Shown here: positions 1 to 60,357 of the stretch, one piece after another
How the letters are laid out: each line of letters begins with the position of its first letter
Position numbering within the stretch: the first letter of the stretch is position 1
Source of the DNA: a virus
IMG/VR virus record: IMGVR_UViG_3300044568_001950
Span: 1 to 60,357 of that record
Length of the DNA: 60,357 bases
Reading direction: 5' to 3' (one strand)
Program-made: the position numbers and the translations under genes
The notes under the pieces: model-generated
Told to the model about the DNA's origin: nothing
The model's database searches: none
What the model saw: the letters and a program-made list of their open reading frames with translations, nothing else

Positions 1-127
1 AAAGTCGGCAGTAACTACGATAACCAAGGTCTAACGCAGTACAAGATCTCCAACAACTACGGTACCGCCCTGTATCAAGGCGATTCTGTTAAGTTGTCTG
101 GGGGATATTTAGCAATCGCAACCACCG
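1..127. repeat. Terminal direct repeat, left copy (circular closure)
   Basis: Bases 1-127 are identical to 60231-60357. The repeat lies inside a coding sequence that becomes continuous when the ends are joined, so the contig is best read as a circle or a circularly permuted linear genome cut at an arbitrary point. The odd length of 127 is typical of an assembler k-mer overlap, which makes a true physical terminal repeat less likely. Confidence 0.95.
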
Positions 128-534
128 GCGCAGCAATTGTCGGTGTATTCCAGGGCTGCTACTACGTGGATCCCACGACCGGCAAACCCACCTGGAAGAA
201 CTACTATCCTGGCAGCATTGTTCAGGACGGTATTGTAGCCCTTGTCAACGACGATCCTAACGCTGAGTTTGTAGTACAGTGCTCCGGCATTGCTGCTGTA
301 ACTTGTGTTGGCCGTAATGCTGACTTGGATACTGCTGTATCAGGAAGTTCAACAACTGGTCAGTCTGGCCAGCAAGTTGGCGTTCCCGCAACAGGTAATG
401 CTACGTATCCGTGGAAAGTTGTTGGCGTGTATGAAGACGCAGAAGACAATGATGTTACTGCTGCTTACGCTAATCTCATCGTTATCCCGAATAACCACCT
501 TTACAAAGGTGGCACGGGCACTGCAGGAGTTTAA
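1..534 (+). CDS. Head-associated structural protein, 3' part (continues from 60189)
   Basis: Joined across the contig junction (60189-60230 plus 1-534) this encodes 191 residues beginning MANVNKPFGFRPVG. It sits between the predicted head protein at 59691 and the major capsid gene, 2 bp upstream of the latter, so it is probably a capsid accessory or decoration protein; that is inference from position. The body is Gly/Val/Thr-rich without charged clusters, as expected of a beta-rich capsid-surface protein. An internal GTG-type start at 94 would give only 146 residues; the full-length version has a ribosome site (AAGGAAG) upstream of 60189 and is preferred. No enzymatic motif is visible. Confidence 0.85.
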   Translation, partial: KVGSNYDNQGLTQYKISNNYGTALYQGDSVKLSGGYLAIATTGAAIVGVFQGCYYVDPTTGKPTWKNYYPGSIVQDGIVALVNDDPNAEFVVQCSGIAAVTCVGRNADLDTAVSGSSTTGQSGQQVGVPATGNATYPWKVVGVYEDAEDNDVTAAYANLIVIPNNHLYKGGTGTAGV

Positions 535-536
535 TC

Positions 537-1439
537 ATGGCTATTTCACGTTCGCAACTAGTACGAGAGCTTGAGCCCGGTCTTAATGCTCTGTTTGGCC
601 TTGAGTATAAAAACTACGAAAACGAGCACGCAGAAATCTATGATGTTGAGACTTCTGATCGCGCGTTTGAAGAGGAAGTTATGCTCTCTGGCTTTGGTAA
701 TGCTCCAGTTAAGGCTGAAGGCGCTGGTGTTGCTTATGACAACGCGCAAGAAGTCTACGCTGCTCGCTACACGCACGAAACCATCGCTCTGGCGTTCGCG
801 CTGACCGAAGAAGCCGTAGAAGACAATCTCTACGATCGTCTGTCCGCACGTTACACCCGTTCGCTGGCTCGTTCGATGGCGCAAACCAAGCAGATTAAAG
901 CTGCTTCTGTGCTGAACGGCGCTTTCACCACCTCTATCGGTGGCGACGGCAAAGCTCTGTGCGCTACGGATCACCCCACCCTGTCCGGTCCGGACCTCAA
1001 GAACGAGTTGACCACTCCGGCCGACTTGTCTGAGACCTCTCTGGAGCAGGCCCTGATCGACATCGCTGCGTTCACTGACGAGCGCGGCCTGAAGATCTCG
1101 ATCCAAGGCTTGAAGTTGATTATCCCCAAGGAACTCCAGTTCACGGCTGATCGCATCATGAAGTCCACTCTGCGTGTTGGTACTGCAGACAACGACATCA
1201 ATGCCATCAAGAACATGGGCATGATTCCCCAGGGTTACACAGTCAACCACTTCTTGACCGATCCGGACGCATGGTTTATCAAAACCGACGCCCCCAACGG
1301 CATGAAGATGTTCCAGCGTGTAGCGATCAAAACTGGCTTCGAAGGCGACTTCGACACTGGTAACGTTCGTTACAAGGCCCGTGAGCGTTATTCGTTTGGA
1401 TTCTCGGATCCACGCGGTATCTTCGGTTCACCGGGTTGA
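537..1439 (+). CDS. Major capsid protein, Mu gpT/HK97-fold type
   Basis: A 300-residue protein that forms the icosahedral head shell. It resembles the Mu gpT-like major head subunits of environmental phages: an N-terminal arm, an acidic early segment, a long helical stretch around residues 80-125 (spine-helix-like) and a C-terminal part ending in YSFGFSDPRGIFG. There is no obvious delta domain or protease site at the N-terminus, consistent with a separate scaffold gene (58723). It follows the preceding head gene by 2 bp and is followed directly by a strong terminator, as expected for the most abundant late protein. The HK97 fold is family knowledge, not visible directly. Confidence 0.85.
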   Translation: MAISRSQLVRELEPGLNALFGLEYKNYENEHAEIYDVETSDRAFEEEVMLSGFGNAPVKAEGAGVAYDNAQEVYAARYTHETIALAFALTEEAVEDNLYDRLSARYTRSLARSMAQTKQIKAASVLNGAFTTSIGGDGKALCATDHPTLSGPDLKNELTTPADLSETSLEQALIDIAAFTDERGLKISIQGLKLIIPKELQFTADRIMKSTLRVGTADNDINAIKNMGMIPQGYTVNHFLTDPDAWFIKTDAPNGMKMFQRVAIKTGFEGDFDTGNVRYKARERYSFGFSDPRGIFGSPG

Positions 1440-1448
1440 TGATGTAAG

Positions 1449-1475
1449 AAAGGGGGGTTGCAAAACCCCCCTTTT
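1449..1475 (+). terminator. Rho-independent terminator after the capsid gene
   Basis: AAAGGGGGGTT and AACCCCCCTTT form an 11-bp stem around a short GCAA-type loop and end in a T run, 10 bases after the capsid stop codon. It would limit read-through from the capsid gene into the downstream structural genes. Confidence 0.85.
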
Positions 1476-1503
1476 GCTGTATTCTTATAGGACTAGGATT
1501 TTG

Positions 1504-1546
1504 CTCGTATCTACTGACCTAGCAGACTTAGTAGAGAAGATACGAG
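1504..1546 (+). promoter_or_regulatory. Long imperfect hairpin in a 5' leader
   Basis: CTCGTATCT (1504-1512) and AGATACGAG (1538-1546) are perfect inverted repeats; ACT/AGT inside extend the stem to 12 bp with a 5-nt bulge. It lies between the capsid terminator and the ribosome site of the gene at 1571, so it may be an mRNA leader structure or processing site. No convincing sigma70 promoter was seen beside it. Confidence 0.45.
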
Positions 1547-1570
1547 AATGTGCTACTACACGAGGACAAA

Positions 1571-2026
1571 ATGGCAAATACCACCTTTTCCGGCCCAGTT
1601 AGGGCTGGCACTATCAAAGATACTACCGGCACAACGGTAGGCACCGATGTAGCAAACGTAGGTTATGTTTTGATGGCTCAATCCGCTGTGATTGACATCA
1701 TTGGCGCAACTGCAGCAAACCAAGTCGTTGCTACTATTCCCGCAAATTCCCAAATTGTTGACGTTATCTTGAACGTTACGGTTGTCAACAACGACACTGG
1801 TACAGCTACCGTTGTGGTTGGAACTTCTGCTGATGCTGATGCATTTATTCCAAGCACAAGCGTTAAAACTGCTGCAACGACTCGCGGAACCTTGGACACA
1901 GAAGCTACGGACGTTGGAACAACCGACCTGCAGGTTCTGGCTGACTTCACCGCAGCAAATGGTGACGGCACAACCGGTGCGGCGACGGTAACTGTTCTTT
2001 ATATCCAGAACAACAACCTCTCCTAA
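1571..2026 (+). CDS. Putative capsid decoration protein
   Basis: A 151-residue Thr/Ala/Val-rich protein starting at ATG 1571, chosen over an upstream in-frame codon at 1550 because CGAGGAC lies just upstream of it. It has no charged tails, no membrane segment and no enzymatic motif, and reads as a beta-rich virion surface protein. Directly downstream of the capsid gene and its terminator, it is a good candidate for a head decoration or stabilisation protein, but that rests on position and composition only. Confidence 0.7.
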   Translation: MANTTFSGPVRAGTIKDTTGTTVGTDVANVGYVLMAQSAVIDIIGATAANQVVATIPANSQIVDVILNVTVVNNDTGTATVVVGTSADADAFIPSTSVKTAATTRGTLDTEATDVGTTDLQVLADFTAANGDGTTGAATVTVLYIQNNNLS

Positions 2027-2039
2027 CTAGGGGGCTCTA

Positions 2040-2342
2040 ATGAGCTACAGTAATCTACTTGCGGTCACAAAGACCGGAGATGATGACGCAATTGCTGGGC
2101 GCACTCGTGTAGCGGCTATTTACTACACTTGCGGCAGCACAGCGTCGTCTTTTCAGTTAAAAAACGGAGCTACAACTGCTGCAACAACGCTTGTGGACAT
2201 TAAAACTCCTGCAGCCGCTGGTGCTTACGACATTATTTTCCCAGACATGGGGGTATTGTTTGACACCGGTGTGTTCATTGAGTTTGCGGACGCAAACGTA
2301 ACTAGCGTCACGTTGTTCTTCTACGGCGGGGCTGCAGTTTAA
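2040..2342 (+). CDS. Small structural protein of unknown role
   Basis: 100 residues (MSYSNLLAVTKTGDDDA...) with the look of a small beta-sandwich virion protein. It resembles in style the proteins at 8029 and 19682, which also have alternating beta-like segments and short Thr-rich turns. Its stop overlaps the start of the next gene (TAATG), indicating translational coupling. Confidence 0.7.
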   Translation: MSYSNLLAVTKTGDDDAIAGRTRVAAIYYTCGSTASSFQLKNGATTAATTLVDIKTPAAAGAYDIIFPDMGVLFDTGVFIEFADANVTSVTLFFYGGAAV

Positions 2343-2626
2343 TGGCTTCTAAGGGAATGGGCATTAAGACCTCGGTCAAGTCGGGCAACTTTCGCTCGAC
2401 CAAAACCGGGGCCGGTATGACCAAAAAAGGAGTTGCTGCGTATCGCAAAGCAAATCCTGGATCTAAACTTCAGACCGCAGTCACTGAGGACAGCCCGTCG
2501 CCCGCTCGCGCGAAGCGTCGCAAGTCTTATTGTGCTCGGTCTGCAGGGCAGATGAAGAAATTCCCTGAAGCTGCTAAAGACCCCAATAGCCGTATCCGTC
2601 AAGCCAGAAAACGATGGAAATGTTAA
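2342..2626 (+). CDS. Small basic phage protein ending in Cys
   Basis: 94 residues, strongly basic, with the conserved-looking segment YCARSAGQMKKFPEAAKDP followed by NSRIRQARKRWKC at the C-terminus. I recognise this C-terminal motif from many environmental and cyanophage genomes, where its function is unknown. First of a run of five adjacent small basic proteins between the capsid and adaptor genes. Charge suggests a nucleic-acid or inner-capsid association; inferred only. Confidence 0.8.
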   Translation: MASKGMGIKTSVKSGNFRSTKTGAGMTKKGVAAYRKANPGSKLQTAVTEDSPSPARAKRRKSYCARSAGQMKKFPEAAKDPNSRIRQARKRWKC

Positions 2627-2857
2627 ATGAGCGTCGAACGGGAACTAGCCACACACTCTGTTGAAATTCGTCATATCCAGGATGACATGGATAAGATGAT
2701 GGCAGATATGAGCGACATAAAAAAGTCGTTAGAAGCAATTAATCTAACCCTGTCAGAAGCGAAAGGCGGCTGGAAAACCCTCATGTGGGTGGCCGGAGCG
2801 TCAAGTGCGGTGACAAGTTTTTTTATCGGTTTGTACGCATTTTTCAACGGAAGGTAA
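2627..2857 (+). CDS. Coiled-coil plus C-terminal membrane segment protein (XhlA-like)
   Basis: 76 residues: a helical, heptad-like region (about residues 5-45) followed by one hydrophobic segment (about 51-72) and a short basic end. This architecture is that of XhlA/hemolysin-type holin accessory proteins. It lies away from the main lysis cassette (14.1-16.4 kb), so a virion-related membrane role is also possible. It begins directly after the previous stop codon. Confidence 0.7.
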   Translation: MSVERELATHSVEIRHIQDDMDKMMADMSDIKKSLEAINLTLSEAKGGWKTLMWVAGASSAVTSFFIGLYAFFNGR

Positions 2858-2861
2858 AGCC

Positions 2862-3017
2862 ATGCCAGCAAAACCCGGCCTTTATGCCAATATCAACGCT
2901 AAGAGAAAACGTATCGCTATGGGATCTGGTGAAAAGATGCGTAAACCGGGAACTAAAGGCGCTCCTACTGCAAAAGCTTTTAAACAATCTGCCAAAACGG
3001 CAAAGAAAGGAAAGTAA
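2862..3017 (+). CDS. 51-residue Lys-rich phage protein
   Basis: MPAKPGLYANINAKRKRI... ends in KTAKKGK; about a third of its residues are Lys or Arg. I recognise the GLYANI-AKRKRI-GSGEKMRKPG pattern as a small protein common near capsid genes of aquatic phages, with unknown function. AAGG lies 7 bases upstream of ATG 2862. Too short for many gene callers. Confidence 0.8.
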   Translation: MPAKPGLYANINAKRKRIAMGSGEKMRKPGTKGAPTAKAFKQSAKTAKKGK

Positions 3018-3019
3018 TC

Positions 3020-3244
3020 ATGGCATTCAAAAATGTGGGTAAAGCAGTGCTTGCAAAGGCAAAAGGTAAGAGCGGCGGTGCTGGAACAACATCGCGCCCT
3101 CGCGGCATGTTTGGAAAATTGATCTCAAAAGTGGCCGAAAAAGCAAAAAGTGCTACTGCCAATAGCGCAGGAATGGCTGCTACCGGCATGAAAAAAGGCG
3201 GCGCGGTTAAAAAAGTTAGACGTTCAACAAGGAAAGGAAAGTAG
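3020..3244 (+). CDS. Basic protein with GMKKGGAVKK motif (copy 1)
   Basis: 74 residues, very Lys-rich, with TGMKKGGAVKK near the C-terminus. Paralogous by motif and composition to the next gene, with which it forms a tandem pair; both end GK. Possibly packaged in the head as a DNA-binding or condensing protein, but no known domain is visible. Confidence 0.75.
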   Translation: MAFKNVGKAVLAKAKGKSGGAGTTSRPRGMFGKLISKVAEKAKSATANSAGMAATGMKKGGAVKKVRRSTRKGK

Positions 3245-3246
3245 TT

Positions 3247-3540
3247 ATGAAACCAGGAATGATGAAAGCTCTTTCTAGTAGAGTACAAGCTATAACAGGT
3301 AAAAGAGGAGCAACGCCCACACCCACACCTCGCCGTAGGAACCCTATAACAGCAGTATCTGGCGTTTCTAATGCTACCGAAAAGGTAAGAAGTCTTCTTT
3401 CCAATAATGCAGGAACGGCTGCTCCTGGCATGAAAAAAGGCGGCGCGGTCAAGAAAAAAGCAGTCAGTGATATGGCCGGTCGTGCTTTGAAGCGTAAAAC
3501 GGCGGATGCAAAAGGCCGCGCAATGAAGAAGGGGAAATAA
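3247..3540 (+). CDS. Basic protein with GMKKGGAVKK motif (copy 2)
   Basis: 97 residues with the same APGMKKGGAVKKK segment as its neighbour, placed in the middle and followed by a further basic region ending AMKKGK. The tandem arrangement and the shared motif suggest duplication and divergence. No catalytic or membrane features. Confidence 0.75.
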   Translation: MKPGMMKALSSRVQAITGKRGATPTPTPRRRNPITAVSGVSNATEKVRSLLSNNAGTAAPGMKKGGAVKKKAVSDMAGRALKRKTADAKGRAMKKGK

Positions 3541-3542
3541 TC

Positions 3543-3749
3543 ATGGCCGGAAAAGGAATGGGCATTGCAACCAAGGGCGGCGGATGTGTTGAGTCTGGCC
3601 CCAAGAACAAGATGATTTCAAAGACCAGCAAAACCAGCGGTCCTCTGATGATGAAAAACGGCGGTGCCGTTAATCAGCACAAGCGTATGGCTATGGGCAT
3701 GATGGGTGGTGGAATGGCCAAAGGATACAAAAAAGGCGGAATGTGCTAA
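3543..3749 (+). CDS. Met/Gly/Lys-rich small protein ending GGMC
   Basis: 68 residues starting MAGKGMGIATKGGG, with MMKNGGAVNQ in the middle and KKGGMC at the end. The beginning resembles the gene at 2342 (MASKGMGIKT). It carries two copies of the recurrent Gly-Gly motif and a C-terminal Cys. Starts 3 bases after the previous stop and abuts the adaptor gene at 3750. Confidence 0.75.
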   Translation: MAGKGMGIATKGGGCVESGPKNKMISKTSKTSGPLMMKNGGAVNQHKRMAMGMMGGGMAKGYKKGGMC

Positions 3750-4421
3750 ATGGCAACTTCTGGTACCACAACATTTGATCTTTCGATTGATGAACTAGTC
3801 GAAGAAGCATTTGAGAGATGCGGCATGGAGATGACCACTGGTCATCACCTTAAAACTGCTCGTCGTTCTCTCAACATAATGTTTCTTGACTGGGCCAATC
3901 GTGGATTAAATTTGTGGACCATTGAAGAAGTTGTTGCAAACCTTACGGCTGGCGTAACGTCAATTAACCTGCCTACGGATACCGTTCAGGTATTAACGGC
4001 GGTTATTCGGGATTCGACACAAAGTCCCGCTGTAGACATTACGATTGATGCAATTACTCGTGCAGAGTATTTGGACGTTCCAGATAAAAGCACGCAGGCC
4101 CGCCCCGCTCAGTATTACGTGCAACGCACAAACACCCCGGTGGTGTATTTCTACCCAACTCCAAACTTGACGGGTGCGTACCAATTCCGGTACTACAGAA
4201 TCCGTCGTATCCAAGATGCTGGAGAGTACACCAATACTTCTGACGTTAACTTCCGTTTTCTGCCATGCTTGGCTGCAGGGCTTGCCTATTATCTGTCGTT
4301 GAAGTTTGCTACGGATAGAACGCAACTCTTGAAGTCTATCTACGAAGAAGAGTGGGCACGAGCAGCCGCAGAAGACAGAGAAACTGCACGAATATCTTTC
4401 GTGCCACAGTTGGGGGTATGA
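3750..4421 (+). CDS. Head-tail adaptor, P22 gp4-like
   Basis: 223 residues. Helical N- and C-terminal parts flank a central beta region (about residues 60-150) with the LPTDTVQVL and VVYFYPTPN segments characteristic of the phage adaptor proteins that dock below the portal and close the DNA channel. It precedes a second protein of the same style at 4824. The starting ATG follows the preceding TAA directly. Assignment is by pattern, with no catalytic motif to confirm it. Confidence 0.7.
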   Translation: MATSGTTTFDLSIDELVEEAFERCGMEMTTGHHLKTARRSLNIMFLDWANRGLNLWTIEEVVANLTAGVTSINLPTDTVQVLTAVIRDSTQSPAVDITIDAITRAEYLDVPDKSTQARPAQYYVQRTNTPVVYFYPTPNLTGAYQFRYYRIRRIQDAGEYTNTSDVNFRFLPCLAAGLAYYLSLKFATDRTQLLKSIYEEEWARAAAEDRETARISFVPQLGV

Positions 4422-4422
4422 T

Positions 4423-4827
4423 GTGGCCTTTGCTACCGGCAAATTCTCTTTCGGCCTTTGTGATTACTGCGGACAACGTTATCCCTATAACGTACTTCGC
4501 AAAAACTGGCGGGGATTCAAAGTCTGCCCAGAGGACTACGAGCCAAAAGAACCACAACTTGAGCCCCTCAAGTTTAGCGGCGATGCCGTTGCTCTTTTTG
4601 AACCTCGCCCGGATCGTGTGGAACCGGTGGATGTGTACGTTGGTGCCCCAGGGGATAGTGCATTCCAAAGTTTGGGAAGCGCTAATGGCGGGACAAATAT
4701 GCAACCTTATCCAGAATCACAGATCGTCGAAGGAGTCGGACAAGTTGGGTCGCTCGAAATCCAGACCTCAACCTCCGTCTCTGTCACAGGATCTAGTGCC
4801 TCAACCGCTGTCGGGACAGTGACATGA
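4423..4827 (+). CDS. Structural protein with Cys-knuckle and C-terminal beta repeat
   Basis: 134 residues starting at GTG 4423, 1 base after the previous stop. N-terminal CDYC...C (about residues 13-35) looks like a small zinc-binding knuckle. The last 30 residues (GVGQVGSLEIQ...SVSVTG...GTVT) match the repeat unit of the much longer protein at 6220, suggesting that the two share a tail-surface beta-repeat module. It overlaps the next gene by 4 bases (ATGA). Confidence 0.7.
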   Translation: MAFATGKFSFGLCDYCGQRYPYNVLRKNWRGFKVCPEDYEPKEPQLEPLKFSGDAVALFEPRPDRVEPVDVYVGAPGDSAFQSLGSANGGTNMQPYPESQIVEGVGQVGSLEIQTSTSVSVTGSSASTAVGTVT

Positions 4828-5480
4828 CCTACAACGAACTCGTTACCAATATTCGTAACTACACCGAAGTGGACTCTAACGTGTTCACCAATGCGGTGAT
4901 TGATACGTTTATCACCATGACGGAGAACAAAATCCTCCGTGATATTGACTTGGACGTCTTTAAACTTGAAGCCACGGCCAACATGACGACGGGCAACAAG
5001 TTTTTGACGGCTCCTAGCGATATTCTGACCCACCGCTACATGATGATTACCTCTGCCGGGGATCAGATCTTTTTGGAATTCCGAGACACTTCCTTTATGA
5101 AGGAATATTGGGCAGATGGCACCTCTACCGGCATTCCTAAGTATTACTCTGTGTGGGACCAGAACACCTTCTATATTGCCCCCACCCCTAATAGCAACTA
5201 TGTGGTAGAGCTAGGCTATATCTATCGCCCAGCCCAGCTTTCCTCTGCAAATAACACTACCTGGATAAGTACAAATGCCCCCGAAGCATTGCTGTACGGA
5301 TGCCTGATTCAGGCTTATAGTTACACCAAGGGCCCTCCCGAGATGCTTTCATATTTTACGAATAGCTATCAACAAGCAATTCAAGGCCTTGGAATCGAGC
5401 AGCAAGGTCGCCGTCGTCGTGACGAATTCCGTGACGGTATGGCAAGGATTAAAGTTAAATCGGAGAGCCCAGGACCATGA
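4824..5480 (+). CDS. Second head-tail adaptor/connector protein
   Basis: 218 residues with the same plan as the 3750 product: N-terminal helices, a middle section with YYSVWDQNTFYIAPTPN, then a helical and basic C-terminus (QQGRRRRDEFRDG). This is the usual layout of podovirus adaptor proteins. ATGA overlaps with both neighbours mark a tightly coupled late operon. Confidence 0.7.
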   Translation: MTYNELVTNIRNYTEVDSNVFTNAVIDTFITMTENKILRDIDLDVFKLEATANMTTGNKFLTAPSDILTHRYMMITSAGDQIFLEFRDTSFMKEYWADGTSTGIPKYYSVWDQNTFYIAPTPNSNYVVELGYIYRPAQLSSANNTTWISTNAPEALLYGCLIQAYSYTKGPPEMLSYFTNSYQQAIQGLGIEQQGRRRRDEFRDGMARIKVKSESPGP

Positions 5481-5764
5481 TCAGTGTTCAATCCCCCGTG
5501 CTTCTCGGTGGCATAAAGGTAGCTACCACCGAAGGAAGAGGCCACAATGCCGAGGAATTGGCTCAGCGCATGGCCGACAAGATTGTATATGTGGGAGGAA
5601 ACTCCCATCCAGCAATACGCGACCAAGCGATCGCTTTTAAGGCAGCAGTGAAAGCTGTTTGCTTGTTTTATTTAAAAGAAGCGGTCAACCAGGATCGCGC
5701 GACCATTGCCCACCGCTTGCGGGAGGCTGGTTACCCAGACTTAATTAATCTTTTAGGAGAGTAA
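5477..5764 (+). CDS. Small conserved phage protein
   Basis: 95 residues, mainly helical, with a C-terminal REAGYPDLINLLGE. Similar small proteins often follow adaptor genes in environmental podoviruses; the function is not known to me. ATGA overlap with the upstream gene. Confidence 0.75.
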   Translation: MISVQSPVLLGGIKVATTEGRGHNAEELAQRMADKIVYVGGNSHPAIRDQAIAFKAAVKAVCLFYLKEAVNQDRATIAHRLREAGYPDLINLLGE

Positions 5765-5766
5765 AA

Positions 5767-6204
5767 ATGGCTTTCTCTGGCAATTACATGTGCACAAGCT
5801 TTAAGCAGGAGATTCTGCAGGGCGTGCATAACTTTACGGCAAGCACCGGAAACAACTTTAAACTGGCTTTGTACACCAATGGCGCTACATTTACGGCGGC
5901 TACCACTGCATATACGTCGGCCGATGAAGTTTCTGCTTCAGGAACTTATTCGGCGGGGGGTGGTTTGTTGACTAACGTAACCCCCACGACTTCGGGTACG
6001 ACGGCTTTTACGGACTTCAACGACCTGTCGTTTACTAGTGCCACCATCACGGCTTATGGCGCGATGATTTATAACGACTCAGCAGCGGGTGACCCTGCAG
6101 TATGTATTTTGGATTTTGGCGGCCCGAAAACGTCCACTGTTGGTACGTTTACGATCATTTTCCCAACAGCAGATGCAACTAACGCAATTATTCGGATTGC
6201 TTAA
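5767..6204 (+). CDS. Beta-rich tail or virion protein
   Basis: 145 residues with GNNFKLALYTNGATF near the N-terminus and a Thr/Ser/Gly-rich remainder ending FPTADATNAIIRIA. I recognise this family from many tailed phages of freshwater bacteria, where it sits among tail genes. No functional residue can be pointed to. Preceded by AGGAG at a normal distance. Confidence 0.75.
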   Translation: MAFSGNYMCTSFKQEILQGVHNFTASTGNNFKLALYTNGATFTAATTAYTSADEVSASGTYSAGGGLLTNVTPTTSGTTAFTDFNDLSFTSATITAYGAMIYNDSAAGDPAVCILDFGGPKTSTVGTFTIIFPTADATNAIIRIA

Positions 6205-6219
6205 TTAGGAAATGGCTAC

Positions 6220-7350
6220 GTGGCAACCTACAGCGGCTGGGGAGAGGGTTATTGGGGCCAAGTCCCATGGGGCCAAGAGCTTGTTGAGGTTGATTTACAA
6301 GGATGGGGCTTTGGTAACTGGGGCAGTCAGGTCTGGGGCGGACAAAACGCGGGTTTGCAAGCGCAAGCCCTCGTTGGCACCGTCACGGTCAATGCTGTCC
6401 GAAACGTTACCGTCTCGTTCGATGCGTGGGGAAGTTCGGCATGGGGAGCAGGAAGCTGGAGCTATGGAACACCGCTTCCTGCCGCGTCTGGCCAAGTCGG
6501 AAGCGTTACGCTTGCAACAGGATCAAACGTCAGTGTCACCGGAGTACAAGGGACAGGCCAAATTGGTCAAGTTACAGTCGGCGAAGGGACTGGAGTCCTC
6601 GTCACCGGAGTCCAGGCTAATGGATTCATTGGCACAACCTCATTCCGGGCAGATGTTGACGTCTACGTTGCGCCACCAGGATGGGGAGCAGAAGGTTACG
6701 GCATTGCAGCATGGGGCTTTGGCACCGGAGGCCTATCGGCTGATGGCGAGGTTGGGTCGGTTAATGCCGTCCCGGTCACAAATGTCTTTGTCACTGGTGT
6801 CCAGGCAAACGGCTTCGTTGGCGTTGCCACGGCAACCGGAGCAGCAAATGTCAACGTTATCGGGGTCCAAGGCACCGGCCAGGTTGGATCTGCCACGGTC
6901 ACTGGCACGGCAAATGTCACGCTCACGGGCGTATCCGCTCAGGGATTTGTTGGTGCTGCCACGGTTACGGCTGGGGCAAATGTTAACGTTACTGGCGTTC
7001 AGGGTACTACCCAGCTTGGCACGGTCGTCGTTCGTCAAGACGTTGCGGTTAGCGTTACTGGGGTCCAAGCAACTGCCAGCGTTGGCTCGGTCACTATTTC
7101 TCTGGCTTTGGACGTCTTTGTCACAGGCGTCCAGGCAGTTGGTCAGATCGGCCAAGCAGCGGCTGGAGGCCAAAGTTTTGTGTACGTTACGGGCGTTCAA
7201 GCGGTCGGTTACGTTGGAAACGTCACAGTTTGGGGCGTGGTTAATGACAACCAGGCCGCTAACTGGCAAAATGTCGATGATTCCCAGTCCGGCACTTGGG
7301 TGGTCGTCGATGATTCTCAATCCTCAACATGGACTCGAATAGCAGCTTAA
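6220..7350 (+). CDS. Tail protein of GVQ-x-G-x-VG beta repeats with WG segments
   Basis: 376 residues, starting at GTG 6220. A competing ATG at 6212 opens an equally long ORF in another frame, but it is 1-2 bases from the AGGA at 6206-6210, whereas GTG 6220 is correctly spaced and only this frame shows regular protein repeats. About ten units of roughly 18-25 residues (NVxVTGVQAxGxVGxVTV) are interrupted by Trp-Gly-rich stretches such as GWGEGYWGQVPWGQ. The end carries a DDSQSxTW repeat twice. Probably an elongated beta structure on the tail; the repeat also occurs at the end of the 4423 product. Confidence 0.75.
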   Translation: MATYSGWGEGYWGQVPWGQELVEVDLQGWGFGNWGSQVWGGQNAGLQAQALVGTVTVNAVRNVTVSFDAWGSSAWGAGSWSYGTPLPAASGQVGSVTLATGSNVSVTGVQGTGQIGQVTVGEGTGVLVTGVQANGFIGTTSFRADVDVYVAPPGWGAEGYGIAAWGFGTGGLSADGEVGSVNAVPVTNVFVTGVQANGFVGVATATGAANVNVIGVQGTGQVGSATVTGTANVTLTGVSAQGFVGAATVTAGANVNVTGVQGTTQLGTVVVRQDVAVSVTGVQATASVGSVTISLALDVFVTGVQAVGQIGQAAAGGQSFVYVTGVQAVGYVGNVTVWGVVNDNQAANWQNVDDSQSGTWVVVDDSQSSTWTRIAA

Positions 7351-7360
7351 AGGACTAATC

Positions 7361-8011
7361 ATGACTATTAATTACACCACCCTCCTTGGCCTTGCCCAGC
7401 CGGTAACGGGTACTGAATCGGGCACCTGGGGTACCGTCGTCAATGACGAAATCACGGCCCTGGTAGAACAGGCGGTTGCGGGAACGGCAAGTGTTAGTGT
7501 TACTGCCGGTAACGTGACTTTGACGGACACGGACGGGGTATCAAACCAAGCTCGTAACGCGGTATTGCTGATTACAGGCACTCCTGGTACTAGCCGCAAC
7601 GTAATTGCTCCTTCTTCCAGCAAAGTTTATGTTGTTGTCAATAGCTCGGATGCGCAGATTGTATTTAAAGGCTCTGCTACTACTGGGGTAACCATCCCAA
7701 GCGGGGCTAAAGCAGTTGTGTTCTGGGACGGCAGTGACTTTGTGTCATTAAGTTCTGCGGTGCTGTCCATTATTGGAACAGCATCCGGTGGTGGTGCGGC
7801 TCGCTTTTATGAAGATACGGACAACGGCGTTAACTACGTCGGTTTGCAGGCTCCGGATTCCATTGCATCTAATTACACATTGAAATTGCCCACGGCCGAT
7901 GGTACTAGCGGTCAAGCAATTGTAACTGACGGTTCCGGCAACCTTTCTTTCGGTAACGCTGGTATTTCCACGGGCAAGAGCATTGCAATGGCAATGATCT
8001 TCGGATTCTAA
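7361..8011 (+). CDS. Tail fibre-type protein
   Basis: 216 residues. The N-terminal TTLLGLAQPVTGTESGTWG segment and the C-terminal YTLKLPTADGTSGQAIVTDG followed by SGNLSF are hallmarks of phage fibre proteins of the trimeric beta-helix kind. The end (STGKSIAMAMIFGF) is widely seen in cyanophage and pelagiphage fibres. AAGGAC precedes the ATG. Confidence 0.8.
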   Translation: MTINYTTLLGLAQPVTGTESGTWGTVVNDEITALVEQAVAGTASVSVTAGNVTLTDTDGVSNQARNAVLLITGTPGTSRNVIAPSSSKVYVVVNSSDAQIVFKGSATTGVTIPSGAKAVVFWDGSDFVSLSSAVLSIIGTASGGGAARFYEDTDNGVNYVGLQAPDSIASNYTLKLPTADGTSGQAIVTDGSGNLSFGNAGISTGKSIAMAMIFGF

Positions 8012-8028
8012 TATTAAGGAGTAAGTAA

Positions 8029-8406
8029 ATGGCAAACCCAAATATTGTTAACGTCACGACGATTTACGGTAATTCGTCGAGCACGGCACTTTCCACTACC
8101 AGCGCTACGTCAATTGTTAGCAATGCTGCGGCCAGTGGCAAAGTGTTTAAGATCAATTCAATCGTTGTGGCCAACGTAGACGGAACGGCTGCTGCGGACG
8201 TTACGATTAACGTCTATTCTGCGGCTGCACTGGGCGGAACGGCTTTTGCAATTGCTTCGACCATCTCGGTTCCGGCAGATGCTTCGCTAATCGTTACGGA
8301 CAAGACCACGTCGTTCTATCTGCTTGAGAACCAGTCCATCGGTGCTATTGCTGGTGCGGCCAACGACCTCGTTGTCACCGCAAGCTGGGAAGAGATAAAC
8401 TCGTAA
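8029..8406 (+). CDS. Small beta-sandwich tail protein
   Basis: 125 residues, Ala/Thr/Val-rich, with FYLLENQSIGAIAG followed by a VTASWEEI end that is common in small phage tail-associated proteins. A good AAGGAG ribosome site precedes the ATG. Exact role unknown. Confidence 0.7.
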   Translation: MANPNIVNVTTIYGNSSSTALSTTSATSIVSNAAASGKVFKINSIVVANVDGTAAADVTINVYSAAALGGTAFAIASTISVPADASLIVTDKTTSFYLLENQSIGAIAGAANDLVVTASWEEINS

Positions 8407-8416
8407 GGGTTAAATC

Positions 8417-9307
8417 ATGAGCATGCGCTATAAAGGCGGAATTATCTCCGCCACTCCACCCACTACGTCCACGACAACGGCTACTGGCGTATGGACTCTT
8501 ATTCAGCAGATGCAGGCTCAAGCAGCAGGCAATTGGCCTTTGTCTGTTTTTGCCGTTGAGTGGATTGTTGTAGCTGGCGGTGGTGGGGGCGGTAATGGGC
8601 AAGCATCTGCTTATGATGGAAGTGGCGGTGGCGCAGGCGGCTATCGGTCATCTGTTATAGGCGAGATGTCCGGTGGTGGAGCTTCAGCAGAGGCTGTTAC
8701 ATACCCACAACTTGCAACATCATATACGGTTACTGTTGGTGGCGGTGGTGCATCACAAACAAACGGAAGTAATAGTGTTTTTTCCACTATTACTTCTACG
8801 GGGGGAGGAAGAGGCGCCAGTAATACATCCGCATCTTCTGGCGGGTCTGGTGGTGGAGGTTTAGGAGCCGGAACTACTGGACAGGGATATGCGGGCGGAG
8901 CGTCTGGTGGCGGTGGTGCCGGAGAGGTCGGAAATACGGACGGGGGTAATGAAGGCGGTGATGGCGTTTCTTCTTCAATCACTGGAAGTGCCACGTTCAG
9001 GGCTGGCGGCGGCGGTGGTGGTCAAGCCAGTGGAAGTAATGCTGGCGGTGCTGGTGGTGGTGGTGCTGGCAACCAAAACGGAGCCGGAAGCCCAGGAGAC
9101 CCAAACACTGGCGGTGGTGGTGGCGGCGCAAGAAATGCTGGTGGCGGCGGCGGCGGTGCTGGCGGTTCTGGCGTTGTTATCTTGAAATATCCCTCTGCCC
9201 GTACTATCTCCAACCCTGGCGGTGGGCTGACTTATTCAACCTCAACTTCTGGCGCTTTCAAAATAACAACTTTTACTGCTGGAACTGGCAGCATTCAATT
9301 TTCATAG
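8417..9307 (+). CDS. Receptor-binding protein with glycine-rich distal domain
   Basis: 296 residues. Residues 1-45 (MSMRYKGGIIS...GVWTL...WPLSV) form a module shared with the 9685 product. From about residue 50 (WIVVAGGGGGG) the chain is dominated by Gly runs separated by short polar segments and closes with SGVVILKYPS; this is the glycine-rich sheet/PGII-type domain used by gp38-like adhesins and many tail fibre tips. The shared anchor with a different distal part suggests alternative host-recognition proteins on one attachment site. The many antisense Pro-rich frames here are shadows of the Gly codons. Confidence 0.8.
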   Translation: MSMRYKGGIISATPPTTSTTTATGVWTLIQQMQAQAAGNWPLSVFAVEWIVVAGGGGGGNGQASAYDGSGGGAGGYRSSVIGEMSGGGASAEAVTYPQLATSYTVTVGGGGASQTNGSNSVFSTITSTGGGRGASNTSASSGGSGGGGLGAGTTGQGYAGGASGGGGAGEVGNTDGGNEGGDGVSSSITGSATFRAGGGGGGQASGSNAGGAGGGGAGNQNGAGSPGDPNTGGGGGGARNAGGGGGGAGGSGVVILKYPSARTISNPGGGLTYSTSTSGAFKITTFTAGTGSIQFS

Positions 9308-9316
9308 AGAAGCAAA

Positions 9317-9682
9317 ATGGCACATTACGCATTTTTAGATGAAAATAATATTGTCACAGAAGTAATTGTAGGCAAGGACGAAGGCGAAGACGGCATTGAT
9401 TGGGAAATCAAATACGGCGATTTTCGTGGTCAAGTTTGTAAACGCACCAGTTATAATACTTATGGTGGAAAGCACCTTGATGGGGGCTATCCATTCCGAA
9501 AAAATTACGCCGGTATTGGATACACGTACGATGCCGATATCGACGCTTTCGTACCACCGAAGCCTTTCGCCTCATGGGTCTTGAACAGTGGCACGGCGCA
9601 GTGGGAAGCCCCGACTCAGATGCCGGATGACGGTAAAATGTACTCATGGAACGAAGCTACAACTTCTTGGATTGAGGTTTAA
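9317..9682 (+). CDS. Tail fibre accessory protein
   Basis: 121 residues (MAHYAFLDENNIVTEVIVG...), a family I know from cyanophages and other aquatic phages, where it follows fibre genes; it may be a virion protein or an assembly helper. The C-terminus (MYSWNEATTSWIEV) resembles the middle of the 13783 product (YQWNWDHGQKTWIEY), which likewise follows a receptor-binding gene. Confidence 0.75.
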   Translation: MAHYAFLDENNIVTEVIVGKDEGEDGIDWEIKYGDFRGQVCKRTSYNTYGGKHLDGGYPFRKNYAGIGYTYDADIDAFVPPKPFASWVLNSGTAQWEAPTQMPDDGKMYSWNEATTSWIEV

Positions 9683-9684
9683 TT

Positions 9685-12600
9685 ATGTCTTTACGCTACC
9701 CCGGTGGATTGATTACCAAAAGCCCGACGGCGCCGACTACGTCCGCCGCTCCTGGTATATGGACCCTTGAACAAGCACTGCAGTACATCAAGGCCGGAAC
9801 ATGGCCCTTGTCTGTTTTAGGCGATCCGTATTTTGGCTACAACACATTGTTATTGCCGGGGCAGGGAACCAACGGGGCTAATAATAAGACGTTCTTGGAC
9901 TCAGGCACGGCAAACGGGGGAGTTCCGTTTACAGTAGTCACCAACGGTACACCGACTCAGGGTACGTTTACCCCGTTTAGTGAGGCTCCGGGGTATTGGA
10001 GTAACTATTTTGGAACAGCGGCACACTTCCTAAGCGTTGCAAATAACGCAGCCTTAAACCTGAGTGGCGGTGCATACACCATTGAGGGTTGGGTATATCC
10101 AAATGCTAACTACACATCATATAACGTATTAGTAGCAAAGCGGGTTGCAGGGGGCAGTGCATCAAGTGCTTGGGAACTATTTTTAGATGCTGGTACGGGA
10201 GTGCTTGCTTTTTATAACGGAACTGTCTATGCGTCTGCAGTAACACCACCGCCTAATCAATGGAGCCACTTTGCTGGAGTATATGACGGAACAAGTTTAA
10301 GCCTATATCTGAATGGCTATCGAGTTCTTGGCCCAACAGCAGTATCAAATACTGATTATTCTGCTGATCCAGTCATAGGATCTTATTTAACAACAAGCAG
10401 TAATTATGAGCAACTTTTTGGTTATCTTTCAAATGTAAGAATTACAAAGGGCGCTGCTCTTTACACAGGTTCAACTTACACCGTACCAACAGGGCCGTTG
10501 ACTACGACTGTATCTTCAGGAACGGTTTCGTTGTTGACCTGCCAAAGCAATCGCTATATCGACAACTCTGTTAATGCAGCCGTCATTACAGCAACCGGCT
10601 TACCATCCGTCCAAACATTCCAGCCCTTTGGCGCTCCAACATCTGCGTACAGCGCCGCTACGATTGGTGGTAGCGGGTACTTTGATGGTAGCGGAGATTA
10701 TTTGACTGTAACCGCCAACAACGCATTTAACTTTGGCACAGGCGATTTCACGGTTGAAGGTTGGATATACCCAACACGCTCTGGACTTAATGCAATTTGG
10801 ACTAATGGTCCAGCTTCGTCCGGTTCATTTGGGGTAGGTATAAATGCAAGCAACAAACTCCAAATGGATTATTACTTAGGCACAAGCCTTGCTGGGGCTA
10901 CGTCTGTTCAACTCTATGCATGGAATTATTTTGCATTTGTCCGCTCCGGAAGCAATCTTTACGTTTATTTAAATGGTGTTCGTGATGCCTCAACAACAAC
11001 ATCATCAAATAACTCAACCAATAGTTTTGCTTTAGGTCGCTTTTGGACAAATGATGCAACAAACGAAGCACTAGGATACATCTCCAATTTTAGGATAACA
11101 GATGCATCTGCACGATACACAAGCGCAACGATGACTGTGCCCACAGCGCCGTTAACAAACGACGCAAGCACTTCACTTTTACTTAATTTTACTAACACCG
11201 GCGTCCTTGATAACGCAGTATCCAACGACCTAGTAACGGTTGATAATGCTTCAATCAGCACGGCCCAGTTTAAGTGGGGCACAAGTTCCATTTCCTTGGA
11301 TGGTACGGGGGATTATTTATTTGCCCCTACGTCTCAAAACATAGCCTTTGGTACTGGTGACTTTACGTGGGAAGCATGGATCTACGTTACTACTGTGGGC
11401 GCTGGTGATAAACCAATCTATGAGTCTCGGTCAACAAACTCAAACACTGACGGGTTTACAGTTACGGCGTTCAGTTCTACAGTAATTCGAGTTTATACAA
11501 ACACGGTTGTTGTAACGGCAACAGTCCCCGATTATCTAAATACGTGGACGCATGTTGCATTTGTTCGTGCTGCTGGATTCTGTAAACTGTACGTCAATGG
11601 AAATCAATGTGCATCAGCAGCATTTACAAGCAACCTTACAAATACAACTGCGGCAGTAGGTGCAGGTCGATATGGTTCAACAAACCTAGACACATACCTC
11701 ACGGGTTATATTGCTGACTTGCGCCTTACTAAAGGTTACGCTCGGTACCTTTACAGTTTTACGCCCCCTACGGCTGCATTCCCGCTGTTCTATCAGGCTG
11801 CACCGACGCCGACAACGGATCCGTATTTTGATTACACAACCTTGTTGCTCGCTGGTAATCAGCCCAGTGGTGTCACGGACACGAACAACAACGTCTTCAA
11901 GGATTCCTCGGCCAATAACTTTACCATTACCAGGAACCCAGCTTCGGGACCCAATGCGCCAACGCAAGGCACGTTCACGCCGTTCTCCAAGGTTGATGGT
12001 AGATGGGGTAACTACTTTGATGGCAGCGGCGATATTTTATCAGCAGCAAGTAACGCCGCATTTGCACTTGGAACCGGAGACTTCACAGTAGAGACTTTTG
12101 CGTATTACGCCGCCCAATCAAATGTAGATGCTATTGCGGTAGCAAACTGGGACGGTGGTACTTGGGGTTCAAACAAATGGTCGTTACATCTAGACCACAC
12201 TAGTTATAGAGCCAAAGTTACATTTTGGTTCCACAATTATAGTTCATCTGCCCCGCTTTTAATTAGCACGACTACTTTAGCAATCGGTCAATGGTATCAC
12301 GTTGCAGTAAGTAGAAGTGGAAACACATTTAGATTGTTTATAAATGGTATTTTAGACGTAAGCGCTACTAATTCTACTAGCTTAGATGGTGGCACTAACT
12401 CTCCAATTTATGTGGGTGGTGGAGTTGGTGGCGCTGGATCGCAATACTTTAACGGGTATTTGTCTTCTACAAGGCTTGTTAAGGGAACAGCAGTTTACAC
12501 CGCATCCTTTACTACACCTACCTCTCCGCTTACAAACATTAGCGGTACATCCTTATTGACATGCCAGAGCAATCGCTTCAGAGACAATTCAACTAATGCT

Positions 12601-13773
12601 TTTGCTCTGACGGTATCGGGTAACCCATCTGTCCAAACCTTCTCCCCATTCCCGACTACTGCGTCCTACGATGCTAGCGTTAATGGCGGCTCTGGGTACT
12701 TTGATGGTACGGGTGATTATGTGCAAACGCCAAGTAATGCTGCGTTTGGGTTTGGTACCGGAGACTTCCATATTAGTTTTTGGGCTTACTTATTAAGCGA
12801 TGCTAATAAAACATTTTTTGGTAATGTCACAGACAACTTAAACTTGTATGTTGCAGCAAGCACAAAGTATATTGGTTTATATACGGGAACAACTAACGAC
12901 AGCACTACCCTTGCGCCGTTAAACCAATGGGCTTTTTTTGTTATCACCAGAACCGGGTCAACGCTTCAAGTTTACTTAAACAATACATCCATACTTTCAA
13001 TCTCAAACAGCACGAATTTTGCGACTACCTCTTACATAATTGGAAATAATAATGGTACGTCAAATATCAATGCGTACATTTCTAATTTCAAAATTGTTAA
13101 GGGTGTAGCTTGGACTCCTGCGGCTAACCCAACAGCACCACTAACATCCGATGCGAACACTTCGCTACTACTTAACTACACCAACGGCGGCATCATTGAC
13201 AACACCATGTCTAACGACTTGGAGACTGTGGGCAACGCATCAATAAGCACCACGCAGAGCAAGTTTGGTGGTTCGAGTATGTATTTTGATGGTACGGGTG
13301 ATTGGTTATTAGCAAAAGCATCGAATGTTTTATCATTTGAAACTGGTGATTTTACTATCGAGGGGTGGCTATATCCAACTGCCGTTACTGGGGCAGACCG
13401 CTGTTTATGGGACACCCGTGCTGTTAGCACAGATTCCGGTATGGTTTTATTTATAGATACAAACGGAAAACTGGCTACATACACATCAAGCGCATTAAGA
13501 CTTACCAGCGGTGCATCTTTATCTGCAAATACATGGACGCACTTTGCTTTAGTTAGATACAGCGGAACAATGGCGTTCTATATCAATGGTTTTCAATCTG
13601 GAACAGTGGCATACTCAACCACAATAACCTGTCCCGGAACGGTTTTTATTGGCGCAAGACAAGATAGCGCAGCTCCTTATACGGGATACATAGACGACCT
13701 TCGCATCACCAAAGGCATTGCCCGTTACGTCCAGAACTTCACACCGCCAACATCGGCGTTCCTAACTCTGTAA
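9685..13773 (+). CDS. Giant receptor-binding/adhesion protein with six LamG-like domains
   Basis: 1362 residues. The first 45 residues are the anchor shared with the 8417 product. Then come six concanavalin/LamG-type domains, recognisable by repeated FDGSGDYL...FGTGDFTVEGWIYP and LYVNG motifs, starting near residues 105, 335, 530, 775, 1000 and 1195. They form two triplets (residues 47-711 and 712-1362) that begin with the same DPYF-Y-TLLL and PTQGTFTPFS segments, so a three-domain module has been duplicated. LamG domains bind carbohydrates, making this the main host-surface adhesin. No catalytic residues were seen, so it need not be a depolymerase. Confidence 0.85.
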   Translation: MSLRYPGGLITKSPTAPTTSAAPGIWTLEQALQYIKAGTWPLSVLGDPYFGYNTLLLPGQGTNGANNKTFLDSGTANGGVPFTVVTNGTPTQGTFTPFSEAPGYWSNYFGTAAHFLSVANNAALNLSGGAYTIEGWVYPNANYTSYNVLVAKRVAGGSASSAWELFLDAGTGVLAFYNGTVYASAVTPPPNQWSHFAGVYDGTSLSLYLNGYRVLGPTAVSNTDYSADPVIGSYLTTSSNYEQLFGYLSNVRITKGAALYTGSTYTVPTGPLTTTVSSGTVSLLTCQSNRYIDNSVNAAVITATGLPSVQTFQPFGAPTSAYSAATIGGSGYFDGSGDYLTVTANNAFNFGTGDFTVEGWIYPTRSGLNAIWTNGPASSGSFGVGINASNKLQMDYYLGTSLAGATSVQLYAWNYFAFVRSGSNLYVYLNGVRDASTTTSSNNSTNSFALGRFWTNDATNEALGYISNFRITDASARYTSATMTVPTAPLTNDASTSLLLNFTNTGVLDNAVSNDLVTVDNASISTAQFKWGTSSISLDGTGDYLFAPTSQNIAFGTGDFTWEAWIYVTTVGAGDKPIYESRSTNSNTDGFTVTAFSSTVIRVYTNTVVVTATVPDYLNTWTHVAFVRAAGFCKLYVNGNQCASAAFTSNLTNTTAAVGAGRYGSTNLDTYLTGYIADLRLTKGYARYLYSFTPPTAAFPLFYQAAPTPTTDPYFDYTTLLLAGNQPSGVTDTNNNVFKDSSANNFTITRNPASGPNAPTQGTFTPFSKVDGRWGNYFDGSGDILSAASNAAFALGTGDFTVETFAYYAAQSNVDAIAVANWDGGTWGSNKWSLHLDHTSYRAKVTFWFHNYSSSAPLLISTTTLAIGQWYHVAVSRSGNTFRLFINGILDVSATNSTSLDGGTNSPIYVGGGVGGAGSQYFNGYLSSTRLVKGTAVYTASFTTPTSPLTNISGTSLLTCQSNRFRDNSTNAFALTVSGNPSVQTFSPFPTTASYDASVNGGSGYFDGTGDYVQTPSNAAFGFGTGDFHISFWAYLLSDANKTFFGNVTDNLNLYVAASTKYIGLYTGTTNDSTTLAPLNQWAFFVITRTGSTLQVYLNNTSILSISNSTNFATTSYIIGNNNGTSNINAYISNFKIVKGVAWTPAANPTAPLTSDANTSLLLNYTNGGIIDNTMSNDLETVGNASISTTQSKFGGSSMYFDGTGDWLLAKASNVLSFETGDFTIEGWLYPTAVTGADRCLWDTRAVSTDSGMVLFIDTNGKLATYTSSALRLTSGASLSANTWTHFALVRYSGTMAFYINGFQSGTVAYSTTITCPGTVFIGARQDSAAPYTGYIDDLRITKGIARYVQNFTPPTSAFLTL

Positions 13774-13782
13774 GGATTGATC

Positions 13783-14157
13783 ATGCCTTTATTTACTAAG
13801 AATGGTTCCATCCCTTGCGAGCAGACCGACGGCACGGAAGGGTGGATCTCGGCACCTGATAAGCCATCCTGTCCTGATGGAAAGGAAGTAACGTGGCTCA
13901 ATTGGGAATGGGTCGTCCGTGATCCTAAACCAGAAGACCGCCCTGGTTATCAGTGGAACTGGGATCATGGCCAAAAAACCTGGATTGAATACGTTTTTCC
14001 GTCAACGGCGGAAGTGCCACAGGTATTGGTCACAGAAACTCTCCAGGCGTTAGCTACCGAAGAAATCCAGGCACTGACCACGGAACAGATTCAGGCCCTG
14101 TCTACCACGCAGGTTTCTTCACTGACCACGGAACAACTTGGGGGATTAGGACAGTGA
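13783..14157 (+). CDS. Fibre accessory protein with octapeptide repeats
   Basis: 124 residues from ATG 13783; an in-frame TTG at 13777 is rejected because AAGGA touches it. Residues 1-80 are Trp/Pro/Asp-rich and include YQWNWDHGQKTWIEY. The last 45 residues are about five 8-residue units of the type ALTTEQIQ, a repeat also found in large bacterial adhesins. It directly follows the adhesin gene, as 9317 follows 8417, suggesting a chaperone or a tip component. GTGA overlap with the next gene. Confidence 0.7.
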   Translation: MPLFTKNGSIPCEQTDGTEGWISAPDKPSCPDGKEVTWLNWEWVVRDPKPEDRPGYQWNWDHGQKTWIEYVFPSTAEVPQVLVTETLQALATEEIQALTTEQIQALSTTQVSSLTTEQLGGLGQ

Positions 14158-14363
14158 AACGCATTGTAGAGGCGCAGGAATTAGATGGGGTAATCGTTCC
14201 CAAGCACGAGGTCGAATTGCTTTGCAAAGAGTGTGGTTACGATCTTGACGAGTCTGAGGTAGAAGCAGACACCTGTGCTGATTGCGGTGCGGATCTTGAT
14301 CTCCAACAAAATGTTTCAATTCATACCACGACTATCCCTGCTGCTGGTGGCGGGGTGATGTAG
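14154..14363 (+). CDS. Small zinc-ribbon protein
   Basis: 69 residues from GTG 14154, overlapping the previous stop (GTGA). Two CxxC pairs (CKEC and CADC, about residues 24-27 and 41-44) form a classic zinc ribbon. Ends GGGVM. It opens the lysis region; partner and function are unknown. Confidence 0.75.
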   Translation: MKRIVEAQELDGVIVPKHEVELLCKECGYDLDESEVEADTCADCGADLDLQQNVSIHTTTIPAAGGGVM

Positions 14364-14422
14364 TGGGCTTTTGGGCATTGACTTTTATATTTTTATTGCT
14401 ACCTTGGGTTCTGTTTATTTAA
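14363..14422 (+). CDS. Possible 19-residue membrane peptide
   Basis: GTG 14363 overlaps the previous stop (TAGTG) and opens a 19-residue reading frame, GFWALTFIFLLLPWVLFI after the start, almost entirely hydrophobic. The position between the zinc ribbon and the membrane proteins of the lysis cassette, and the stop just upstream of the next ribosome site, make it plausible. Too short to be certain. Confidence 0.4.
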   Translation: MGFWALTFIFLLLPWVLFI

Positions 14423-14439
14423 GGACAGGGGAATGAATT

Positions 14440-14898
14440 TTGTCAGATTTAGATCCAATTATTGGTACTGCAAAGGCAGCAACAAAGAGCATTAAGTCTG
14501 CCATTGAGTCGGGCAGAGAGGTAAGTTCGGCAATAGAATCTATTCAGAATTTTGGAATGGCGGAAGTCAAAGCCCGCCACGCTTTTAAGACGGTACGTAA
14601 AAGTCAAGAAGGTGAGATAACAATCATGACCGCTATGGCGGAGTGGCGCAGGCTAGATCAAATACGCCGCATGGAGTTGGAAGTAAAGGACTTTCTGATC
14701 CAGCAGTTTGGGCACTTTAAGGGTGAAGAAGAGTTCGAGAAGATCAAGAAGATTAAAGAAGACATGATAGCTCGCCATACTAAAAATAAGGATGAGCTAG
14801 GTCGGGACGTCAAGAAGTTGCGAGAGTTGCAGATTATTTGTGTGATATTGGCGTTTATGGTTGTCACTATTTATTACATCATGAAGGGTCATCTGTAA
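14440..14898 (+). CDS. Tail-anchored helical protein of the lysis region
   Basis: 152 residues starting at TTG 14440, with AAGGACAGGGG at the right distance and no ATG available in frame. The chain is highly charged and helical (about 20-125), then one C-terminal membrane segment (about 130-148, IICVILAFMVVTIYYIM). TAATG overlap with the next gene. The layout suits a holin regulator or spanin-like factor, but no family is recognised. Confidence 0.65.
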   Translation: MSDLDPIIGTAKAATKSIKSAIESGREVSSAIESIQNFGMAEVKARHAFKTVRKSQEGEITIMTAMAEWRRLDQIRRMELEVKDFLIQQFGHFKGEEEFEKIKKIKEDMIARHTKNKDELGRDVKKLRELQIICVILAFMVVTIYYIMKGHL

Positions 14899-15515
14899 TG
14901 GCTGAGGAAAAACTAAACGCTAATGACACGCTCTCTAAGGTGCTGGCGTACGTTGACTCGCCGTTTAAACTTATTGCCCTGATCCTCATGGCGGTGCTGG
15001 CCTTCGGTGGCTGGATGCTGTACGACAACAAAGACTTAATTGTAGGCACCTACAAAGAACATCAAAAGTTGCCGGACATCGTAGAAGACCGAGTTGAGGA
15101 CGCTGTAGCCCACTTATTTAAAACCACGGGTGCGACTACCGTGGCAGTGTTTAAAGTAAACCCCCTTCTGGGAACCCGAGTGCAATATCGGGCCTATACC
15201 AAAGAGGGCAGAGACAAGACGAACGATGGGCTAGACGTAGGACTCTTTACGGCCAACCAAGCCAACAATCAGGACGTAGTTAACCTCATGGCAGGCAACG
15301 TTCCGTGTAGCGATTACAAGGCAGCGCAGTCTGAGATTGGCCTGTGGTACATCGAAAAGGGTATGCGGTTTGGATGCAGGATCAGTATCCCGCCCGAGCC
15401 CAGTAGGTTCATAGGACAGATTACCGTGGGTTGGGATAAGCCCCCCGCTGATTTAGACCAGACCAGGGCGATGCTCAATATCGCCGCAACCATGCTTTCA
15501 AGGAGTAAGAAATAA
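14898..15515 (+). CDS. Signal-anchored periplasmic protein of the lysis region
   Basis: 205 residues from ATG 14898 (TAATG overlap), preferred to an upstream codon at 14838 that lies inside the previous gene. One membrane segment (about 22-41) is followed by a 160-residue soluble domain with two Cys near residues 133 and 156, probably in the periplasm. The alternating pattern TTVAVFKVN...RVQYRAYTKEG recalls a GAF-like sensor fold, uncertain. Its position just before the holin suggests a role in lysis timing. Confidence 0.65.
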   Translation: MAEEKLNANDTLSKVLAYVDSPFKLIALILMAVLAFGGWMLYDNKDLIVGTYKEHQKLPDIVEDRVEDAVAHLFKTTGATTVAVFKVNPLLGTRVQYRAYTKEGRDKTNDGLDVGLFTANQANNQDVVNLMAGNVPCSDYKAAQSEIGLWYIEKGMRFGCRISIPPEPSRFIGQITVGWDKPPADLDQTRAMLNIAATMLSRSKK

Positions 15516-15916
15516 TGTTCCCGATCGCTGCTTTGTTATCCATTGGTGAGAAGGTGCTGGACAAGGTGTTACCGGATCCAGAAGCGCGGGCCAAGGCCCA
15601 AGCAATGTTATTAGAGATGCAGCAAAAGGGTGAACTTGCCCAATTACAAGCGGACATGAATGAGCAAGACAACCTGACCAAGCGGGCTGAGGCTGATATG
15701 AAGTCGGATTCTTGGCTATCCAAGAATATTCGCCCCATGACGCTTATCTACATCCTGACTGCCTACCTGGCTCTAGCCGTGATGGATGCTTTGGGATTAG
15801 ACATATCCGATACTTTCGTATCTTTGCTGGGCCAGTGGGGCATGCTGGTGATGTCATTTTATTTTGGCGGACGCACCCTTGAGAAGGTCATGGACATGAA
15901 GGCCAAGCAGAAATGA
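15515..15916 (+). CDS. Holin (3-TM family-like)
   Basis: 133 residues. A charged helical N-terminal half (about 20-65) precedes two membrane segments, about 72-92 (PMTLIYILTAYLALAVMDAL) and 100-118, ending in a Lys-rich tail; residues 2-15 may add a weak first segment. This is the 3TM-holin pattern common in Gram-negative phages, and the next gene is the endolysin, overlapped by 4 bases (ATGA). It should form the inner-membrane lesion that releases the endolysin. Confidence 0.75.
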   Translation: MFPIAALLSIGEKVLDKVLPDPEARAKAQAMLLEMQQKGELAQLQADMNEQDNLTKRAEADMKSDSWLSKNIRPMTLIYILTAYLALAVMDALGLDISDTFVSLLGQWGMLVMSFYFGGRTLEKVMDMKAKQK

Positions 15917-16377
15917 ACCTGACCGCTAACTTCACCCTGTCAGAACTGGTAAAATCCGATACGGCATTGCGCCATGACATGGATAACACCCCTGGGGAGA
16001 TTGAGATTGAAAACCTTAAAAGATTGGCTGAGAAGGTTCTTCAGCCTGTTAGAGAACATTACCAAAGAGGCGTCAAAGTCAACTCGGGCTACCGCCACCC
16101 GGAAGTCAATGCCAAGGTCGGAGGCTCGAAAACGAGCGATCATTGCAAAGGCCAAGCAGCGGACATTGAAATCCCAGGCGTCCCAAACGCGGACCTCGCC
16201 CAATGGATCACGGAAAACCTCGACTTCACGCAAGTCATCCTCGAGTTCTACACGCAAGGTGTCCCGGACAGCGGCTGGGTCCACGTCAGCTACGACCCGC
16301 AAAACCTCAAGAAACAGAGCTTAACAGCCGTCAAAAAAGATGGTAAAACGGTATATCTACCGGGGATTGTTGCGTAA
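15913..16377 (+). CDS. Endolysin, M15-family peptidase (D-Ala-D-Ala type)
   Basis: 154 residues. The zinc ligands and catalytic positions of the peptidase M15 fold are visible: RHPEVN at 61-66, SDHCKGQAADIE with His77 and Asp84, and GWVHVSY with His124. The family cleaves peptide cross-links in peptidoglycan. It has no signal peptide, so it depends on the holin encoded just upstream. Length is normal for the single-domain members. Confidence 0.9.
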   Translation: MNLTANFTLSELVKSDTALRHDMDNTPGEIEIENLKRLAEKVLQPVREHYQRGVKVNSGYRHPEVNAKVGGSKTSDHCKGQAADIEIPGVPNADLAQWITENLDFTQVILEFYTQGVPDSGWVHVSYDPQNLKKQSLTAVKKDGKTVYLPGIVA

Positions 16378-18246
16378 ATGGCGTACTTTAGGTTAGCCCT
16401 CAAACCGGGCATTGACAAACAGAATACGGAGTATGGCGCCGAGGGTGGTTGGATCGACGGCGACTATATTCGTTTCCGTTATGGGCTGCCTGAGAAGCTT
16501 GGCGGCTGGACCACGTTCGGTCAAACTCCGGCATATCTTGTTGGCAACATAACCGACATCATTACTTGGAACGATTTGGAAGGTGCGCCATATTTAATAG
16601 CGGCAACAAACCGCAAGCTTTATGTATACCAGGGTGGCCTTTGGGCAGACATTACTCCGATTCGTGAGACTACTCCGGCAGGAGCGGTAACTTTTGCCGC
16701 ATCTACTGGCAGCGATATCGTTACGGTTACCGATGCTAACCATGGCGCAACTGCTGGAGACTTTGTCACTTTTAGCGGTGCGGTGAGTTTGGGTGGCGCA
16801 ATAACAGCGGCATATTTGAATGCCGAGTTTGAGATCCAACAGGTTCTAACAACCAGCACTTATAGAATTAAAGTTGGTGTCAACGCAACCTCTGGAGACA
16901 GCGGAAACGGCGGAGCAGCGGTTGTCGGCGCCTATCAAGTTAACGCCGGTAACATCGCTGGGTACTTTGACTTTGGTTGGGGCATTGGCACGTGGGGATA
17001 TTCCACTTGGGGTACGCCACGTACTGGTGTACAAAACTTCAAGCTCATTCCTGGCACATGGCAACTGGATAATTATGGTGAAGACGTTATTTGCCAAATT
17101 ACTAACGGCCCGGTTTATATCTGGGATACAAGCGCCGGTTTAGTTAATAACCGTGCTACTGCAATTGCTGGGGCTCCCACCAAGAGTTCTTATGCGCTTA
17201 TTTCTACTCCAGATCGGCACCTTATTTGTTTTGGTACGGAAAGCACCATTGGCACTCCATCAAGCCAAGACCCAATGTTTGTGCGGTTCTCCAACCAGGA
17301 GGACATCAGCACCTTTGCTGAGTCGGCAACAAATACCGCTGGTGGCCAGCGTCTAACTGACGGAAGCATTATCCTGTCCGCAATACGATCACGCGGTCAG
17401 ATCTTGATCTTTACAGACACATCCTTGCACGCCATGCAGTACATTGGCCCTCCTTATACCTTTGGATTCCAACAGCTTGGTGCAAACTGCGGATGTATTG
17501 GTGCCCACGCTGCTGTAGACATCAATGGTCTAGCCTTCTGGATGGGTACAGAGGCCTTCTATTTATTTGACGGTACGGTCAAAAAAATGCCTTGCACGGT
17601 CCAAGACTATGTGTTCAAGGATATCAATCTTGTTCAGGGCTACAAGACTGCAGCCGGGACAAACTCGCAGTTTAACGAGGTTACCTGGTACTACTGCTCG
17701 GCCAACTCGGATGTGATTGACCGCTCGGTTAGCTATAACTACTTAGAAAACGTTTGGTCCGTAGGAACGTTGTCCAGAACGGCATGGTCAGATATTGGCA
17801 CTTATGCCAAGCCAATAGCGTCTAATTACGAGCCGTTGTCTACAGATGCGACCATAAGCACTATTTATGGTCTGACTGCCGGTCGTTCAAGACTATTTAA
17901 TCACGAGGATGGATATGACGCGGATGGCGCTCCTATTTTTGCATATATTAAGTCTGGGTACTTTGATATTGGTGACGGTGACAATATGCTCTATATGCGC
18001 CGCTTTATCCCTGATTTCAAAAATCAGATACAAAATCTCACTGTACGCCTCTTGCTCAGACCCTATCCCCAGTCCTCGGCCCAGCCTTCCTCGCTCGACC
18101 CGTATGTCATTACGCCGACTACGCAAAAGGTTGATACGAGGGCAAGAGGACGACAAATCAGCCTTGGCATAGAGAGTGCTGACTTAGGTAGCAACTGGCG
18201 CTTTGGAACATTACGAGTGGACATCCAGCCTGATGGATTACGATGA
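16378..18246 (+). CDS. Tail nozzle/DNA-stabilisation protein, P22 gp10/T7 gp12-like
   Basis: 622 residues. The start MAYFRLALKPGIDKQNT-EYGAEGGW-DGD-IRFR and the beta-propeller-like body (ATNRKLYVYQGG, PDRHLICFG, GLAFWMGTEAFYLFDG) are typical of the nozzle proteins closing the tail of P22- and T7-like phages. A Thr/Gly-rich insertion (about 100-190) and a Trp-Gly segment (FGWGIGTWGYSTWG, near 200) interrupt the family core. The ATG overlaps the endolysin stop region; it is followed by an ATGA-coupled gene. Confidence 0.8.
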   Translation: MAYFRLALKPGIDKQNTEYGAEGGWIDGDYIRFRYGLPEKLGGWTTFGQTPAYLVGNITDIITWNDLEGAPYLIAATNRKLYVYQGGLWADITPIRETTPAGAVTFAASTGSDIVTVTDANHGATAGDFVTFSGAVSLGGAITAAYLNAEFEIQQVLTTSTYRIKVGVNATSGDSGNGGAAVVGAYQVNAGNIAGYFDFGWGIGTWGYSTWGTPRTGVQNFKLIPGTWQLDNYGEDVICQITNGPVYIWDTSAGLVNNRATAIAGAPTKSSYALISTPDRHLICFGTESTIGTPSSQDPMFVRFSNQEDISTFAESATNTAGGQRLTDGSIILSAIRSRGQILIFTDTSLHAMQYIGPPYTFGFQQLGANCGCIGAHAAVDINGLAFWMGTEAFYLFDGTVKKMPCTVQDYVFKDINLVQGYKTAAGTNSQFNEVTWYYCSANSDVIDRSVSYNYLENVWSVGTLSRTAWSDIGTYAKPIASNYEPLSTDATISTIYGLTAGRSRLFNHEDGYDADGAPIFAYIKSGYFDIGDGDNMLYMRRFIPDFKNQIQNLTVRLLLRPYPQSSAQPSSLDPYVITPTTQKVDTRARGRQISLGIESADLGSNWRFGTLRVDIQPDGLR

Positions 18247-19673
18247 GCAAAATATTAAATGTCCGCTTACCCGACGCCTCTGGTGGAAACTATGACCCGC
18301 AAAAGTTTAACCAATTGGTTAGGTCGTTGGAACAAGTTATTCTGCAACTTAACAGTACTTACACGCCAGTTACAAGCGAAAACACGCAAGCAGCCTTGTC
18401 ATGGTTTGAAGCTGGTGGAGGACAGTGTGAAATGAATTCAGGCTCAACAGTTCCGATATCGATAGGCGGTACCAACACTGATGCGTTTGGTCGGTTGCGG
18501 GTATCCCAGCCTTACACCCTCTTTGATAGCCAAAACCGTTACGCTGCTGACAATCAATTTGACGTTGCAACAACCGGCACTGGGACTACAACATTCCTAT
18601 CCAACGAAGCCGCTGTCAAAATGGAAGTCACCAGTGGTGGCGTAGGTTCTGTTACACGGCAGTCGTTCCGTTCTTTCCCGTATCAACCCGGTAAAGGCCT
18701 GTTAGTGCTTGCTACCTTTGTGATGGACAGCAGCACTAGCGCTAACCTGACCCAGAGCGTTGGTTATTTTAACGCCAGTGACGGTGTGTTCTTTACGCGC
18801 ACTGGATCAACCAACTCGTTTGTGCTGCGATCAAGTTCTACCCCCACTCCGGGAACGCCTAGCGATGTTCGTACTGTTAATCAGTCAAGTTGGAATGGCG
18901 ACAAATTAGATGGCACCGGGGCTTCTGGGTTAACGCTAGACCCTACCAAGGCTCAGATTCTATGGATGGACTTTGAGTGGCTGGGTGTCGGTTCGGTGCG
19001 CTGTGGATTCATTATTGATGGACAGTACATCGTCTGCCATACCTTTGAAAATGCCAATGACATTACCAGCGTCTACATGACTACGGCTATTTTACCAGTA
19101 AGGTATTCAATTACTACAACAACCTCTGCCGTTGCCGCTTCAATGAAGGCTATTTGTTGCACGGTTATATCTGAAGGTGGTTTCGAGCAGACTTCGATTG
19201 ACCATGTAGCAAGGCGAACCACAGTCTTTACTAACATAGATACTGCCTCTACTTTTTACCCAATCGTGTCTATTCGTTTAGCATCTGGGCGCACAGGGGC
19301 GGTTGTTTTGCCTAACCGGGCACAGTTTTTACCTATTACTAACCAAAACTACGAAGTTGTTCTACTTAAGAATCCAACACTTACCGGAGCAACTTGGGCG
19401 GCTACCGTGGATTCAGACACAAACGTGCAGTATGACGTAGCGGCTACCGCCATTTCAGCCATAGGAACAATCGTCCAGACGGATTACATTACATCCTCTG
19501 GCAGTGGTGGGGTCTCCCAAACAAGCCTCCCAAACGACTACAACTTTGATTTACAGTTGGGGGCAAGCCTTGCCGGGGTAAGTGATATTTATACCCTTGG
19601 GGTTCGGACCGTGGACGGAGCCACCAAAGGAAGCGGGGTTGGGTCTATATCATTCTTTGACTTGACTCAGTAA
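18243..19673 (+). CDS. Large structural protein, fibre or head-fibre type
   Basis: 476 residues. N-terminal KILNVRLPDASGGNYDPQKF followed by a short coiled-coil-like helix (about 22-40), then a long Thr/Ser/Gly beta-rich body. I recognise the RLRVSQPYTLFDSQ and DFEWLGVGSVRCGF segments from structural proteins of cyanophages and other aquatic phages. Probably an exposed trimeric virion protein; exact place is unknown. Confidence 0.7.
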   Translation: MSKILNVRLPDASGGNYDPQKFNQLVRSLEQVILQLNSTYTPVTSENTQAALSWFEAGGGQCEMNSGSTVPISIGGTNTDAFGRLRVSQPYTLFDSQNRYAADNQFDVATTGTGTTTFLSNEAAVKMEVTSGGVGSVTRQSFRSFPYQPGKGLLVLATFVMDSSTSANLTQSVGYFNASDGVFFTRTGSTNSFVLRSSSTPTPGTPSDVRTVNQSSWNGDKLDGTGASGLTLDPTKAQILWMDFEWLGVGSVRCGFIIDGQYIVCHTFENANDITSVYMTTAILPVRYSITTTTSAVAASMKAICCTVISEGGFEQTSIDHVARRTTVFTNIDTASTFYPIVSIRLASGRTGAVVLPNRAQFLPITNQNYEVVLLKNPTLTGATWAATVDSDTNVQYDVAATAISAIGTIVQTDYITSSGSGGVSQTSLPNDYNFDLQLGASLAGVSDIYTLGVRTVDGATKGSGVGSISFFDLTQ

Positions 19674-19681
19674 GGCTTGAC

Positions 19682-20014
19682 ATGGCAAATAAATATTTTC
19701 ACCAGGTTCTAATCCCGGCGGCAGCTACCGAGACGACTATTTATACCGTCCCAGCGGCTAATACCGGAATTATTAGGTCCTTGCGTGTCACAAATGCCGG
19801 GTCAGCCGGGGCTACCGTGACCGTGACCCAATACAACACCAGCGGCGGCACTACCCACTATTTATTGCGTGGGAAGTCCGTCCCGGTCAATACGACGATT
19901 GACGTTTTTTGCGGGGTCCCATGCGTCCTGGAGGCTGGAAACCTGCTAAAGATCACCTCTTCGGTGGCCTCTGTAACCTTTTATTTAAGCTATTTGGAAG
20001 TAGACAGAAACTAA
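19682..20014 (+). CDS. Small beta-rich virion protein
   Basis: 110 residues (MANKYFHQVLIPAAATETTIYTVPA...) predicted to be all beta. Similar in style to the 2040 and 8029 products. TAATG overlap with the next small ORF. Confidence 0.7.
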   Translation: MANKYFHQVLIPAAATETTIYTVPAANTGIIRSLRVTNAGSAGATVTVTQYNTSGGTTHYLLRGKSVPVNTTIDVFCGVPCVLEAGNLLKITSSVASVTFYLSYLEVDRN

Positions 20015-20100
20015 TGAAATACGTGATAATACCTGCCATATTCGCGTCCTTTCCCGACGCGCAGCCCTATGCGGCTATTGGCACAAACTGGAAAGGATAA
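20014..20100 (+). CDS. Possible 28-residue coupled peptide
   Basis: ATG 20014 overlaps the previous TAA and opens MKYVIIPAIFASFPDAQPYA followed by 8 more residues. It fills the gap exactly up to the ribosome site (GGATAA) of the next gene. The hydrophobic start could be a membrane or signal-like segment. Supported only by coupling and spacing. Confidence 0.4.
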   Translation: MKYVIIPAIFASFPDAQPYAAIGTNWKG

Positions 20101-20102
20101 AC

Positions 20103-22253
20103 ATGGAAAACCAAGGAATCATGGCCCTGCCTCAGGCGGGTATGCAGGCACCGACGGCACAGCCTCAAGCCGCAATCGACCCCAAGAACTTTAGCCCGCA
20201 AGTCTTTGACTATGCGCGGATGCAACCTGAGAAATTTGGTCAGGACATCATGGGCGGCATGGAAGCTGCTGATCCTGCCATGGTGGCTGAATTTAAACAA
20301 GCCCTTGCTGGAATGCGGTTGCCCCCAGAAATTATTGATGCTTTGGGGGACATGGTTGACGCCATTTTAAATGACCCGGAAAACTACGACCAAATAAGAA
20401 CAGATTTTGTTTCGGAAGGAATCCCAGAAGAAATTCTTCCGCCAACATTTGATGCGGCATATTTTGCCGCTCTAAATATTGCCCTTGACCAACTAAGTGC
20501 GCAGCAAGGTCCTGTAGGCATGGCTAGTGGCGGAATCATGACGTTAAATCCGGTAGCCACCGAACTTGCCAAGATGGGTCGTGGTGGCGATCGGATGATT
20601 GCTCACGTCACCCCGGCAGAGGCCCGTATGTTGCGCCGCCGTGGTGGATCTGGAACCATTAACCCGGCCACGGGTTTACCTGAATATAAAAAATGGTACA
20701 AAAAAGTTGCTGAAACAGTAACTAAACCTATTAAATCTGCTGCAAAAGCAGTTAAAAGTGCAGTTAAAAGCGTTGGCAACGTCGTAAAAAAGATTGCAGC
20801 CAGCCCGCTTGGTAGGATTGCTCTCACTGCCGCCGCTATTTATTTCATGGGTGGAGCAGGCCTTAACCTTGCAAGTGGAACTCTTGGTATAACCAATGCC
20901 GCTTTGGCTACTGGCGTTAATGCTTTTGCTGGAAGTACTTTGGTTAACTTGGCTTCTGGGCAAAGTTTAGAAGATTCTGTAAAAGGTGGCGTAATAACTG
21001 GATTGACAGCAGGTGTCACCACGGGAGTAATGCAAGGATTTGACGCTACGGTTCCTCCTCCCTCGGTAGTGGGAACGTCGCCCGTATCTGCTGAGCAGTT
21101 AGGAATGGGAGTTGATTCAATTGACGCGGCTGCCGGAACCCCGCTTACAGGAATGGAAGGCGCCACCTCAAACGTACCAACAGTAAGTAACGTCTCTGGT
21201 ACAACAAACGTGGTAACTCCTAACACAATTAGCGCAGACGTATTTACTCCTGACGTTGTCACGGCCAATGCTCCGGCTGGAATTCAACTTGCAGCAGATG
21301 GATCAATTGCGGTTCCTCCAAGTGGACTGGGTCCCCCAATAGAAACGTTTGCTCAAGGACCGGCAACTACCCTAACCGATGGTATAAGCGCTCCGGCTCC
21401 CAATGCTCCGCTCAATTTCTTGGACGAATATAACGTTGGGTCAGGAGCAACTCCTGGTGCAGGCGAGTTTTCTCCTGCGCCTCCTCCGCAAAGCTTTACG
21501 GATATGGCTAAAACTGCTTACAACACAGTAGCAAACCCAGTCAAAGATTTTTACGGAGAATATATTCGTCCATACACTCCAAGTGGAATGGAAGAAAGCG
21601 GACGGGCAGCAGCCGAACAGGTTTACACGGACACTCTTTCTCGTACCGGAAATGAAAAATTGGCAATGATGGCTTATGAAAAAGCGTTGCCAGGGGCCAT
21701 TAGTACTTATGGGCCTACGGCTGCAGCGGGCTTGGGAGCCGCATATCTTGGCGGGGCGTTTACACCAGAAGAGCCTCAGGCTCCTGGAACGTTGCCAAAA
21801 GAAACCGGCTTTGATTTAATGGAAAGGCAGCCAGAAATATACGGAACCACTCCAGGTGGCGCTAGAACCGTTTACTCATCCCTTTTTGATTCTACCCCTC
21901 AAGCTCAAGCTCAACCGGCCTATCAATTTAATCCCATTGAATTTCAACCGGTACAGTATCCAACTTTTCAACCTAGATTTGCCCAAGGCGGAATCGCTGC
22001 TGTAGCTCCGGCCAAATACAATCTTGGTGGTTATGCTTCAGGCGGTATTGGATCCATGGCGAAAAAATATCCTCGTCGCACAGGCCAGATTTCTGGTCCA
22101 GGCACCGGAACCTCAGATTCCATCCCTGCTATGCTGTCGGATGGTGAGTTTGTTATGACGGCCAAGGCAGTGCGCGGAGCAGGTGGCGGATCACGTCGTG
22201 AGGGTGCTCGCAAGATGTACCAGATGATGCGCAAGTTTGAAAGGAATTCGTAA
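20103..22253 (+). CDS. Internal virion/ejection protein with Lys-repeat and membrane-active region
   Basis: 716 residues. Residues about 195-235 are a Lys/Ala/Val amphipathic repeat (KSAAKAVKSAVKSVGNVVKK), followed by a glycine-rich hydrophobic region (about 240-320) that could insert in membranes. The C-terminus has RFAQGGI, YASGGI and DSIPAMLSDGEFVMTAKAV, a motif I know from phage tape-measure and internal proteins. The first gene of four large ones in a row before the convergent replication genes, as for the ejection proteins of P22/T7-like phages. Role is inferred from order and composition. Confidence 0.65.
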   Translation: MENQGIMALPQAGMQAPTAQPQAAIDPKNFSPQVFDYARMQPEKFGQDIMGGMEAADPAMVAEFKQALAGMRLPPEIIDALGDMVDAILNDPENYDQIRTDFVSEGIPEEILPPTFDAAYFAALNIALDQLSAQQGPVGMASGGIMTLNPVATELAKMGRGGDRMIAHVTPAEARMLRRRGGSGTINPATGLPEYKKWYKKVAETVTKPIKSAAKAVKSAVKSVGNVVKKIAASPLGRIALTAAAIYFMGGAGLNLASGTLGITNAALATGVNAFAGSTLVNLASGQSLEDSVKGGVITGLTAGVTTGVMQGFDATVPPPSVVGTSPVSAEQLGMGVDSIDAAAGTPLTGMEGATSNVPTVSNVSGTTNVVTPNTISADVFTPDVVTANAPAGIQLAADGSIAVPPSGLGPPIETFAQGPATTLTDGISAPAPNAPLNFLDEYNVGSGATPGAGEFSPAPPPQSFTDMAKTAYNTVANPVKDFYGEYIRPYTPSGMEESGRAAAEQVYTDTLSRTGNEKLAMMAYEKALPGAISTYGPTAAAGLGAAYLGGAFTPEEPQAPGTLPKETGFDLMERQPEIYGTTPGGARTVYSSLFDSTPQAQAQPAYQFNPIEFQPVQYPTFQPRFAQGGIAAVAPAKYNLGGYASGGIGSMAKKYPRRTGQISGPGTGTSDSIPAMLSDGEFVMTAKAVRGAGGGSRREGARKMYQMMRKFERNS

Positions 22254-23149
22254 TGGCTACCGAAATCACCGAACAGATAGTCCGCGAAGCACCTCAAATT
22301 GAGGCCTACAAGCTAGGCCTTCTTCAGGCAGCAAAGACGCTTTCTGAAAAGAAAATGGATCTTCCTGCTTATGAAGTAGCGGGACTTTCCGAACAGCAAA
22401 AAGCAGCGGCACTTCTTGGCACTAAAGAGGGTGGCGGTATCGGGGCGTTTCAACCTTTCTTACAATCAGGACAAAAATCAATTGAAGCTGGCATTGGTGC
22501 TCTCGGCCAAACCATGGGCGCTCCAACTCAAACAGATTTAGAGGCATATCTAAACCCGTATACCCAAAACGTTATCGATGCGACGTCCGCGCAGATGCGC
22601 CGTCAAGGTCAAATTGCCCAGCAAGGAGCAGCGGCTCAGGCTGTTAAGTCTGGGGCATTCGGTGGAACACGGGAAGGCGTGCAACGTGCCGAAATGGAAC
22701 GTAACCTGCAAGACCAACTATCTAACATGGCAGCGCAACAATATGCGCAGAACTATGCTCAGGCCCAAAATTTATATGGCCAAGAACAGGGACGTGCCCT
22801 GCAAGCTGGACAACTCTACGGCACATTGGGCGTACAACAAGCCGCTCTTGGCGAAGCACAACAACGCTTGGCACAGGGCGACATAAACACATTAATGACT
22901 CTTGGTCAACAAGATCAAGCGCAAAAACAGGCAGCATTGGATGCGAAACGTGCCACAACGCTTCAAGAATCACTGACCCCGTACCAGCAACTGTCCTTCT
23001 TATCGGACATTTACAAGGGCGCACCAGGAACACAAATTGGTTTAACATCGCAATCTGCTCCAAGTACAAGTCCTCTGTTACAAGCGGCAGGAATTGGAAT
23101 AGCGGGGATTTCTGCGGCAGCAGGGGGCAAGAAAGCTGGATTATTCTAG
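22253..23149 (+). CDS. Internal virion protein, Ala/Gln-rich helical
   Basis: 298 residues, rich in Ala and Gln with long helical stretches (about 95-235) and the segment AVKSGAFGGTREGVQRAEMERN that is widely conserved in aquatic podovirus internal proteins. A small hydrophobic C-terminal segment (GIGIAGISAAAGG) follows. TAATG overlap with the previous gene. Probably one of the ejected proteins. Confidence 0.7.
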   Translation: MATEITEQIVREAPQIEAYKLGLLQAAKTLSEKKMDLPAYEVAGLSEQQKAAALLGTKEGGGIGAFQPFLQSGQKSIEAGIGALGQTMGAPTQTDLEAYLNPYTQNVIDATSAQMRRQGQIAQQGAAAQAVKSGAFGGTREGVQRAEMERNLQDQLSNMAAQQYAQNYAQAQNLYGQEQGRALQAGQLYGTLGVQQAALGEAQQRLAQGDINTLMTLGQQDQAQKQAALDAKRATTLQESLTPYQQLSFLSDIYKGAPGTQIGLTSQSAPSTSPLLQAAGIGIAGISAAAGGKKAGLF

Positions 23150-23158
23150 GATTAACAC

Positions 23159-25465
23159 ATGAAAAAGCCCGTAATGAGACGAGAGATGTTTATTGCTATG
23201 GCTCCCAAGTCGGGGTCCAAAGGAATCATGTCGGGCTTTGACGACGAAATGGAGATTGAAGATTATGAAGATCGCACACCTGAAAACCTTGAAATCATCG
23301 CTAACAACCTTCGCGGGGACATTCGTTCAATGGACGAAAGGTATTTGGAACTCGCTCAAATGGTCGGTGAGTCAGCGTTCGAAACTCCGGAAGAAGTAGT
23401 TGCATTAATGCAGTCCCAGATGGGACAGCAACAACAACCACCACAGAGTGCAGCCCCTGCTCCGACCCAACAACCTGGCGGCATTGCCGCTTTGGGAGGT
23501 GCAACTGCTCCCCAGGCTCCGCAAGGAATCATGCAAGGAGTTGCAGGGCCCGTGGACCAAGGTCCAATGGAACAACCTCCGGTGCAAATGGCCCAAGGTG
23601 GAATAGTTCATCGTCAGTTAGGTAGTCCTCCTACCGGAGAAGTAGCCCCGGGAAGACGGGCGCTTGGATTTATGCGCTTTATGGAACCGGGCTCGATTCC
23701 CGATCCACGGACCATGGCCCCCCGTTCAATTCCCGTACCACAGGTACAAGTTGCGCCAACAATTCCAATGAGTGGTTTGTTAACGGGTGAGGGTGCTCAA
23801 TTCTTGCAAAGCGGTGCTGCGCGTCCAGGAACATTGCCCCAACAGATTCCTTTGGCTACTCGTTTGAGCACTAACGTTTATGAAGCAATGCGTAATGCTC
23901 CTGGGTTTGCAAGAGAAGTTGGTCGTACGATGATGAGCACTCCTCAAGGAAGAGCCGCTGCCGTTGTTGGCACAGGCTTAACTGCTGCGCTTCCTTTCTT
24001 GGGCGGCAGAGAGCAAACTGTTTCTGACCAAGTTGCTGTTTCGGAAGTGCCTGGTGTAGATGCACAGGGTCGTTATACTCCTGTTCCACTTCCTACGCCT
24101 GTTCGCGGCAAGACCGGAGATGTTGAAAGAGATATTGGTGAGCCTCCAATGCGGGGCAAGACCGGAATTCCTGGCATAGATGTTGGTGTAGAAGATATGG
24201 TTACGTCTACTGCTCCCGTTCCAACAACAACGGTCCCCGCGCCAACACCAGCCAAAAAAGAAGAAGTTGCTGCTCCTAAAGCAAGAGGCTTTAAAGAGCG
24301 AGTTCAAGATAAGATTGACATTTACAAAGACGTTCTTGGCGACGATAAAAACATGCGTCAGGCACAGGCCCTGTTCTTATTGGCTGAGGCTGCATTAAAT
24401 GTAGCCGGAGCCTCCGGCAGATCTACCGCAGAGCGTTTAGCCAAGGGCCTCAAAGGATTGCCAGCAGGTATGGGCGCACTCGGTGCCGAACAAGCCAAGC
24501 AAGATCTGTCTGTTCGCGCTGCTGCCGTTAGCTCGGTTGAGCAAGAGATGGCCGCTGAATCTAAGCAGGCTACTCAGCTTATGCTCAAGATGGCAGACCT
24601 TAACGCTAAGAATGCCGACATCAATACAATGGCGCAGTATCTTGTCGATACGGCAAGCTTTACTCCTGAAAAGGCTGTTCAAGTTGCCAAACTTTCTAAG
24701 GCCGGTGGAATCAAGCCCAATGAAGCCGGAGAGATGGTTGACTTTACTGGCCGTGTGATTAGCAGCCCATATCGTTTAACAGATGGGGACGTTGGCTTCT
24801 TGCCCGCTGATGGTTCAATGCCTTTTGTTTCGGTTGGCAAACGCAGTCTTGTACCGGCAACGGCAAAAGATCGTCCAGCACTGGCCACAGAGCTTGGCAA
24901 TAACCAGTCCATGGTTGGAGCGATTGAGCGTGTAATGCAATTGCCAGGGTTTGAGTCTATGTTCGGCCCGTTAGCCAAGGTTCAGAGTGGGTTAACTAGC
25001 GTCCTTACTCCATTTTTTGGCGCAGACGCTCCGTTTACAAACCTGCCCAAAGATGTTCAAAAGAACGTTGCCATGGAACTTAGAAACGAGTTGATTCAAT
25101 TAAATGCTCGTAATACCTCACGTCCTTCTGTCTGGGAACAAAAGCAAGTTGAGAAGTTTGTTGGCGACCCCAACGCTATCTTGACTTCACCAGAAGAATT
25201 CTTTGGCGTCTTGAATAACTTCCGAGTCAAAGCTATTAACCGGGCTAACGAAATCGAGCATCAGTTGACTGGTTCTCCGCTCAAGCAACTTGAGCCCATT
25301 CCTCTTGGAACGTCTAAAGATCCATTGCAGGCCAAAGATGCTGCCTACCTTGGCGAGTTCTTCCGCTTACGGCCCAATGCTTCTATTTTTATTCAGTTAC
25401 CCAACGAGAAAAGTCCGCGCAAATACTCGGCGCAGGAATACTTTAAACAAACAGGACAGCAATAA
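23159..25465 (+). CDS. Large internal virion protein with MAQGGI motif
   Basis: 768 residues. The N-terminal third is Gln/Pro-rich and low in complexity, with MAQGGIVHRQLG near residue 145. Around 220-290 lies an Ala/Gly-rich, mildly hydrophobic part; residues 300-375 are Pro/Thr/Val linkers including a repeated RGKTG unit. The rest is helical. No enzyme motif is visible. It ends in a TAATG overlap with the next gene. Confidence 0.65.
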   Translation: MKKPVMRREMFIAMAPKSGSKGIMSGFDDEMEIEDYEDRTPENLEIIANNLRGDIRSMDERYLELAQMVGESAFETPEEVVALMQSQMGQQQQPPQSAAPAPTQQPGGIAALGGATAPQAPQGIMQGVAGPVDQGPMEQPPVQMAQGGIVHRQLGSPPTGEVAPGRRALGFMRFMEPGSIPDPRTMAPRSIPVPQVQVAPTIPMSGLLTGEGAQFLQSGAARPGTLPQQIPLATRLSTNVYEAMRNAPGFAREVGRTMMSTPQGRAAAVVGTGLTAALPFLGGREQTVSDQVAVSEVPGVDAQGRYTPVPLPTPVRGKTGDVERDIGEPPMRGKTGIPGIDVGVEDMVTSTAPVPTTTVPAPTPAKKEEVAAPKARGFKERVQDKIDIYKDVLGDDKNMRQAQALFLLAEAALNVAGASGRSTAERLAKGLKGLPAGMGALGAEQAKQDLSVRAAAVSSVEQEMAAESKQATQLMLKMADLNAKNADINTMAQYLVDTASFTPEKAVQVAKLSKAGGIKPNEAGEMVDFTGRVISSPYRLTDGDVGFLPADGSMPFVSVGKRSLVPATAKDRPALATELGNNQSMVGAIERVMQLPGFESMFGPLAKVQSGLTSVLTPFFGADAPFTNLPKDVQKNVAMELRNELIQLNARNTSRPSVWEQKQVEKFVGDPNAILTSPEEFFGVLNNFRVKAINRANEIEHQLTGSPLKQLEPIPLGTSKDPLQAKDAAYLGEFFRLRPNASIFIQLPNEKSPRKYSAQEYFKQTGQQ

Positions 25466-28400
25466 TGCCGATTATTACCTTTGCAGATGGCGTTCAATTA
25501 GACACATCTACAGGGCAAGTCGTTGGCCAAGGCGAGCCGCAAAGTCTTACTCCCACCGAGGCCCAAAGGCCTACGGTGGATATTCCATCTGCACCAGGCG
25601 CTCGTGGTGCATTAGACGCGCTCAAGCAACTGTCCACCGGATTTAATACGGCACTTTTTGCCTTACCCGATGCCACCATCCAGGCTGTCGGTCGTGCTTT
25701 AAATGTACGTGAGGATCAAATCCCCACGTTTACTGCATTCTTTAATCGTGATGCAAAGGCCCCGAAGAACACCGTAGAACGATTTGCCAATGCCATTGGC
25801 CAAGGTGCCGGTGGCACGTTACCGTTCACAGGGTTGTTGGCCAGCGTTGCACGGACCAAGGCCCTAACGCAGCCCTTACTTGCCGATGCTTCTGTGTCTC
25901 AACGCGTGGCAAAAGATATGCTTGACTTCATCCGTCAAAACCCAAAAGCCGCAGTTTTGGCGGACATAGGTTTTGGTGGTGCATACGGTGCGGCAGAGCA
26001 AGCCGTAGAAGAAACAGTAGAGCCAGGACAAGAACTAAAGGGTTTACTAAAAGCAACCGTTCCCATTGGAGCAACAGTTGCACTGCCCGCTGCTGGAGCA
26101 AAGTTTTTATCTTTAGCCGGTCGTCTAGCTGAGATTAGCCCCACCGTCAGAGCCGCTCGTGCTGTTCCAGAAATGTTTGGAACCCAGACGGCAGAGGGTG
26201 TTGCTCAAGAAGTCGTGGCTCGGTCCATGCCCAAGGTGCCTATTATTGGCGGCCCATTAAACTGGGTGGGAAGCAAGTATGCCGCTAATGCAGAAAAGAA
26301 AATCACCAACGTACTGGCTCCTCTTTTCTCGGACCCAGCAAAGGCTCCTCCCGGCGTAGCCGATGCACTGGCGGTGACTAAGAGAATCGAAAGTGATCCC
26401 GAACTCAGGGATTTATTCTTGTTTACAGCAGGTGAGCAGACGCTTTACGCACCACTGATCACGGCCCAAAATAACACCGTACGCAATCTTTCCGGTGAGC
26501 TTCTATCTAACGAGCAGGCTCGTGTGGCACAAAACGTTGCCAACATAGGAAATGCTTTTGATTTGTTTGCCCCCAAGGCAGCACTGCCAATTGATGATGC
26601 TTTGCGTACCACCTATGCACAGGCCGTAGACACAATGACTCGCGCCGCACAGCGCGTAGCCACAACTACCGAAGACGAGGCTTTGCGCATTGCCGATACT
26701 TTTGCCATGCAAAACCTAGACGAGATTGGCGATAACTTGCGTCGCGGAATCTTCGGTCAGATGGATGCGCAGTTCAAGCGCATGATGAAAGCGCGGCAAG
26801 AGGCCATGGGTTCAACCGGTATGGACATCGAAGGTGTCAAGACCGCTGTCCGTGCATCCGGTGAGCCGCTTCCCCAAATGCAAACGGCAGATCTAAAAAA
26901 CTTTGCCAACAGATTCACGCAACGCTTCAAGCTCACCCCTGATGAGCGTATGTTCCCAGAGGGAGCACCAGAGCCTATTCGTTTAGTACAACGCGAGATG
27001 ATGCGTTACAACGAAAAGGTTGGCGAGAAGACTGCAGAACTTCTGCCAGATATTATTGCCAGAGAAATGAGCAAGGATCCGTTCTTTGCAAAAGTAACTT
27101 TGGCAGACCGGGAAAGCGCAGCAAGAACTTATGCTGATTCAATTCTTAAGGGAACGGATAGAGTTAAGCTGCCAGAAGGTATTACTGGACCAGATCCCGC
27201 CACGCTCAAGCGCGTTCTAGAAGAAGCCAAGGCACAAGCTGCCAAAGAAGTTGATTTCTCGATCACGATGCCCGAAGCATTGGATCTGTTGAACTCGGCC
27301 ATGAACTTCCGCAACATGTCCATCTTACGTGCAAACAAAGAAATGGACTTGGGCAATCCTCGCCAAGCAGCTATTGGCATTGTCAATCGTGGCGACGCCG
27401 TACTCAAAGACGTAGAGGACTTTGTGTTCTCTTCGTTCAAGAACAGCCCGCAGATGAAAGACTTCCAAGGCGAGTACAAAGATACTTTTGCCAAGGGCTA
27501 CGACAAGTTATTCCCGTTACTCATCACCAAGAAATCTCCCACCGGAGACTTCTACGTTTCCAACGAGCGGGTGGTTAACGAAGCATTAAAGAACGCAGAA
27601 AACGTTCGCAACCTACGGGCCATCTTCCAGGATGACCCCGAGTTTGTGTCCACCATGAACAAGGTCATGCTCGACCGTGCTGCACGAGCCGGGATCCTAG
27701 ATAAGGACGGCACACTGAGCCGAGCCAAGTACGATCGCTGGCTTCAATCGAACAAGAACATTATTGACATGATGCCCCAGTCGGTTCAGCGCAATCTGAC
27801 TGATGAGGCAAAATTTGCCGATGACTATGTTGCACGGCTCAAGGACATGAAGGACCGCCAAGAGCTTGTCAAAGACGACGAGCTTATGTCTCTTTTGCAA
27901 AAGTCTGTACGCCCAGATGCTGATCCGAAAAGACTGGTCGAGCAAGCGGTCAATGACCCGGCCATCATGCGCAAGCTTGTCAACACGGTTGGCAAAGACC
28001 CAGAGCGGTTAAATGCACTGCGCCGCCAGGTTTGGTTCTCGGTCAAAGAATCTTTGTTCGATCCCAAGACGCCCAATTATTTGGCTGACTTTTTAAAGAG
28101 AAATAGCAAGTCAATTGCTATGCTCTACACCCCAGAGCAGCGCCAGAATCTGGATCTGCTTGGCGAAATCCAACGCCGGGTTTACGTAGCCGCTCGCCCT
28201 GAAGGCACTCTGAGTGCCTTCCAAAGTGTGGACGAACAGTTGCGCTCACAGATTGGTGCGGGTATCGGGACGATTGAATCGACAGCCAGAGCAGCCATGA
28301 TTCGCCAGATCAGCCCCATCCACGCTGGTGTGTCGTTGCTTACTCGCTTCATGGGCCGTCAACAGACAGCCATTTATGATGCCATCATGTACAAGGCGCT

Positions 28401-28824
28401 CACTGATCCTGAGTACGCCAATCAACTGGCCAAGTCCAACGGACCACTGAACACTAAAGAGAACATGAAAAAGATGGGCGAGATCACCACTGCAGCCGGT
28501 GGATTCCTGCCTAATTTGCTCAAGGGTGTGCCTCGTGTGGCTTCTATCGAAGCTTCTCAAGCCGCAATGCCTGAGGAAGAGCGTCCGATTGCAACGCCAG
28601 AGTTTACGCAAGGAATGGCCCCTGCAAGGGTTATGCCTCGTATGCCTGCGCCTCCTGCTCCCGCAAGAAGTTTAGGGCAGAGTCCAGTTGTATCGGGGGC
28701 AGCACCAAGGACTCCCCCGGCAATGCCTACTGGTCGGAGCGTTCCTGGGTTTGCAGAGCAATATCAGGCTCTGTTCCCGAACGATCCTTTGTCTCCTCTG
28801 ATGCAGAACCGGCAGCCGCAGTAG
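25465..28824 (+). CDS. Very large internal virion (ejection) protein
   Basis: 1119 residues, the last gene of the late rightward operon. It begins MPIITFADGVQLDTSTGQVV, has Ala/Gly-rich hydrophobic patches near residues 115-225 (possible membrane contact), then a long mostly helical, charged region to about 1010 and a Pro-rich tail. Size and position match the large ejected proteins of T7 (gp16) and P22, but I see no transglycosylase motif here. Its last 98 bases overlap the 3' end of the nuclease gene on the opposite strand. Confidence 0.65.
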   Translation: MPIITFADGVQLDTSTGQVVGQGEPQSLTPTEAQRPTVDIPSAPGARGALDALKQLSTGFNTALFALPDATIQAVGRALNVREDQIPTFTAFFNRDAKAPKNTVERFANAIGQGAGGTLPFTGLLASVARTKALTQPLLADASVSQRVAKDMLDFIRQNPKAAVLADIGFGGAYGAAEQAVEETVEPGQELKGLLKATVPIGATVALPAAGAKFLSLAGRLAEISPTVRAARAVPEMFGTQTAEGVAQEVVARSMPKVPIIGGPLNWVGSKYAANAEKKITNVLAPLFSDPAKAPPGVADALAVTKRIESDPELRDLFLFTAGEQTLYAPLITAQNNTVRNLSGELLSNEQARVAQNVANIGNAFDLFAPKAALPIDDALRTTYAQAVDTMTRAAQRVATTTEDEALRIADTFAMQNLDEIGDNLRRGIFGQMDAQFKRMMKARQEAMGSTGMDIEGVKTAVRASGEPLPQMQTADLKNFANRFTQRFKLTPDERMFPEGAPEPIRLVQREMMRYNEKVGEKTAELLPDIIAREMSKDPFFAKVTLADRESAARTYADSILKGTDRVKLPEGITGPDPATLKRVLEEAKAQAAKEVDFSITMPEALDLLNSAMNFRNMSILRANKEMDLGNPRQAAIGIVNRGDAVLKDVEDFVFSSFKNSPQMKDFQGEYKDTFAKGYDKLFPLLITKKSPTGDFYVSNERVVNEALKNAENVRNLRAIFQDDPEFVSTMNKVMLDRAARAGILDKDGTLSRAKYDRWLQSNKNIIDMMPQSVQRNLTDEAKFADDYVARLKDMKDRQELVKDDELMSLLQKSVRPDADPKRLVEQAVNDPAIMRKLVNTVGKDPERLNALRRQVWFSVKESLFDPKTPNYLADFLKRNSKSIAMLYTPEQRQNLDLLGEIQRRVYVAARPEGTLSAFQSVDEQLRSQIGAGIGTIESTARAAMIRQISPIHAGVSLLTRFMGRQQTAIYDAIMYKALTDPEYANQLAKSNGPLNTKENMKKMGEITTAAGGFLPNLLKGVPRVASIEASQAAMPEEERPIATPEFTQGMAPARVMPRMPAPPAPARSLGQSPVVSGAAPRTPPAMPTGRSVPGFAEQYQALFPNDPLSPLMQNRQPQ

Positions 28825-29500
28825 CATAGAACTCCTTGACCTTGGCATTCCAACGGTCAAGGTACGAGTCAAACTCCCGGCCACAAACCACAAAGTCCTT
28901 TAGTAGGCCATCTTGGGAAGCCATCAAGACCACGCCTTGGCGAATTTCCGTGCCATACATTTCGTTATGCGCCGAAGCGTATGCTGTGAGTTGAACGAAA
29001 TAATCGTCAATCCACTCCCGTTTTTTCATCTTGTTGGCCTGCTTGAAGTCTACGATGGATGGCTCACCACGAAAGACTCCCACCAAGTCGGTTGTTCCTG
29101 CATAGACCCCGCGCTTGTAGACCATGACTTCGTTGCCCCAGACCTCGTCTAGCTCTGGAAAGTACGCCTCCATCAGAGCGCTGGCCATACGATAAGCCTT
29201 GAATTGATAGGCAGATTTTGCCGGTGCCAACTTGCGCATCTTGACGTGGGATTCAATGTAGGCGTGCATGCAAGTACCAACGGCGGCTGCATCGTTCTTA
29301 ATTTTCTCCGCCTGCTCTTGCCCAACACGATTGGCCCACTCTATTAGTTTTGTTTTATCTTTAGTTTTGTCTAATATGGTAGTTACGCTGGGCAGCTTTT
29401 CTTCGTGGCGATTGACATAACGCCTACCTTCCGGCAAATCTTGCCGGGTCAGGGTCTCGTATTTGTACCGTTTGACCAGGTTTATCATCATATCAGCCAT
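28727..29500 (-). CDS. RecB/Cas4-like PD-(D/E)XK exonuclease
   Basis: 257 residues. The RecB-family nuclease signature is complete: GTCMHAYIE (His79), GTTD (Asp138), IVDFK (Asp151 and Lys153) and QLTAY (Gln170, Tyr174). Such stand-alone nucleases in phages take part in recombination or host DNA degradation. It overlaps the upstream helicase gene by 13 bases, indicating one leftward operon. Its 3' end overlaps the convergent 25465-28824 gene by 98 bases with no terminator between. Confidence 0.85.
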   Translation of the reverse strand: MADMMINLVKRYKYETLTRQDLPEGRRYVNRHEEKLPSVTTILDKTKDKTKLIEWANRVGQEQAEKIKNDAAAVGTCMHAYIESHVKMRKLAPAKSAYQFKAYRMASALMEAYFPELDEVWGNEVMVYKRGVYAGTTDLVGVFRGEPSIVDFKQANKMKKREWIDDYFVQLTAYASAHNEMYGTEIRQGVVLMASQDGLLKDFVVCGREFDSYLDRWNAKVKEFYATAAAGSASEETKDRSGTEPDIALQTQERSDQ

Positions 29501-30930
29501 TGTTTTAGGTCCTCTCCAAGCACCTGGGTGGCAATGTCGATCTTATTGCGCAGTGCAGTAACGATCTTTTCGTCCACAGACTTGGGTGTAATTAGGTCAA
29601 TGTATGTCACAGACTTGGTCTGCCCGATACGGTGAGCACGGTCCTCGGACTGCAGGCGCACCTCCAGGTCGTAGCTGTTGGAATAATAAATCATTGTGCT
29701 CGCAGCAGTCAGGGTTAACCCGTAGCCTCCGGTCTTGGGCTGCCCAATAAAGAAGCGCAGTTCGCTGTCCGGGTCTTGAAACCTGGTTACGATTTTTTGT
29801 CTTTCTTCACCTTCGGTTGCTCCGTAATAAGTGGCAGCAGAGCCACCGCCATACGTCTTTGAAAGCGCCCGCTCGATCGCCAAGATGTCGTGGGTATAGG
29901 AGGCCCAAATAATAACCTTGCCCGACGTCTCTTCAATACAGTCCAGAAGGGCGTCAAGCCGGTTGTTCTTAATTTCATGCACTTCCCCATCATCGGTCTT
30001 TAAATGCCCACAACATATTTGGTGCAGGCGCAGCAATTGAGTCAGGGCGGTTACCGTCGTAGTCATCTGCCCAGTTTCCAGCATGGCCAGGGCCATCTTC
30101 TTCATGTTGTTGTAGTGGGTCGCCTGCTCGTCAGTCAGCAACACCTCCCGCTTGACGTAGATCTTTGGCGGCAGATCCACGCATTCCTCCTTGGTCACCC
30201 GGAAGGCAAAGGGCTGGAGCTTCTCGTTTAACTCGTCTAGACGCCTGTAACCGACAACTTGGTTAAAGGACCTCGGACCCATGGTTTTTTGGACCAGCAC
30301 GGCGTAGCGGGACTGAAAGGCAAAAAAGCTAGTGAATCCTAACAAATCCGGGGACAGAAAGGCGCATTGTGTGTACAAATCTAGAGGACTCTTGGTCACT
30401 GGCGAACCAGTTAGGATTCTCCTATATTTGGCAAACCGTCCTAACTTGTAGATGCTCTTGGTCCGCTGGGCCGACGGAGATTTGATGGTAGTGCTTTCGT
30501 CCACCGCCATTATGGCGTTGTGGGAAAGTAGGAATTTTTCTGCAAACTTCACACCTTTTGGGGTGGAGAACGCTTCGACGTTCATGATCAGGATATGCAG
30601 GACGTCGTCCGGTTGGAACATGGAGCCCAGTGCAGCTTCCTGGAGCTTATTGGGGTTTGGTGACCACAGAGCGATGCGGTGCATCACATGATCCGGCGCG
30701 TGCTTTGGAATCTCAAGTTCGGCCCAGTTTCGGTACACGCCTTTTGGCGCCACGATCAACGCTCCATTGATGAAGCCATTGTCGTACAGCATGCACATAT
30801 TGTTTATGAGCATGAAGCTTTTTCCCGTACCCATGTCGGCAAATAATGCCGCTTCGGGTTTGTTCCAAAACCTAGACAGGTACGCGCACTGATGCGCATA
30901 AGGTTCATTCTTAAATCGATAATCCAACAT
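29488..30930 (-). CDS. SNF2/SF2-type DNA helicase
   Basis: 480 residues from ATG 30930; this start is taken over a non-ATG at 30957 because GAGAGAAAG lies upstream and MLDYRFKNEPYAHQ is the family-typical beginning. Motif I MGTGKS (33-38), motif II VDESTTIKSPSAQRTK, motif III TGSPVTKSP, and motif VI QSEDRAHRIGQTKSVTYIDL place it in the SNF2-like group common in phage replication modules. It may unwind or remodel branched DNA together with the adjacent RecB-like nuclease. Divergent from the 31004 operon. Confidence 0.85.
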   Translation of the reverse strand: MLDYRFKNEPYAHQCAYLSRFWNKPEAALFADMGTGKSFMLINNMCMLYDNGFINGALIVAPKGVYRNWAELEIPKHAPDHVMHRIALWSPNPNKLQEAALGSMFQPDDVLHILIMNVEAFSTPKGVKFAEKFLLSHNAIMAVDESTTIKSPSAQRTKSIYKLGRFAKYRRILTGSPVTKSPLDLYTQCAFLSPDLLGFTSFFAFQSRYAVLVQKTMGPRSFNQVVGYRRLDELNEKLQPFAFRVTKEECVDLPPKIYVKREVLLTDEQATHYNNMKKMALAMLETGQMTTTVTALTQLLRLHQICCGHLKTDDGEVHEIKNNRLDALLDCIEETSGKVIIWASYTHDILAIERALSKTYGGGSAATYYGATEGEERQKIVTRFQDPDSELRFFIGQPKTGGYGLTLTAASTMIYYSNSYDLEVRLQSEDRAHRIGQTKSVTYIDLITPKSVDEKIVTALRNKIDIATQVLGEDLKQWLI

Positions 30931-30944
30931 GCTTTCTCTCTTTC

Positions 30945-30973
30945 TTGACAAACGCAAACTTCGGAGGTAGTAT
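30945..30973 (+). promoter_or_regulatory. Sigma70 promoter for the rightward early operon
   Basis: TTGACA (30945-30950), a 17-base spacer and TAGTAT (30968-30973). The transcript would start about 20 bases before a strong AAGGAGAAAGAGG ribosome site at 31004. The element shares TTGACAAACGC and the AGAAAGGAGAAAG ribosome region with the promoter at 38444. Confidence 0.8.
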
Positions 30974-31003
30974 ACACGAACTCATAGAAAGGAGAAAGAG
31001 GTA

Positions 31004-31336
31004 ATGGCAAAAGTTTTTGTAGTTCAGGAAACAATGAAACATAACGTGTTGCCCGCGCAACAGTATGGGGAATTGATTTTCCTTCTGCCCCCTCAAGTAC
31101 AGATTGGTTTTTCGCCAGGGCCCATGGTTAACAAGATGAAACGGGTCCTACAAAGATTCACTGACGAAGACTATCTGCTACTTATCGGAGATCCAGCCGC
31201 CATGAGTATTGCCGCTGCTTTGGCATCGGAGTATAATAACGGCAAGTTTCGCTTCTTGAAGTGGGACAAACGGGAAATGAAGTACTATCCCATAGCAGTC
31301 GATTTAAACCAGAAAGGAGAAAGTTATGACTATTGA
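31004..31336 (+). CDS. Early protein of unknown function
   Basis: 110 residues (MAKVFVVQETMKHN...), a phage family I have seen in early or replication regions without known role. It contains LLLIGDPAAMSIAAALASEY, then a basic patch. First gene behind the early promoter, overlapping the next by 11 bases. Confidence 0.75.
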   Translation: MAKVFVVQETMKHNVLPAQQYGELIFLLPPQVQIGFSPGPMVNKMKRVLQRFTDEDYLLLIGDPAAMSIAAALASEYNNGKFRFLKWDKREMKYYPIAVDLNQKGESYDY

Positions 31337-31883
31337 TTTTGAATCAGATGCACAAGCAATCACGGTGCAAGACAATTCCCTAGCTGCTATCTCAGAGTTA
31401 GGACGTCAAGCAATTTTGATTGAAAAAGATATCGAGGATCTCGAAGCAACTCTTGCGGAGAAAAAAGAATCACTTCGCAACTTGACCGATGAGCGCATTC
31501 CCGATGCACTCAAAGAAATTGGCATGAAGAGTTTTGAGATGGCCGATGGATCGGAGATTGAAGTCAAGCCATTTTATTCGGCGAGCATTCCATCCGATCG
31601 TCGTGGTGAAGCATATGAATGGCTTCGGGCCCACGGGTTCGACGACATTATCAAAAACACCGTCTCCGTACAGTTTGGTCGTGGCGAAGACGATGCCGCT
31701 GGCGATTTGATTAACGTCATTCGCACGCAAGGGCTCTTGCCTGAACAGGCAGAGAAGATCGAATCCCAAACCCTTAAAGCTTGGGTTCGCGAAATGGTGG
31801 AACAAGGCACGGAGTTCCCCACTGAGCTTTTTGGCGCTTACACAGGCTTCAAAGCAAAGATCAAACGTGCTAAAACTAAATAA
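31326..31883 (+). CDS. Early coiled-coil protein of the replication module
   Basis: 185 residues with a predicted coiled coil (about 28-58, LIEKDIEDLEATLAEKKES) followed by a mixed region with SVQFGRGEDDAA and a basic C-terminus (KAKIKRAKTK). Known to me as a conserved phage protein next to the putative ssDNA-binding protein. Function not established. Confidence 0.75.
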   Translation: MTIDFESDAQAITVQDNSLAAISELGRQAILIEKDIEDLEATLAEKKESLRNLTDERIPDALKEIGMKSFEMADGSEIEVKPFYSASIPSDRRGEAYEWLRAHGFDDIIKNTVSVQFGRGEDDAAGDLINVIRTQGLLPEQAEKIESQTLKAWVREMVEQGTEFPTELFGAYTGFKAKIKRAKTK

Positions 31884-31895
31884 GGAAATTTAACT

Positions 31896-32669
31896 ATGAA
31901 CCAAGTAGCAAAGAAAAAAGAACAAGCGTTAGCAGTTATCGACAACTCCATATTTGAGCAGGACGCTCATGATGGTATGAACAACATTTCGCAAGAAGAT
32001 GTTGCTCTGCCTTTCTTGAAGGTTCTCTCACAACTGTCCTCGGAACTCGAAACAATCGACGGCGCCAAGGCCGGTATGATTTACAACACCGTGTCAGGCC
32101 AGGTGTATGACGGCGTGCAAGGTATCAAGGTCATTCCGTGTCACTACGAGCGCAAGTATGTTGAGTGGACACCTCGTGGAACCGGCGGCTCTGGTGCGCC
32201 TGTTGCAGTTCATCCTGCGACCAGCGACATCATGACCAAGACTTTCCGCAAGACGGGCGACAGCAAGGACTACCTCGATAACGGCAATTACATCGAGAAC
32301 AGCGCACAGCATTATGTGCTGATCATCGACGAGACGGGTAATACAACACCCGCATTGATTGTCATGAAAGCAACGCAGTTGAAGAAGTCGCGTAAGTGGA
32401 ACAGCATGATGATGACGCTGAAGATGAATGGCAAAAACGGACCGTTTACGCCACCGTCATACAGCCACGTCTATCGACTGACTACCTCCAAAGAGTCCAA
32501 CGACAAGGGCACTTGGTACGGTTGGGAAGTCGAACGTGTTGGCCCAGTAGAAGAGGCTGGAACGTATCAAACCGCGAAGGCATTCTCTCTGTCGATCAAA
32601 CAGGGCGAAGTCAACGTGAAGCATGATCAGGACGAGGGAGCCAAAGCAGCGAGTGCCGCACCCTTCTAA
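31896..32669 (+). CDS. Probable single-stranded DNA-binding protein
   Basis: 257 residues. The middle (about 75-215) has the alternating beta pattern of an OB-like fold, with aromatic and basic residues (YERKYVEWTPRG, KKSRKWNSMMM). The C-terminus carries a short acidic stretch (KHDQDEG) and ends in APF, like ssDNA-binding proteins that recruit partners through an acidic tail with a terminal Phe. Position between early proteins and the primase fits. Not proven by sequence alone. Confidence 0.55.
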   Translation: MNQVAKKKEQALAVIDNSIFEQDAHDGMNNISQEDVALPFLKVLSQLSSELETIDGAKAGMIYNTVSGQVYDGVQGIKVIPCHYERKYVEWTPRGTGGSGAPVAVHPATSDIMTKTFRKTGDSKDYLDNGNYIENSAQHYVLIIDETGNTTPALIVMKATQLKKSRKWNSMMMTLKMNGKNGPFTPPSYSHVYRLTTSKESNDKGTWYGWEVERVGPVEEAGTYQTAKAFSLSIKQGEVNVKHDQDEGAKAASAAPF

Positions 32670-32684
32670 ATTGAGCACGCGGAG

Positions 32685-32708
32685 GCCGCCCCTTGGGGGC
32701 GGCTTTTT
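32685..32708 (+). terminator. Rho-independent terminator
   Basis: GCCGCCCC and GGGGCGGC form a perfect 8-bp stem around TTG, followed by TTTTT. It separates the early trio (31004-32669) from the primase-helicase-polymerase genes, so the latter may be read at reduced level. Confidence 0.9.
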
Positions 32709-32734
32709 GACCTTTATACTATAGAAGAAAGCTC

Positions 32735-34267
32735 ATGCCGGAAGTAGATATCGCACGTTTTAAACAAATTTTTGCAGGTCTTGATATTGCGTATGGAACA
32801 TACAAGATTGAAAAGGAACGGCAAGATGGAAAGCAAAACGGGAAGGCCTCAATCGTCAGGCAACCTCCTACGGATGACCTATGGGTCAAGCATCTTAAGG
32901 GAACCGAGCCTAGCCTCGGGATCATACCGATTCGTGCCGACAATAGCTGCACCTGGGGTTGTATCGATATTGATATGTACCCCATCGATCACGTATCTAT
33001 CATCAAGAAAATTAGAAAGCTCGAACTCCCGCTAGTACCCTTCCGTTCAAAATCCGGTGGCATGCATGTGTTCATGTTTGCAAGAGAACCAGTCACCGCA
33101 ACCTACATGCAAAAGCACCTGAAGCTTTTTGCAGCGTACCTCGGCTATTCGGGTTCAGAGATTTTTCCTAAGCAAACGGAGATTTTGGTTGACCGTGGTG
33201 ACACGGGAAACTTCTTAAACCTCCCATACTTTGGAGGAGACAATGGCACACGCTATGCGTACAAAGATGACGGCTCTGCGGCCACACTCGAGGAGTTTTA
33301 TTCACTTTACGAAACCTATGCCGTTACTGAAGAAACCGTCATCAAAGAACCGAGTAACGTTGCGACTACTCCGGACCTCGCTGACGGTCCTCCGTGCCTA
33401 CAAGTTCTTTGTTCCCAAGGATTTCCGGAAGGCACACGTAATAACGGACTTTTCAACATCGGAGTTTTTCTCCGCAAAGCTAAGCCGGATACGTGGGAGA
33501 ACGAACTTATGGTTTATAACCAAAAGTACATGTCGCCGCCCCTTCCCCTTAATGAGATCACGCTTGTCTCTAAACAACTGAAAAAGAAAGAATATGGTTA
33601 TAAGTGCAAAGATTCGCCGATTAACGGACACTGTAACGCATCGTTATGTAAGACTCGGAAATTTGGTATCGGTCAGTCTAACGATATGCCAAGTATCTCG
33701 GCCCTCTCTAAGTATGCTTCTGATCCCCCGCTTTGGTTTGTTGATGTGGATGGGCATCGCCTGGAACTTACGACAGAGGAACTCCAACAACAGGCTAAGT
33801 TTCAAGTTGTATGTATGAGCAAAGTCAACGTCATGCCGCCGACGTTGAAAAGACAGGAATGGGAGGGGCTGCTCAATGGGCTTCTTAAACAGATGGTTGA
33901 GACGCAGGCAATTACAGAAGCGCCTGAGGATACTTCCAGCGACGGGCGATTCTATGATCTTTTGGAAGAGTTTTGCACTCACCTCCAGACTGCCATGGAT
34001 CGCGAAGAGATTCTTATGGGCCGTCCTTGGACTCACGAAGAAGAGAAGGTAACCTACTTCCGCATCAAAGATTTAGAGAACTTTCTTCAGCGCAACAAGT
34101 TCAACATGACTACGGTCAAGATTGCACAGCGTTTGCGGAACTTGCAGGGTAGCCCACATTCGATCACCGTTAAGAATCGTACGGTACGCACCTGGCGCAT
34201 CCCAGCTTACGAGAAACAGGACTCACCGTTTGATGCCACGATGCCTTCTTCGGGATCTCCATTTTGA
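32735..34267 (+). CDS. Archaeo-eukaryotic-type primase (AEP/PrimPol)
   Basis: 510 residues. The AEP catalytic signature is visible: CIDIDMY with Asp78 and Asp80, KSGGMH with His111, then EIFPKQTEI and GNFLNLPYF (159-166). These features match phage and TOTE-type primases that start DNA synthesis. The C-terminal half may be a helical primase accessory domain and includes a Cys-containing patch (KCKDSPINGHCNASLCK). It ends SGSPF, similar to the ssDNA-binding protein's APF end. TTGA overlap with the helicase gene. Confidence 0.8.
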   Translation: MPEVDIARFKQIFAGLDIAYGTYKIEKERQDGKQNGKASIVRQPPTDDLWVKHLKGTEPSLGIIPIRADNSCTWGCIDIDMYPIDHVSIIKKIRKLELPLVPFRSKSGGMHVFMFAREPVTATYMQKHLKLFAAYLGYSGSEIFPKQTEILVDRGDTGNFLNLPYFGGDNGTRYAYKDDGSAATLEEFYSLYETYAVTEETVIKEPSNVATTPDLADGPPCLQVLCSQGFPEGTRNNGLFNIGVFLRKAKPDTWENELMVYNQKYMSPPLPLNEITLVSKQLKKKEYGYKCKDSPINGHCNASLCKTRKFGIGQSNDMPSISALSKYASDPPLWFVDVDGHRLELTTEELQQQAKFQVVCMSKVNVMPPTLKRQEWEGLLNGLLKQMVETQAITEAPEDTSSDGRFYDLLEEFCTHLQTAMDREEILMGRPWTHEEEKVTYFRIKDLENFLQRNKFNMTTVKIAQRLRNLQGSPHSITVKNRTVRTWRIPAYEKQDSPFDATMPSSGSPF

Positions 34268-35766
34268 ACGTCACCAAAGTATTTGGCCCACCAGGCACAG
34301 GCAAGACTACGTATTTGTTGAACGTTGTCGATAACCTTTTACAAAACGGTACGCCTGCGTCAGGCATTGGTTACTTTGCATTTACTAGAAAGGCGGCGCA
34401 TGAAGCCAAAGAAAGAGCCTACGCTCGCTTTCAGCAACTCGACTTTAAACGAGATCTTGCCAACTTTAGGACCCTGCATAGCCTTGCTTATGCAAGACTG
34501 GGCATCCAAAGTACCCGTATCGCAACGGCGGAGAATTACAAAGATTTTGCCCTTCTGGCCAAAATTAACCTCAGTGTCGATCGCGGAGACGAGTCGTGGG
34601 AAGTACGAGTTGACAATCCAATACTCAACGTCATCAACCTCGCCCGAATCCGTGGAGCAGACCTCCGTGCCGAGTACAACAAAAGCCAGCTAGGCATTGA
34701 GTGGCAACACTTTTATTACGTTTATCGTATGTACAAAAAGTACATGCACGAGAAGGGCCTGTTGGACTTCACCGATCTGCTAGAGATGTTCGCCGAAGCG
34801 GACGATACGTATTACCCGACACTGGACGTCGTTATCATAGACGAGGCTCAGGATTTGAGCCCGTTGCAGTGGAAGATTGCTGACCGGCTAATCAAGAGAG
34901 CCAAGAAGGCCTACGTTGCCGGGGATGATGATCAAGCAATCTTTGGATGGGCAGGTGCTGATGTAAGGCACCTATTAACGTATCCTGGTGATCAGATAGT
35001 GCTTAATCAGTCCTACCGCATTCCAAAGATTGTTCATGACTATAGCAATAAAATCATCCAGCGAGTCAAGTACAGAGTCCCAAAAGAATGGAATCCACGC
35101 GAAGAGCAGGGTGAATTGCACTTTTATTCCCGCTATACAGACGTTGACTTGGTAGACGGAACGTGGTTGATATTGGCCCCCACTAACTATGTTTTAAACG
35201 GGGTCCACGAATATCTAAAAGGCATGGGCGTACTGTTTGAGCGCAATGGCATTCGCTCCATTGGTGAGAGCACCATCGAAGCTGTGTACGCTTGGGAAGC
35301 TCTGAGAAAGGGGAAAGAGATTGGAAGCAGAGAAATCAAATCACTGTACACGTACCTCGGATCAAACAGTATTGGACGGGGCTTTAGAAAGTTTGTCGGA
35401 GATCCTGAGCAGTCCTACAGCTTTGAGAGACTTAGAGCAGAAGGCGGATTGGTTGCTGACGACAGACCGTGGTATGAAAGTCTTACAAAGCTATCCGACG
35501 CTAACCGAGTGTATATCCGAGCGGCTCTCAGACGTGGACAGTCACTTCGAGGAACTCCACGGATACGCCTCTCCACAATACACGGAGCCAAAGGTGGTGA
35601 AGCGGATCACGTTATCGTTATCACAGATTTATCTTCTCAATTTACTCGCGAGCAAGAAGTAAACCCGGACGACATTAATCGTTTGTACTACGTAGGGCTT
35701 ACCCGAACAAGGAAATCCCTACATATCGTTTACCCCCAGGACCAATATAAGGCTTTTCGTTTATGA
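34264..35766 (+). CDS. UvrD/Rep-like SF1 DNA helicase
   Basis: 500 residues from TTG 34264, overlapping the primase stop (TTGA); no better start exists. Motif I GPPGTGKT (8-15), Ia FAFTRKAA, II IIDEAQD, III GDDDQAIFGWAGA, IV/V SLRGTPRIRLSTIHGAKGGEAD, VI YVGLTRTRK. It lacks the large 1B/2B insertions of bacterial UvrD and is shorter (about 500 against about 720). Likely the fork helicase of the phage, coupled to the polymerase by an ATGA overlap. Confidence 0.85.
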   Translation: MNVTKVFGPPGTGKTTYLLNVVDNLLQNGTPASGIGYFAFTRKAAHEAKERAYARFQQLDFKRDLANFRTLHSLAYARLGIQSTRIATAENYKDFALLAKINLSVDRGDESWEVRVDNPILNVINLARIRGADLRAEYNKSQLGIEWQHFYYVYRMYKKYMHEKGLLDFTDLLEMFAEADDTYYPTLDVVIIDEAQDLSPLQWKIADRLIKRAKKAYVAGDDDQAIFGWAGADVRHLLTYPGDQIVLNQSYRIPKIVHDYSNKIIQRVKYRVPKEWNPREEQGELHFYSRYTDVDLVDGTWLILAPTNYVLNGVHEYLKGMGVLFERNGIRSIGESTIEAVYAWEALRKGKEIGSREIKSLYTYLGSNSIGRGFRKFVGDPEQSYSFERLRAEGGLVADDRPWYESLTKLSDANRVYIRAALRRGQSLRGTPRIRLSTIHGAKGGEADHVIVITDLSSQFTREQEVNPDDINRLYYVGLTRTRKSLHIVYPQDQYKAFRL

Positions 35767-37628
35767 CGATATCTCTTTTTCCACAACTGAAAACAGAGTG
35801 GATGGCGCCGGAAGTGTTTCCGGATCTGTCCTCCGCAGAGGCAATTGCAATTGACTTAGAAACATGCGACCCAGGAATGAAAACGAGCGGCCCTGGATGG
35901 CCGACAAAGAATGGCTACATAGTTGGATTTGCCTTAGCCGTAGATGGCTGGAAGGGCTACTTCCCGACCCGCCACGGTGGAGGGGGCAACCTGGACGAGA
36001 AGAAAGTCCGCAAGTTTGTCCAAACTGTTTTGGATCTACCCTGCGACAAGATTTTCTTCAACGCGGCCTACGACGTGGGCTGGCTGAAGGCCGAGGGTTT
36101 CACGATCAATGGGCGCATTATCGATGCGATGATTGCAGCAGCACTTATCGACGAAAATCGATTTAGTTATAGCCTGAACGCTTTGGGCTTTGATTATCTG
36201 CAAGAGACCAAGTCAGAGCAGGGCTTGCGCGATGCGGCCAAAGAGTTTGGTGTGGATCCCAAGGGCGAACTTTACAAGCTCCCTGCCCTGTACGTTGGTG
36301 AGTACGCAGAGCAAGACGCCGCACTGACGCTCAAGCTTTGGCAGTTCTTCAAGATTGAATTGGTTAAGCAGGAATTACTTGCGATCTTTGACCTCGAAAC
36401 AGCGCTGTCCCCGCACTTAATCGACATGACCATGCGTGGCGTGCGCTTGGATGTAAACCGGGCCGAGCAGACCAAAAAGAAGTTTTTGCAAATTGAGAAG
36501 GAAGCACTGGCTCAAATAAAGAGCCTGTCAGGGATTTCCCTAGATATTTGGGCGGCTGCCAGCATTGCAAAGGCTTTTGACAAACTAGGGATCGAGTACC
36601 CCAAGACTGAAAAGGGCGCTCCTTCGTTTACCAAAAGCTTTTTGGCCCACCACCCACATCCCATTGCCAAGTCCATTGTGGACGCCCGTGAGTACAACAA
36701 GGCCAACGGCACGTTCATTGAAGCTTTGCTGAGTTACGCCGAGCACGATGGCCGGATACATGGGCACATCAATCAGTTGCGAAGCGACGAAGGGGGCACG
36801 GTTTCCGGACGACTGTCCATGGCCAACCCCAATCTTCAACAGATTCCAGCCCGCCACCCGGAGATCGGCCCTGCGATCAGGAGCCTCTTTCTGCCGGAGC
36901 AAGACGAAATATGGGCCTCCCTCGATTTCTCCCAACAAGAACCACGGCTCGCGGTCCATTATGCCAAACTGCTGGAATTAAAGGGGGCAGACAAAGCCGC
37001 CGAAGCCTATATCACAAATCCCGATACCGACTTCCACCAAACGGTGGCAGACATGGCAGGCATTGGCCGCAAGCAGGCTAAGACAATTGGCCTTGGGCTC
37101 CTCTACGGCATGGGTAAGGGCAAGATGGCTACCGAACTGGACCTGTCCACAGAGGAAGCCAGCGAACTCATTGGCAAGTTCCACGAGCTTGTACCATTCA
37201 TGAAGGGCCTGGTCACTGCGGTGCAACAACGGGTGGACCATCCAGCTTCAAACGGATCCGTCCGTACCCTGCTTGGGCGTCGATGCCGCTTTAATCTGTG
37301 GGAGCCGACCGAGTTTGGCCTACACAAGGCGTTGCCCCGAGAACAAGCAGTCTTGGAATACGGACCACGGCTCAAGCGAGCCTATACCTATAAGGGCCTA
37401 AACCGCCTGATTCAAGGCTCTGCCGCCGATCAGACGAAGAAGTCCATGCTGGCCTGCATAGAAGCCGGGAAACTGCCCCTGCTCCAGGTCCATGACGAGC
37501 TTTGCTTGTCTGTAACCTCCGCCGAGGAAGCAAATAAATTCGCTCAAGCCATGATGGATTGTGTTAAATTAGAGGTGCCCTCTAAGGTCGATGTCGAATG
37601 TGGACCTTCCTGGGGGGAAGCAGCATGA
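35763..37628 (+). CDS. Family A DNA polymerase with 3'-5' exonuclease
   Basis: 621 residues. Exonuclease motifs: IDLET (Asp31, Glu33), NAAYD (Asp104) and YAEQD (Asp185), all intact. Polymerase motif A LDFSQQEPR (387-395), motif B RKQAKTIGLGLLYG (436-449) and motif C VHDE (576-579). The residue equivalent to E. coli Phe762 is Leu444. No 5'-3' exonuclease domain. A stretch of about 20 residues (520-542) is inserted before motif C relative to my memory of Pol I. This is the phage replicase, coupled with the helicase. Confidence 0.92.
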   Translation: MTISLFPQLKTEWMAPEVFPDLSSAEAIAIDLETCDPGMKTSGPGWPTKNGYIVGFALAVDGWKGYFPTRHGGGGNLDEKKVRKFVQTVLDLPCDKIFFNAAYDVGWLKAEGFTINGRIIDAMIAAALIDENRFSYSLNALGFDYLQETKSEQGLRDAAKEFGVDPKGELYKLPALYVGEYAEQDAALTLKLWQFFKIELVKQELLAIFDLETALSPHLIDMTMRGVRLDVNRAEQTKKKFLQIEKEALAQIKSLSGISLDIWAAASIAKAFDKLGIEYPKTEKGAPSFTKSFLAHHPHPIAKSIVDAREYNKANGTFIEALLSYAEHDGRIHGHINQLRSDEGGTVSGRLSMANPNLQQIPARHPEIGPAIRSLFLPEQDEIWASLDFSQQEPRLAVHYAKLLELKGADKAAEAYITNPDTDFHQTVADMAGIGRKQAKTIGLGLLYGMGKGKMATELDLSTEEASELIGKFHELVPFMKGLVTAVQQRVDHPASNGSVRTLLGRRCRFNLWEPTEFGLHKALPREQAVLEYGPRLKRAYTYKGLNRLIQGSAADQTKKSMLACIEAGKLPLLQVHDELCLSVTSAEEANKFAQAMMDCVKLEVPSKVDVECGPSWGEAA

Positions 37629-37670
37629 AGTCTAACTCCTCTCCTTCATGTTGCGCCTCTTCAAGCTTGC

Positions 37671-37699
37671 GGGGGCGGCGCAAAGTCGCCCCCTTTTTT
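37671..37699 (+). terminator. Rho-independent terminator after the polymerase
   Basis: GGGGGCG (37671-37677) pairs with CGCCCCC (37687-37693) and is followed by six T. It ends the replication operon. Confidence 0.88.
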
Positions 37700-37703
37700 G
37701 TGA

Positions 37704-37725
37704 TATACTCCTGTAAATACAGGAG
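37704..37725 (+). promoter_or_regulatory. -10 box and 18-bp palindromic operator
   Basis: TATACT (37704-37709) overlaps the perfect palindrome CTCCTGTAAATACAGGAG (37708-37725), whose right arm is also the ribosome site of the ribbon-helix-helix gene at 37732. A dimeric repressor bound here would block both transcription and, as RNA, the hairpin would hide the ribosome site. No clear -35 is visible. Confidence 0.6.
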
Positions 37726-37731
37726 ATAGTC

Positions 37732-37971
37732 ATGACTGACGCCGCCAAATGGAAATCTGTAATGCTCCGAGTAGATGCCTACGATCTACTCAAGCAGATA
37801 GCCGCTCGCGATCGCCGCTCGATTGCCAGCATCCTCACTGAACTTGTTGAAAAAGAATGGGAGTGGCACTTTGAAAGAGAAACCCACCAAGAGACCAAAC
37901 GAATCGTCAAGGACCCCGTCCGGCAAGCCCCCGCCCAGGCGTATCGGAACCCCTTCCTCCCACGAAAGTGA
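37732..37971 (+). CDS. Ribbon-helix-helix (CopG/Arc-like) regulator
   Basis: 79 residues: WKSVMLRVDAYDLLKQIA gives the short beta strand and first helix, and RDRRSIASILTELVEKEWEW the second helix of an RHH fold (residues 5-45); the rest is a basic, Pro-containing tail. RHH proteins bind palindromic DNA as dimers of dimers, and a perfect palindrome lies directly upstream, so autoregulation is likely. It opens the operon of small genes. Confidence 0.75.
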   Translation: MTDAAKWKSVMLRVDAYDLLKQIAARDRRSIASILTELVEKEWEWHFERETHQETKRIVKDPVRQAPAQAYRNPFLPRK

Positions 37972-38266
37972 CCTTCTAAGTTGGATAGATGAGACATTTG
38001 AAGTCATCATTTACCCGAGTGGCTTTGAGGATTGCATTGTGGGGGTGGGAGAACGATTCGGGGGGCCGCCGATGGCCGTATTGGATGTTGAGAAGATGCT
38101 TAAAAAAATGGAAAGTGAGGGAATGACCCGTGAAGAAGCGATCGAATACTTCGAGTTCAACATTTTGGGAGCCCATGTGGGAGAAGAAAATCCCGTTTAC
38201 CTCCACATCCCGGACTTTAAAATTGAAACAAAAACTACAGGCAGAAAAGGAGCGAAGACAGAATGA
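37871..38266 (+). CDS. Small acidic phage protein, start uncertain
   Basis: The convincing part is the C-terminal 90 residues (LLSWIDETFEVIIYPSGFED, GPPMAVLDVEKMLKKMESEG, MTREEAIEYFEFNILGAHVG), a phage family I recognise but cannot name functionally. The start is unclear: TTG 37871 (with GGGAG upstream) gives 131 residues; TTG 37823 would overlap most of the RHH gene. Either way it overlaps that gene in another frame. ATGA overlap with the next gene. Confidence 0.65.
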   Translation: MKEKPTKRPNESSRTPSGKPPPRRIGTPSSHESDLLSWIDETFEVIIYPSGFEDCIVGVGERFGGPPMAVLDVEKMLKKMESEGMTREEAIEYFEFNILGAHVGEENPVYLHIPDFKIETKTTGRKGAKTE

Positions 38267-38466
38267 CTACAGAATCATCGAGCATCTTGGACCAGGATTA
38301 TTCTGAGGCAATGATCCGTATTCAACAGTTGCACAAGCAGTTACAAAGAGAGTTGCGCGACAGCAATTTTGTTGCAGCGCGGAACACGGCCCGTAAGGTT
38401 GCAGTTGATGCAATGCTAATAGGCATATGGTGCAAAGATTTTGTTGACAAACGCGAAAATCGGTAG
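38263..38466 (+). CDS. Small helical protein
   Basis: 67 residues, predicted to be two amphipathic helices (QQLHKQLQRELRD; ARNTARKVAVDAMLIGIW). ATGA-coupled. A promoter for the next gene lies inside its 3' end. Function unknown. Confidence 0.65.
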   Translation: MTTESSSILDQDYSEAMIRIQQLHKQLQRELRDSNFVAARNTARKVAVDAMLIGIWCKDFVDKRENR

Positions 38467-38472
38467 TAGCCT
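38444..38472 (+). promoter_or_regulatory. Early promoter sharing TTGACAAACGC with 30945
   Basis: TTGACA (38444-38449), 17-base spacer, TAGCCT (38467-38472). The -10 is weaker, but TTGACAAACGC, the GTAGTA before the -10 region and the AGAAAGGAGAAAG ribosome site are all shared with the 30945 promoter. Confidence 0.65.
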
Positions 38473-38499
38473 ATTCACATACTTTAGAAAGGAGAAAGC

Positions 38500-38643
38500 A
38501 TGACTAGCCCTAATATCAACCCTTACGTTGTGGACTCATGGGTCCGCAGTGGACAGGCCGCAGAAGCCGCTCAAGAACTTGCGTGGTTTGTTGCAATTGT
38601 GTTCATCGTCATTGGCTTTTTAGCATGGCGGGGGGACAAATAA
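38500..38643 (+). CDS. Small single-pass membrane protein
   Basis: 47 residues; one membrane segment (about 27-43, AWFVAIVFIVIGFLAW) and a charged end (RGDK). AAAGGAGAAAG lies just upstream of ATG 38500 and the stop overlaps the next start (TAATG). Unknown role, first gene after an early promoter. Confidence 0.7.
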   Translation: MTSPNINPYVVDSWVRSGQAAEAAQELAWFVAIVFIVIGFLAWRGDK

Positions 38644-38849
38644 TGGCAATTGAGATGACCGACTTTGAGGAGAAGGTGTGGAAATATTTACTTTCTCACC
38701 CAAAAACTCCCGTTCAAGCAAAGACGATTGCAAAAGAATGGATTGCAAGCGAGGGCAAAGTAGCCCGTACCTTAAAAAGGTTTGTTGATAGCGGCATTGC
38801 GGATCAAATCCGAATGGGTTCTAAAAAATTCTACAGGGTAAAGGAATGA
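38643..38849 (+). CDS. Winged-helix DNA-binding protein
   Basis: 68 residues from ATG 38643. The order VWKYLLSHPKTPVQAKTIAK...GKVARTLKRFVDSGIADQIR...KKFYRVKE is a compact winged helix-turn-helix with a terminal wing. Probably a small transcription regulator of host or phage genes. ATGA overlap with a 20-residue peptide. Confidence 0.65.
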   Translation: MAIEMTDFEEKVWKYLLSHPKTPVQAKTIAKEWIASEGKVARTLKRFVDSGIADQIRMGSKKFYRVKE

Positions 38850-38908
38850 AAAATATGCTGATAGCTGCGATTACCGGAATCATTGTTGGAATTATCTTTT
38901 CGCTATGA
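38846..38908 (+). CDS. Possible 20-residue membrane peptide
   Basis: MKNMLIAAITGIIVGIIFSL, coupled at both ends by ATGA overlaps (38846 and 38905). The single hydrophobic segment and perfect linkage with its neighbours argue for a real gene, though the length precludes certainty. Confidence 0.5.
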   Translation: MKNMLIAAITGIIVGIIFSL

Positions 38909-39114
38909 AAGCCAGCGACGGCGGAAAAGGCTCCGCAAGACGCCCACAAAATGTCCCCAACGAAAGATTTCGGGAAAACTTTGATCGTATTTTTGGAGAA
39001 ACAGATGCACGAGAACAACGAACGGATGGTGCAGGAGTACCTCATTGCGGCGATGACGTCAGGACTGAAACAAACGGGAGCGACGTACAACCTCCCAGAA
39101 AGTCTGGCGGTTGA
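38905..39114 (+). CDS. Small phage protein with GGKGSARRP...FDRIFG motif
   Basis: 69 residues; the first 32 (MKASDGGKGSARRPQN followed by a F-ENFDRIFGE segment) match a small phage protein family seen in many tailed phages. The remaining 37 residues are unusual and overlap the next gene in another frame, so an older shorter version may have been extended. ATGA start. Confidence 0.6.
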   Translation: MKASDGGKGSARRPQNVPNERFRENFDRIFGETDAREQRTDGAGVPHCGDDVRTETNGSDVQPPRKSGG

Positions 39115-39259
39115 ATATGGGCGACTTTGCTATAACCAAGCCATCAAAGACATCATGGCCCTCTGCAAGATGTCGGACTTCGGACAAACAGGACTCGAGA
39201 TCTGCGACACGATCCAAGACCTCATCATCCACCAAAAAGGAAAGCATGTCTCCCTTTAG
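39005..39259 (+). CDS. Small protein overlapping its upstream neighbour by 110 bases
   Basis: 84 residues from ATG 39005, chosen because GGAG lies 6 bases upstream; an earlier codon at 38951 lacks one. It has regular helical composition (NNERMVQEYLIAAMTSGLKQ; GRLCYNQAIKDIMALCKMSD) and reads as a genuine protein, while the overlapping frame ends at 39114. Unknown function. Confidence 0.65.
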   Translation: MHENNERMVQEYLIAAMTSGLKQTGATYNLPESLAVEYGRLCYNQAIKDIMALCKMSDFGQTGLEICDTIQDLIIHQKGKHVSL

Positions 39260-39467
39260 GATCACGGGATACACGCACTCCACCCCGGAGTTCGAGCGCC
39301 TTGAGCGGCTTAATAAAGAGCTTATCGAAGTGGTTGAGCTTTATCTTAAATGGATCAATGCCGTTGAAGACCCAAGCGACACCACGTTGAAAGAGCGGCA
39401 TGACCTTTGTATTGAATTACGGAACAAGGCCCACGGAACATTAGCCAAGGTTAGGAACAGGGAATGA
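39246..39467 (+). CDS. Small helical protein
   Basis: 73 residues from ATG 39246 with AAAAGGAAAG upstream. Starts MSPFRITGYTHSTPEFERLE and is otherwise helical with acidic and basic clusters. Coupled to the next gene by ATGA. Confidence 0.65.
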   Translation: MSPFRITGYTHSTPEFERLERLNKELIEVVELYLKWINAVEDPSDTTLKERHDLCIELRNKAHGTLAKVRNRE

Positions 39468-39658
39468 ACATCTACCAAAAGATTGGTCTTGGTGACCTGG
39501 TCCAAACGTTTGCTAAACCTGTGGGCATAGACCTGCCAGGAGAAGAGGGCGGGGTGTACGAAAACGCATTATTTGTGTATCTATTCACAACCGATGGGCT
39601 TATAAAGTTTGTTGACGAAATCGTAAAAAGAATCGAGGAGCCAAATGAAACCACTTGA
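39464..39658 (+). CDS. Small protein of unknown function
   Basis: 64 residues (MNIYQKIGLGDLVQTFAKPV...). Mixed helix/strand, no motif. Overlaps both neighbours (ATGA at the start; 14 bases with the following gene). Confidence 0.6.
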   Translation: MNIYQKIGLGDLVQTFAKPVGIDLPGEEGGVYENALFVYLFTTDGLIKFVDEIVKRIEEPNETT

Positions 39659-39818
39659 AGAATTCCCTGCAATCAAGAAAGCAGTCAACGATGCCATTGC
39701 CAGTGGCCTGCATCGTCTGCACACCGAAACAGATGACCCAACGTATCTTGAGGCACAACAGTATGTTGTTGGCGCAATCAAGGCCCACCTCGATGCCCTA
39801 GTGGAGAAATCAAAATGA
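39645..39818 (+). CDS. 57-residue helical protein
   Basis: MKPLEEFPAIKKAVNDAIAS and a second helix (YLEAQQYVVGAIKAHLDALV). The ribosome site GAGGAG overlaps the end of the upstream gene and the stop overlaps the Rap1a/Tai gene start (ATGA). Confidence 0.6.
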   Translation: MKPLEEFPAIKKAVNDAIASGLHRLHTETDDPTYLEAQQYVVGAIKAHLDALVEKSK

Positions 39819-40141
39819 AAAAACTTATAGCAATTTTGCTATGTGTGCCGTGCATGGCAAGTGCCGAGTTCATGAGTGGCAACAGCCTTCATAGCAAAAT
39901 GACTGGAGATTTTGGTGACAAGATGCAAGCCTTGGGTTTTATTCAAGGTGTATTTGATGTGTACGTCAGCGTCACGTTTTGCTCGCCGGATAATGTAACC
40001 GCCGGACAAGTGTCCGACATGGTCAAGAGATACTTGGATAACAATCCCTCGACTCGCCATAAGACCGCAGAATCCTTGATCAACCTGGCTTTGAAGCAGG
40101 CATGGCCTTGCGCTAATAATCGTGGGAATAATCGGTTATGA
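39815..40141 (+). CDS. Exported Rap1a/Tai-family protein (T6SS amidase immunity-like)
   Basis: 108 residues. A signal peptide (1-18, MKKLIAILLCVPCMASA) is followed by the Rap1a/Tai pattern: FMSGNSL, then ALGFIQGVFD, FCSPDNVTAGQVSDMVKRYL, NPSTRH and LALKQAWPC. Family members act in the periplasm and neutralise peptidoglycan amidases delivered by type VI secretion. In this phage it could protect the infected cell, delay its own lysis or block superinfection; all three are inference. ATGA-coupled to both neighbours. A Cys near 57 and one at 98 may form a disulphide. Confidence 0.8.
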   Translation: MKKLIAILLCVPCMASAEFMSGNSLHSKMTGDFGDKMQALGFIQGVFDVYVSVTFCSPDNVTAGQVSDMVKRYLDNNPSTRHKTAESLINLALKQAWPCANNRGNNRL

Positions 40142-40335
40142 AATTGTTTGCTCTTTTCGCCTTGATAGTATTTTTTCTATGGGTCGGTTGGAGCATTGGG
40201 TATGAGAACGGGCTAAAGGACGGGTGCAGGAACGCCTTGAACATAAACCCACCAAGCGAGTCCATGGAATTAGCGTGCGCCGCCCTATGGGTTGGCGAAC
40301 AAAGCAAAAAGTGGCAGGATAAGACTAAAAAGTGA
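40138..40335 (+). CDS. Small membrane-anchored protein with two Cys
   Basis: 65 residues: one N-terminal membrane segment (about 3-21) then a short soluble part with NALNINPPSES and two Cys. Directly coupled (ATGA) to the Rap1a/Tai gene and probably acting in the same compartment; partner relation is inference. Confidence 0.65.
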   Translation: MKLFALFALIVFFLWVGWSIGYENGLKDGCRNALNINPPSESMELACAALWVGEQSKKWQDKTKK

Positions 40336-40346
40336 AGGGAAGAACC

Positions 40347-40631
40347 ATGGACTACTATGAAGCCAAAAGGCTTGCCGAAGCTTGGACCACGGGCCAGGAC
40401 GTTAGCCAAGACGGGTGGCGCTCCGTTATCCGCGTCCTGATGGACCACATCTACACTATGGAGGCAGATCTAAAGAGTGCCTACAGCAACTGCCAACGCC
40501 TGCGCAGTGAGAACGAATCACTGTCCTTGGACCTCGGGATCAAGAACAATGACTTTAAACTGCCACCTCAACCACAGTTAAAGACCGTGGCGGATATCAT
40601 CAAAGAATGCTCCGACAAGGCAAGCTGGTGA
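40347..40631 (+). CDS. Small helical protein
   Basis: 94 residues from ATG 40347, with AAGGGAAGA upstream; an in-frame GTG at 40332 overlaps the previous stop but has no ribosome site. Predicted long helix (about 30-65) with coiled-coil character (MEADLKSAYSNCQRLRSENE). Function unknown. Confidence 0.65.
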   Translation: MDYYEAKRLAEAWTTGQDVSQDGWRSVIRVLMDHIYTMEADLKSAYSNCQRLRSENESLSLDLGIKNNDFKLPPQPQLKTVADIIKECSDKASW

Positions 40632-40861
40632 CTTTCGGCGAAGGCTTACAGGCACTCCTCGGTCGCGGTCCGGAGGAGAAGATTCAGCTTGTTTACATCA
40701 CGCTTGAGAACGGCAAGGTGCTTGTGTTTCTCGGCGCCCCGGTGACGCCTGAGGATGCCGATCAGATTTCTGAGATTACGTTCGGGGAACAGATGTCCCC
40801 GTTTTTATTAAGCCTCGCGGTTTCCTCGCTGGGCACAGTTGATGGGTTTACAACACAATGA
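40628..40861 (+). CDS. Small protein of unknown function
   Basis: 77 residues from GTG 40628 (GTGA overlap, AAGG 7 bases upstream). An ATG at 40607 would add 7 residues. Contains IQLVYITLENGKVLVFLGAP, then TPEDADQISEITFG. ATGA overlap with the next gene. Confidence 0.6.
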   Translation: MTFGEGLQALLGRGPEEKIQLVYITLENGKVLVFLGAPVTPEDADQISEITFGEQMSPFLLSLAVSSLGTVDGFTTQ

Positions 40862-41016
40862 CAATACCTGCGTGGTTAATTGCGTTTATCGCCGTTCAAT
40901 ATGCGGCAATTGCGTTCTTATTCTATAAAGATGGTCAGCCATGGTTGGCTGTCACTTATTTTGGTTACTTGGTGGGCAACGTCGGATTGACGATGATTGC
41001 CTTGGGTCACAAATAG
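40858..41016 (+). CDS. 52-residue two-pass membrane protein
   Basis: Two hydrophobic segments (about 5-22 and 31-48) joined by YKDGQPW. Coupled to the upstream gene by ATGA. Last gene before the GGYNN leader. Confidence 0.65.
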   Translation: MTIPAWLIAFIAVQYAAIAFLFYKDGQPWLAVTYFGYLVGNVGLTMIALGHK

Positions 41017-41021
41017 CTCGA

Positions 41022-41313
41022 GGTATGGCATGCCAAGATAAGGCATGGTCAGGTAGTGTAGGGCGCGGTTCGGTGTGGTTAGGTGCGGTTAGGCTAGGCG
41101 CGGCACGGCTCGGCAATGTTCGGCAGGGCTAGGTTGGGTATGGTGAGAAGTGGTCCGGTATGGTGAGGTATGGGTTTCTTAATGGAGCTTGGTTGGGTTT
41201 GGCAGGATTGGCCCCGGTGAGGTGTGGCTAGGCTTCATTAAGAAGCCCGTAAGGGCTTTATCTGGAAGGGCAGGGCGGGGCATTGTCTGGCTAGGTCCGG
41301 TGCGGTACGGTTC
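41022..41313 (+). repeat. Degenerate GGYNN pentamer array (non-coding)
   Basis: From 41022 to 41171 there are 30 consecutive 5-base units in one register; 25 of them start GG followed by C or T, while bases 4 and 5 vary freely. A second block (41191-41233, about 9 units) and a third (41264-41313, 10 units) follow in shifted registers, separated by hairpin arms. A 5-base period is incompatible with codons, so the signal is in DNA or RNA structure. On the + strand it gives runs of GG every 5 bases, able in principle to form two-tier G-quadruplexes. Confidence 0.85.
41172..41258 (+). promoter_or_regulatory. Mutually exclusive hairpins (attenuator-like)
   Basis: GGGTTTCTTAATG (41172-41184) pairs with CATTAAGAAGCCC (41236-41248) over 13 positions, one of them G-U, enclosing the second pentamer block in a 51-nt loop. 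The same AAGCCC (41243-41248) can instead pair with GGGCTT (41253-41258) in a tight GTAA-loop hairpin. The two folds exclude each other, the usual layout of an attenuator or riboswitch expression platform. Confidence 0.6.
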
Positions 41314-41331
41314 CCCACGTTGGGGGTTTTT
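41313..41331 (+). terminator. Terminator in the leader of the 41350 gene
   Basis: CCCCA (41313-41317), loop CGT, TGGGG, then GTTTTT. It ends only about 5 bases before the AGGAG ribosome site of the gene at 41350, so that gene is expressed only if this signal is bypassed or opened. Confidence 0.65.
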
Positions 41332-41349
41332 CATATAGGAGAAAGTAGA

Positions 41350-41967
41350 ATGGCTAAGTCCAATTTGAAAGTCGTTAGTGATGTAACCAATGGCGGCAAG
41401 AGCGCCATTGAACAGGGTTTCCCTTATGCTGTAGCTGTACGGGCTCAAGGCGCGGCGGATCTGTTGTTCCACCGTTGGAACTGCGAGTCAGTCGATGCGA
41501 AGTCCAAGGCCGCCAAGAACTCAGCGGCCAAGAAGACAGATGACATCGAGTCCTACGTTTGGAGAAACGAAAAAGATGAACTCTGTATCCCAGGGGAGTA
41601 TTTTAGGCAGTCCATTATCCATGCTGCGAAATTTAAGCAAGACCCCCGTTCTCCGCGTAAATCCGCGATGGATCTCTTCAAAGCCGGGGTCGTTTCACTT
41701 ACTCAGTTGGCGTCACTTGGTAGCGATGAGTGGGACTACCTTGACACTCGTCGGGTCACAGTACAGCGAGCCGGAGTTAATCGAACAAGACCTGCCATGC
41801 GCATCGGATGGGAAGTGGATATACAGTTTCAAATACTCACCCCTGAGTATATCGACCCCCACCTTTTTCAAGACGTACTGAACACGGCAGGCCGCCTCGT
41901 AGGCGTTGGAGACTTCCGCCCAACGTACGGACGTTTTAACATCACAAACTTTGAGGTGCTCTCATGA
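41350..41967 (+). CDS. Unknown protein with GVGDFRPTYGRF end
   Basis: 205 residues from ATG 41350 (TATAGGAGAAAG upstream). Contains LCIPGEYFRQSIIHAAKFKQ, then SPRKSAMDLFKAGVV, and ends RLVGVGDFRPTYGRFNITNF. I know this as a phage protein of unknown function; the Gly-rich GxGDFRPxxGRF end resembles RAMP/Cas7-type RNA-binding proteins, a loose similarity only. It is the gene controlled by the GGYNN leader. ATGA overlap with the next gene. Confidence 0.75.
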   Translation: MAKSNLKVVSDVTNGGKSAIEQGFPYAVAVRAQGAADLLFHRWNCESVDAKSKAAKNSAAKKTDDIESYVWRNEKDELCIPGEYFRQSIIHAAKFKQDPRSPRKSAMDLFKAGVVSLTQLASLGSDEWDYLDTRRVTVQRAGVNRTRPAMRIGWEVDIQFQILTPEYIDPHLFQDVLNTAGRLVGVGDFRPTYGRFNITNFEVLS

Positions 41968-42386
41968 TTAAAAAGCCTGCCAAGAAAGCGAAAGGTAAGC
42001 CCCTATCCCGTACGGTAAAGCGTACGCAAAAAAGTGCGGTTAAGAAGGCGAAAGGTAAGCCCCTATCCCGTACGGTAAAGCGTACGGTCAAGAAGGAGAA
42101 ACTTACGCCGCTGGCCCAGCTCGTTGCAAAGTGGGACAAGGACCAAGGGCCACTGCCCAGTCTTTACGACACGGCCACCCAGCTTGATGACGTGGTCACC
42201 ACGCTCACCAATATCCAGCACCTGATGGACTCCGCCCTGAATGACTGCGTGGACCTCACCAACAACGACCGCGCGCTTTCCTTACTCTACCTTGCGCACG
42301 GGATGGTTAAGGGAGTGATCGATAAGACCGACCCGCTAATCTCGGACCTTTACCGCATCAACCGGGCCACGTTGGACCTAAAGTAA
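41964..42386 (+). CDS. Protein with basic tandem repeat N-terminus
   Basis: 140 residues. Residues about 6-42 are a duplicated Lys-rich unit (KKAKGKPLSRTVKRT twice, 20 residues apart) followed by VKKEK, then a helical acidic-neutral domain. The basic arm resembles histone H1-like nucleic-acid-binding tails. It may act with the 41350 protein, to which it is ATGA-coupled. Ends tail to tail with the HslV-like gene, overlapping 9 bases. Confidence 0.7.
   Translation: MIKKPAKKAKGKPLSRTVKRTQKSAVKKAKGKPLSRTVKRTVKKEKLTPLAQLVAKWDKDQGPLPSLYDTATQLDDVVTTLTNIQHLMDSALNDCVDLTNNDRALSLLYLAHGMVKGVIDKTDPLISDLYRINRATLDLK
41982..42086 (+). repeat. 45-bp direct repeat, 60-bp period, within the 41964 gene
   Basis: 41982-42026 and 42042-42086 differ by one base. 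Near-identity at the DNA level, including synonymous positions, indicates a recent duplication. Confidence 0.9.
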
Positions 42387-42842
42387 GGATTTTTTCTTAC
42401 GCTTTGGAGCCGGGTGTAATGGCTCCAGGGACATACAGTCGATAGGACCGCCCGTAAGGGGGTCGTAGAGGGACGCAATCTCTATGGCCTCCTTGGGGCT
42501 CTTGCCCAAGTGCAAGGCCGCTATGGCGTATCCTGAGCCAGTCCCGATGGCATAGAAGTCGTTTTTGATCCTCGCAGGGATCAAAGTGCTCTCGTAGACC
42601 CAAATCCCGTCCCGCCGAAGCTCCAACATCTCGATATCACAGTCCTCATCCAACTCGTCGCCCTCTTTGGGGTGCTCGAGCATGCTAAAGGCCCCCAAGA
42701 TATCCTTCCAGTCGCCCGCCGCCCCGTAGATCGATTCTCGGCCCCTACGGAGCTTTTCCACAAAGTACTTGATGTCATCCCCACTGACTTGAGAGTCGGC
42801 GGCAATCTCGAGCGTTGAGAACCTGGCGGCGATCGTGGTCAT
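42378..42842 (-). CDS. HslV/proteasome-like Ntn hydrolase
   Basis: 154 residues from ATG 42842 (GGAAGAG upstream); an upstream in-frame start at 42926 lies inside the HNH gene. The N-terminus MTTIAARFSTLEIAADSQVS aligns with HslV: Thr2 would be the catalytic Thr1 after Met removal, Asp16 matches HslV Asp17 and Lys30 in VEKLRR matches Lys33 in VKKVRR. AAGDWKDI and FYAIGTGSGYAIAALHLGKS match the HslV glycine regions. It is shorter than HslV (about 175) and no HslU-type ATPase is present, so it may use host HslU or act alone. Coupled to the HNH gene by 4 bases. Confidence 0.75.
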   Translation of the reverse strand: MTTIAARFSTLEIAADSQVSGDDIKYFVEKLRRGRESIYGAAGDWKDILGAFSMLEHPKEGDELDEDCDIEMLELRRDGIWVYESTLIPARIKNDFYAIGTGSGYAIAALHLGKSPKEAIEIASLYDPLTGGPIDCMSLEPLHPAPKRKKKSLL

Positions 42843-43222
42843 AGCTCTTCCTTTTGCATGCTCCTGTTGTACGCCCGAATGGCCTGATGTTCGTTGAAAT
42901 GCTCTATCCGATGGCAGTTGGCACACAAGACCTCACACTTCTTGACTTCCTCGTACGCCTGCGAAAAGCAGTTGTCCATCACCAACCGATTCACGTCCTT
43001 CTTGGTCCCGTCCCGCGTGGGGTGGTGGAAGTCAATAATCGCCGGGTGCGACGCACCACAACGCGAACAAACTAGAGTGCTCTTATATTCCAACCACTTG
43101 GCACGGTTCTTTCTGCGTAAAGCATTCACCGCGTCTTGAATGACACGCTTATTGTTCTCGTAGTACTTCTTTCCGTATTCACGGTTCTTAACCCGCCTGA
43201 CCTCAGGATCCTTGTACGGCAT
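42839..43222 (-). CDS. HNH endonuclease
   Basis: 127 residues from ATG 43222 (GGGGAGT upstream); a longer form from 43273 lacks a ribosome site. A basic helical N-terminus (MPYKDPEVRRVKNREYGKKY) precedes the HNH core: CSRCG, IIDFHHP, then CEVLCANCHRIEH, with two CxxC zinc pairs and the HH/H catalytic residues. It could be a homing nuclease or a packaging/defence nuclease; placement beside the HslV-like gene rather than the terminase suggests the former or an early role. Confidence 0.85.
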   Translation of the reverse strand: MPYKDPEVRRVKNREYGKKYYENNKRVIQDAVNALRRKNRAKWLEYKSTLVCSRCGASHPAIIDFHHPTRDGTKKDVNRLVMDNCFSQAYEEVKKCEVLCANCHRIEHFNEHQAIRAYNRSMQKEEL

Positions 43223-43288
43223 GACACTCCCCATTGAATTGGTGTGGGGGACTTGGATAACCCCAATCGTCAAAAAAGGGCGCCCCCA

Positions 43289-43323
43289 CAGGGTTATCGT
43301 ACCCTGAGTGCATGAAACGTCAA
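43289..43323 (-). promoter_or_regulatory. Candidate leftward promoter with palindrome over the -10
   Basis: On the minus strand TTGACG (43323-43318), 16 bases and TACGAT (43301-43296). The -10 lies in the palindrome CAGGGT-N6-ACCCTG (43289-43306), a possible operator. It would serve the HNH/HslV-like operon. Confidence 0.5.
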
Positions 43324-43324
43324 T

Positions 43325-43356
43325 GAGTTACCCGTCATACCCATGAGAGGTAACTC
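43325..43356. promoter_or_regulatory. Inverted repeat GAGTTACC/GGTAACTC
   Basis: Perfect 8-bp arms (43325-43332 and 43349-43356) separated by 16 bases, between the leftward promoter and the AT-rich region. Spacing suits a two-site operator or an RNA hairpin. Confidence 0.45.
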
Positions 43357-43443
43357 GGTGGGTGGTTAGGGGATCAAGTGTCGCGGACCATGGACCATGG
43401 ACCACGGGCCAAGATTACGAAGCCACCATACTGTAGGATTTCT

Positions 43444-43672
43444 AGAAATTTTTTTACTACACGTTTTTTTTCAGTCACTTTTAGACGTAATGAACGTAAT
43501 TTTAGCTATAAGTTATTGATTTATATAAGGAATTAGCATTACGTTAAGCATTACGTTAAAGTATTACTTTAAGTCTAGACGTAATGTTATATAGGATTCT
43601 GTAGCTAAAAAGAGACTCTACGTGCCTTACGTCCGGAAAATGTTGGTAAAAATGTGTAGTGAAAAAATTTCT
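43444..43672. other. Iteron region inside a 19-bp inverted repeat (origin candidate)
   Basis: AGAAATTTTTTTACTACAC (43444-43462) and its near-exact inverse (43654-43672, 18 of 19) enclose 191 AT-rich bases. Inside are ACGTAAT at 43485, 43494 and 43579, and a perfect tandem copy of GCATTACGTTAA (43536-43547, 43548-43559) followed by a degenerate third. Repeated short sites in both orientations, AT-rich DNA and flanking inverted repeats resemble iteron origins or multi-site operators. The Cro-like protein at 43781 might bind the sites. The 558 bases 43223-43780 carry no gene. Confidence 0.6.
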
Positions 43673-43730
43673 GGAAAAAATAACGTATAGGGCGTGTTGC
43701 TCTGTAAGGGGGCTAAAACCCAGAAATACG

Positions 43731-43759
43731 TTGACAAAATACACCAGTGGAGATAATAT
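43731..43759 (+). promoter_or_regulatory. Near-consensus sigma70 promoter
   Basis: TTGACA (43731-43736), exactly 17 bases, TAATAT (43754-43759); about 7 bases on starts the leader ending in AAGGAGAAAAACC before ATG 43781. The strongest host-type promoter in the genome by eye, suggesting immediate-early expression. Confidence 0.85.
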
Positions 43760-43780
43760 AAACAAAGAAGGAGAAAAACC

Positions 43781-44047
43781 ATGACAATGAAGATCATTCC
43801 CGAGATGTACGACCAGCTACCAAGCAATCCGGTGGAGATGCTGGTGATCTCGTTTGGTAGCCAGGAAGACATCGCGGCGTACTGTTCGGTGTCCCCACAG
43901 GCTGTTTGGAACTGGAAGGACCGCAACTCCATCCCTCGAGGGTATGTGAAGGACCTAAGCCGGTTCACAGGCATCCCCCAATGGATGCTCTGCCCCAAGC
44001 ACTTTGATAAACCGGAAGACGAAGGGAGTACGGATGCTGGTGTTTAG
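43781..44047 (+). CDS. Cro/YdaS-like helix-turn-helix regulator
   Basis: 88 residues. The HTH is SQEDIAAYCSVSPQAVWNWK (about 27-46), followed by IPRGYVKDLSRFTGIPQ, the usual layout of Cro/YdaS proteins. First gene behind the strongest early promoter and next to the iteron region, so it may repress its own operon or the leftward one. The next gene overlaps it by 14 bases. Confidence 0.75.
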   Translation: MTMKIIPEMYDQLPSNPVEMLVISFGSQEDIAAYCSVSPQAVWNWKDRNSIPRGYVKDLSRFTGIPQWMLCPKHFDKPEDEGSTDAGV

Positions 44048-44249
44048 TCTGTTGGCTAAAGCTGTGGAGAAGGTAGAAAGATCGAGAGATGAGTTGCTGG
44101 AAAATAGGTTTGCTCAGAGGGGTTGCTCCAAGACCAACATGGCAGAGCGGCTGGAATTAATGGAGCGGCGCGGTAAAGAGATAAGGAGAAAGATAGATGA
44201 GCAACAAAGACAAGCAGAAGAGTCCTACAGGTCCGCTAACAATCGGTGA
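44034..44249 (+). CDS. Small charged helical protein
   Basis: 71 residues from ATG 44034 (GGGAG upstream). Almost wholly helical and charged (SRDELLENRFAQRG, MERRGKEIRRKIDEQQRQAE), coiled-coil-like. It overlaps the small terminase gene by 53 bases. Confidence 0.6.
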   Translation: MLVFSLLAKAVEKVERSRDELLENRFAQRGCSKTNMAERLELMERRGKEIRRKIDEQQRQAEESYRSANNR

Positions 44250-44904
44250 TGTGCCGAAGAAGCGAGCCGCTAGAGCACAGGCAAGGATCGTTACTTATGG
44301 GGCACCCCTGACGGGTAAGCGTAAGCCCCTGAAACCTCGGGAGGCGAAGTTTGTTGAAATCTATGCTGGTGCTGATGGCACTATAACTCTGACCCAAGCA
44401 GCCCTTGACGCTGGGTATCCGAAGTCCATTGCATCTCGTATTGGCTCGGAGTTGACCACGCCGGAAAAGTATCCCCATGTCGTAGCGGCAATCCAGCGTA
44501 GACAAGCGGAATTAAATGCAAAGCATGGTACGACCTTTGAGCGGCACATGAAGGATTTGCAATTCATCCGGGATAAGGCAATTGAATCCGGGGCATGGGC
44601 GGCGGCGGTCCAAGCCGAATATCGGAGGGGCCAAGCATTGGGTACGATTTATATTGACCGCAAAGAGATCCGGCATGGCTCGATAGATTCGATGAGCAAA
44701 GAGGAAGTGCAGAAGAAGTTGGAAGCTTTGCGTAAGCTATATCAAGGCAGTCCGGAAGTGGTGGATGTGCAGATCACAGAATCGATTGAGATGGAAAAGA
44801 AAGCAGACCATACAGAGGAGTTTTTAAATGACGAAGAAGCCGGAAGCGAGCTTTTATCAGAAGATGAAGAAGGGGATGACGGGGTCGAAGATAACCCGCG
44901 TTGA
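44197..44904 (+). CDS. terS: Terminase small subunit
   Basis: 235 residues. KRKPLKPREAKFVEIYAGAD, then LTQAALDAGYPKSIASRIGS, is the N-terminal HTH of the Terminase_2/small-subunit family, which recognises the packaging site. The middle is helical (oligomerisation) and the C-terminus strongly acidic (EEAGSELLSEDEEGDDGVED). AAGGAGAAAGATAG precedes the ATG. It lies about 5.5 kb from the large subunit, separated by small early-type genes. The nuclease gene overlaps its end by 77 bases. Confidence 0.8.
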   Translation: MSNKDKQKSPTGPLTIGDVPKKRAARAQARIVTYGAPLTGKRKPLKPREAKFVEIYAGADGTITLTQAALDAGYPKSIASRIGSELTTPEKYPHVVAAIQRRQAELNAKHGTTFERHMKDLQFIRDKAIESGAWAAAVQAEYRRGQALGTIYIDRKEIRHGSIDSMSKEEVQKKLEALRKLYQGSPEVVDVQITESIEMEKKADHTEEFLNDEEAGSELLSEDEEGDDGVEDNPR

Positions 44905-45232
44905 ATCTTGGGTGAATCTTGGCATCCCGGATTGTATTGTCGCTTTAAACGATGCGTTTCACTTGGTCGAGTTGAAGGTCGCCGATGCGAAGGGGAAAGT
45001 GAAGGTCAGCCCGCATCAGGTGGCTTTTCACTCCCGGCATAAAGGCTGTCCGGTTTGGCTATTTGTGCAGTACGACAAGGGCCGTAAGGCTAAGCTATTA
45101 ATTTATCCGGCGTGGCAATCGTATGAGGTGGCGAAGATGGGCATCTTTGTCCCGCCCGTCTTGGAACAATCTTATCCATGGGATTGGGAAGGAGTTGAAA
45201 CTTTCTTGAAGAAAGCACTTGACAAGGTGTAG
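44828..45232 (+). CDS. VRR-NUC-type PD-(D/E)XK nuclease
   Basis: 134 residues. GIPDCIVAL (Asp35), HLVELKVA (Glu48, Lys50) and SPHQVAFHSRH (Gln64 region) form the VRR-NUC active-site pattern, a family linked to structure-specific cleavage or Holliday junction resolution. In a terminase-proximal position it may trim branched DNA before packaging. Overlaps terS by 77 bases and contains a promoter in its last 20 bases. Confidence 0.8.
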   Translation: MTKKPEASFYQKMKKGMTGSKITRVESWVNLGIPDCIVALNDAFHLVELKVADAKGKVKVSPHQVAFHSRHKGCPVWLFVQYDKGRKAKLLIYPAWQSYEVAKMGIFVPPVLEQSYPWDWEGVETFLKKALDKV

Positions 45233-45247
45233 AAAATACACAATACT
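45219..45247 (+). promoter_or_regulatory. Sigma70 promoter
   Basis: TTGACA (45219-45224), 17 bases, AATACT (45242-45247), within the end of the nuclease gene and 31 bases before the next ATG, which has GAAGAAAGGAAG upstream. Confidence 0.7.
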
Positions 45248-45278
45248 TGTGATTCATACAGAAGAAAGGAAGTGAAAA

Positions 45279-45380
45279 ATGATTGAGGTATTCCGATTAT
45301 TGGGCGATTCCCTTGCGCTGTTGTCTTTGGCAGGCGCGATATATCTACTTGCATCAATCTTTTTGAGGAGCAGAAAATGA
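45279..45380 (+). CDS. 33-residue membrane peptide
   Basis: MIEVFRLLGDSLALLSLAGA then IYLLASIFLRSRK: one membrane segment with a basic end. Good ribosome site, directly behind a promoter, ATGA-coupled to the next gene. Confidence 0.6.
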   Translation: MIEVFRLLGDSLALLSLAGAIYLLASIFLRSRK

Positions 45381-45589
45381 AAAAATATTGTGTGGTGCAG
45401 TATTACCGGGTTGAGTTAGAGGTGGAGGCAGAGAATCAGTACGATGCGTTATGCATGATTACCGATGATGACCGCAATTTCTACACCATAACTGCCAACA
45501 TGGATAACCCCGACAATGAGGTGAAAAATCTTGGTGTGTGGGCGGCAGACATAGATACCGAGGTATACAAGATAGGGGATGAAAAATGA
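45377..45589 (+). CDS. Small acidic protein
   Basis: 70 residues (MKKYCVVQYYRVELEVEAEN...), alternating strands and an acidic second half. ATGA-coupled at both ends in a chain of five small genes. Unknown function. Confidence 0.65.
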   Translation: MKKYCVVQYYRVELEVEAENQYDALCMITDDDRNFYTITANMDNPDNEVKNLGVWAADIDTEVYKIGDEK

Positions 45590-45768
45590 CACGCAATGAC
45601 TTTAAATCGCAGTTGGAAATGGTATGGGGAATGCTAGAGGGTTGGCGGGATCATCACCCCGAAGGCACACAGCACAATGACGAGTTTTGGAATGAGGTTT
45701 GCACCGCTATGGCTTGGATCGAAGAGGATTTAGAGGCCGCCTATAACGGCGCAGAAGGGATGGACTAA
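45586..45768 (+). CDS. Small acidic protein
   Basis: 60 residues, Trp-rich for its size (MVWGMLEGWRDHHP; VCTAMAWIEEDLEAAYNGAE) and acidic. Coupled to neighbours. Small acidic early proteins may act as host-protein inhibitors or DNA mimics; inference only. Confidence 0.6.
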   Translation: MTRNDFKSQLEMVWGMLEGWRDHHPEGTQHNDEFWNEVCTAMAWIEEDLEAAYNGAEGMD

Positions 45769-45950
45769 TGAAGCTCGGCGATAAATGGTTGGTGGATTGC
45801 ACCTATGATGAGATTAAGAAGTTTGCCGCTTCGTTTAGGACTGGATATAAATTCAATGACGAGGATTGCGCAGAACTTCGTAAATCCACTTTAATTGACG
45901 AGACACTTGCGGAGGCAGTCGATGATTACATTCGAGCATATGAGGCCTGA
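45768..45950 (+). CDS. Small protein
   Basis: 60 residues (MKLGDKWLVDCTYDEIKKFA...), mostly helical, starting on the last base of the preceding stop codon (TAATG). No recognisable motif. Confidence 0.6.
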   Translation: MKLGDKWLVDCTYDEIKKFAASFRTGYKFNDEDCAELRKSTLIDETLAEAVDDYIRAYEA

Positions 45951-46125
45951 GGGTGTGCTTTATTTGCTGGGGCCGGACGACCTCCCGGCTTGCCCTAAGC
46001 ATGGGATCCGGTTGGTGACTGACTTTTTTGTGGCAGAGCATGGCGAAGAGGTGGAGCGGGGCAAGTGCCCGCTATGCAATAAATCGTATTTATTTCAAAT
46101 TGAGGAAGGATTTAAAAATGCCTGA
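45922..46125 (+). CDS. Small zinc-ribbon-like protein
   Basis: 67 residues from ATG 45922, selected because GGAGG lies 6 bases upstream, inside the previous gene. It has CPKHG (about 24-28) and CPLCN (about 48-52), likely a zinc site of three Cys and one His. Overlaps the previous gene by 29 bases and the next by 8. Confidence 0.65.
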   Translation: MITFEHMRPEGVLYLLGPDDLPACPKHGIRLVTDFFVAEHGEEVERGKCPLCNKSYLFQIEEGFKNA

Positions 46126-46384
46126 TGTTCTGATGGTGGAAGGTTGCGCTAAAGCTACGCTGGAGCAAGGCGGGGACGGCGCGTATATTGCGCGGTTCGA
46201 TGAATTATGTGAGTTTGCTGGCTGTCTTGAGCGCAGTAATGACTTTCAATTGCGCGAGATATTGGCCTCTTTAAAGACGGTGCTTGAGTTTGAAATTCCG
46301 AAATACGAGGGCGGCGAATTGCCCGTTGTTTTGGCAGAAGCGCATCATGTTTTTAGGCGGCACCAGCATTTGTTGGAAAAGTGA
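46118..46384 (+). CDS. Small helical protein
   Basis: 88 residues from ATG 46118 (GAGGAAGG upstream). It has LCEFAGCLERSNDFQLREIL and a His-rich end (AHHVFRRHQHLLEK). Last gene of the 45279 chain. Unknown function. Confidence 0.6.
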   Translation: MPDVLMVEGCAKATLEQGGDGAYIARFDELCEFAGCLERSNDFQLREILASLKTVLEFEIPKYEGGELPVVLAEAHHVFRRHQHLLEK

Positions 46385-46389
46385 ACTTA

Positions 46390-46408
46390 CTGGTCAAAGT
46401 TTGACCAG
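46390..46408. promoter_or_regulatory. Operator-like palindrome, site 1
   Basis: CTGGTCAAAGTTTGACCAG is a perfect 19-bp palindrome, starting 6 bases after the 46384 stop. The same TGGTCAA-N3-TTGACCA core recurs at 46602. It lies in the 316-base gene-free stretch 46385-46700. Confidence 0.65.
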
Positions 46409-46601
46409 TTGAAAACGGCAAAAACTGCCTATTTTAAAGGGTTCTTTACAATGAATTAAGCACATTAAAGCGCGGTACAGGATCAGGAAAAACAAGGCCC
46501 CTGCTCTTTTTGGCGTAAACCATTGAAAGTTATAGCTCTTTTTGGCTCGTGGGCCATGGTGCGTGGTTCTAAAATGGCGTGCCCGCGCCCGCGCGGGCTG
46601 C

Positions 46602-46618
46602 TGGTCAATTATTGACCA
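46602..46618. promoter_or_regulatory. Operator-like palindrome, site 2, with adjacent half-site
   Basis: TGGTCAATTATTGACCA, a perfect 17-bp palindrome with the same core and spacing as site 1; a half-site TTGGTCAA follows at 46626-46633. Together they sit 46-72 bases upstream of a TATAGT box, a position suitable for an activator or looping repressor. A GC-rich hairpin (46581-46598) lies just before. Confidence 0.65.
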
Positions 46619-46663
46619 CTAGTTTTTGGTCAAGTATTAAGTGTATTTTTTAAACAAGTGTGC

Positions 46664-46669
46664 TATAGT
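46664..46669 (+). promoter_or_regulatory. Candidate -10 box for the 46701 gene
   Basis: TATAGT (46664-46669) without a good -35, 37 bases before ATG 46701. ATACAGGGG is the ribosome site. The weak -35 together with the TGGTCAA sites suggests regulated use. Confidence 0.45.
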
Positions 46670-46700
46670 GGCGGTTCATACTTAAATACAGGGGTTCACC

Positions 46701-47396
46701 ATGTTAAAAACCGTTGCTGTGTCCAGTAATAAAAAGACGGGGCCGATTGCTGTAACTTATCGGGCCGGGGTCCACGAAACTTATGGCACGTGCCCGAAGA
46801 CGTGCGGATTAAATCCGGCTCCGGATACGGGCGCCGATAAAATCGACCATGAGTATTTGAACGCGCTATTAAAAGCTGTGCCACGTAATGGTGTGGCGTG
46901 GACTTATTCGCATTTTCCGGCGGATCAATTGCCGATGCCTGAAGCTAACCGCACAATAATTAATGCAAGCTGCGACGATATGGACGCGGCAGTAGACGCG
47001 CACAATAAAGGGCGGCCCGCTGTGGTGGCCGCTCCGCTCGGGACCGATTGGTCCGGTGGCCATGAATATCGTGGCGTTAAATTTATTCAATGCCCCGCAG
47101 AACTCGCCGATAATTTCACGTGTATGCAATGCGGAAACGGTAAACCATTATGTGCGCGTGGCGACCGGGACTATATTGTTGTATTCGTGGCGCATGGTAC
47201 GGGGGCCAAGAAAGTTGGCACGTGCGATAAAGGTGGGTGTTACGCGGCCCAAGGACCTACGGCCATACAATGGCATGGCACGCGCAAAAGCGGCGCGGCG
47301 AATGATGCGGAAGCCCTGGTGCAATTTGCAAAAAGCTTGCCGCCGGGATCCATGCTCCGGCACCATGTGGCAGGCGATATTGGGAGGGCCGCGTAA
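46701..47396 (+). CDS. Cys-rich conserved phage protein
   Basis: 231 residues. Features: TYGTCPKTCGLNP (two Cys), NFTCMQCGNGKPLCARGDRD (three Cys, CMQC) and VGTCDKGGCYA (two Cys), each a potential metal site, with a Lys-rich start SSNKKTGPIAVTYRAG. The family occurs in various phages and, as far as I know, has no function assigned; Cys/His spacing could suit Fe-S or zinc binding. It is followed by a TAATG-coupled gene. Confidence 0.7.
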   Translation: MLKTVAVSSNKKTGPIAVTYRAGVHETYGTCPKTCGLNPAPDTGADKIDHEYLNALLKAVPRNGVAWTYSHFPADQLPMPEANRTIINASCDDMDAAVDAHNKGRPAVVAAPLGTDWSGGHEYRGVKFIQCPAELADNFTCMQCGNGKPLCARGDRDYIVVFVAHGTGAKKVGTCDKGGCYAAQGPTAIQWHGTRKSGAANDAEALVQFAKSLPPGSMLRHHVAGDIGRAA

Positions 47397-47617
47397 TGTA
47401 TCAATATGAATTCACGGGCCGGTGCCCGTCGCTGGCGCAAATAAAATCGCAGGTTAAAAAAGCCATGGCCGCTGGCCATGATTGGATTCAATTAAGCTGG
47501 GGCGAAAATCAATTAACAATAGAAAAAACTTTTGGCCATGGGTGGAGTGGGCCATGGTTTGGCCATGGCTGGATCGGACGCGCAAGCGGGAACGATATCG
47601 CGCGGGGTTTATCTTGA
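47396..47617 (+). CDS. Small protein with GHGW repeats
   Basis: 73 residues coupled to the previous stop (TAATG). N-terminal YEFTGRCPSLAQIKSQVKKA, then ...EKTFGHGWSGPWFGHGWIGR. The DNA encoding the GHGW part contains several GGCCATGG-type palindromes. Unknown function. Confidence 0.65.
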   Translation: MYQYEFTGRCPSLAQIKSQVKKAMAAGHDWIQLSWGENQLTIEKTFGHGWSGPWFGHGWIGRASGNDIARGLS

Positions 47618-47673
47618 TCGCCGTATTTATTGCGGCCGGGATAATTTATTTGCTTGACAGGATGCTGGAATAA
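47554..47673 (+). CDS. Possible 39-residue membrane protein in an overlapping frame
   Basis: ATG 47554 opens VWPWLDRTRKRERYRAG followed by a membrane segment FILIAVFIAAGIIYLLDRML. It overlaps the end of the previous gene in another frame and ends just before the next promoter's -10. Basic residues before the hydrophobic segment follow the positive-inside rule, but the ribosome site is poor. Confidence 0.35.
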   Translation: MVWPWLDRTRKRERYRAGFILIAVFIAAGIIYLLDRMLE

Positions 47674-47690
47674 TGTTCTAATTATTCCAG
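47654..47690 (+). promoter_or_regulatory. Promoter with palindrome over the -10
   Basis: TTGACA (47654-47659), 17 bases, TCTAAT (47677-47682). The inverted repeat CTGGAATAAT (47665-47674)/ATTATTCCAG (47681-47690), perfect over 10 bp, spans the -10 and is well placed as an operator or as a leader hairpin at the very 5' end. Confidence 0.65.
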
Positions 47691-47729
47691 CGTCACTAAT
47701 CGGTGGCGCATTTATACAGGAGAATTAAA

Positions 47730-48530
47730 ATGGCAAGATACACTCAAGCCCGTAGTGAAACCGGTTTTTCGCTTGATCAATTGCGCAATATCGCGCCTTC
47801 GATTTTTGCGGAAGAGCCCGCTAGTAAAGTGTCTTCGCGTTATGGCTTTGTCCCCACTGTTAATGTTGTAGAGGAATTACAGGGCCGGGGCCTTGTGCCA
47901 GTATTCGCGGGTCAGACTTTATCGCGCGATATTGATAACCGCGCATTCGCTAAGCACCTGATCCGGTTCCGCCCTCAGTACGCGCCAACGATCGCCAAGC
48001 AGTCGTTGCCCGAAGTGGTCTTAATGAATTCTCACGACGGCTCAAGCGGGTTTAAATTGTGGGCCGGAATTTTCCGCATGGTGTGCTGTAACGGTATGAT
48101 CATCAGCGACAATGTCATGGGCCAAGTGTCCGTTGCGCACCGCTCGAATGCCGCCCAAATTGTGGGCGATCGCTCGATCGGGTTCATGGGCAACATTGAT
48201 CACATCGAAGATCGTATCCAGCGATTCATGGATCGGATCTTATCGCCGCTCGAGCAGGGCCAACTAGCCGAGACCGCAGTGCAATTGCGCTGGGGTAAGG
48301 ATCGGCCCACAGGCCTTGACCATAATTCGCTTTTACTTACTCGCCGTTTTGAGGATGCAGGGGATAGCCTGTGGAATACCTTGAACCGTATTCAAGAAAA
48401 TGTAATTAAAGGCGGAGTTAACCTGAACCGCTCGCGCCGCCAATCAAGCACCCGCGTGTTGCGATCGGTTGGCGATGATGCGCGGATCAATGCGCAATTA
48501 TGGGAAGCGGCTGATGCATTAGTGGTATAA
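47730..48530 (+). CDS. DUF932-family protein
   Basis: 266 residues from ATG 47730 (ATACAGGAG upstream; an in-frame GTG at 47703 lacks a ribosome site). The segments RYGFVPTVNVVEELQGRGLV, LMNSHDGSSGFKLWAGIFRM and CCNGMIISDNVMGQVSVAHR are typical of the DUF932 phage/plasmid family, found in many mobile elements; its biochemical role is not established to my knowledge. Single gene behind its own regulated promoter. Its stop codon overlaps a TATAAT box of the next unit. Confidence 0.8.
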   Translation: MARYTQARSETGFSLDQLRNIAPSIFAEEPASKVSSRYGFVPTVNVVEELQGRGLVPVFAGQTLSRDIDNRAFAKHLIRFRPQYAPTIAKQSLPEVVLMNSHDGSSGFKLWAGIFRMVCCNGMIISDNVMGQVSVAHRSNAAQIVGDRSIGFMGNIDHIEDRIQRFMDRILSPLEQGQLAETAVQLRWGKDRPTGLDHNSLLLTRRFEDAGDSLWNTLNRIQENVIKGGVNLNRSRRQSSTRVLRSVGDDARINAQLWEAADALVV

Positions 48531-48560
48531 TTTAGGAACAGGGCGGCACCCGCCGCCCTG
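48526..48560 (+). promoter_or_regulatory. Promoter-hairpin cassette, copy A
   Basis: TATAAT (48526-48531, preceded by TGG as an extended -10) and then a 9-bp hairpin CAGGGCGGC/GCCGCCCTG (48539-48560, loop ACCC) followed by CTTTT. It can both end upstream transcription and form the 5' hairpin of the 48584 mRNA. GGAGAAAG is the ribosome site. Confidence 0.6.
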
Positions 48561-48583
48561 CTTTTAATACTGGAGAAAGAAGC

Positions 48584-48769
48584 ATGAACAGAAACACCTA
48601 TGTTGGCGATTGGGATCGCCAAGCAATCGCCGCATATATTGCTGATTACGTCATGGAAGAAATGACGCGCGGAAACGTTGAAGTAGATAAGTGGATGATC
48701 CGCGATGCGATCGATGCGTACTTCGGCGGAGCGGCCGAAGACGCGGATTATTCAGGAGAGGCCGCATGA
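48584..48769 (+). CDS. Small acidic protein
   Basis: 61 residues (MNRNTYVGDWDRQAIAAYIA...), helical, with an acidic C-terminus (GGAAEDADYSGEAA). ATGA-coupled to the next gene. Unknown. Confidence 0.65.
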   Translation: MNRNTYVGDWDRQAIAAYIADYVMEEMTRGNVEVDKWMIRDAIDAYFGGAAEDADYSGEAA

Positions 48770-49053
48770 AAACAGTAGAACAAAAAGGCCGCGCCTTTTT
48801 TGATGGACTGCGCAATAAAGAATTTCACTTCTTTGCATCAAGTGTGGCCACTTGGGTAACCGCTACCGATAACCGCACATTGCCCGATGTAATCGAGATC
48901 ATGGAAGACGAGGGCTACATTTATTCCCTGTTCCTGGTCCCAGGTGCCTGGGACAGTAATTATGAGATCCGGCACTACGCGCCCCAGGTAGAGGGCGCGA
49001 TGTTATTGGGCACCTTTACACCGAAAAAACATATTGCACGCAAATCTGCCTGA
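48766..49053 (+). CDS. Small protein of unknown function
   Basis: 95 residues from ATG 48766 (CAGGAGAG upstream). Helix-rich N-terminus, then YIYSLFLVPGAWDSNYEIRH and a beta-like C-terminus. The stop is 2 bases before the TATAAT of the next cassette. Confidence 0.65.
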   Translation: MKTVEQKGRAFFDGLRNKEFHFFASSVATWVTATDNRTLPDVIEIMEDEGYIYSLFLVPGAWDSNYEIRHYAPQVEGAMLLGTFTPKKHIARKSA

Positions 49054-49055
49054 GG

Positions 49056-49089
49056 TATAATTAGGGGACCGGCGGCACTCCGCCGCCGG
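49056..49089 (+). promoter_or_regulatory. Promoter-hairpin cassette, copy B
   Basis: TATAAT (49056-49061) then hairpin CCGGCGGC/GCCGCCGG (49069-49089, loop ACTCC), followed by CATACAGGAGAATGAAATG. Same layout as copies A and C. Confidence 0.65.
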
Positions 49090-49106
49090 ACATACAGGAG
49101 AATGAA

Positions 49107-49445
49107 ATGAAAGCATATCTAATCGATCCGTTTACCAAGACTATATCCATGGTTGAGTATTCGGGGGACTATAACGAGATCTATAAACTTATCGAGTGCG
49201 ACACATTTACTTGCGCCGATTTCAACGAATTTGGCGACACAGTATTTGTTGATGATGAAGGCCTGATTAATGGCAAGGATCAAGAATTTTTCTTGATCGG
49301 TGATTATCCTACGCCACTGGCTGGCAAGGCCTTAGTGCTTGGCACTAATCAGGAGGGTGAATCAGTCGAGCCCAGTATGACGATAGAACAAGTCGCTGTC
49401 CGCGTTGATTGGATCCCGAATATCTACACATATCATTTTGCTTGA
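49107..49445 (+). CDS. DUF3846-like protein
   Basis: 112 residues: MKAYLIDPFTKTISMVEYSG, the DYNEIYKLIECDTF segment, VFVDDEGLING, and PTPLAGKALVLGTN are characteristic of the DUF3846 family seen in phages and plasmids. No known activity. It is flanked on both sides by promoter-hairpin cassettes. Confidence 0.75.
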   Translation: MKAYLIDPFTKTISMVEYSGDYNEIYKLIECDTFTCADFNEFGDTVFVDDEGLINGKDQEFFLIGDYPTPLAGKALVLGTNQEGESVEPSMTIEQVAVRVDWIPNIYTYHFA

Positions 49446-49447
49446 TG

Positions 49448-49482
49448 TATAATTAACGCACTGGGCGGCACTCGCCGCCCAG
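49448..49482 (+). promoter_or_regulatory. Promoter-hairpin cassette, copy C
   Basis: TATAAT (49448-49453) then hairpin CTGGGCGGC/GCCGCCCAG (49461-49482, loop ACTC), followed by CATACAGGAGAATGAAATG, the same 19 bases as in copy B. Confidence 0.65.
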
Positions 49483-49500
49483 CTCATACAGGAGAATGAA

Positions 49501-49680
49501 ATGCAATATCACAATATCGAGTTCGACGGAATAGATCACTCAGACTATCCCGATTTTTGCGATGCCTTTATCTGCTATGCAGAACACGATGACGGCGAGC
49601 CATTGACCGATGCCGAATTAGATCTGCTCAATGATGACGGAGGCTTTGTTCATGAAGCACTCTGGAATCACCTTTTCTGA
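49501..49680 (+). CDS. 59-residue acidic protein
   Basis: MQYHNIEFDGIDHSDYPDFC, then a strongly acidic remainder (AEHDDGEPLTDAELDLLNDD) ending ALWNHLF. Net charge is very negative. Expressed from cassette C. Small acidic phage proteins often mimic DNA; here that is a guess. Confidence 0.65.
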   Translation: MQYHNIEFDGIDHSDYPDFCDAFICYAEHDDGEPLTDAELDLLNDDGGFVHEALWNHLF

Positions 49681-49692
49681 TCGGAGATTAAC

Positions 49693-49968
49693 ATGGCACT
49701 TTATCGCACAACATCAAACCCCAATGTCACCTGCCCTGAGGATCTGTACTCGAGTGATGAACTCGAGCGCATGGATCAGGCCGCCGATCTCGAGATGCAG
49801 ATTGACGCTATCGATCGCCAGCTTCAGGAGATCGACGATCATATGCGCGGCGCAGACATGGCCGGAGATATGCGGACACTATCTGCCCTCGAGTCTAGAC
49901 TTGAGGAATTAGTAGATCTGCAGATAGATCTGCAATTGCAACTTAACAAACTAAACTTTATCGATTAA
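49693..49968 (+). CDS. Coiled-coil protein
   Basis: 91 residues; from about 25 to 88 an almost continuous heptad pattern (LEMQIDAIDRQLQEIDDHMR; LESRLEELVDLQIDLQLQLN). Probably an oligomeric adaptor. The coding DNA contains several CTCGAG and AGATCT-like palindromes. Last gene before a strong terminator. Confidence 0.65.
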   Translation: MALYRTTSNPNVTCPEDLYSSDELERMDQAADLEMQIDAIDRQLQEIDDHMRGADMAGDMRTLSALESRLEELVDLQIDLQLQLNKLNFID

Positions 49969-49989
49969 CTCCTGCCGCGTGAGCGGAGA

Positions 49990-50019
49990 GCCCAGGCGCG
50001 TGAGTGCCTGGGCTTTTTT
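49990..50019 (+). terminator. Rho-independent terminator
   Basis: GCCCAGGC (49990-49997) and GCCTGGGC (50006-50013) with an 8-base loop and six T. It ends the small-gene region before the late operon. Confidence 0.88.
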
Positions 50020-50424
50020 ATTGATACATATGGCACGCAGTGCCATACCCCAGCCCACTATCCACTGTCCAATTCTTTGTATATAAGTAGAAGTGAAAAG
50101 CTATAGGCATAGCCTATTTGTAAAATCTATTCCCTTGGAGGATGGCGGGGGTGGGCGGGCCCGCTTATACTTCTGGAGTCCCTGACAGTTATCACTCCTC
50201 TCCTCGTCTTCCACTTCGCTCCATTCCTCTTTCCACCCCATCAATCAGGCTTCAACCCCTTGGCTCAGTTTCTGCCAGTCAGCCAAGTGTTTCAAACTTA
50301 TCGAGCTAAAACCCACCCCCTTGTTTTCAAAATCAATTTCCGCAAAAATTTTTTGCAAAATTCAAAACTTAGCGTATGCTTGCGTCCATTACGTGCCACC
50401 ACACACGCAGAAAGGGAAAGTACA
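50020..50424. other. Gene-free region upstream of the large terminase
   Basis: About 400 bases without a convincing gene. It holds a perfect hairpin TATGGCAC-GCA-GTGCCATA (50029-50047), a smaller one ATAGGC-ATA-GCCTAT (50103-50117), a G-rich run near 50143-50163, a pyrimidine-rich tract (about 50190-50250) and an A/T-rich end with a promoter at 50353. Location just before the terminase and late operon makes it a candidate for late control or a packaging (cos/pac) site; not demonstrated. Confidence 0.5.
50353..50380 (+). promoter_or_regulatory. Candidate promoter of the late operon
   Basis: TTGCAA (50353-50358), 16 bases, TATGCT (50375-50380), 45 bases upstream of the terminase start. Moderate match to sigma70. 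Confidence 0.5.
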
Positions 50425-51891
50425 TTGTTTCACGGGAAACAAGAGACAGCGGACGAAGAGATCCTAAAGCTGGAGTTGCGGCTTGCACAGATCGAAGCGC
50501 GAGAAAATGCTAGGAATGACTTTCTGGCCTTCGTCAGGTACGTGTGGCCCACGTTCATATGCGGCGAGCACCACAAGATCATGGCCAAGAAGTTCCAGGA
50601 GTTGATCCATGGTGACCTAAAGCGGGTAGTTATTAATATTGCACCGCGTCATGGTAAGTCAGAGCTTACTTCGTATTTGTTCCTCGCCTGGTTAATGGGC
50701 CAAAAACCGGATTCCAAGATCATTCAGGCTACTCACACAGGCGAGTTAGCCCAGCGGTTTGGCCGTAAGGTGCGAAATCTGATGGATTCTGAGGAGTACA
50801 AACAGATTTTCCCTGAGGTTTTGCTGGCAGCGGACTCAAAGGCAGCCGGTAGGTGGGAGACGAACAAGGGTGGGGAGTACTTTGCCGCTGGTGTGGGCGG
50901 GGCGATGACCGGTCGGGGTGCGGATTTCTTGGTCATTGACGATCCGCACTCGGAACAAGACGCATTGTCGGAGACGGCGATGGAAAATTGCTACGATTGG
51001 TACACAGCAGGCCCCCGGCAGCGACTTCAGCCGGGTGGGCGCATCCTGATTGTGATGACCCGGTGGTCAAAAGTTGACTTAACTGGTCGGGTTTTGCAAG
51101 ATGAGGCCAAAAACCCCATGTCTGACAAGTGGGAGGTCATCGAATTCCCGGCAATCATGCCGTCTGGCACGCCTTGTTGGCCAGAATTTTGGAAAGTGGA
51201 CGATTTACTGCGTGTCAAGGCCGCTTTGCCGGTGTCAAACTGGAACGCTCAGTGGATGCAGAACCCTACGGCTGAGGAAGGGGCGATATTTAAGCGGGAA
51301 TGGTGGAAAGTTTGGCCCCATGACAACGTTCCGAAGCTAAAGTACGTTATACAGAGCTACGACACGGCGTATTCCAAGAAGGAAACGGCAGATTTTTCCG
51401 CTATCACGACTTGGGGTGTGTTTCAGCCTGTTGAGGGCGAGGAAGACAACCTGATTTTGTTGGACGCGAAGAAGGGCCGGTGGGATTTCCCAGAGTTAAA
51501 GCGTGAGGCTATGGAGTTGTACAAGTTCTGGGACCCTGATTGTGTGTTAATTGAGGCGAAGGCCTCTGGTTTGCCCTTGACCCAGGAATTACGGCGCACG
51601 GGAATCCCGGTGGTCAATTATTCACCAGGTGGACGCAAAACGGGTACTGATAAAATCAGTCGGGCGAACTCTGTGTCACCAGTTTTTGAAGCGGGGTTCG
51701 TGTGGGCTCCAGACGAACCGTGGGCCGAGGACCTTGTAGAGGAGATGGCTGAATTTCCGTTCGGTGAGCATGATGACTTGACAGATTCGGCAGTTCAGGC
51801 GGTAATACGGTTTAGACAGGGCAACTTTCTTCAGTTGCCCAGTGATTTCATTGAGGAATCGGTTGGCCCCCAAATCCATGAGTACTATTAA
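50425..51891 (+). CDS. terL: Terminase large subunit
   Basis: 488 residues from TTG 50425, chosen because AGAAAGGGAAAG lies about 5 bases upstream; the open frame extends back to 50260 but without a ribosome site and with unlikely residues. ATPase: Walker A APRHGKSE (73-80), Walker B FLVIDDPHS (168-176). Nuclease: YDTAYSKKETADFSA, VLIEAKASG and GEHDDLTDS, the acidic sites of the RNase H-like domain. It pumps DNA into the prohead through the portal. Confidence 0.9.
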   Translation: MFHGKQETADEEILKLELRLAQIEARENARNDFLAFVRYVWPTFICGEHHKIMAKKFQELIHGDLKRVVINIAPRHGKSELTSYLFLAWLMGQKPDSKIIQATHTGELAQRFGRKVRNLMDSEEYKQIFPEVLLAADSKAAGRWETNKGGEYFAAGVGGAMTGRGADFLVIDDPHSEQDALSETAMENCYDWYTAGPRQRLQPGGRILIVMTRWSKVDLTGRVLQDEAKNPMSDKWEVIEFPAIMPSGTPCWPEFWKVDDLLRVKAALPVSNWNAQWMQNPTAEEGAIFKREWWKVWPHDNVPKLKYVIQSYDTAYSKKETADFSAITTWGVFQPVEGEEDNLILLDAKKGRWDFPELKREAMELYKFWDPDCVLIEAKASGLPLTQELRRTGIPVVNYSPGGRKTGTDKISRANSVSPVFEAGFVWAPDEPWAEDLVEEMAEFPFGEHDDLTDSAVQAVIRFRQGNFLQLPSDFIEESVGPQIHEYY

Positions 51892-51893
51892 AT

Positions 51894-54800
51894 ATGGCAC
51901 AACAAAGTAGCCCGGACGTCGATCAGATTCTATCTACTATTCGTCAGGTAGAGTCTAGCAACAACTATGGTGCGCAGGCAAAGGGTTCGTCGGCCTCGGG
52001 CGCGTATCAGTTTATTGATAGTACGTGGCAGGCTTCGACAAAGAAAGCTGGTTTAGGGACCGAGTACTCAAGGGCCAAGGACGCTCCTCCTGAGGTGCAA
52101 GACGCGGTGGCCGCGTTTGCTGTTCGGGACATCTTGAATCGCACGGGCAATGACGTGTCGAAGGTGCCGCTGGTGTGGTATACGGGCAACCCTGAGGGTC
52201 GGATGACCGAGGACGCTCTTCGCGCAAACCAGGGCCTGACTGCGGATAAGTATCAGCAGAAGTGGCTGTCTGTGTTGGGTGGCGGGGCTCCTGCACAAAC
52301 GGCTCAGGCTCCACGGACCACGGCCCAAGGACCAAAGCAGGCAGGCGCTCGTGTGGCGGCTGCTTTTAACCCCAGAGATTTGCCGAGTAGTTATACGTCG
52401 GCGTTGGCGTTGAATTATTTGGCTGACACGGACCCTGAGGGTGTGACCATGAGCAAGGTCAACGAGATGTTGACCGAGATGATGGAAGATGGTGGCGGTG
52501 CGGCAAAGCCTGCTGGGGGCAAGATCCTGCAGCAGTTCGCACAGGCAAAAAGTGCTGATCCGTTCCAGTTTGTTTTGCAGCAAGAAGAGCCTAAGCGTCG
52601 TGCGGTGCCGAGAATGCCAAAGATGTTTGCTGAGGGTGGTGAAGTTGGTGAGCAATACGAGTCCTTAGAGGACGTTATGGCCGCTGCTCCCACGCAGGAT
52701 GAAGAGCAAAGACAGTGGGAGCAGGAGATTCCTGTTCGAGAATTGACACGTCAGTTAAATGAGACAGTGGACAGGTATCGTGCGGGCAGGGCTTCGGAAG
52801 AGGACGTAAAACAGTTTTTTCCGAACTATAGTGATTACGACATTGCTAATATGTTTGGCATGACAGATGCTGGCCAAAGCGGTCCAAGGCCCGAGATCAC
52901 TGCTCAGCCCTTCTTGACTCCTGAAGTATACGATCGAGCCATGAACCGGGGGCGGATGGAACAGTACAATATTGAGCGTGAGATCCGCGAAAAGAGCCCA
53001 AACCAGTATCCGTACAAAAGGGATTTCACTCTTGGGCTGCAGCAGTTTGCTGACGGTGGCGAAGTAGACTACAACCAGATGGCAGAGCAGATGACTGTTG
53101 GAACACTGCCCACGGACCAACGACCAGCCGGTGAAGTGTTTCGGGGGATTGGGCAAGATATCGTGCGTGGAGCGCAGTATTTGCCGTATGACTTAGCGGG
53201 TGCTCCGGTGGACATTGCCACGATGGCGATGAGGCCGTTTGGGTACAACGTCGAGAAACCTGTGGGTGGCAGTGAGTATCTGATTGAGAAAGCTCGGCAG
53301 GCTGGGATTGCCCAGGCACCCACGGGTTCGACTGCAGAAACTGCAACCCGCATCGGTATGGGATTCGTGAACCCTGCGGCAGGAGCAAGGCAGATAGGTC
53401 GTGGGATTGAAGGACTTACAGATGTAGTTACGGCGCCGATTGATCGCGCAAAAATCCGAGCAGCAGCCTCTCGTGCCCCAGAAGATGTTACCTATGACCC
53501 TCTAAGAGAACGGCTAGAGTCGCAAGGAATTTTGTCCTTGGCTACACGCCCGGGCGGAAGTGTTATGTTTGGTGACGAAACCTCACGTAATCTCCTTAAG
53601 CTGCATTTAGATCAGCAACGCTTGGATGAATACGCCCAAGGTGAAATGCCAAAAGCAGGGGCTGAGTTTAGCAATTCGTTTTTAAACTATTTGCCAAAAA
53701 TAGATAAATATATGCAGTTGCAGTATTCAACACCAAATGATCCTTTGCTCATTGCAACTGTAGAAGGCAGATTTAAACCAAAACCTTTTTTGCGCCCCAA
53801 TGATATTTTTAGTTATGACCGAAAAGAAATTTCAAGAATAACTGAAATTCCCTTACAAGACGAAACAAAATTAACTCCTGCCCATGTGAACAAACTTTTA
53901 GAGTTGTCTAAAGCTGGTAATGAAAAAGCTCAAAAAATGGTATTTAGTGGTGCTAATAGGGCTATGTCTTCTTCCGGACGCATAACCCCGCTGCAAATAG
54001 TAGATAGACTAAAAAACACAGAATTTTTTGATGAAGTAAATGCCAATCTTAAAAGTGCTGTTGAAAGTACTTTTTGGAAAGAACTAGGAAAAGAAGAAGA
54101 TATAGTCCCTTTAATGAAAAAATATATTAATCAAAAAGCAATCTCCAATAATGAAGAAGAACAAAAAGCGTTTAACACACTAGAATTTAGAGTTTCGACT
54201 ATCCTAGAAAAAAAAGCGGACGCAGAAAAAGAACTTCAAGCTAAAAACTCTTTGTTTGGTAAATATCCAACCTCAATAAATCTAGTGCGTGATCCAAGGG
54301 AACTTAATGAGGCAATAGAAAATATTCCGGCTATAGCGGAAGAAATTAAAAGAGGAAAACCCGTTTACCAACCTACAAATACTTGGAATTCTCCGTTCAG
54401 AACAGAAGACATATTTGAGTACATGTCAGAAAATGATCCGGCCAAGTGGTCAAAGATGTCTGTCCCAGAATTAATTATTGCATCTTCGGCCAAAGATCCT
54501 GCCTCCGTTACAAGCCCCACAAAAATTGCTAGGATGGCAGATGATGGAGATCCACTAACTGCGGATCAATTAAGAACAGGTACTCAAAGATATATGCCCG
54601 TTAATTCTCCCACTTTGGGGGAAGGCGCCGAATGGCGAGAAATAACTACCAAAGAGGGGCTACGGATTGAGGGTGGGGTGTTACAACATTGCTTAAAAAG
54701 AGAAACAAGCGGTTATTGCAATCGCCTTTTAAACAAAGAGTCTAAATACTTTACTCTACGAGATGCCGATGGGCAGCCTTATGTAAGTATCGAACTTGCA

Positions 54801-55079
54801 AAACCTATCGGCAGAGAAAAAGAAGATGTTCCGTACAGCGTAATTAAACAAGTCAAGGGCTTTAGAAATACTAATACTATTCCTTTATACGGGGAAGAAG
54901 TCTCAGACTTTTTGATGGATTGGCAGAAAAAGTCTGGTGTTAAATTGAGTCCAACGGAAGATAACGATTTTCTTCCTCAAAAATTTAAGCAAAAGACTTC
55001 TTTTGGAATAGAAGCTCCTCCAGAAAATTTTCGCAAGGGCGGCATGGTAGATAAACCTTTATATGATCGGGCAGTGTGA
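51894..55079 (+). CDS. Virion transglycosylase with PcfJ-like C-terminal region
   Basis: 1061 residues. N-terminal SLT domain: IRQVESSNNYGAQAKG (catalytic Glu about 19), SASGAYQFIDSTWQ and VPLVWYTGN. Central part: Pro/Gln-rich linkers with MFAEGGEVGE and FADGGEVDYN. C-terminal about 300 residues: WREITTKEGLRIEGGVLQHC (His932-Cys933), then KYFTLRDADGQPYVSIELAK and YSVIKQVKGFRNTN, resembling the PcfJ pattern of mobile-element proteins. From about 53600 to 55078 the DNA is clearly more A/T- and Lys-rich than its neighbours, suggesting acquisition. Ends FRKGGMVDKPLYDRAV. Probably a packaged and ejected cell-wall-degrading protein. Confidence 0.7.
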   Translation: MAQQSSPDVDQILSTIRQVESSNNYGAQAKGSSASGAYQFIDSTWQASTKKAGLGTEYSRAKDAPPEVQDAVAAFAVRDILNRTGNDVSKVPLVWYTGNPEGRMTEDALRANQGLTADKYQQKWLSVLGGGAPAQTAQAPRTTAQGPKQAGARVAAAFNPRDLPSSYTSALALNYLADTDPEGVTMSKVNEMLTEMMEDGGGAAKPAGGKILQQFAQAKSADPFQFVLQQEEPKRRAVPRMPKMFAEGGEVGEQYESLEDVMAAAPTQDEEQRQWEQEIPVRELTRQLNETVDRYRAGRASEEDVKQFFPNYSDYDIANMFGMTDAGQSGPRPEITAQPFLTPEVYDRAMNRGRMEQYNIEREIREKSPNQYPYKRDFTLGLQQFADGGEVDYNQMAEQMTVGTLPTDQRPAGEVFRGIGQDIVRGAQYLPYDLAGAPVDIATMAMRPFGYNVEKPVGGSEYLIEKARQAGIAQAPTGSTAETATRIGMGFVNPAAGARQIGRGIEGLTDVVTAPIDRAKIRAAASRAPEDVTYDPLRERLESQGILSLATRPGGSVMFGDETSRNLLKLHLDQQRLDEYAQGEMPKAGAEFSNSFLNYLPKIDKYMQLQYSTPNDPLLIATVEGRFKPKPFLRPNDIFSYDRKEISRITEIPLQDETKLTPAHVNKLLELSKAGNEKAQKMVFSGANRAMSSSGRITPLQIVDRLKNTEFFDEVNANLKSAVESTFWKELGKEEDIVPLMKKYINQKAISNNEEEQKAFNTLEFRVSTILEKKADAEKELQAKNSLFGKYPTSINLVRDPRELNEAIENIPAIAEEIKRGKPVYQPTNTWNSPFRTEDIFEYMSENDPAKWSKMSVPELIIASSAKDPASVTSPTKIARMADDGDPLTADQLRTGTQRYMPVNSPTLGEGAEWREITTKEGLRIEGGVLQHCLKRETSGYCNRLLNKESKYFTLRDADGQPYVSIELAKPIGREKEDVPYSVIKQVKGFRNTNTIPLYGEEVSDFLMDWQKKSGVKLSPTEDNDFLPQKFKQKTSFGIEAPPENFRKGGMVDKPLYDRAV

Positions 55080-57511
55080 TGGCCAAGAAAAATTCATTAA
55101 ATAACATTGAAAAGGCTCTTGAAGCCGTGGGCCAAGAGCAAATGCTCGCGCCTGAAGTTGACATTGAGATTGAGCAAGAAGAGCCGGAAGGTGAAGACGA
55201 GGGTGTAAGCATTGAGATCGGCGCCGATGGCAGTGCGACCATCACCATGGGCGAAGAGGAAGAGGTCAAGGAAACCAAGCACTACGAGAACTTGGCTCAG
55301 TACATGGATGCTTCTGACCTGGCCAAGATTGGTGAGGAGATCCTTGAGTACTTTGACTCCGACGTTGCTTCACGCGACGAGTGGGAGCGCACCTATGCCG
55401 AGGGATTTAAGAGCCTTGGATTCCAGTACGAGATGCGTACCAAGCCCTTCCGTGGCGCGGCTGGTGTGTCGGTGCCTTTGCTGACAGAGGCGATTACCCA
55501 GTTCTCGGCCCAGGCGATGAAAGAACTCATGCCCCCTGGCGGGCCCGTGCGCACGTCCGTGATTGGCAAGTCCAACCGCTCGCGCGAGGCTCAGGCTAAG
55601 CGGGTCAAGGACTACATGAATTACGAGATCACCACGGTGATGAAGGAATACACGCCAGACTTCGACCAGATGCTTTGGTACGTGGGCTATGGTGGGTCGG
55701 CCTTCAAGAAGGTTTATTTTGACAAGGCTAAGAAGCGCTGTGTGTCGCCGTTCATTACGCCAGACAACTTTGTGATGCCCTACCATGGTTCGAGCAATCC
55801 TTGGGAAAATGAGCGCTGTATTCAGGTCGTTCCTATGTCTGCCAATTCGCTGCGTAAGGCGCAGGTGGCAGGCGTTTATCTGGACCTTGAGATGGAGGAA
55901 GCGCCGATTACGCCTCGCGAAACTCCAATCACGGATGCGCAAGACCGTGTCTCTGGCCAGAGTCCGGGGTACATGGACGAGGAATACACGCTCTTAGAAG
56001 CACACATTCTGTACGACATCCCTGGGTTTGAAGACAAGGATGGCATCAAGAAGCCTTACATCATTACGGTAGACAAGGACAGCGGCAAGGTCTTGGCGAT
56101 CTATCGTAACTGGAAGGAAGAAGACGAAGCTTGCTGCCCGGAGCAATATTATGTTCACTACATGTTCCTCCCCGGTCCTGGCTGTATGGGCTATGGCCTT
56201 GTACATCTCATCGGTAATCTCAACCGTGCTGCCACCTCCGCACTAAGGCAGTTGCTGGATGCGGGTACGCTGGCTAACTTGCCAGCAGGCTTTAAAGCCC
56301 GTGGCTTACGGATCGCGGACGATGATGATCCCCTCCAGCCGGGTGAGTGGCGTGACGTGGATGCGGGCGGCGCGGACCTAAGTTCGTCATTGCTGCCCCT
56401 GCCATATAAGGAGCCAAGCCAGACGTTGTATACCCTGATGGGATTCTGTATTGACAGTGGTCGCAGGCTCGCCAGCATTGCTGACATGCAGGTTGGTGAT
56501 GGTAACCAACAGGCCGCAGTGGGTACAACAATAGCAATGTTAGAAAAGGGTGCCAATGTTATGTCGGGCATCCACAAGCGTCTGCACTATGCCCAGAAGC
56601 TTGAGTTTGAGTTGTTGGCAAACTGCATGGCCAAGCATTTGCCGGACGAGTATCCGTACGAGGTAGAAGGCGGCGATCGCAAGATCTTCAAAAACGACTT
56701 TGATGACCGTGTGGACGTCTTGCCGGTGGCAGACCCCAACGTTCATTCCAGCGCCCAGCGCATCATGATGGCTCAGACCCAGTTGCAACTGGCCCAGTCT
56801 GCACCCCAGATGCACAATATGTATGAGGCCTATCGTCGGATGTATGAGGCACTTGGTGTGCGGGACATTGACATGGTCTTGAACTATGACGATACCCAGG
56901 AACCACGGCCCAAAGATCCGGCTACCGAGAACGCTGACGCTATCGACGGCAAGAAGTTAAAAGCCTTTGCTGGCCAGCAACATGACGCTCATATTGTGAG
57001 CCACATGCTCCAAGGCATGAGCCCAATCCTGCAGGCTAACCCCGTGGGTGCGATGAACCTAACCAAGCACATCTTGGAGCACGTCCGGATTAAGGCCGAG
57101 GAGCAAGTAGAGGCCCAGATCTTTGCCGAGTACGGTCCTGAGAACAAGGGCGTTGTGTCGGACATCCAGAAGGAAGCCATGGTTGCCATGCTGGTGGCTC
57201 AAGGGATGAGCGAGTTGCGTCAATTGTCTTCGCAGTTGTCTGGCGAGGGCGCACCCGACCCATTGATCAAGCTGAAAGAGCAGGAATTAGCTCAGCGTGC
57301 TCAGGCCGATCAGGCTAGAATCCAGGCAGAGCAGCAGAAGATTGGTCTGCAGACCCAGGAAATGCAGCAAAAGATGGTTACTGACGCCGCTAGACTTGAG
57401 ACCCAAGAGGCTATTGCAGACCAGAAGGCTGACTTAACGTTAATGAGACTCAAACAAATGGAGCAACAAAATGCCATTAAAGCCCGGACGCAGCCGCAAG
57501 GTCGTCAGTGA
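55079..57511 (+). CDS. Portal protein
   Basis: 810 residues from ATG 55079 (TGATG overlap with the previous stop; a GTG at 55076 would add one residue). The length and order terL-portal-scaffold-capsid, the segment [33 protein letters not shown], and a long Gln-rich helical C-terminus (about 720-805) that could form the internal barrel, as in P22-type portals. N-terminal 80 residues are acidic. It is the dodecameric gate for DNA entry. Confident on context and family resemblance. Confidence 0.85.
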
Positions 57512-57719
57512 AAACATCGGTGAGATGGTCCGCAAGTATAAGAAAAGCGGATCTATCGGCACCAGCAAGCCAGCTAGCAAAGGCAAAGCGGTCAAGCAGG
57601 CCGTGGCCATTGCTCTGTCTAAAGCAGGAAAAGCACGCAAGATGAAAACAGGGGGCGTCCCTGGACCCGTCAAAGAAGTAATGCGCAAAGACGCCAAAGT
57701 CCCCACCAAAATCTACTAG
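57471..57719 (+). CDS. Small basic protein, DUF6496-like
   Basis: 82 residues, 41-base overlap with the portal gene; GGAGCAAC upstream. [20 protein letters not shown], then [20 protein letters not shown], a pattern I recognise from phage and bacterial small proteins (DUF6496-type). [10 protein letters not shown] near the middle is another instance of the Gly-Gly motif. Function unknown. Confidence 0.75.
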
Positions 57720-57728
57720 GAGCACGAA

Positions 57729-58031
57729 ATGCCCATGTATCGCAAGCCAACACCGAAAGAGCGTGCAAAGATAGAAAAAGCACGGGAAAAGACAACGCAA
57801 GGTATGGAGGGAGAGAAGGATCTTCTGTCCAGGTTTTCTACAACTTCTGCCAAAGCCGCTCGTGACGAGTACAAAGCCGGTCGCAAGATGATGGAAGAGG
57901 TTCCCGCAGAGGCCCGCGCGTACGAGGCTGAAGAAGGTAATCCTGGCGTAGGAACGTACAAATCAGGCGGAATGGTTAGCGTCCGTGGCCAGGGCGCAGC
58001 CCGAAAAACAAAAGGATGTAAAATCTGCTAA
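57729..58031 (+). CDS. Small basic protein ending KGCKIC
   Basis: 100 residues; helical, charged, ending KSGGMVSVRGQGAARKTKGC followed by KIC. This tail is common in small phage proteins encoded near portals; role unknown. TAATG overlap with the next gene. Confidence 0.75.
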   Translation: MPMYRKPTPKERAKIEKAREKTTQGMEGEKDLLSRFSTTSAKAARDEYKAGRKMMEEVPAEARAYEAEEGNPGVGTYKSGGMVSVRGQGAARKTKGCKIC

Positions 58032-58216
58032 TGGAAAATTTAGTCGAACAGTTGTACAAACTTGTCCGGTCTCGCAAACACGAGATCGGCGAGCAAATGA
58101 TTTACGGCGGTGTCAAGAACTCGGACCATTACCACACCCTGGTCGGTGAGGTCCGAGGCTTGCAAATGGTCGAAGATGAAATGACCCGGATACTAACGAA
58201 AGTAGAAAGCGAGTAG
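58031..58216 (+). CDS. Small helical protein
   Basis: 61 residues (MENLVEQLYKLVRSRKHEIG...GEVRGLQMVEDEMTRILTKV), helical. Similar small proteins occur near portal genes in aquatic phages. No known function. Confidence 0.7.
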   Translation: MENLVEQLYKLVRSRKHEIGEQMIYGGVKNSDHYHTLVGEVRGLQMVEDEMTRILTKVESE

Positions 58217-58264
58217 TAAAAACCCTAACCTCGTGGCGGATGCCATGCAATATTGGAGAAATAG

Positions 58265-58711
58265 ATGACTGAAATGACTGCGCTTCAAAAGAAGTGGGCA
58301 GACGAACGTGCGGCTGAGCAAAAGGTGGAAGAGGAAGAACTTCAGAATCGCCCTGAGAATATGGATCAGAGCATTTTGGACCGAATCCCCAAGCCAACAG
58401 GCTGGCGCATTGTAGTTCTACCATTTCGCCCACCCAAGAAGACCAAAAGCGGTATTGTTTTGGCCGAACAAGCGGTGGAGCGGCAACAAATCGCTACGGT
58501 ATGTGGATATGTCGTATCTACTGGGCCTTTGGCCTATGGGGATACGGAGAAGTTTCCGCACGGCCCGTGGTGCAAGAAAGGTGACTGGATTGTCTTTGGT
58601 CGGTATGCCGGGGCTCGTATTGGCATAGACGGAGGAGAGATTCGGATTTTGAACGATGATGAAGTCCTGGCAACTATTGCCGATCCGGACGACATCACGC
58701 ACATGGTATAA
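58265..58711 (+). CDS. GroES-like co-chaperonin (Cpn10)
   Basis: 148 residues. An acidic helical extension (1-40) precedes the Cpn10 fold: IPKPTGWRIVVLPF, then KKTKSGIVLAEQ as the likely GroEL-binding mobile loop (about 57-69), VVSTGP, KKGDWIVFGRYAG and IRILNDDEVLATI. Like T4 gp31, it probably redirects host GroEL to fold the capsid protein; it sits in the head operon, 12 bases before the scaffold gene. The N-terminal extension is longer than in bacterial GroES (about 97). Confidence 0.85.
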   Translation: MTEMTALQKKWADERAAEQKVEEEELQNRPENMDQSILDRIPKPTGWRIVVLPFRPPKKTKSGIVLAEQAVERQQIATVCGYVVSTGPLAYGDTEKFPHGPWCKKGDWIVFGRYAGARIGIDGGEIRILNDDEVLATIADPDDITHMV

Positions 58712-58722
58712 GGAGAAAAACC

Positions 58723-59688
58723 ATGCCAGAGAACGAAGATGTACAAGATGCAGTACAAGTCCCTTCTGGGGACGACCAACTGGAATTCAACCTGGGCGAG
58801 GGCGAACAGGGCGCCGAGGTTGAGATCGCAGAAGACGGAACGGCAAAAATTGCTGCTGTAGACGAAGAAGAGGCAAAAAATGCCGCTTCAGAAGGCAAAA
58901 AGACCCCCGATCGCGGGACCCAGGAGCACGAGGAGTACAGCAACAAGGTCAAAAAGCGTATCGAAAAGATGACGGCCAAGCTTCGGGAATCGGAGCGTCG
59001 TGAGCAGGCGGCTTTGGAATATGCCAAGCAAGTTCAGGCAAACCTCCAGCAGATGCAGGCCAAGGTCTATAACCTAGACCAGGGCTACCTCACCGAGAGC
59101 AAGGGTCGGATTGACTCCCAGATCTCTATTGCAGAGGCAAACCTGCAAAACGCTGTGGAGCAAAACGACGGCAGAGCCGTGGTCGAAGCTCAGAAACTCT
59201 TGTCGCAATTGATGATCCAACAGGATCAGTTAAACCGCGTTGCAGCACAACGGCCCAAGGTTCAGCCTCAGGCTCCTCAACAGGCCTACCAGCAGCCGGT
59301 TTATCAGCAACCCCCACAGCAAGCGCAGCGCGGCCCAGATGAAAAGGCCGAGCAGTGGGCAGAGGAGAATGAATGGTTTGGTTCTGACGAGGTAATGACT
59401 AATGGGACCTTTGCCATCCATAATCAGCTAGAACGAGAAGGATTTGACTTGTCAAGCGATGAATACTATGATGAGTTAAATCGGAGAATCCGTAAGGAGT
59501 TTCCGCATAAGTTTCGTAAGCCTCAGGTAAATACCAATGTAGACGCCCCTGGTATTGCACCTGCAACTCGCGGTTTATCCGTGAGCCAAACTGGGCGCAG
59601 GACCATAAAACTCACACCTAGTGAAGTGGCCATGGCTAAAAGAATAGGTGTCCCCCTGGAAGAGTACGCTAAGTACGTAAGGAGATAA
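58723..59688 (+). CDS. Scaffolding protein
   Basis: 321 residues. Acidic N-terminus, long coiled coil (about 60-165), Gln/Pro-rich linker (PQQAYQQPVYQQPPQQAQ) and a basic C-terminal region (KLTPSEVAMAKRIGVPLEEY), the usual layout of podovirus scaffolds whose C-terminus binds the coat. Located between the co-chaperonin and the head genes. AAGGAGAAAAACC precedes the ATG. Confidence 0.8.
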   Translation: MPENEDVQDAVQVPSGDDQLEFNLGEGEQGAEVEIAEDGTAKIAAVDEEEAKNAASEGKKTPDRGTQEHEEYSNKVKKRIEKMTAKLRESERREQAALEYAKQVQANLQQMQAKVYNLDQGYLTESKGRIDSQISIAEANLQNAVEQNDGRAVVEAQKLLSQLMIQQDQLNRVAAQRPKVQPQAPQQAYQQPVYQQPPQQAQRGPDEKAEQWAEENEWFGSDEVMTNGTFAIHNQLEREGFDLSSDEYYDELNRRIRKEFPHKFRKPQVNTNVDAPGIAPATRGLSVSQTGRRTIKLTPSEVAMAKRIGVPLEEYAKYVRR

Positions 59689-59690
59689 GC

Positions 59691-60167
59691 ATGACTAGTC
59701 AAAAAATTGATCGCACAACACGTGCTGCTGAAACCCGTCAAAAAACGGAGCGTAAGAAGTCATGGGTACGTCCTTCGGACCTAGATGCACCTGAAGCACC
59801 TCCGGGATATCGCCATCGTTGGATTCGTGTACAAGCTGGTGGTCACGACGACAGCAAGAACGTAGCAGGTAAACTCCGCGAGGGGTATGAGCTTGTTCGT
59901 GCTGAAGAGTACCCCGACTTTGTCGCCCCTTCGATTCAAAATGGTATTCATTCTGGCGTCATTGGCGTCGGTGATGTTATGCTGGCGAGAATTCCTGAAG
60001 AGTTAGCTGAGCAGCGTGGAGCGCACTACGAACAGCGGGCAGGCGAACAGATTACGGCTGTTGATAACGATTTGATGAAAATTAATGCGCATGACACTAT
60101 GCGAGTAGTCAAACCGGAGCGGCAGTCACGAGTTACCTTTGGTGGCCCTCGAAAGGCCGATGACTAA
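59691..60167 (+). CDS. Conserved head-region protein
   Basis: 158 residues, basic N-terminus (TRAAETRQKTERKKSWVRPS), then GYRHRWIRVQAGGHDDSKNV and a C-terminus ending SRVTFGGPRKADD. I recognise the family between scaffold and capsid genes of aquatic podoviruses; it may be a capsid-assembly or decoration protein. Starts 2 bases after the scaffold stop. Confidence 0.75.
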   Translation: MTSQKIDRTTRAAETRQKTERKKSWVRPSDLDAPEAPPGYRHRWIRVQAGGHDDSKNVAGKLREGYELVRAEEYPDFVAPSIQNGIHSGVIGVGDVMLARIPEELAEQRGAHYEQRAGEQITAVDNDLMKINAHDTMRVVKPERQSRVTFGGPRKADD

Positions 60168-60188
60168 TTTTTTGTAAGGAAGATTCAA

Positions 60189-60357
60189 ATGGCTAACGTT
60201 AATAAGCCTTTTGGTTTTCGTCCTGTCGGTAAAGTCGGCAGTAACTACGATAACCAAGGTCTAACGCAGTACAAGATCTCCAACAACTACGGTACCGCCC
60301 TGTATCAAGGCGATTCTGTTAAGTTGTCTGGGGGATATTTAGCAATCGCAACCACCG
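60189..60357 (+). CDS. Head-associated structural protein, 5' part (continues at 1)
   Basis: ATG 60189 with AAGGAAG upstream starts MANVNKPFGFRPVGKVGSNY and runs off the window end; the reading frame continues at base 1 (60231 equals base 1) to a stop at 534, giving 191 residues in all. This start restores the N-terminus missing from the left-hand piece. Confidence 0.9.
   Translation, partial: MANVNKPFGFRPVGKVGSNYDNQGLTQYKISNNYGTALYQGDSVKLSGGYLAIATT
60231..60357. repeat. Terminal direct repeat, right copy
   Basis: Identical to bases 1-127; removing one copy gives a continuous circular sequence of 60,230 bp. Confidence 0.95.

Follow-up and report, generated by a model that had tools for sequence, protein, structure and literature searches.

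A degenerate GGYNN array beside a RAMP-fold gene in a 60-kb viral sequence, very probably the guide-RNA region of a phage VIPR system

VIPR is a phage-encoded system described in 2026 (PMC13142463; bioRxiv 2026.04.26.720920) that comprises an ancestral RAMP protein, Vipr, and vrRNAs built of alternating GGY and NN elements with a 3' tail. According to the main text of that paper the vrRNA region adjoins the vipr gene, recognition of double-stranded DNA goes through the NN pairs and skips one target base between pairs, and the complex represses its target, with competing phages, satellites and prophages as the main natural targets. Expression of vrRNA, the Vipr-vrRNA complex, recognition with a 1-nt skip, repression and phage restriction are reported there as demonstrated for the SUSP1 and P. 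fulva systems (PMC13142463). The same text gives 9-16 repeats per vrRNA, also mentions staggered arrays with overlapping vrRNAs, distinguishes seven types with SUSP1 as type II, and places the skipped target bases of the published targets at third codon positions (PMC13142463). A search of the literature for the system by its own terms brought up no VIPR paper besides this one.

Here we describe an array of degenerate pentamers at positions 41022-41313 of a viral sequence of 60,357 nucleotides (IMG/VR record IMGVR_UViG_3300044568_001950, positions 1 to 60,357), referred to as the window, together with the adjoining genes, related loci and possible targets. We are close to certain that the array is the vrRNA (guide-RNA) region of a phage VIPR system. 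The locus is a member of a kind already described in 2026, VIPR being a simpler relative of CRISPR. The window and its relatives provide the array itself, the homology and fold of the Vipr protein, the linkage of the two across many phages and a natural guide-target pair within the clade; for the window's particular guides we infer transcription, assembly and function. The array would be transcribed into one or more vrRNAs, which Vipr subunits from the adjoining downstream gene would coat, holding them by the GGY triplets. The NN pairs, left exposed, would then recognise double-stranded DNA, leaving a single target base unread between one pair and the next; once bound, the complex would repress transcription there, the usual target lying in a competing phage, satellite or prophage.

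Array and locus anatomy

The array consists of 49 pentamers in three register blocks, 40 of which begin with GGY. The features of the locus, all on the plus strand, are as follows.

41022..41171, plus strand: putative vrRNA block 1, 30 in-register GGYNN units, 25 of them GGY
41169..41251, plus strand: long stem enclosing block 2, with 20-nt arms at 41169-41188 and 41232-41251
41191..41235, plus strand: putative vrRNA block 2, nine units, seven of them GGY, inside the long stem
41244..41259, plus strand: short hairpin AAGCCC-gtaa-GGGCTT where block 2 ends, read directly from the sequence
41264..41313, plus strand: putative vrRNA block 3, ten units, eight of them GGY
41312..41331, plus strand: intrinsic-terminator-like hairpin TCCCC-ACGTT-GGGGG-TTTTT between array and vipr, conserved in phage DSL-LC04
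41350..41967, plus strand: vipr, encoding a 205-aa protein of predicted RAMP fold (P0001; PHROG 4652) with the glycine-rich loop VGVGDFRPTYGRF
41964..42386, plus strand: candidate accessory gene (vap), 140 aa, with the repeated basic motif KKAKGKPLSRTVKRT; its start overlaps the vipr stop

A first-pass annotation, made from the letters of this DNA, had reported 30 consecutive units at 41022-41171 with 25 of GG plus pyrimidine and two smaller blocks behind them, which was borne out exactly. Outside the array the best 30-unit phase in the 60-kb window holds 7 GGY on the plus and 6 on the minus strand. Entropy at pentamer positions 1 to 5 of the array is 0.33, 0.57, 1.18, 1.87 and 1.99 bits; positions 4 and 5 (NN) are nearly random. 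In 1,000 dinucleotide-preserving shuffles of the array region, the comparison with shuffled controls that the annotation had proposed for the 5-base period, the best phase count had a mean of 5.9 and a maximum of 11 versus 25 observed, and GGY pairs at lag 5 had a mean of 2.2 and a maximum of 8 versus 31 observed. The claim of the annotation that the array is non-coding and that the GG register is under selection, rather than left by recent tandem duplication, was upheld. Shuffles never match the array and comparable arrays are common in phages (see below), so neither of the two outcomes that the annotation had held to speak against its reading was found. It had known no named element of this kind, but the array corresponds to one, the vrRNAs of VIPR systems (PMC13142463). 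Among the roles it had offered, an RNA scaffold comes closest; the variable NN bases are, in the published system, information and not slack.

With 30, 9 and 10 units against the 9-16 published per vrRNA, block 1 lies above the range and therefore probably represents more than one guide, adjoining or overlapping. It ends in GGTAT-GGG, like the SUSP1-like arrays of phage TP1. The block ends are formed by different hairpins, which have counterparts in DSL-LC04, and one evident invariant 3' tail common to all blocks was not found. In block 1 the window and DSL-LC04 share most NN pairs; two deletions, one of 20 nt (4 units) and one of 5 nt (1 unit) close to the 3' end, and a shift of 1 nt set them apart. 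The NN pairs of blocks 2 and 3 differ. The stem around block 2 is kept in DSL-LC04 with paired changes (TTCTTAATG/CATTAAGAA versus TTCTTAGTG/CACTAAGAA), and stretches including it fold better than shuffles (z -3.7 and -5.5); the two sequences suggest that this stem is conserved. The short hairpin at 41244..41259, whose DSL-LC04 counterpart has different bases, may serve as a tail or terminator, alternative to the long stem. Scans against Rfam were negative for the window (gathering scan), for eight loci in or near the clade and for the leader (E up to 1), so that no hammerhead ribozyme was seen.

The vipr gene starts 36 nt behind the array. The 140-aa product of the candidate vap gene has no Pfam match, and among 12 records searched a relative occurs only in DSL-LC04 (63%). 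Right after the VIPR locus, on the minus strand (42378-43273), lie genes for an HslV-like peptidase and an HNH endonuclease, which are also present in DSL-LC04. Elsewhere in the window a primase-like gene (32735-34267) that matches the archaeo-eukaryotic primase domain of TOTE conflict systems adjoins genes for a UvrD-like helicase and a family A DNA polymerase.

The Vipr protein and related loci

P0001 is a Vipr homologue: alone it matches PDB entry 36pp, 'SUSP1 Vipr protein', in phmmer with E = 2.2e-5, and the family profile does so with E = 1.8e-40, both matches being by sequence. Each of the 61 family members aligned matches PHROG 4652, a group of unknown function, and no Pfam family was found above the cut-off for the Vipr protein. 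The family is diverse, with a mean column identity of 21%, and shares a conserved C-terminal loop of consensus VGxGDxRP...GRF; the glycine-rich loop (G181, G185, R190, G194) is invariant or nearly so. An AlphaFold model built on the family alignment (pLDDT 91.2) has its best solved matches among Cas7-type RAMPs, type VII and type III Csm3 (Foldseek E from 5.6e-7; Z up to 13.0 over about 160 residues against Cas7-type subunits). The predicted fold is thus of the RAMP (RRM-type) kind with a glycine-rich loop, and this support is independent of the name Vipr. The vipr gene of DSL-LC04 (OR003939.1, locus 8029-8646; L121 in our set) carries the annotation helix-turn-helix transcriptional regulator, which is unsupported in view of the RAMP fold predicted for its near-identical homologue in the window.

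A scan of viral DNA with a pattern of eight GGYNN units, a search of the kind proposed in the first-pass annotation, returned at least 120 stretches, so that comparable arrays are common in phages. In most of the matches listed the arrays are degenerate and run to tens or hundreds of units, often split into several register blocks. Clustering of the genes beside them gave a single family of some 200 residues, the protein encoded at 41350-41967 among its members. By iterated profile search the Vipr family was found in 89 of 122 sequences (the 120 array-pattern matches listed, DSL-LC04 and the window); this count is used here, the one from clustering (107 proteins, 73 loci) being inflated by reading frames that run into the arrays. 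The GGYNN pattern alone is accordingly an efficient finder of VIPR loci, with at least 120 loci of which nearly three quarters have a Vipr protein in their flanks. Two phages picked up by Vipr homology alone, Felixounavirus TP1 and Pseudomonas phage LESphi2, served as a positive control: both have the same arrays with similar ends beside vipr, four in TP1 (two before and two after the gene) and three in LESphi2 (all before the gene).

The nearest relative of the window Vipr is that of DSL-LC04 (96.6% identical). In the phylogenetic tree these two and the proteins of six metagenomic phages make up a single clade (support 100/99), separate from the group of locus L061. The SUSP1 group probably belongs with the latter and not with the window clade, since L061 finds Felixounavirus Vipr at 43% identity and P0001 found no Felixounavirus Vipr proteins at E 1e-3. 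Two loci of the window clade have very long arrays, far above 9-16 units per guide: 312 unit lengths on the minus strand of L069 (875-2432) and 142 units in a single run in L021 (6301-7010). The tail GGCATATTTTCAG is present twice in L069. A record named Staphylococcus phage SA1 (GU169904.1, 91703-92263) has a Vipr gene that matches at Felixounavirus level; the record is possibly chimeric or mislabelled.

The arrangement of the window locus, in which the array is followed by the terminator-like hairpin (41312-41331) and a ribosome-binding site directly before vipr, and which is kept in this order in DSL-LC04, would also fit an array that acts mainly in cis: Vipr would bind its own GGYNN leader and stop or allow read-through at the hairpin, a feedback of TRAP-like logic. 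We regard this as an improbable main role. Many loci, like TP1, have arrays downstream of vipr as well, which could not control the gene as a leader would; the NN bases vary freely instead of being fixed; and a guide function has been demonstrated for relatives, according to the main text of the VIPR paper (PMC13142463). Control in cis could exist as a secondary effect of a guide array.

Guide-target matches

NN pairs were taken from 433 array runs across all loci and searched against 1.1 Mb of collected sequence with 0-3 skipped bases. Low-complexity matches aside, two guides reached the top score of nine net matching pairs, each with one skipped base: one of L119 against the vipr gene of L069, and one of L059 against L051. 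The 11-pair core of the L119 guide (minus strand, 784-873; target L069:9255-9932) was compared with 94 family genes. With one skipped base it matches 21 of the 22 NN bases in L069, 20 in L021 and 19 in L035, 18 in the vipr genes of L003, DSL-LC04 and the window, and 17 in those of L073, L005 and L119 itself. Other skip lengths gave at most 16 of 22, apart from a value of 22 at skip 3, which is the guide itself. Translated, the matched stretch gives the conserved motif AAKKTDxIExYV, and inspection places the skipped bases at third codon (wobble) positions. This match supports the published non-contiguous code within the window clade, and L119 likely targets related VIPR systems, a case of VIPR against VIPR. 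A G-quadruplex, R-loop or phased DNA-binding array without a guide role, as the first-pass annotation had offered, would suit a G-rich strand with GG every five bases but leaves the linkage to a RAMP protein family, the near-random NN bases and the guide-target matches under one specific skip rule unexplained, and we give it hardly any credence; none of our observations called for G-quadruplexes, half-turn phasing of the DNA, recombination or replication from R-loops.

For blocks 1 and 2 of the window, targets were not found in viral contigs or bacterial genomes. Four exact nine-unit target patterns had no match in viral contigs; eight-unit seeds of block 1 had 11 matches in viral contigs and 48 in bacterial genomes, and those of block 2 had 4 in viral contigs, all with flanking units at chance level. 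With one mismatch allowed, 369 genomes held no match for block 2; of two windows taken from block 1, one had no match and the other a single one. Neither the window nor DSL-LC04 showed self-targeting above the level of permuted guides.

Block 3 gave a lead. Its NN pairs, including those of the preceding unit TATCT, read CT AG AG GG AT CT TA CC GC AC TC. From that unit onwards nine consecutive pairs (18 of 18 bases) match, with the 1-nt skip, the tRNA-Arg(CCU) gene from the anticodon loop to the D-loop. The nine-pair match occurs in three viral contigs, one of which holds a complete tRNA-Arg(CCU) gene. The other two, near-identical contigs (L143:3756-3904 and L144), hold a fragment of its 5' half about 126 bases from a tyrosine-integrase gene, probably an attachment site judging from this arrangement. 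Of 369 genomes from a single class, the one to which a Pseudomonas viridiflava genome belongs, 19 hold all 18 bases without mismatch, against none for the reversed control; the six loci retrieved are all tRNA-Arg(cct). Against 49 tRNAs, a set chosen after the match was known, block 3 reaches 18 and 3,000 permutations of block 3 and 430 other guides at most 12; the 430 other guides show no excess under any skip length.

Against a tRNA target stand the facts that matches to a conserved tRNA are one event, that the first matched unit is not GGY and that the last two units are mismatched. In the self-targeting test 1 of about 2,100 permuted guides reached 18 by chance, so that single 18-base matches need caution; when two guides were permuted another 800 times each, the highest value was 14. 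Judging from the number of eight-unit matches, we estimate that chance alone would give about one nine-unit match in the viral scans. Targets given in the main text of the VIPR paper are satellites, prophage regulators and other VIPR systems, with no tRNA gene or attachment site among them (PMC13142463). We therefore propose only tentatively that block 3 is directed at the tRNA-Arg(CCU) gene, and hence at an attachment site used by temperate phages; chance is the likelier origin of the match. If the target were true, Vipr at the tRNA site would block the integration of rivals or silence the tRNA gene, and the targets of VIPR would extend to tRNA genes or integration sites.

Comparison with known systems

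Raw sequence was enough to single out this guide-RNA array, whose system was first published in 2026, and the locus is placed in a clade away from the characterised SUSP1-like systems. Within its own clade, the match of the L119 guide to vipr genes independently supports both the non-contiguous code and conflict between VIPR systems. Features of note in the window member are the long block 1, the stem enclosing block 2 and the possible tRNA or attachment-site guide; apart from that possible guide, the window copy is an ordinary one of its kind.

Leaders bound by TRAP carry about 11 (G/U)AG triplets and serve in attenuation. The window array resembles them in its degenerate triplet, its period of about 5 nt and its position in a leader with a terminator, but this is a resemblance only: the protein is a different one, and the role of TRAP is attenuation, not guiding. 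With the Cas7 proteins of Class 1 CRISPR systems (Csm3, type VII Cas7) Vipr shares the predicted RAMP fold, the glycine-rich loop and membership of a family that coats guide RNA with a fixed nucleotide period. Unlike these systems, the locus has one small protein and no repeat-spacer guide, and its 5-nt units hold two informative bases, whereas Cas7 reads a continuous spacer interrupted at every sixth base.

The closest likeness is to the type II VIPR of SUSP1 as described in the main text, with GGY/NN arrays flanking a small phage RAMP gene, a homologous Vipr, a short second gene after vipr and hairpins after the repeat tracts. The window Vipr falls in a different clade with full support (100/99), probably separate from the SUSP1 group. 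Set against the VIPR loci of that text, block 1 has 30 continuous units versus 9-16, block 2 lies inside a long stem, and the second gene has its one relative, among the 12 records searched, in DSL-LC04.

Follow-up and report, generated by a model that had tools for sequence, protein, structure and literature searches.

Organization of the locus

The window, by which we mean the whole 60,357-nucleotide stretch of viral DNA that was analysed (IMG/VR record IMGVR_UViG_3300044568_001950), was scanned on both strands with an array detector, and a single array of NNGGY pentamers was found at 41019–41313 with a score of 153.7. The array is followed on the same strand by a gene starting at 41350. The text of a published preprint describes VIPR, a phage-borne CRISPR-like RNA-guided DNA-binding system consisting of the Vipr protein and vrRNAs (PMC13142463; bioRxiv 10.64898/2026.04.26.720920). 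According to that text, Vipr is an ancestral RAMP that binds vrRNAs in which 9–16 YNNGG repeats precede a structured 3' tail, and DNA is recognized through the NN positions with a one-nucleotide skip (PMC13142463). In these terms, the features of the locus are as follows.

41020–41174, + strand: pentamer block A, with 31 NNGGY units that share a single phase (26 contain GG) (unit parse, array detector)
41172–41190, + strand: 5' arm of the long stem, starting in the last unit of block A, ATGGG (folding, covariation)
41189–41233, + strand: pentamer block B, nine units, seven of them with GG, enclosed by the stem (unit parse; comparable loops in L002, L003, L010 and L011)
41230–41248, + strand: 3' arm of the long stem (covariation)
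41243–41258, + strand: competing hairpin AAGCCC-GTAA-GGGCTT, 3' of block B, candidate vrRNA tail (fold, covariation)
41262–41311, + strand: pentamer block C, ten units, nine of them with GG (unit parse)
41312–41331, + strand: terminator-like hairpin and T run at which the transcript or its last vrRNA may end (folding, near leaders)
41350–41967, + strand: vipr gene (P0001), encoding a 205-residue RAMP protein (phrog_4652; hmmsearch, AF2, Foldseek, VIA-align)
41964–42386, + strand: candidate vap (Vipr-accessory) gene, 140 residues (ATGA overlap with vipr)

Block A putatively supplies the guide portion of at least one vrRNA and block B putatively amounts to about one vrRNA guide. The 31 single-phase units of block A exceed the 9–16 repeats per vrRNA given in the preprint text. 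Tandem YNNGG units stand beside vipr with GGY conserved and NN variable, as is characteristic of VIPR: between the arrays of the window and of DSL-LC04, an uncultured lake phage that was the sole GenBank phage matched in DNA and protein searches with the sequence of the window, 36% of the NN positions and 9% of the GG positions differ. No promoter was found by consensus. At the start of the array, the segment ATGGCATGCCAAGATAAGG (41025–41045) includes a palindrome-containing stretch, GGCATGCC, that, in contrast to the variable guide positions, hardly changes in any of the eight near leaders. It could be an element close to a promoter or one that binds a protein.

The 41350 protein and its assignment to VIPR

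When the family profile of P0001, built from 52 Vipr homologues, was used in hmmsearch, a single PDB chain was retrieved, namely the Vipr of SUSP1 (36pp_D, E 2.9e-10). The AF2 model of the protein (pLDDT 85) matches Csm3/Cas7 chains (Foldseek, 7.7e-8; VIA-align, Z 12.6 over 159 residues). The 41350 protein is therefore a Vipr as defined, that is, a small RAMP protein with an RRM core and a G-loop that is homologous to SUSP1 Vipr. In PHROGs it matches only phrog_4652, a family of unknown function, and no family in Pfam, NCBIfam or PADLOC was above threshold for P0001 or for its 140-residue neighbour.

A set of 80 IMG/VR loci encoding relatives of the 41350 protein was compared. NNGGY arrays lie within 900 nt of the vipr homologue in 77 of them, and this distance holds for 111 of the 114 same-strand arrays. 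The array is upstream only in 25 loci, downstream only in 26 and on both sides in 26. The 41350 gene and the neighbouring array form a VIPR locus and, since VIPR has already been published as a preprint, this locus adds a new member to these systems.

As far as the preprint text describes SUSP1-type VIPR (PMC13142463; PDB 36pp), the likeness extends to a RAMP protein with a G-loop (GVGDFRP.YGRF versus GVGDWRPRFGRF), to phage-borne YNNGG arrays beside the gene with a short second gene behind vipr, and to the one-nucleotide skip signal, seen here at the level of the family. The window differs from the SUSP1 type described there in that the array is solely upstream of vipr, a long stem surrounds one pentamer block and the candidate vap gene is without a family match. 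The ORF at 41964–42386 adjoins vipr in every near relative (L002–L009), overlapping the vipr stop codon in the window; the model of its product (pLDDT 74.8) has a lysine-rich, basic, disordered N-terminus followed by helices, and the ORF may be a vap gene. The RAMP proteins of Class 1 CRISPR systems (Csm3/Cas7) have their fold in common with the 41350 protein, whereas the window has 5-nt repeats and a single small RAMP gene, and neither a CRISPR array nor any further cas gene was noticed in it.

Several other VIPR-bearing loci show features of their own. In many of the loci L039–L047, L049, L051, L052, L065, L070, L079 and L082, the sequence downstream of vipr encodes a small protein that begins with ELxLPxPPSxNHYxRR, a helicase-like ORF or both, and these loci are perhaps another VIPR type; the small protein presumably resembles RusA resolvases. 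The leaders of L014, L019, L020 and L022 contain a repeated structured unit between pentamer blocks (for example GCTGYGCAGCGTACAG...GATGCGTAAGCATC), which is probably another tail class and for which no Rfam match was obtained in L014, L020 and L022. A Hammerhead_II ribozyme is present at L073:2555–2621, well away from the array of that locus (5669–7229).

The guide code

In the skip test, 208 guide tracks from the homologous loci were matched to 0.78 Mb of non-array sequence of these loci, and at a score of at least 15 the numbers of matches for skips of 0, 1, 2 and 3 nt were 1, 50, 1 and 5, respectively. The 50 matches with a skip of one are not independent events, as many of them pair a single array (L061) with sites that are homologous to each other; the other skips show nothing similar. 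The one-nucleotide skip signal is thus reproduced in the family of the 41350 protein.

The guides of the window itself gave no above-threshold match in the 0.78 Mb of the skip test, and their exact one-nucleotide-skip patterns found 0, 0, 0 and 0 sites in viral_contigs. Patterns for block C and for two stretches of block A matched nothing in 16 records of related phages when as many as three mismatches were permitted. Further candidates were rejected as chance matches: one homologous site in eight contigs, which was without extension and in which the skipped base did not fall on a wobble position; a single 16-base match of block C, in which the skipped base did coincide with the wobble base but which again was without extension and within chance; the same site in two Terribacillus contigs of genome_contigs, also without extension; and one site, off the wobble position, for the block B pattern of related phages.

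Matches between VIPR phages were also observed. The second array of L061 (L061:7134) matches, by the one-nucleotide skip (22/30), a site that precedes vipr by about 400 nt in several other VIPR phages (L039:4619, L045:4559, L046:1946, L051:4569 and L052:4551). A guide at L068:949 matches by the same skip within vipr of L042 (L042:5550), as if VIPR phages targeted each other's vipr, to judge from the sequence match.

The long stem and the hairpins

The original prediction placed a stem of 13 positions at 41172–41184 and 41236–41248, looping out the second pentamer block. The stem is real and in place and does enclose block B, but its length was understated: the core consists of 19 pairs, 41172–41190 with 41230–41248, and arms of 20 nt (41169–41188 and 41232–41251) are 85% complementary. 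Counting G-U pairs extends the stem to as many as 27 pairs. RNA folding and covariation in homologues both bear it out. Its minimum free energy is −43.2 kcal/mol (z −4.7), and none of 200 shuffles folded equally well. Seven stems of six phages were registered by hand, a spacer standing in for each loop. In this alignment 95.4% of the cells pair, and eight of the 19 pairs are changed on both sides, compared with a shuffle mean of 3.5 such pairs (0 of 500 shuffles reached eight) and at most two in slid controls. The stem is thus a conserved base-paired structure with strong covariation in related phages. Stems of at least 15 pairs accompany 18 of 94 arrays but only five of 470 shuffles; those of near relatives span 18–28 pairs with G-U allowed. 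The loop holds nine pentamers in the window and 9–12 across the window, L002, L003, L010 and L011. In L004–L006 the stem is kept and the looped pentamer block is lost, leaving a loop of only 14 nt, so that enclosing a guide is not the sole role of the stem.

The hairpin at 41243–41258 (−11.5 kcal/mol, z −4.66) persists in six stems that represent five phages, where two of its pairs have changes in both partners, and in the window it forms a perfect G-C pair where the long stem offers just G-U; its T tract is poor. The proposed competition between stem and hairpin for AAGCCC is real but local, with both folds conserved: a fold in which the hairpin is imposed is 4.6 kcal/mol less stable and still contains the inner 18 stem pairs, so that the competition is limited to the outer part of the stem. 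A third hairpin with a T run just before the ribosome site was likewise found as predicted, at 41312–41326 with the T's at 41327–41331 and AGGAG (41337–41341) about 6 nt beyond; although it is weak (−7.7 kcal/mol, z −0.8), it is present in all seven near leaders that were folded. Each block is thus followed by a paired element, block A by the covarying stem, block B by the 41243–41258 hairpin and block C by the T-run hairpin, at putative transcript ends.

Interpretation of the paired elements

The original prediction took this leader to be an attenuator that decides whether the downstream operon is read. In a cis-acting attenuator of this kind, the choice between the stem and the 41243 hairpin would set termination at the T-run hairpin and hence expression of the 41350 operon. 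The likeness to transcription attenuators and leader switches lies in the mutually exclusive pairing upstream of a gene, and both folds are conserved, the hairpin pairing being kept by changes independent of the 5' arm; the terminator-like hairpin also stands right before the ribosome site in seven of seven near leaders. However, an attenuator has to lie 5' of its gene, and in the homologues the array and its module are not bound to that side. The array is exclusively downstream in 26 of the 80 loci, L008 carries the stem and hairpin module twice and far upstream, and L007 retains the array, the T-run hairpin and the gene but has neither the stem nor a 41243-type hairpin; L004–L006, in turn, have lost the looped block though not the stem. 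Moreover, the stem is favoured by the 4.6 kcal/mol given above, the alternative folds have most of the stem in common and no link was seen between the switch region and the T-run hairpin. On the basis of this locus comparison and of the absence of any Rfam match in the window at the gathering score, the attenuator or riboswitch is rejected as highly improbable, and the leader-switch reading, plausible as it was, is corrected as wrong. The accompanying suggestion that the array is a sensor binding a protein or RNA holds for the binding of a protein, which by homology is Vipr, but by the same homology the array is a guide-RNA array and not a sensor.

Regulation could also be superimposed on VIPR function, with Vipr putatively binding or cutting its own nascent leader and so setting read-through into vipr, such that the amount of protein follows the guide supply. 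The array and vipr lie on one strand with just the terminator-like hairpin in between, and according to the preprint text SUSP1 Vipr binds such RNA (PMC13142463), but this arrangement is impossible in the loci with downstream-only arrays, a third of the total, and we regard such autoregulation as unlikely. The long stem may also be a host RNase III processing site which frees the enclosed guide, by analogy with the stems around rRNAs, although this is less likely than not. The lengths of the near-relative stems (18–28 pairs, G-U allowed) and the 9–12 pentamers enclosed in five of them would suit such a site, whereas the stems of L004–L006 and L008b enclose no guide and such stems are missing from other VIPR clades.

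The reading that we prefer, and consider very probable, is that the region 41020–41331 is a VIPR vrRNA array, with the paired elements as its ends or processing elements, and that the 41350 protein is its Vipr. It is directly supported by the protein family and fold, the association of array and gene, the one-nucleotide skip signal of the family and the covariation of the stem and hairpin. Points against it are the length of block A, the negative target searches for the guides of the window, the negative promoter search and the 14-nt loops of L004–L006. The stem encloses about one guide, and in the SUSP2 locus the arrays, by eye, also run through ATGGG into an apparent stem-loop tail, although the hairpin tails of the window differ in sequence from that tail; we infer that the paired elements most probably mark the ends of vrRNAs or serve their processing, rather than acting as a leader switch. 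VIPR arrays that are staggered, with overlapping vrRNAs, are mentioned in the preprint (PMC13142463, fig. S18), and a guide block inside the apparent tail of another would equal an overlapping vrRNA; the nested-stem arrangement may or may not correspond to the arrays called staggered in that text.

In the mechanism that we propose, one precursor transcript would carry the three blocks of 31, nine and ten units, each closed by a paired element: the long stem for A, the 41243–41258 hairpin for B and the T-run hairpin for C. The GGY motifs would be covered by Vipr subunits, leaving the NN dinucleotides to read the DNA target with a one-base skip. The long stem would most likely be an end or processing element of one of two kinds: it may form the tail of vrRNA A and surround vrRNA B, or it may act as a double-stranded clamp that is cut to release vrRNA B. 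Sharing its 5' strand with the stem, the 41243 hairpin may cap vrRNA B once the outer stem has been opened or cut. It is conceivable, but rather improbable, that a selector is built from the nested stem together with the hairpin that shares its strand, in which folding or Vipr binding picks the outer (A) or the inner (B) guide from one transcript. If this were true, the phage would ration its guides, a form of RNA-level control that is absent from the text of the VIPR paper (PMC13142463).

In conclusion, the skip signal provides an independent check of the one-nucleotide skip code in a family beyond the two detailed in the preprint text, and the covariation-backed stem could help to explain the cutting or capping of vrRNA precursors, a point that the preprint text leaves open (PMC13142463). 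These findings place a group of uncultured aquatic phages, relatives of DSL-LC04, among the VIPR systems, which have been proposed to be ancestors of CRISPR.

What the first reader, a model, noticed from the sequence alone, without database searches (positions are those of the whole stretch)
42378..42842. HslV/proteasome-like peptidase encoded by a phage, with intact Thr-Asp-Lys triad
The N-terminus TTIAA, the ADSQ Asp and the VEKLRR Lys align one to one with HslV Thr1, Asp17 and Lys33, and the AIGTGSGYA segment matches the HslV glycine turn. No ATPase partner is encoded. It is the second gene of a leftward operon with an HNH nuclease. It could hijack host HslU, or process virion or host proteins.
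Basis: partly seen in the sequence, partly recalled or inferred. Interest (0 to 1): 0.7.

Follow-up and report, generated by a model that had tools for sequence, protein, structure and literature searches.

The report
Phage proteasome-like peptidase, PPH family
This phage gene encodes a small relative of the bacterial proteasome-like protease HslV with its cutting residues intact, but it belongs to a phage family (PPH) that was described in 2021 and whose job is still unknown.

Summary
Window 42378-42842 (-) encodes a 154-aa protein that is a proteasome-type Ntn hydrolase. It matches PHROG 1040 'peptidase HslV family' (E 6e-30). A profile of its relatives matches HslV in the PDB (E 5e-12). Its AlphaFold model (pLDDT 90) aligns to E. 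coli HslV over 141 residues (Z 19.7). Thr1, Asp17 and Lys33 map to T2, D16 and K30. Across 94 distinct relatives these are T in 93 (S in one), D in 94 and K in 93. Purifying selection is strong. No AAA+ unfoldase was found in the 60-kb record.

The protein lacks helix H2 of HslV, scores 10.6 bits against an HslV cut-off of 137, and sits beside no hslU. [quoted passage not shown] Hundreds of GenBank phages carry relatives. HslU hijacking has no support.

New here is context. In the window's clade PPH always follows an HNH gene. In the sister clade it sits in or beside the lysis cassette and overlaps a metallophosphoesterase gene in 69 of 74 loci. Verdict: new member of a known, uncharacterised family.

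The parts
42378..42842 (-). PPH-family proteasome-like N-terminal threonine hydrolase, 154 aa (nucleophile Thr = residue 2, Asp 16, Lys 30, oxyanion Gly 40)
   Evidence: phrog_1040 E 6.1e-30; PDB profile E 5e-12; AF2 pLDDT 89.7 and Z 19.7 to HslV; triad conserved in 94 sequences
42839..43222 (-). HNH endonuclease gene, 127 aa from the ATG at 43222, directly upstream with a 4-nt overlap
   Evidence: phrog_3106 E 8e-21 and phrog_2255 E 1e-17; present directly upstream of PPH in 13 distinct related records
43223..43780 (.). AT-rich divergent intergenic region with 12-nt direct repeats (43535-43571); probable control region for the leftward HNH-PPH operon and the rightward YdaS-like gene (inferred)
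   Evidence: repeats; promoter-like sites no more frequent than in shuffles
41964..42386 (+). Convergent Lys-rich gene of unknown function (140 aa), overlaps the 3' end of the PPH gene
   Evidence: ORF; no Pfam match; weak phrog_397 E 0.2; conserved neighbour in the window's clade

Best explanation
The gene encodes a member of PPH, the phage branch of proteasome-like Ntn hydrolases. Shown: fold, conserved active site, absence of helix H2, absence of a propeptide. Inferred: host methionine aminopeptidase removes Met1 and exposes Thr1; Thr1, with Asp and Lys, then cleaves peptide bonds without a dedicated unfoldase, in an oligomer that need not be the HslV double ring. It most likely acts as an accessory (moron-like) peptidase during infection, on small, unfolded or specific host or phage polypeptides. 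The gene is found at different sites in different phages, here as a two-gene cassette with an HNH endonuclease.
For: phrog_1040 E 6e-30. Profile to HslV, BPH and proteasome in the PDB, E down to 5e-12. AF2 pLDDT 89.7; Foldseek best hit HslV E 4e-9; Z 19.7 over 141 residues. T2, D16, K30 conserved in 94 distinct proteins. MTT directly at the start in nearly all relatives, so no propeptide; Thr or Ser at position 2 allows Met removal (established specificity of methionine aminopeptidase). Only three helices in the model, 45-56, 103-111 and 116-126, and HslV residues 69-81 fall in an insertion relative to the PPH profile. dN far below dS. No AAA+ unfoldase in the record. Varied genomic sites. The published PPH description matches.
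Against: No biochemical test of any PPH was found in the held library. Published work notes that isolated proteasome subunits are inactive outside the complex, and oligomeric state was not tested. The conserved HNH and phosphoesterase neighbours could point to a specific partner rather than a general accessory peptidase. Direct assignment to PPH by the authors' own alignments could not be run.
Confidence: 0.6

Rival explanations
1. It replaces or joins host HslV and uses host HslU as its unfoldase.
For: HslV is among the nearest solved relatives; no own ATPase in the record.
Against: It lacks helix H2; HslV equivalog score 10.6 against a cut-off of 137; no hslU linkage in any locus inspected. 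The PPH authors found no co-occurring AAA+ partner and note that HslU uses a distinct interface.
Confidence: 0.08
2. It is a specific processing enzyme or protein ligase (like connectase) acting on one partner, for example a product encoded beside it, working as a monomer or small oligomer.
For: The neighbour is fixed within clades: HNH overlapping in the window clade, metallophosphoesterase overlapping in 69 of 74 sister loci. H2 is lost; connectase, a monomeric ligase, also lacks the first helix pair.
Against: The neighbour differs between clades and lineages, so no single partner is conserved; no cleavage motif was sought or found.
Confidence: 0.2
3. It serves a late function, either lysis or head maturation.
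For: It lies beside holin or endolysin genes in Guernseyvirinae, about 1-3 kb from an endolysin or lysozyme gene in several myoviruses and in or beside the lysis cassette of the sister clade; it lies among head or packaging genes in phiM5 and Gungnir39.
Against: In other phages it lies among early or unassigned genes and in the window it is on the opposite strand in a separate operon. In phiM5 the neighbouring portal, scaffold and capsid proteins carry a virion-proteome note and the peptidase does not.
Confidence: 0.1
4. It is a degenerate, inactive HslV-like remnant.
For: It is shortened relative to HslV.
Against: Triad conserved in 94 distinct proteins and dN far below dS.
Confidence: 0.02

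Closest known systems
[quoted passage not shown]
   Same: About 140-aa core, HslV-like fold without helix H2, Thr/Asp/Lys active site, no propeptide, in tailed phages, no AAA+ partner
   Different: Nothing tested separates it; acidic H1-to-strand loop and a basic C-terminal tail are its own details
PHROG 1040 'peptidase HslV family'
   Same: Direct profile match over residues 1-150, E 6.1e-30
   Different: The profile (277 positions) is longer than this protein; some relatives carry a C-terminal extension
HslV (ClpQ)
   Same: Fold, triad, Gly oxyanion position, GSG turn
   Different: No H2, no hslU, far below the HslV equivalog cut-off
BPH (beta-proteobacterial proteasome homolog)
   Same: Fold; C-terminal FD..(S/T)..PID motif like PPH in the profile alignment
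   Different: BPH keeps H2 and a long acidic pore loop; this protein has only a short acidic loop
Phage DSL-LC04 'ATP-dependent protease' (OR003939.1)
   Same: 65.6% identical, same HNH-PPH cassette and flanking genes
   Different: None that matters; 150 against 154 aa

Membership tests
PPH | Proteasome-like Ntn fold | tested here: met
   AF2 pLDDT 89.7; Foldseek E 4e-9; Z 19.7
PPH | Thr1/Asp17/Lys33 catalytic residues | tested here: met
   T2, D16, K30 aligned to HslV and conserved in 94 proteins
PPH | Helix H2 absent, H1, H3 and H4 present | tested here: met
   Model helices 45-56, 103-111, 116-126 only; HslV 69-81 is an insertion against the PPH profile
PPH | About 140 residues, no C-terminal extra domain (which would suggest RPC) | tested here: met
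   154 aa with a short low-confidence basic tail
PPH | No propeptide | tested here: met
   MTT at the start in relatives
PPH | Falls in the PPH cluster of the authors' sequence map | not testable with these tools
HslV | Passes the curated HslV equivalog cut-off (137 bits) | tested here: not met
   10.6 bits
HslV | Two helix pairs H1-H4 | tested here: not met
   H2 missing
HslV | Encoded with the unfoldase HslU | tested here: not met
   No AAA_2 match in the record; AAA match only a helicase P-loop below cut-off
HslV | Two-ring dodecamer, HslU-dependent activity | not testable with these tools
   Only monomer prediction available
BPH | H2 plus long acidic pore loop | tested here: not met
   H2 missing; loop 57-69 short, though acidic

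The most novel reading that the evidence does not exclude
PPH is not a general compartmental protease but a dedicated processing enzyme or ligase that works outside a double ring on a partner fixed within each phage clade (HNH nuclease here, an HTH-metallophosphoesterase in the sister clade), which would be a new way of working for a proteasome-fold enzyme in phages.
Probability: 0.15. Interest if true: 0.7.

Novelty: new member of a known kind. Interest (0 to 1): 0.3.

Why it matters
Proteasome-fold proteins in phages are widespread (318 of 50,697 GenBank phage records match at E up to 0.01; 639 at E up to 1), yet the literature searched holds no functional study. This member is compact and clearly intact. 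Its fixed neighbours within clades give concrete candidates for a substrate or co-factor, which the 2021 survey said were lacking. Otherwise it adds one more sequence to a described family.

Tried and rejected
Single-sequence searches of Pfam and the PDB found nothing; relatives were needed to see the homology. The profile scan of genome contigs found no relative (peptide patterns came from close relatives only, so no proof of absence). PADLOC gave no match for the peptidase and a marginal one for HNH. I looked for a universal genomic partner: lysis genes recur in several lineages, but head, early and unassigned sites occur too, so lysis was not adopted. The idea that the HNH-PPH cassette is a clean recent insertion was not established: related records show gradual or patchy divergence across it, not a sharp junction, and no empty site was found in a close relative. 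WaterT-type Microbacterium proteins have an insertion where H2 lies and may be AAH rather than PPH. Terminator and promoter scans were uninformative. Paper searches for a functional study found none.

Full report
What is there. Window 42378-42842 on the minus strand is an ORF of 154 codons. The longest mechanical ORF runs from a GTG at 42926, but nearly all relatives start at the MTT that corresponds to the ATG at 42842, including those with an unrelated gene upstream. The ATG overlaps the stop of the upstream HNH gene by 4 nt and follows a GGAAGAG. The downstream end overlaps a convergent plus-strand gene. The record is a 60,357-base IMG/VR viral contig with terminase, portal, primase, helicase and DNA polymerase genes and a lysis cassette with an M15 endolysin and a 3TM holin.

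Homology. A single-sequence scan finds PHROG 1040 'peptidase HslV family' at E 6.1e-30, nothing in Pfam and nothing in the PDB. Relatives came from IMG/VR and GenBank phages. A profile of 34 diverse relatives (22-95% identical to the query) hits 214 PDB sequences; the 60 shown are all HslV, BPH or proteasome beta, best E 5e-12. Ten of 28 diverse members match Pfam Proteasome on their own, best E 3.9e-9.

Fold. AlphaFold2 on that alignment gives mean pLDDT 89.7 and pTM 0.82. Foldseek's best solved match is HslV, E 4e-9; VIA-align gives Z 19.7, 2.4 A over 141 residues, to E. coli HslV, with residue 2 as the first aligned residue against HslV residue 1. Many viral proteins in BFVD share the fold.

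Active site. By profile alignment T2, D16, K30 and G40 correspond to HslV Thr1, Asp17, Lys33 and Gly45. In 94 distinct relatives position 2 is T in 93 and S in one (a Caulobacter phage), D16 is D in 94, K30 is K in 93 (the exception has a Lys next to it and is probably misaligned), and G100, G102, A106 and D127 are invariant. Pairwise dN is 0 to 0.12 where dS is 0.13 to 1.6. This is a gene kept for an intact active site. There is no propeptide; the small second residue should let host methionine aminopeptidase expose the nucleophile (established specificity; inferred here).

What it is not. HslV has four main helices; the model has three, and HslV residues 69-81, helix H2, fall in an insertion relative to the PPH profile. 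In its place is a short acidic loop, residues 57-69 (HPKEGDELDEDCD). It scores 10.6 bits against the HslV equivalog cut-off of 137. The record has no AAA_2 match, and its only AAA match is sub-threshold in a helicase gene.

Known family. Fuchs, Alva and Lupas (PMC8665760; [quoted passage not shown] Every PPH feature that could be tested is met. Hence 'new member of a known kind'. No functional study was found in the held library, which lacks most subscription journals and all preprints.

Context. In 13 distinct records of the window's clade the gene directly upstream is the HNH endonuclease and the flanking genes are largely the same. In the sister clade PPH lies in or beside the lysis cassette, mostly after a holin-like or other small membrane-protein gene, and overlaps a gene for an HTH-bearing calcineurin-like metallophosphoesterase (Pfam Metallophos; phrog_221 E 5.5e-27); the phosphoesterase is found in 69 of 74 loci, and in three of the five others the contig stops just after PPH (loci are partly redundant). 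In the window the homologue of one sister-clade neighbour (14440-14898) is followed directly by the gene that in the sister L058 comes after PPH, phosphoesterase and a small membrane protein, so the gene occupies two different sites in related phages. Elsewhere it lies by holin and endolysin, between terminase and portal, among head genes, beside a HicA toxin gene and terminase, or as gene 1 of a terminal repeat. This spread fits an accessory gene rather than a fixed structural one.

How it most likely works. Shown: predicted fold, conserved active site, selection, missing H2, no unfoldase in the record. Inferred: ATP-independent Thr1-dependent cleavage of small, unfolded or specific polypeptides during infection, in an oligomer of unknown form. 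Not supported: HslU hijacking. Open: a clade-specific partner.

Limits. Oligomeric state, activity and host are unknown. The genomic contexts of GenBank phages were sampled, not exhaustive. PPH membership rests on features described in the paper, not on the authors' own profiles. The HTH in the phosphoesterase is read from sequence by eye, not from a library match.

Noticed in passing
L058:7579-8517 (+) and equivalents in L009-L012 and L022-L090: A calcineurin-like metallophosphoesterase gene (with an apparent N-terminal HTH) overlaps the 3' end of PPH in 69 of 74 sister-clade loci; a genomic pairing not mentioned in the sections of the PPH paper read here.
   Followed up: partly
window 14440-15515: Homologue of the sister-clade gene upstream of PPH, here directly followed by the gene that lies beyond PPH-phosphoesterase-TM in L058; the PPH segment is absent at this site and PPH lies at 42378-42842 instead.
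   Followed up: partly
window 51894-55079 (+): 1061-aa protein between large terminase and portal genes with a weak N-terminal transglycosylase-like match (PF06737 E 5.5e-5, below cut-off).
   Followed up: no
window 43223-43780: AT-rich divergent intergenic region with three tandem 12-nt repeats (AGCATTACGTTA) and a 41-nt imperfect inverted repeat; possible operator or origin, next to a YdaS/Cro-like regulator gene at 43781-44047.
   Followed up: partly
window 41964-42386 (+): Lys-rich protein with an internal repeat (KKAKGKPLSRTVKRT twice), convergent with PPH.
   Followed up: no
L093:63-500 (Caulobacter phage C1): PPH relative with Ser in place of Thr at the nucleophile position, first gene of the terminal repeat.
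   Followed up: no
window 41350-41967 (+): Protein of unknown function (phrog_4652) found in at least 80 IMG/VR contigs, most without PPH within about 6 kb.
   Followed up: partly

Follow-up and report, generated by a model that had tools for sequence, protein, structure and literature searches.

Little is known so far about how replication starts in phages that carry a primase of the AEP type. In the IncQ plasmid RSF1010, the oriV includes the primase sites ssiA and ssiB, and the primase initiates at stem-loops, which are two small hairpins recognised by RepB'. In the AEP plasmid pRN1, a stem-loop of non-conserved sequence (stem of 21 nt, loop of 58 nt, no iterons) lies between conserved flanks behind the replication gene, and one mutant stem failed whereas restored symmetry rescued replication, according to the available part of PMC4234260. 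In the same part, origins of the stem-loop kind are proposed for several further phages with AEP primases, and the authors state that direct proof of the pRN1 stem-loop as an origin is lacking. The stem-loop is also described as essential in the accessible text of PMC3869888, but rolling-circle replication is proposed there. Phage SPP1 has two origins, oriL and oriR, composed of direct repeats and AT-rich DNA, and replicates with a DnaB-type helicase and with DnaG from its host; the available portion of PMC6316719 mentions no long inverted repeat for it. SPP1 also has pac repeats near terS, and the DNA-binding domain of SF6 shows little sequence preference (PMC4737164, in the part available), while the TerS site of HK97 has been mapped in cos (PMC11331095, likewise in part).

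The element studied here, which comprises about 230 bases of non-coding DNA and is common to related lake and ocean phages, is probably a DNA replication origin used together with the AEP-type primase of the phage. As in pRN1, an AEP primase is encoded and a large stem-loop is found whose structure is conserved and whose sequence is not, the symmetry of the stem being needed in pRN1 (available parts of PMC4234260 and PMC3869888); L031, L034, and L193 are exceptions to this conservation of pairing. In contrast to pRN1, the loop of the present element spans 130–220 bp and holds ordered sites, and the primase gene is about 9 kb away. Its direct-repeat array with AT-rich DNA is a feature of iteron origins, and iterons are shared with the oriV of RSF1010 (PMC4234260, in part). 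A single long stem of no fixed sequence takes the place of the two small hairpins of that plasmid. The siphoviruses described below resemble SPP1 with its oriL and oriR in having two copies per genome, one of them with an initiator gene (PMC6316719, in part). The direct repeats adjoining terS are like the SPP1 pac, although arrays of the present type also stand beside the primase gene in other phages, and sequence-free arms are not described for pac in the available part of PMC4737164. The element is without mention in the accessible parts of PMC9599517, PMC12753301, and PMC5862659, and a description of it was not found in the open-licence literature.

The window, by which we mean the whole analysed stretch of 60,357 nucleotides, is a closed circle, as its 127-bp terminal repeat shows, and represents a phage genome of 60,230 bp; its relative, phage DSL-LC04, was assembled from Dishui Lake metagenome data. 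The earlier note on this DNA had described iterons enclosed by a 19-bp inverted repeat and had proposed either a replication origin or a multi-site operator. The repeat and site features that it named were confirmed as real and far beyond chance. The left arm at 43444–43462 (AGAAATTTTTTTACTACAC) matches the reverse complement of 43654–43672 (AGAAATTTTTTCACTACAC) in 18 of 19 positions across a gap of 191 bases, and the repeat can be extended to 41 bp at 80% (Table 1). Among the long-range inverted repeats of the window with gaps of 60–400, it ranks best with a score of 21, the next reaching 13, and in 200 block shuffles that preserved the composition of the gap at 43274–43780, the observed 22.5 was never attained (mean 9.0, SD 1.1). 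All three ACGTAAT sites (F sites) and both inverted ATTACGT cores (R sites) are present, and five of the 14 copies of these motifs in the genome fall inside 229 bp, a count reached in none of 5000 shuffles. The tandem of R sites is perfect and occurs nowhere else in the window; a degenerate third copy of its unit follows at 43560–43571. In AT content this segment, at 71.2%, shares the highest value for 229 bp with one other, which lies inside the ORF at 51894–55079.

Leftward HNH and HslV-like genes flank the element on the left, and the right side carries, in order, the rightward promoter, a small gene for an HTH protein, an ORF of unknown function, and terS, in agreement with the placement given earlier. 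The HTH gene had been called Cro-like; such a gene exists, but its Pfam match above the cut-off is YdaS_toxin, with P22_Cro below the cut-off. The AEP primase, UvrD-like helicase, and polymerase A genes are clustered at 32.7–37.6 kb. A separate inverted repeat (GAGTTACCCGTCAT/ATGAGAGGTAACTC) with tandem GGACCAT units occupies 43310–43411, to the left of the element; in many relatives, similar GGACCA-type repeats are found on this side of the element, and several copies of a GTTACTC hairpin occur in L006.

Table 1. Features of the element and associated genes in the window, and second copies of the array in other phages.
Feature	Position	Strand	Remark
Left arm	43428..43468	+	best ungapped core 43439-43468
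F sites ACGTAAT	43485-43491, 43494-43500	+	conserved in relatives
R sites, tandem GCATTACGTTAA	43536..43559	+	ATTACGT at 43538, 43550
Last F site ACGTAAT	43579..43585	+	
Conserved block GAGACTCT-N5-CCTTACGTCCGG	43612..43636	+	near right arm, at the place of the relatives' G+C-rich block
Right arm	43648..43688	+	best ungapped core 43648-43677
Sigma70-like promoter	43731..43759	+	TTGACA-17-TAATAT, 10/12; faces terS operon; outside element
HTH protein, YdaS-like, 88 aa	43781..44047	+	adjoins element; not a constant neighbour
Terminase small subunit (terS)	44197..44904	+	
AEP-type primase	32735..34267	+	proposed partner of element
UvrD-like helicase	34264..35766	+	
Family A DNA polymerase	35763..37628	+	
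Second copy, Kokobel2	14.18 kb		
Second copy, VLCpiS6a	near 1.9 kb of record		
Second copy, SH-Ab 15497	across record start		upstream of annotated terS
Second copy, JeffCo			upstream of first gene

Relatives were collected by scans of viral contigs, the loci being mostly baited with TerS, and 163 terS-bearing loci yielded 142 upstream regions of at least 400 bp, of which 83 were non-redundant. Inverted repeats that scored at least 11, at spacings of 110–240 bp, were found in 65 of the 83; since this threshold is low for AT-rich DNA, the firmer count is that of the 52 regions in which the observed score lay above all 15 block shuffles. In a genome-wide scan of 12 genomes at spacings of 100–260 bp, the element's repeat was the best in eight, with G008 tied, and was undetected in G004, G006, and G010. 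Many relatives carry CTATAG at the outer ends on both sides, often 204–230 bp apart, and CATACTG at the outer end of the window's left arm is the counterpart of this CTATAG-like end.

Between the arms, the order in relatives is F sites, a spacer, R sites, a final F site, and a G+C-richer block near the right arm. The left F sites number two in the window and three, at steps of about 9 bp, in many relatives (FFF-RR-F). The site sequence is lineage-specific, the copies within one genome being alike (GACGTAAT, GGTGTTAC, GTGGGACT, CTAGGAAA, and TGGCACAC), and in the DSL-LC04 group the sites are degenerate. Conservation of the iterons, for which comparison with relatives had been suggested, was thus borne out, as the array recurs with its F/R order kept. 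A blind scan for FFF-RR-F in 20 genomes placed an element first, alone or tied, in eight (G001, G005, G006, G009, G010, SH-Ab, VLCpiS6a, and Kokobel2), the window being among the 12 failures, which counts against the origin reading, and a general scan for repeated 7-mers did not single it out, with 0.5% to 18% of the scanned segments ranking above it. Two other kinds of repeat were considered and rejected: transposon-like (MITE) ends by inference, each family genome having a single copy in the one location and the arms differing in sequence, and an invertible segment by inspection, as the sites run in a single direction with respect to the genome in those elements that were read.

Judged from sequence comparison, arm complementarity is conserved and arm sequence is not. 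The pair L004/L177 can be aligned well with the pair L028/L179 as far as the left CTATAG, again across the interior, and on the right side from TATAGGAAAC onwards; both arms are unalignable between the pairs, yet complementary inside each genome. The arms of L004 and L028 are identical at 7 of 30 positions on the left and 11 of 30 on the right and are complementary at 25 of 30 in each genome, with 76 of 92 aligned interior positions identical. For L177 and L179, the corresponding values are 5/30 and 10/30 for identity, 25/30 and 19/30 for complementarity, and 75/92 for the interior. DSL-LC04, which is L004, and G007, whose arms are as in L028, have primases 98%, TerS 93%, TerL 96%, and portal proteins 98% identical. 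Since these near-identical proteins accompany unrelated arms, the letters of the arms are unlikely to be read by any of them. Arms are weak or undetected in L031, L034, L133, and L233. Evidence against the origin reading comes from the weak or missing arms of L031, L034, G006, and G010 and from L193, in which arms of two kinds are combined.

Upstream of terS in L193, the left arm is like that of L188 and the right arm like that of L214, so that the two are mismatched; this locus is either a natural recombinant or a chimeric contig. In the HTVC023P-type elements (L365–L444), the inner left arm CCTTA...TAAGG is self-complementary, which makes two alternative pairings possible.

Complementary arms might also belong to a structured non-coding RNA transcribed from the plus strand, and this reading was initially preferred because the plus strand is lower in energy for 61 of 65 elements. 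The fold in the window has an energy of −78.8 kcal/mol, whereas shuffles average −47.0, which is consistent with such an RNA, and the arm mismatches, with duplicates removed, lean to pairing on the plus strand (33 G·T and 14 A·C on that strand). The RNA reading was abandoned on shuffle controls: against shuffles of equal composition, the minus strand is equally strong (−7.28 and −7.36 in the window), and z+ lies below z− in just 8 of 28 elements chosen from the 65. Further, Rfam gave no family at gathering score in 14 relatives and none credible in the window, and a consistent promoter ahead of the left arm was not found. We read the element as DNA and regard a transcribed RNA as very unlikely.

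By tblastn, an AEP primase was found in 14 of 15 family genomes. The exception, G004, is also without this TerS and without a strong repeat at such a place, so that co-occurrence with the primase alone cannot separate the readings of the element. Pfam AEP-TOTE scored above its cut-off in all five primases scanned, and DxD and H are invariant in the alignment of five rows. A phage collection contained 25 records with a related primase, 4 in the family and 21 outside, and 12 of the 21 were examined; these out-of-family primases are distantly related to that of the window. An array of F and R sites stands directly upstream of the primase gene in nine of the 12, in the order FFF-RR-F in Kokobel2, VLCpiS6a, PSA28, PMBT28, and K21lambda1 and in shorter or rearranged orders in SH-Ab 15497, Bhz20, JeffCo, and Barton. 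The nine records are non-independent, as they include four Acinetobacter phages and four phages of a Klebsiella/Salmonella/Pseudomonas group, and the arrays were read by eye, with a scan also for Kokobel2, VLCpiS6a, and SH-Ab. Three records with a related primase and no recognised array, namely MW202510, where none was seen on inspection, and Pan1 and R5C, where the annotation leaves only 62–68 bp ahead of the primase gene, count against an origin.

The four clearest genomes (Kokobel2, VLCpiS6a, SH-Ab 15497, and JeffCo) hold a second copy with the same site. The two copies in Kokobel2 have unlike flanking inverted repeats, a perfect one of 18 bp before the primase and an imperfect one of 18 bp (score 13) at 14.1 kb, and in the latter copy the RR sites lie outside the arms. 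TerS of the window's family was undetectable in all five array-bearing genomes tested (best E 0.028).

In the family, the element is found 25–950 bp from terS, and its distance of about 9 kb from the primase gene counts against an origin. It stops about 20–40 bp ahead of terS in HTVC023P and its relatives, whereas in the Pelagibacter phage HTVC027P and in 023Pt_psg01 terS is on the opposite strand, with the place and direction of the element unchanged. The HTVC027P-related contigs have repeats 259 to about 1170 bp past the 3' end of terS, above threshold in some of 80 loci. Since terS is inverted there and the element is not, a terS leader or operator is excluded as a general explanation, and that candidate was dropped. 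The same constancy of place and orientation tells against the multi-site operator of the earlier note. An operator for the neighbouring Cro-like protein was also rejected, because the HTH gene is not constant beside the element, its relative not being found there in several relatives, such as L018, L028, L032, and DSL-LC04. More broadly, a regulatory region, in which a repressor or activator on the sites would set the transcription of the adjoining operon, could draw on the sigma70-like promoter that follows the element and on the siphovirus copies ahead of the primase or of the first gene. We consider it unlikely: the element stays put where terS is inverted, and transcriptional control would account for the sites and not for the arms, long complementary arms without fixed letters being not known for operators.

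A packaging-initiation site (pac or cos), with TerS on the repeated sites and a cut by TerL near the G+C-rich block, was the leading reading until the primase-linked arrays appeared. It accounts for the place of the element within about 1 kb of terS, even with terS inverted, and the presence of repeats next to terS resembles the SPP1 pac (PMC4737164, available part). The HTVC023P-type contigs L377, L391, and L411 start no more than a few bases from the G+C-rich block, their left ends being possibly genome ends and possibly assembly breaks in a variable region, and 6 of 14 genomes close as circles, which is consistent with headful packaging. Packaging does not account, however, for the similar arrays found ahead of the primase gene in phages where a relative of this TerS is undetectable, and it leaves the arms without explanation. 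Among 22 loci, contigs coming from the opposite side of the element never ended at the block, and the linkage to terS was seen in loci found mostly by TerS bait. Changes in the sites are also unmatched by the recognition helix of TerS, an argument that is weak because little sequence preference is reported in the available part of PMC4737164. Taking both sides together, a packaging site seems improbable to us.

An origin is favoured because the array is conserved, the arms covary, and AEP primases are linked to it. The sites, the arms, and the association with the primase are all accounted for by an origin, and the nearness to terS then represents a place in a conserved gene order. To this extent the candidate origin of the earlier note stands, whereas the GC skew, to which that note had also looked, gave a mixed result. 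In ten genomes, the detrended skew minimum lies within 0.5 kb of the element in three (G001, G005, and G006), where the largest skew step is located at the element as well, and elsewhere in seven, namely 5.6–7.5 kb away in four (the window, G002, G003, and DSL-LC04) and 22–25 kb away in three pelagiphage-type genomes. A crude count of ORF orientation around the element did not cleanly separate skew from gene direction, and with the minimum at the element in three of ten genomes, the skew is of little help. DnaA boxes were absent from the window and showed no pattern across relatives, and no known initiator was found, both of which tell against an origin. In L237 and L239, unlike most relatives, four DnaA-box-like sites each lie close to the element, and two of the four are immediately to the left of its left end.

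At the proposed origin, a putative DNA-binding initiator would occupy the FFF-RR-F sites, and its binding may open the AT-rich DNA between the arms. In each strand of the resulting single-stranded DNA, the two arms could then join in a long stem, where the primase, together with the helicase and polymerase A of the phage, would begin synthesis. Under such a mechanism, the arms would drift freely, but jointly, because pairing is needed and not the letters. There is perhaps an even chance that elements of this kind form a widespread class of origins in AEP-primase phages, in which a long stem of freely changing sequence but maintained pairing encloses ordered FFF-RR-F iterons. Such a class would be used by a family of freshwater phages as well as by pelagiphages of the HTVC023P type, and two copies would be present in siphoviruses of Acinetobacter, Klebsiella, and Providencia. 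It would combine two designs so far known apart, the iteron array and the sequence-free stem.

The 215-aa protein encoded at 41320–41967 (PHROG 4652, without a Pfam match, function unknown) is 93% identical in DSL-LC04, against about 50–70% for other DSL-LC04 proteins, and its relatives are encoded by 211 viral stretches. L036 (G004) is a mosaic genome: TerL, portal, MCP, HslV, and the 41320 protein have relatives in it, and relatives of the primase, polymerase, helicase, and TerS, as well as a strong repeat element, were not found. Contig L039, reached via the 41320 protein, has at 2528–2802 a strong inverted repeat with 28-bp arms and a 219-bp gap, which encloses AT-rich DNA in a genomic setting that differs from that of the window's element.
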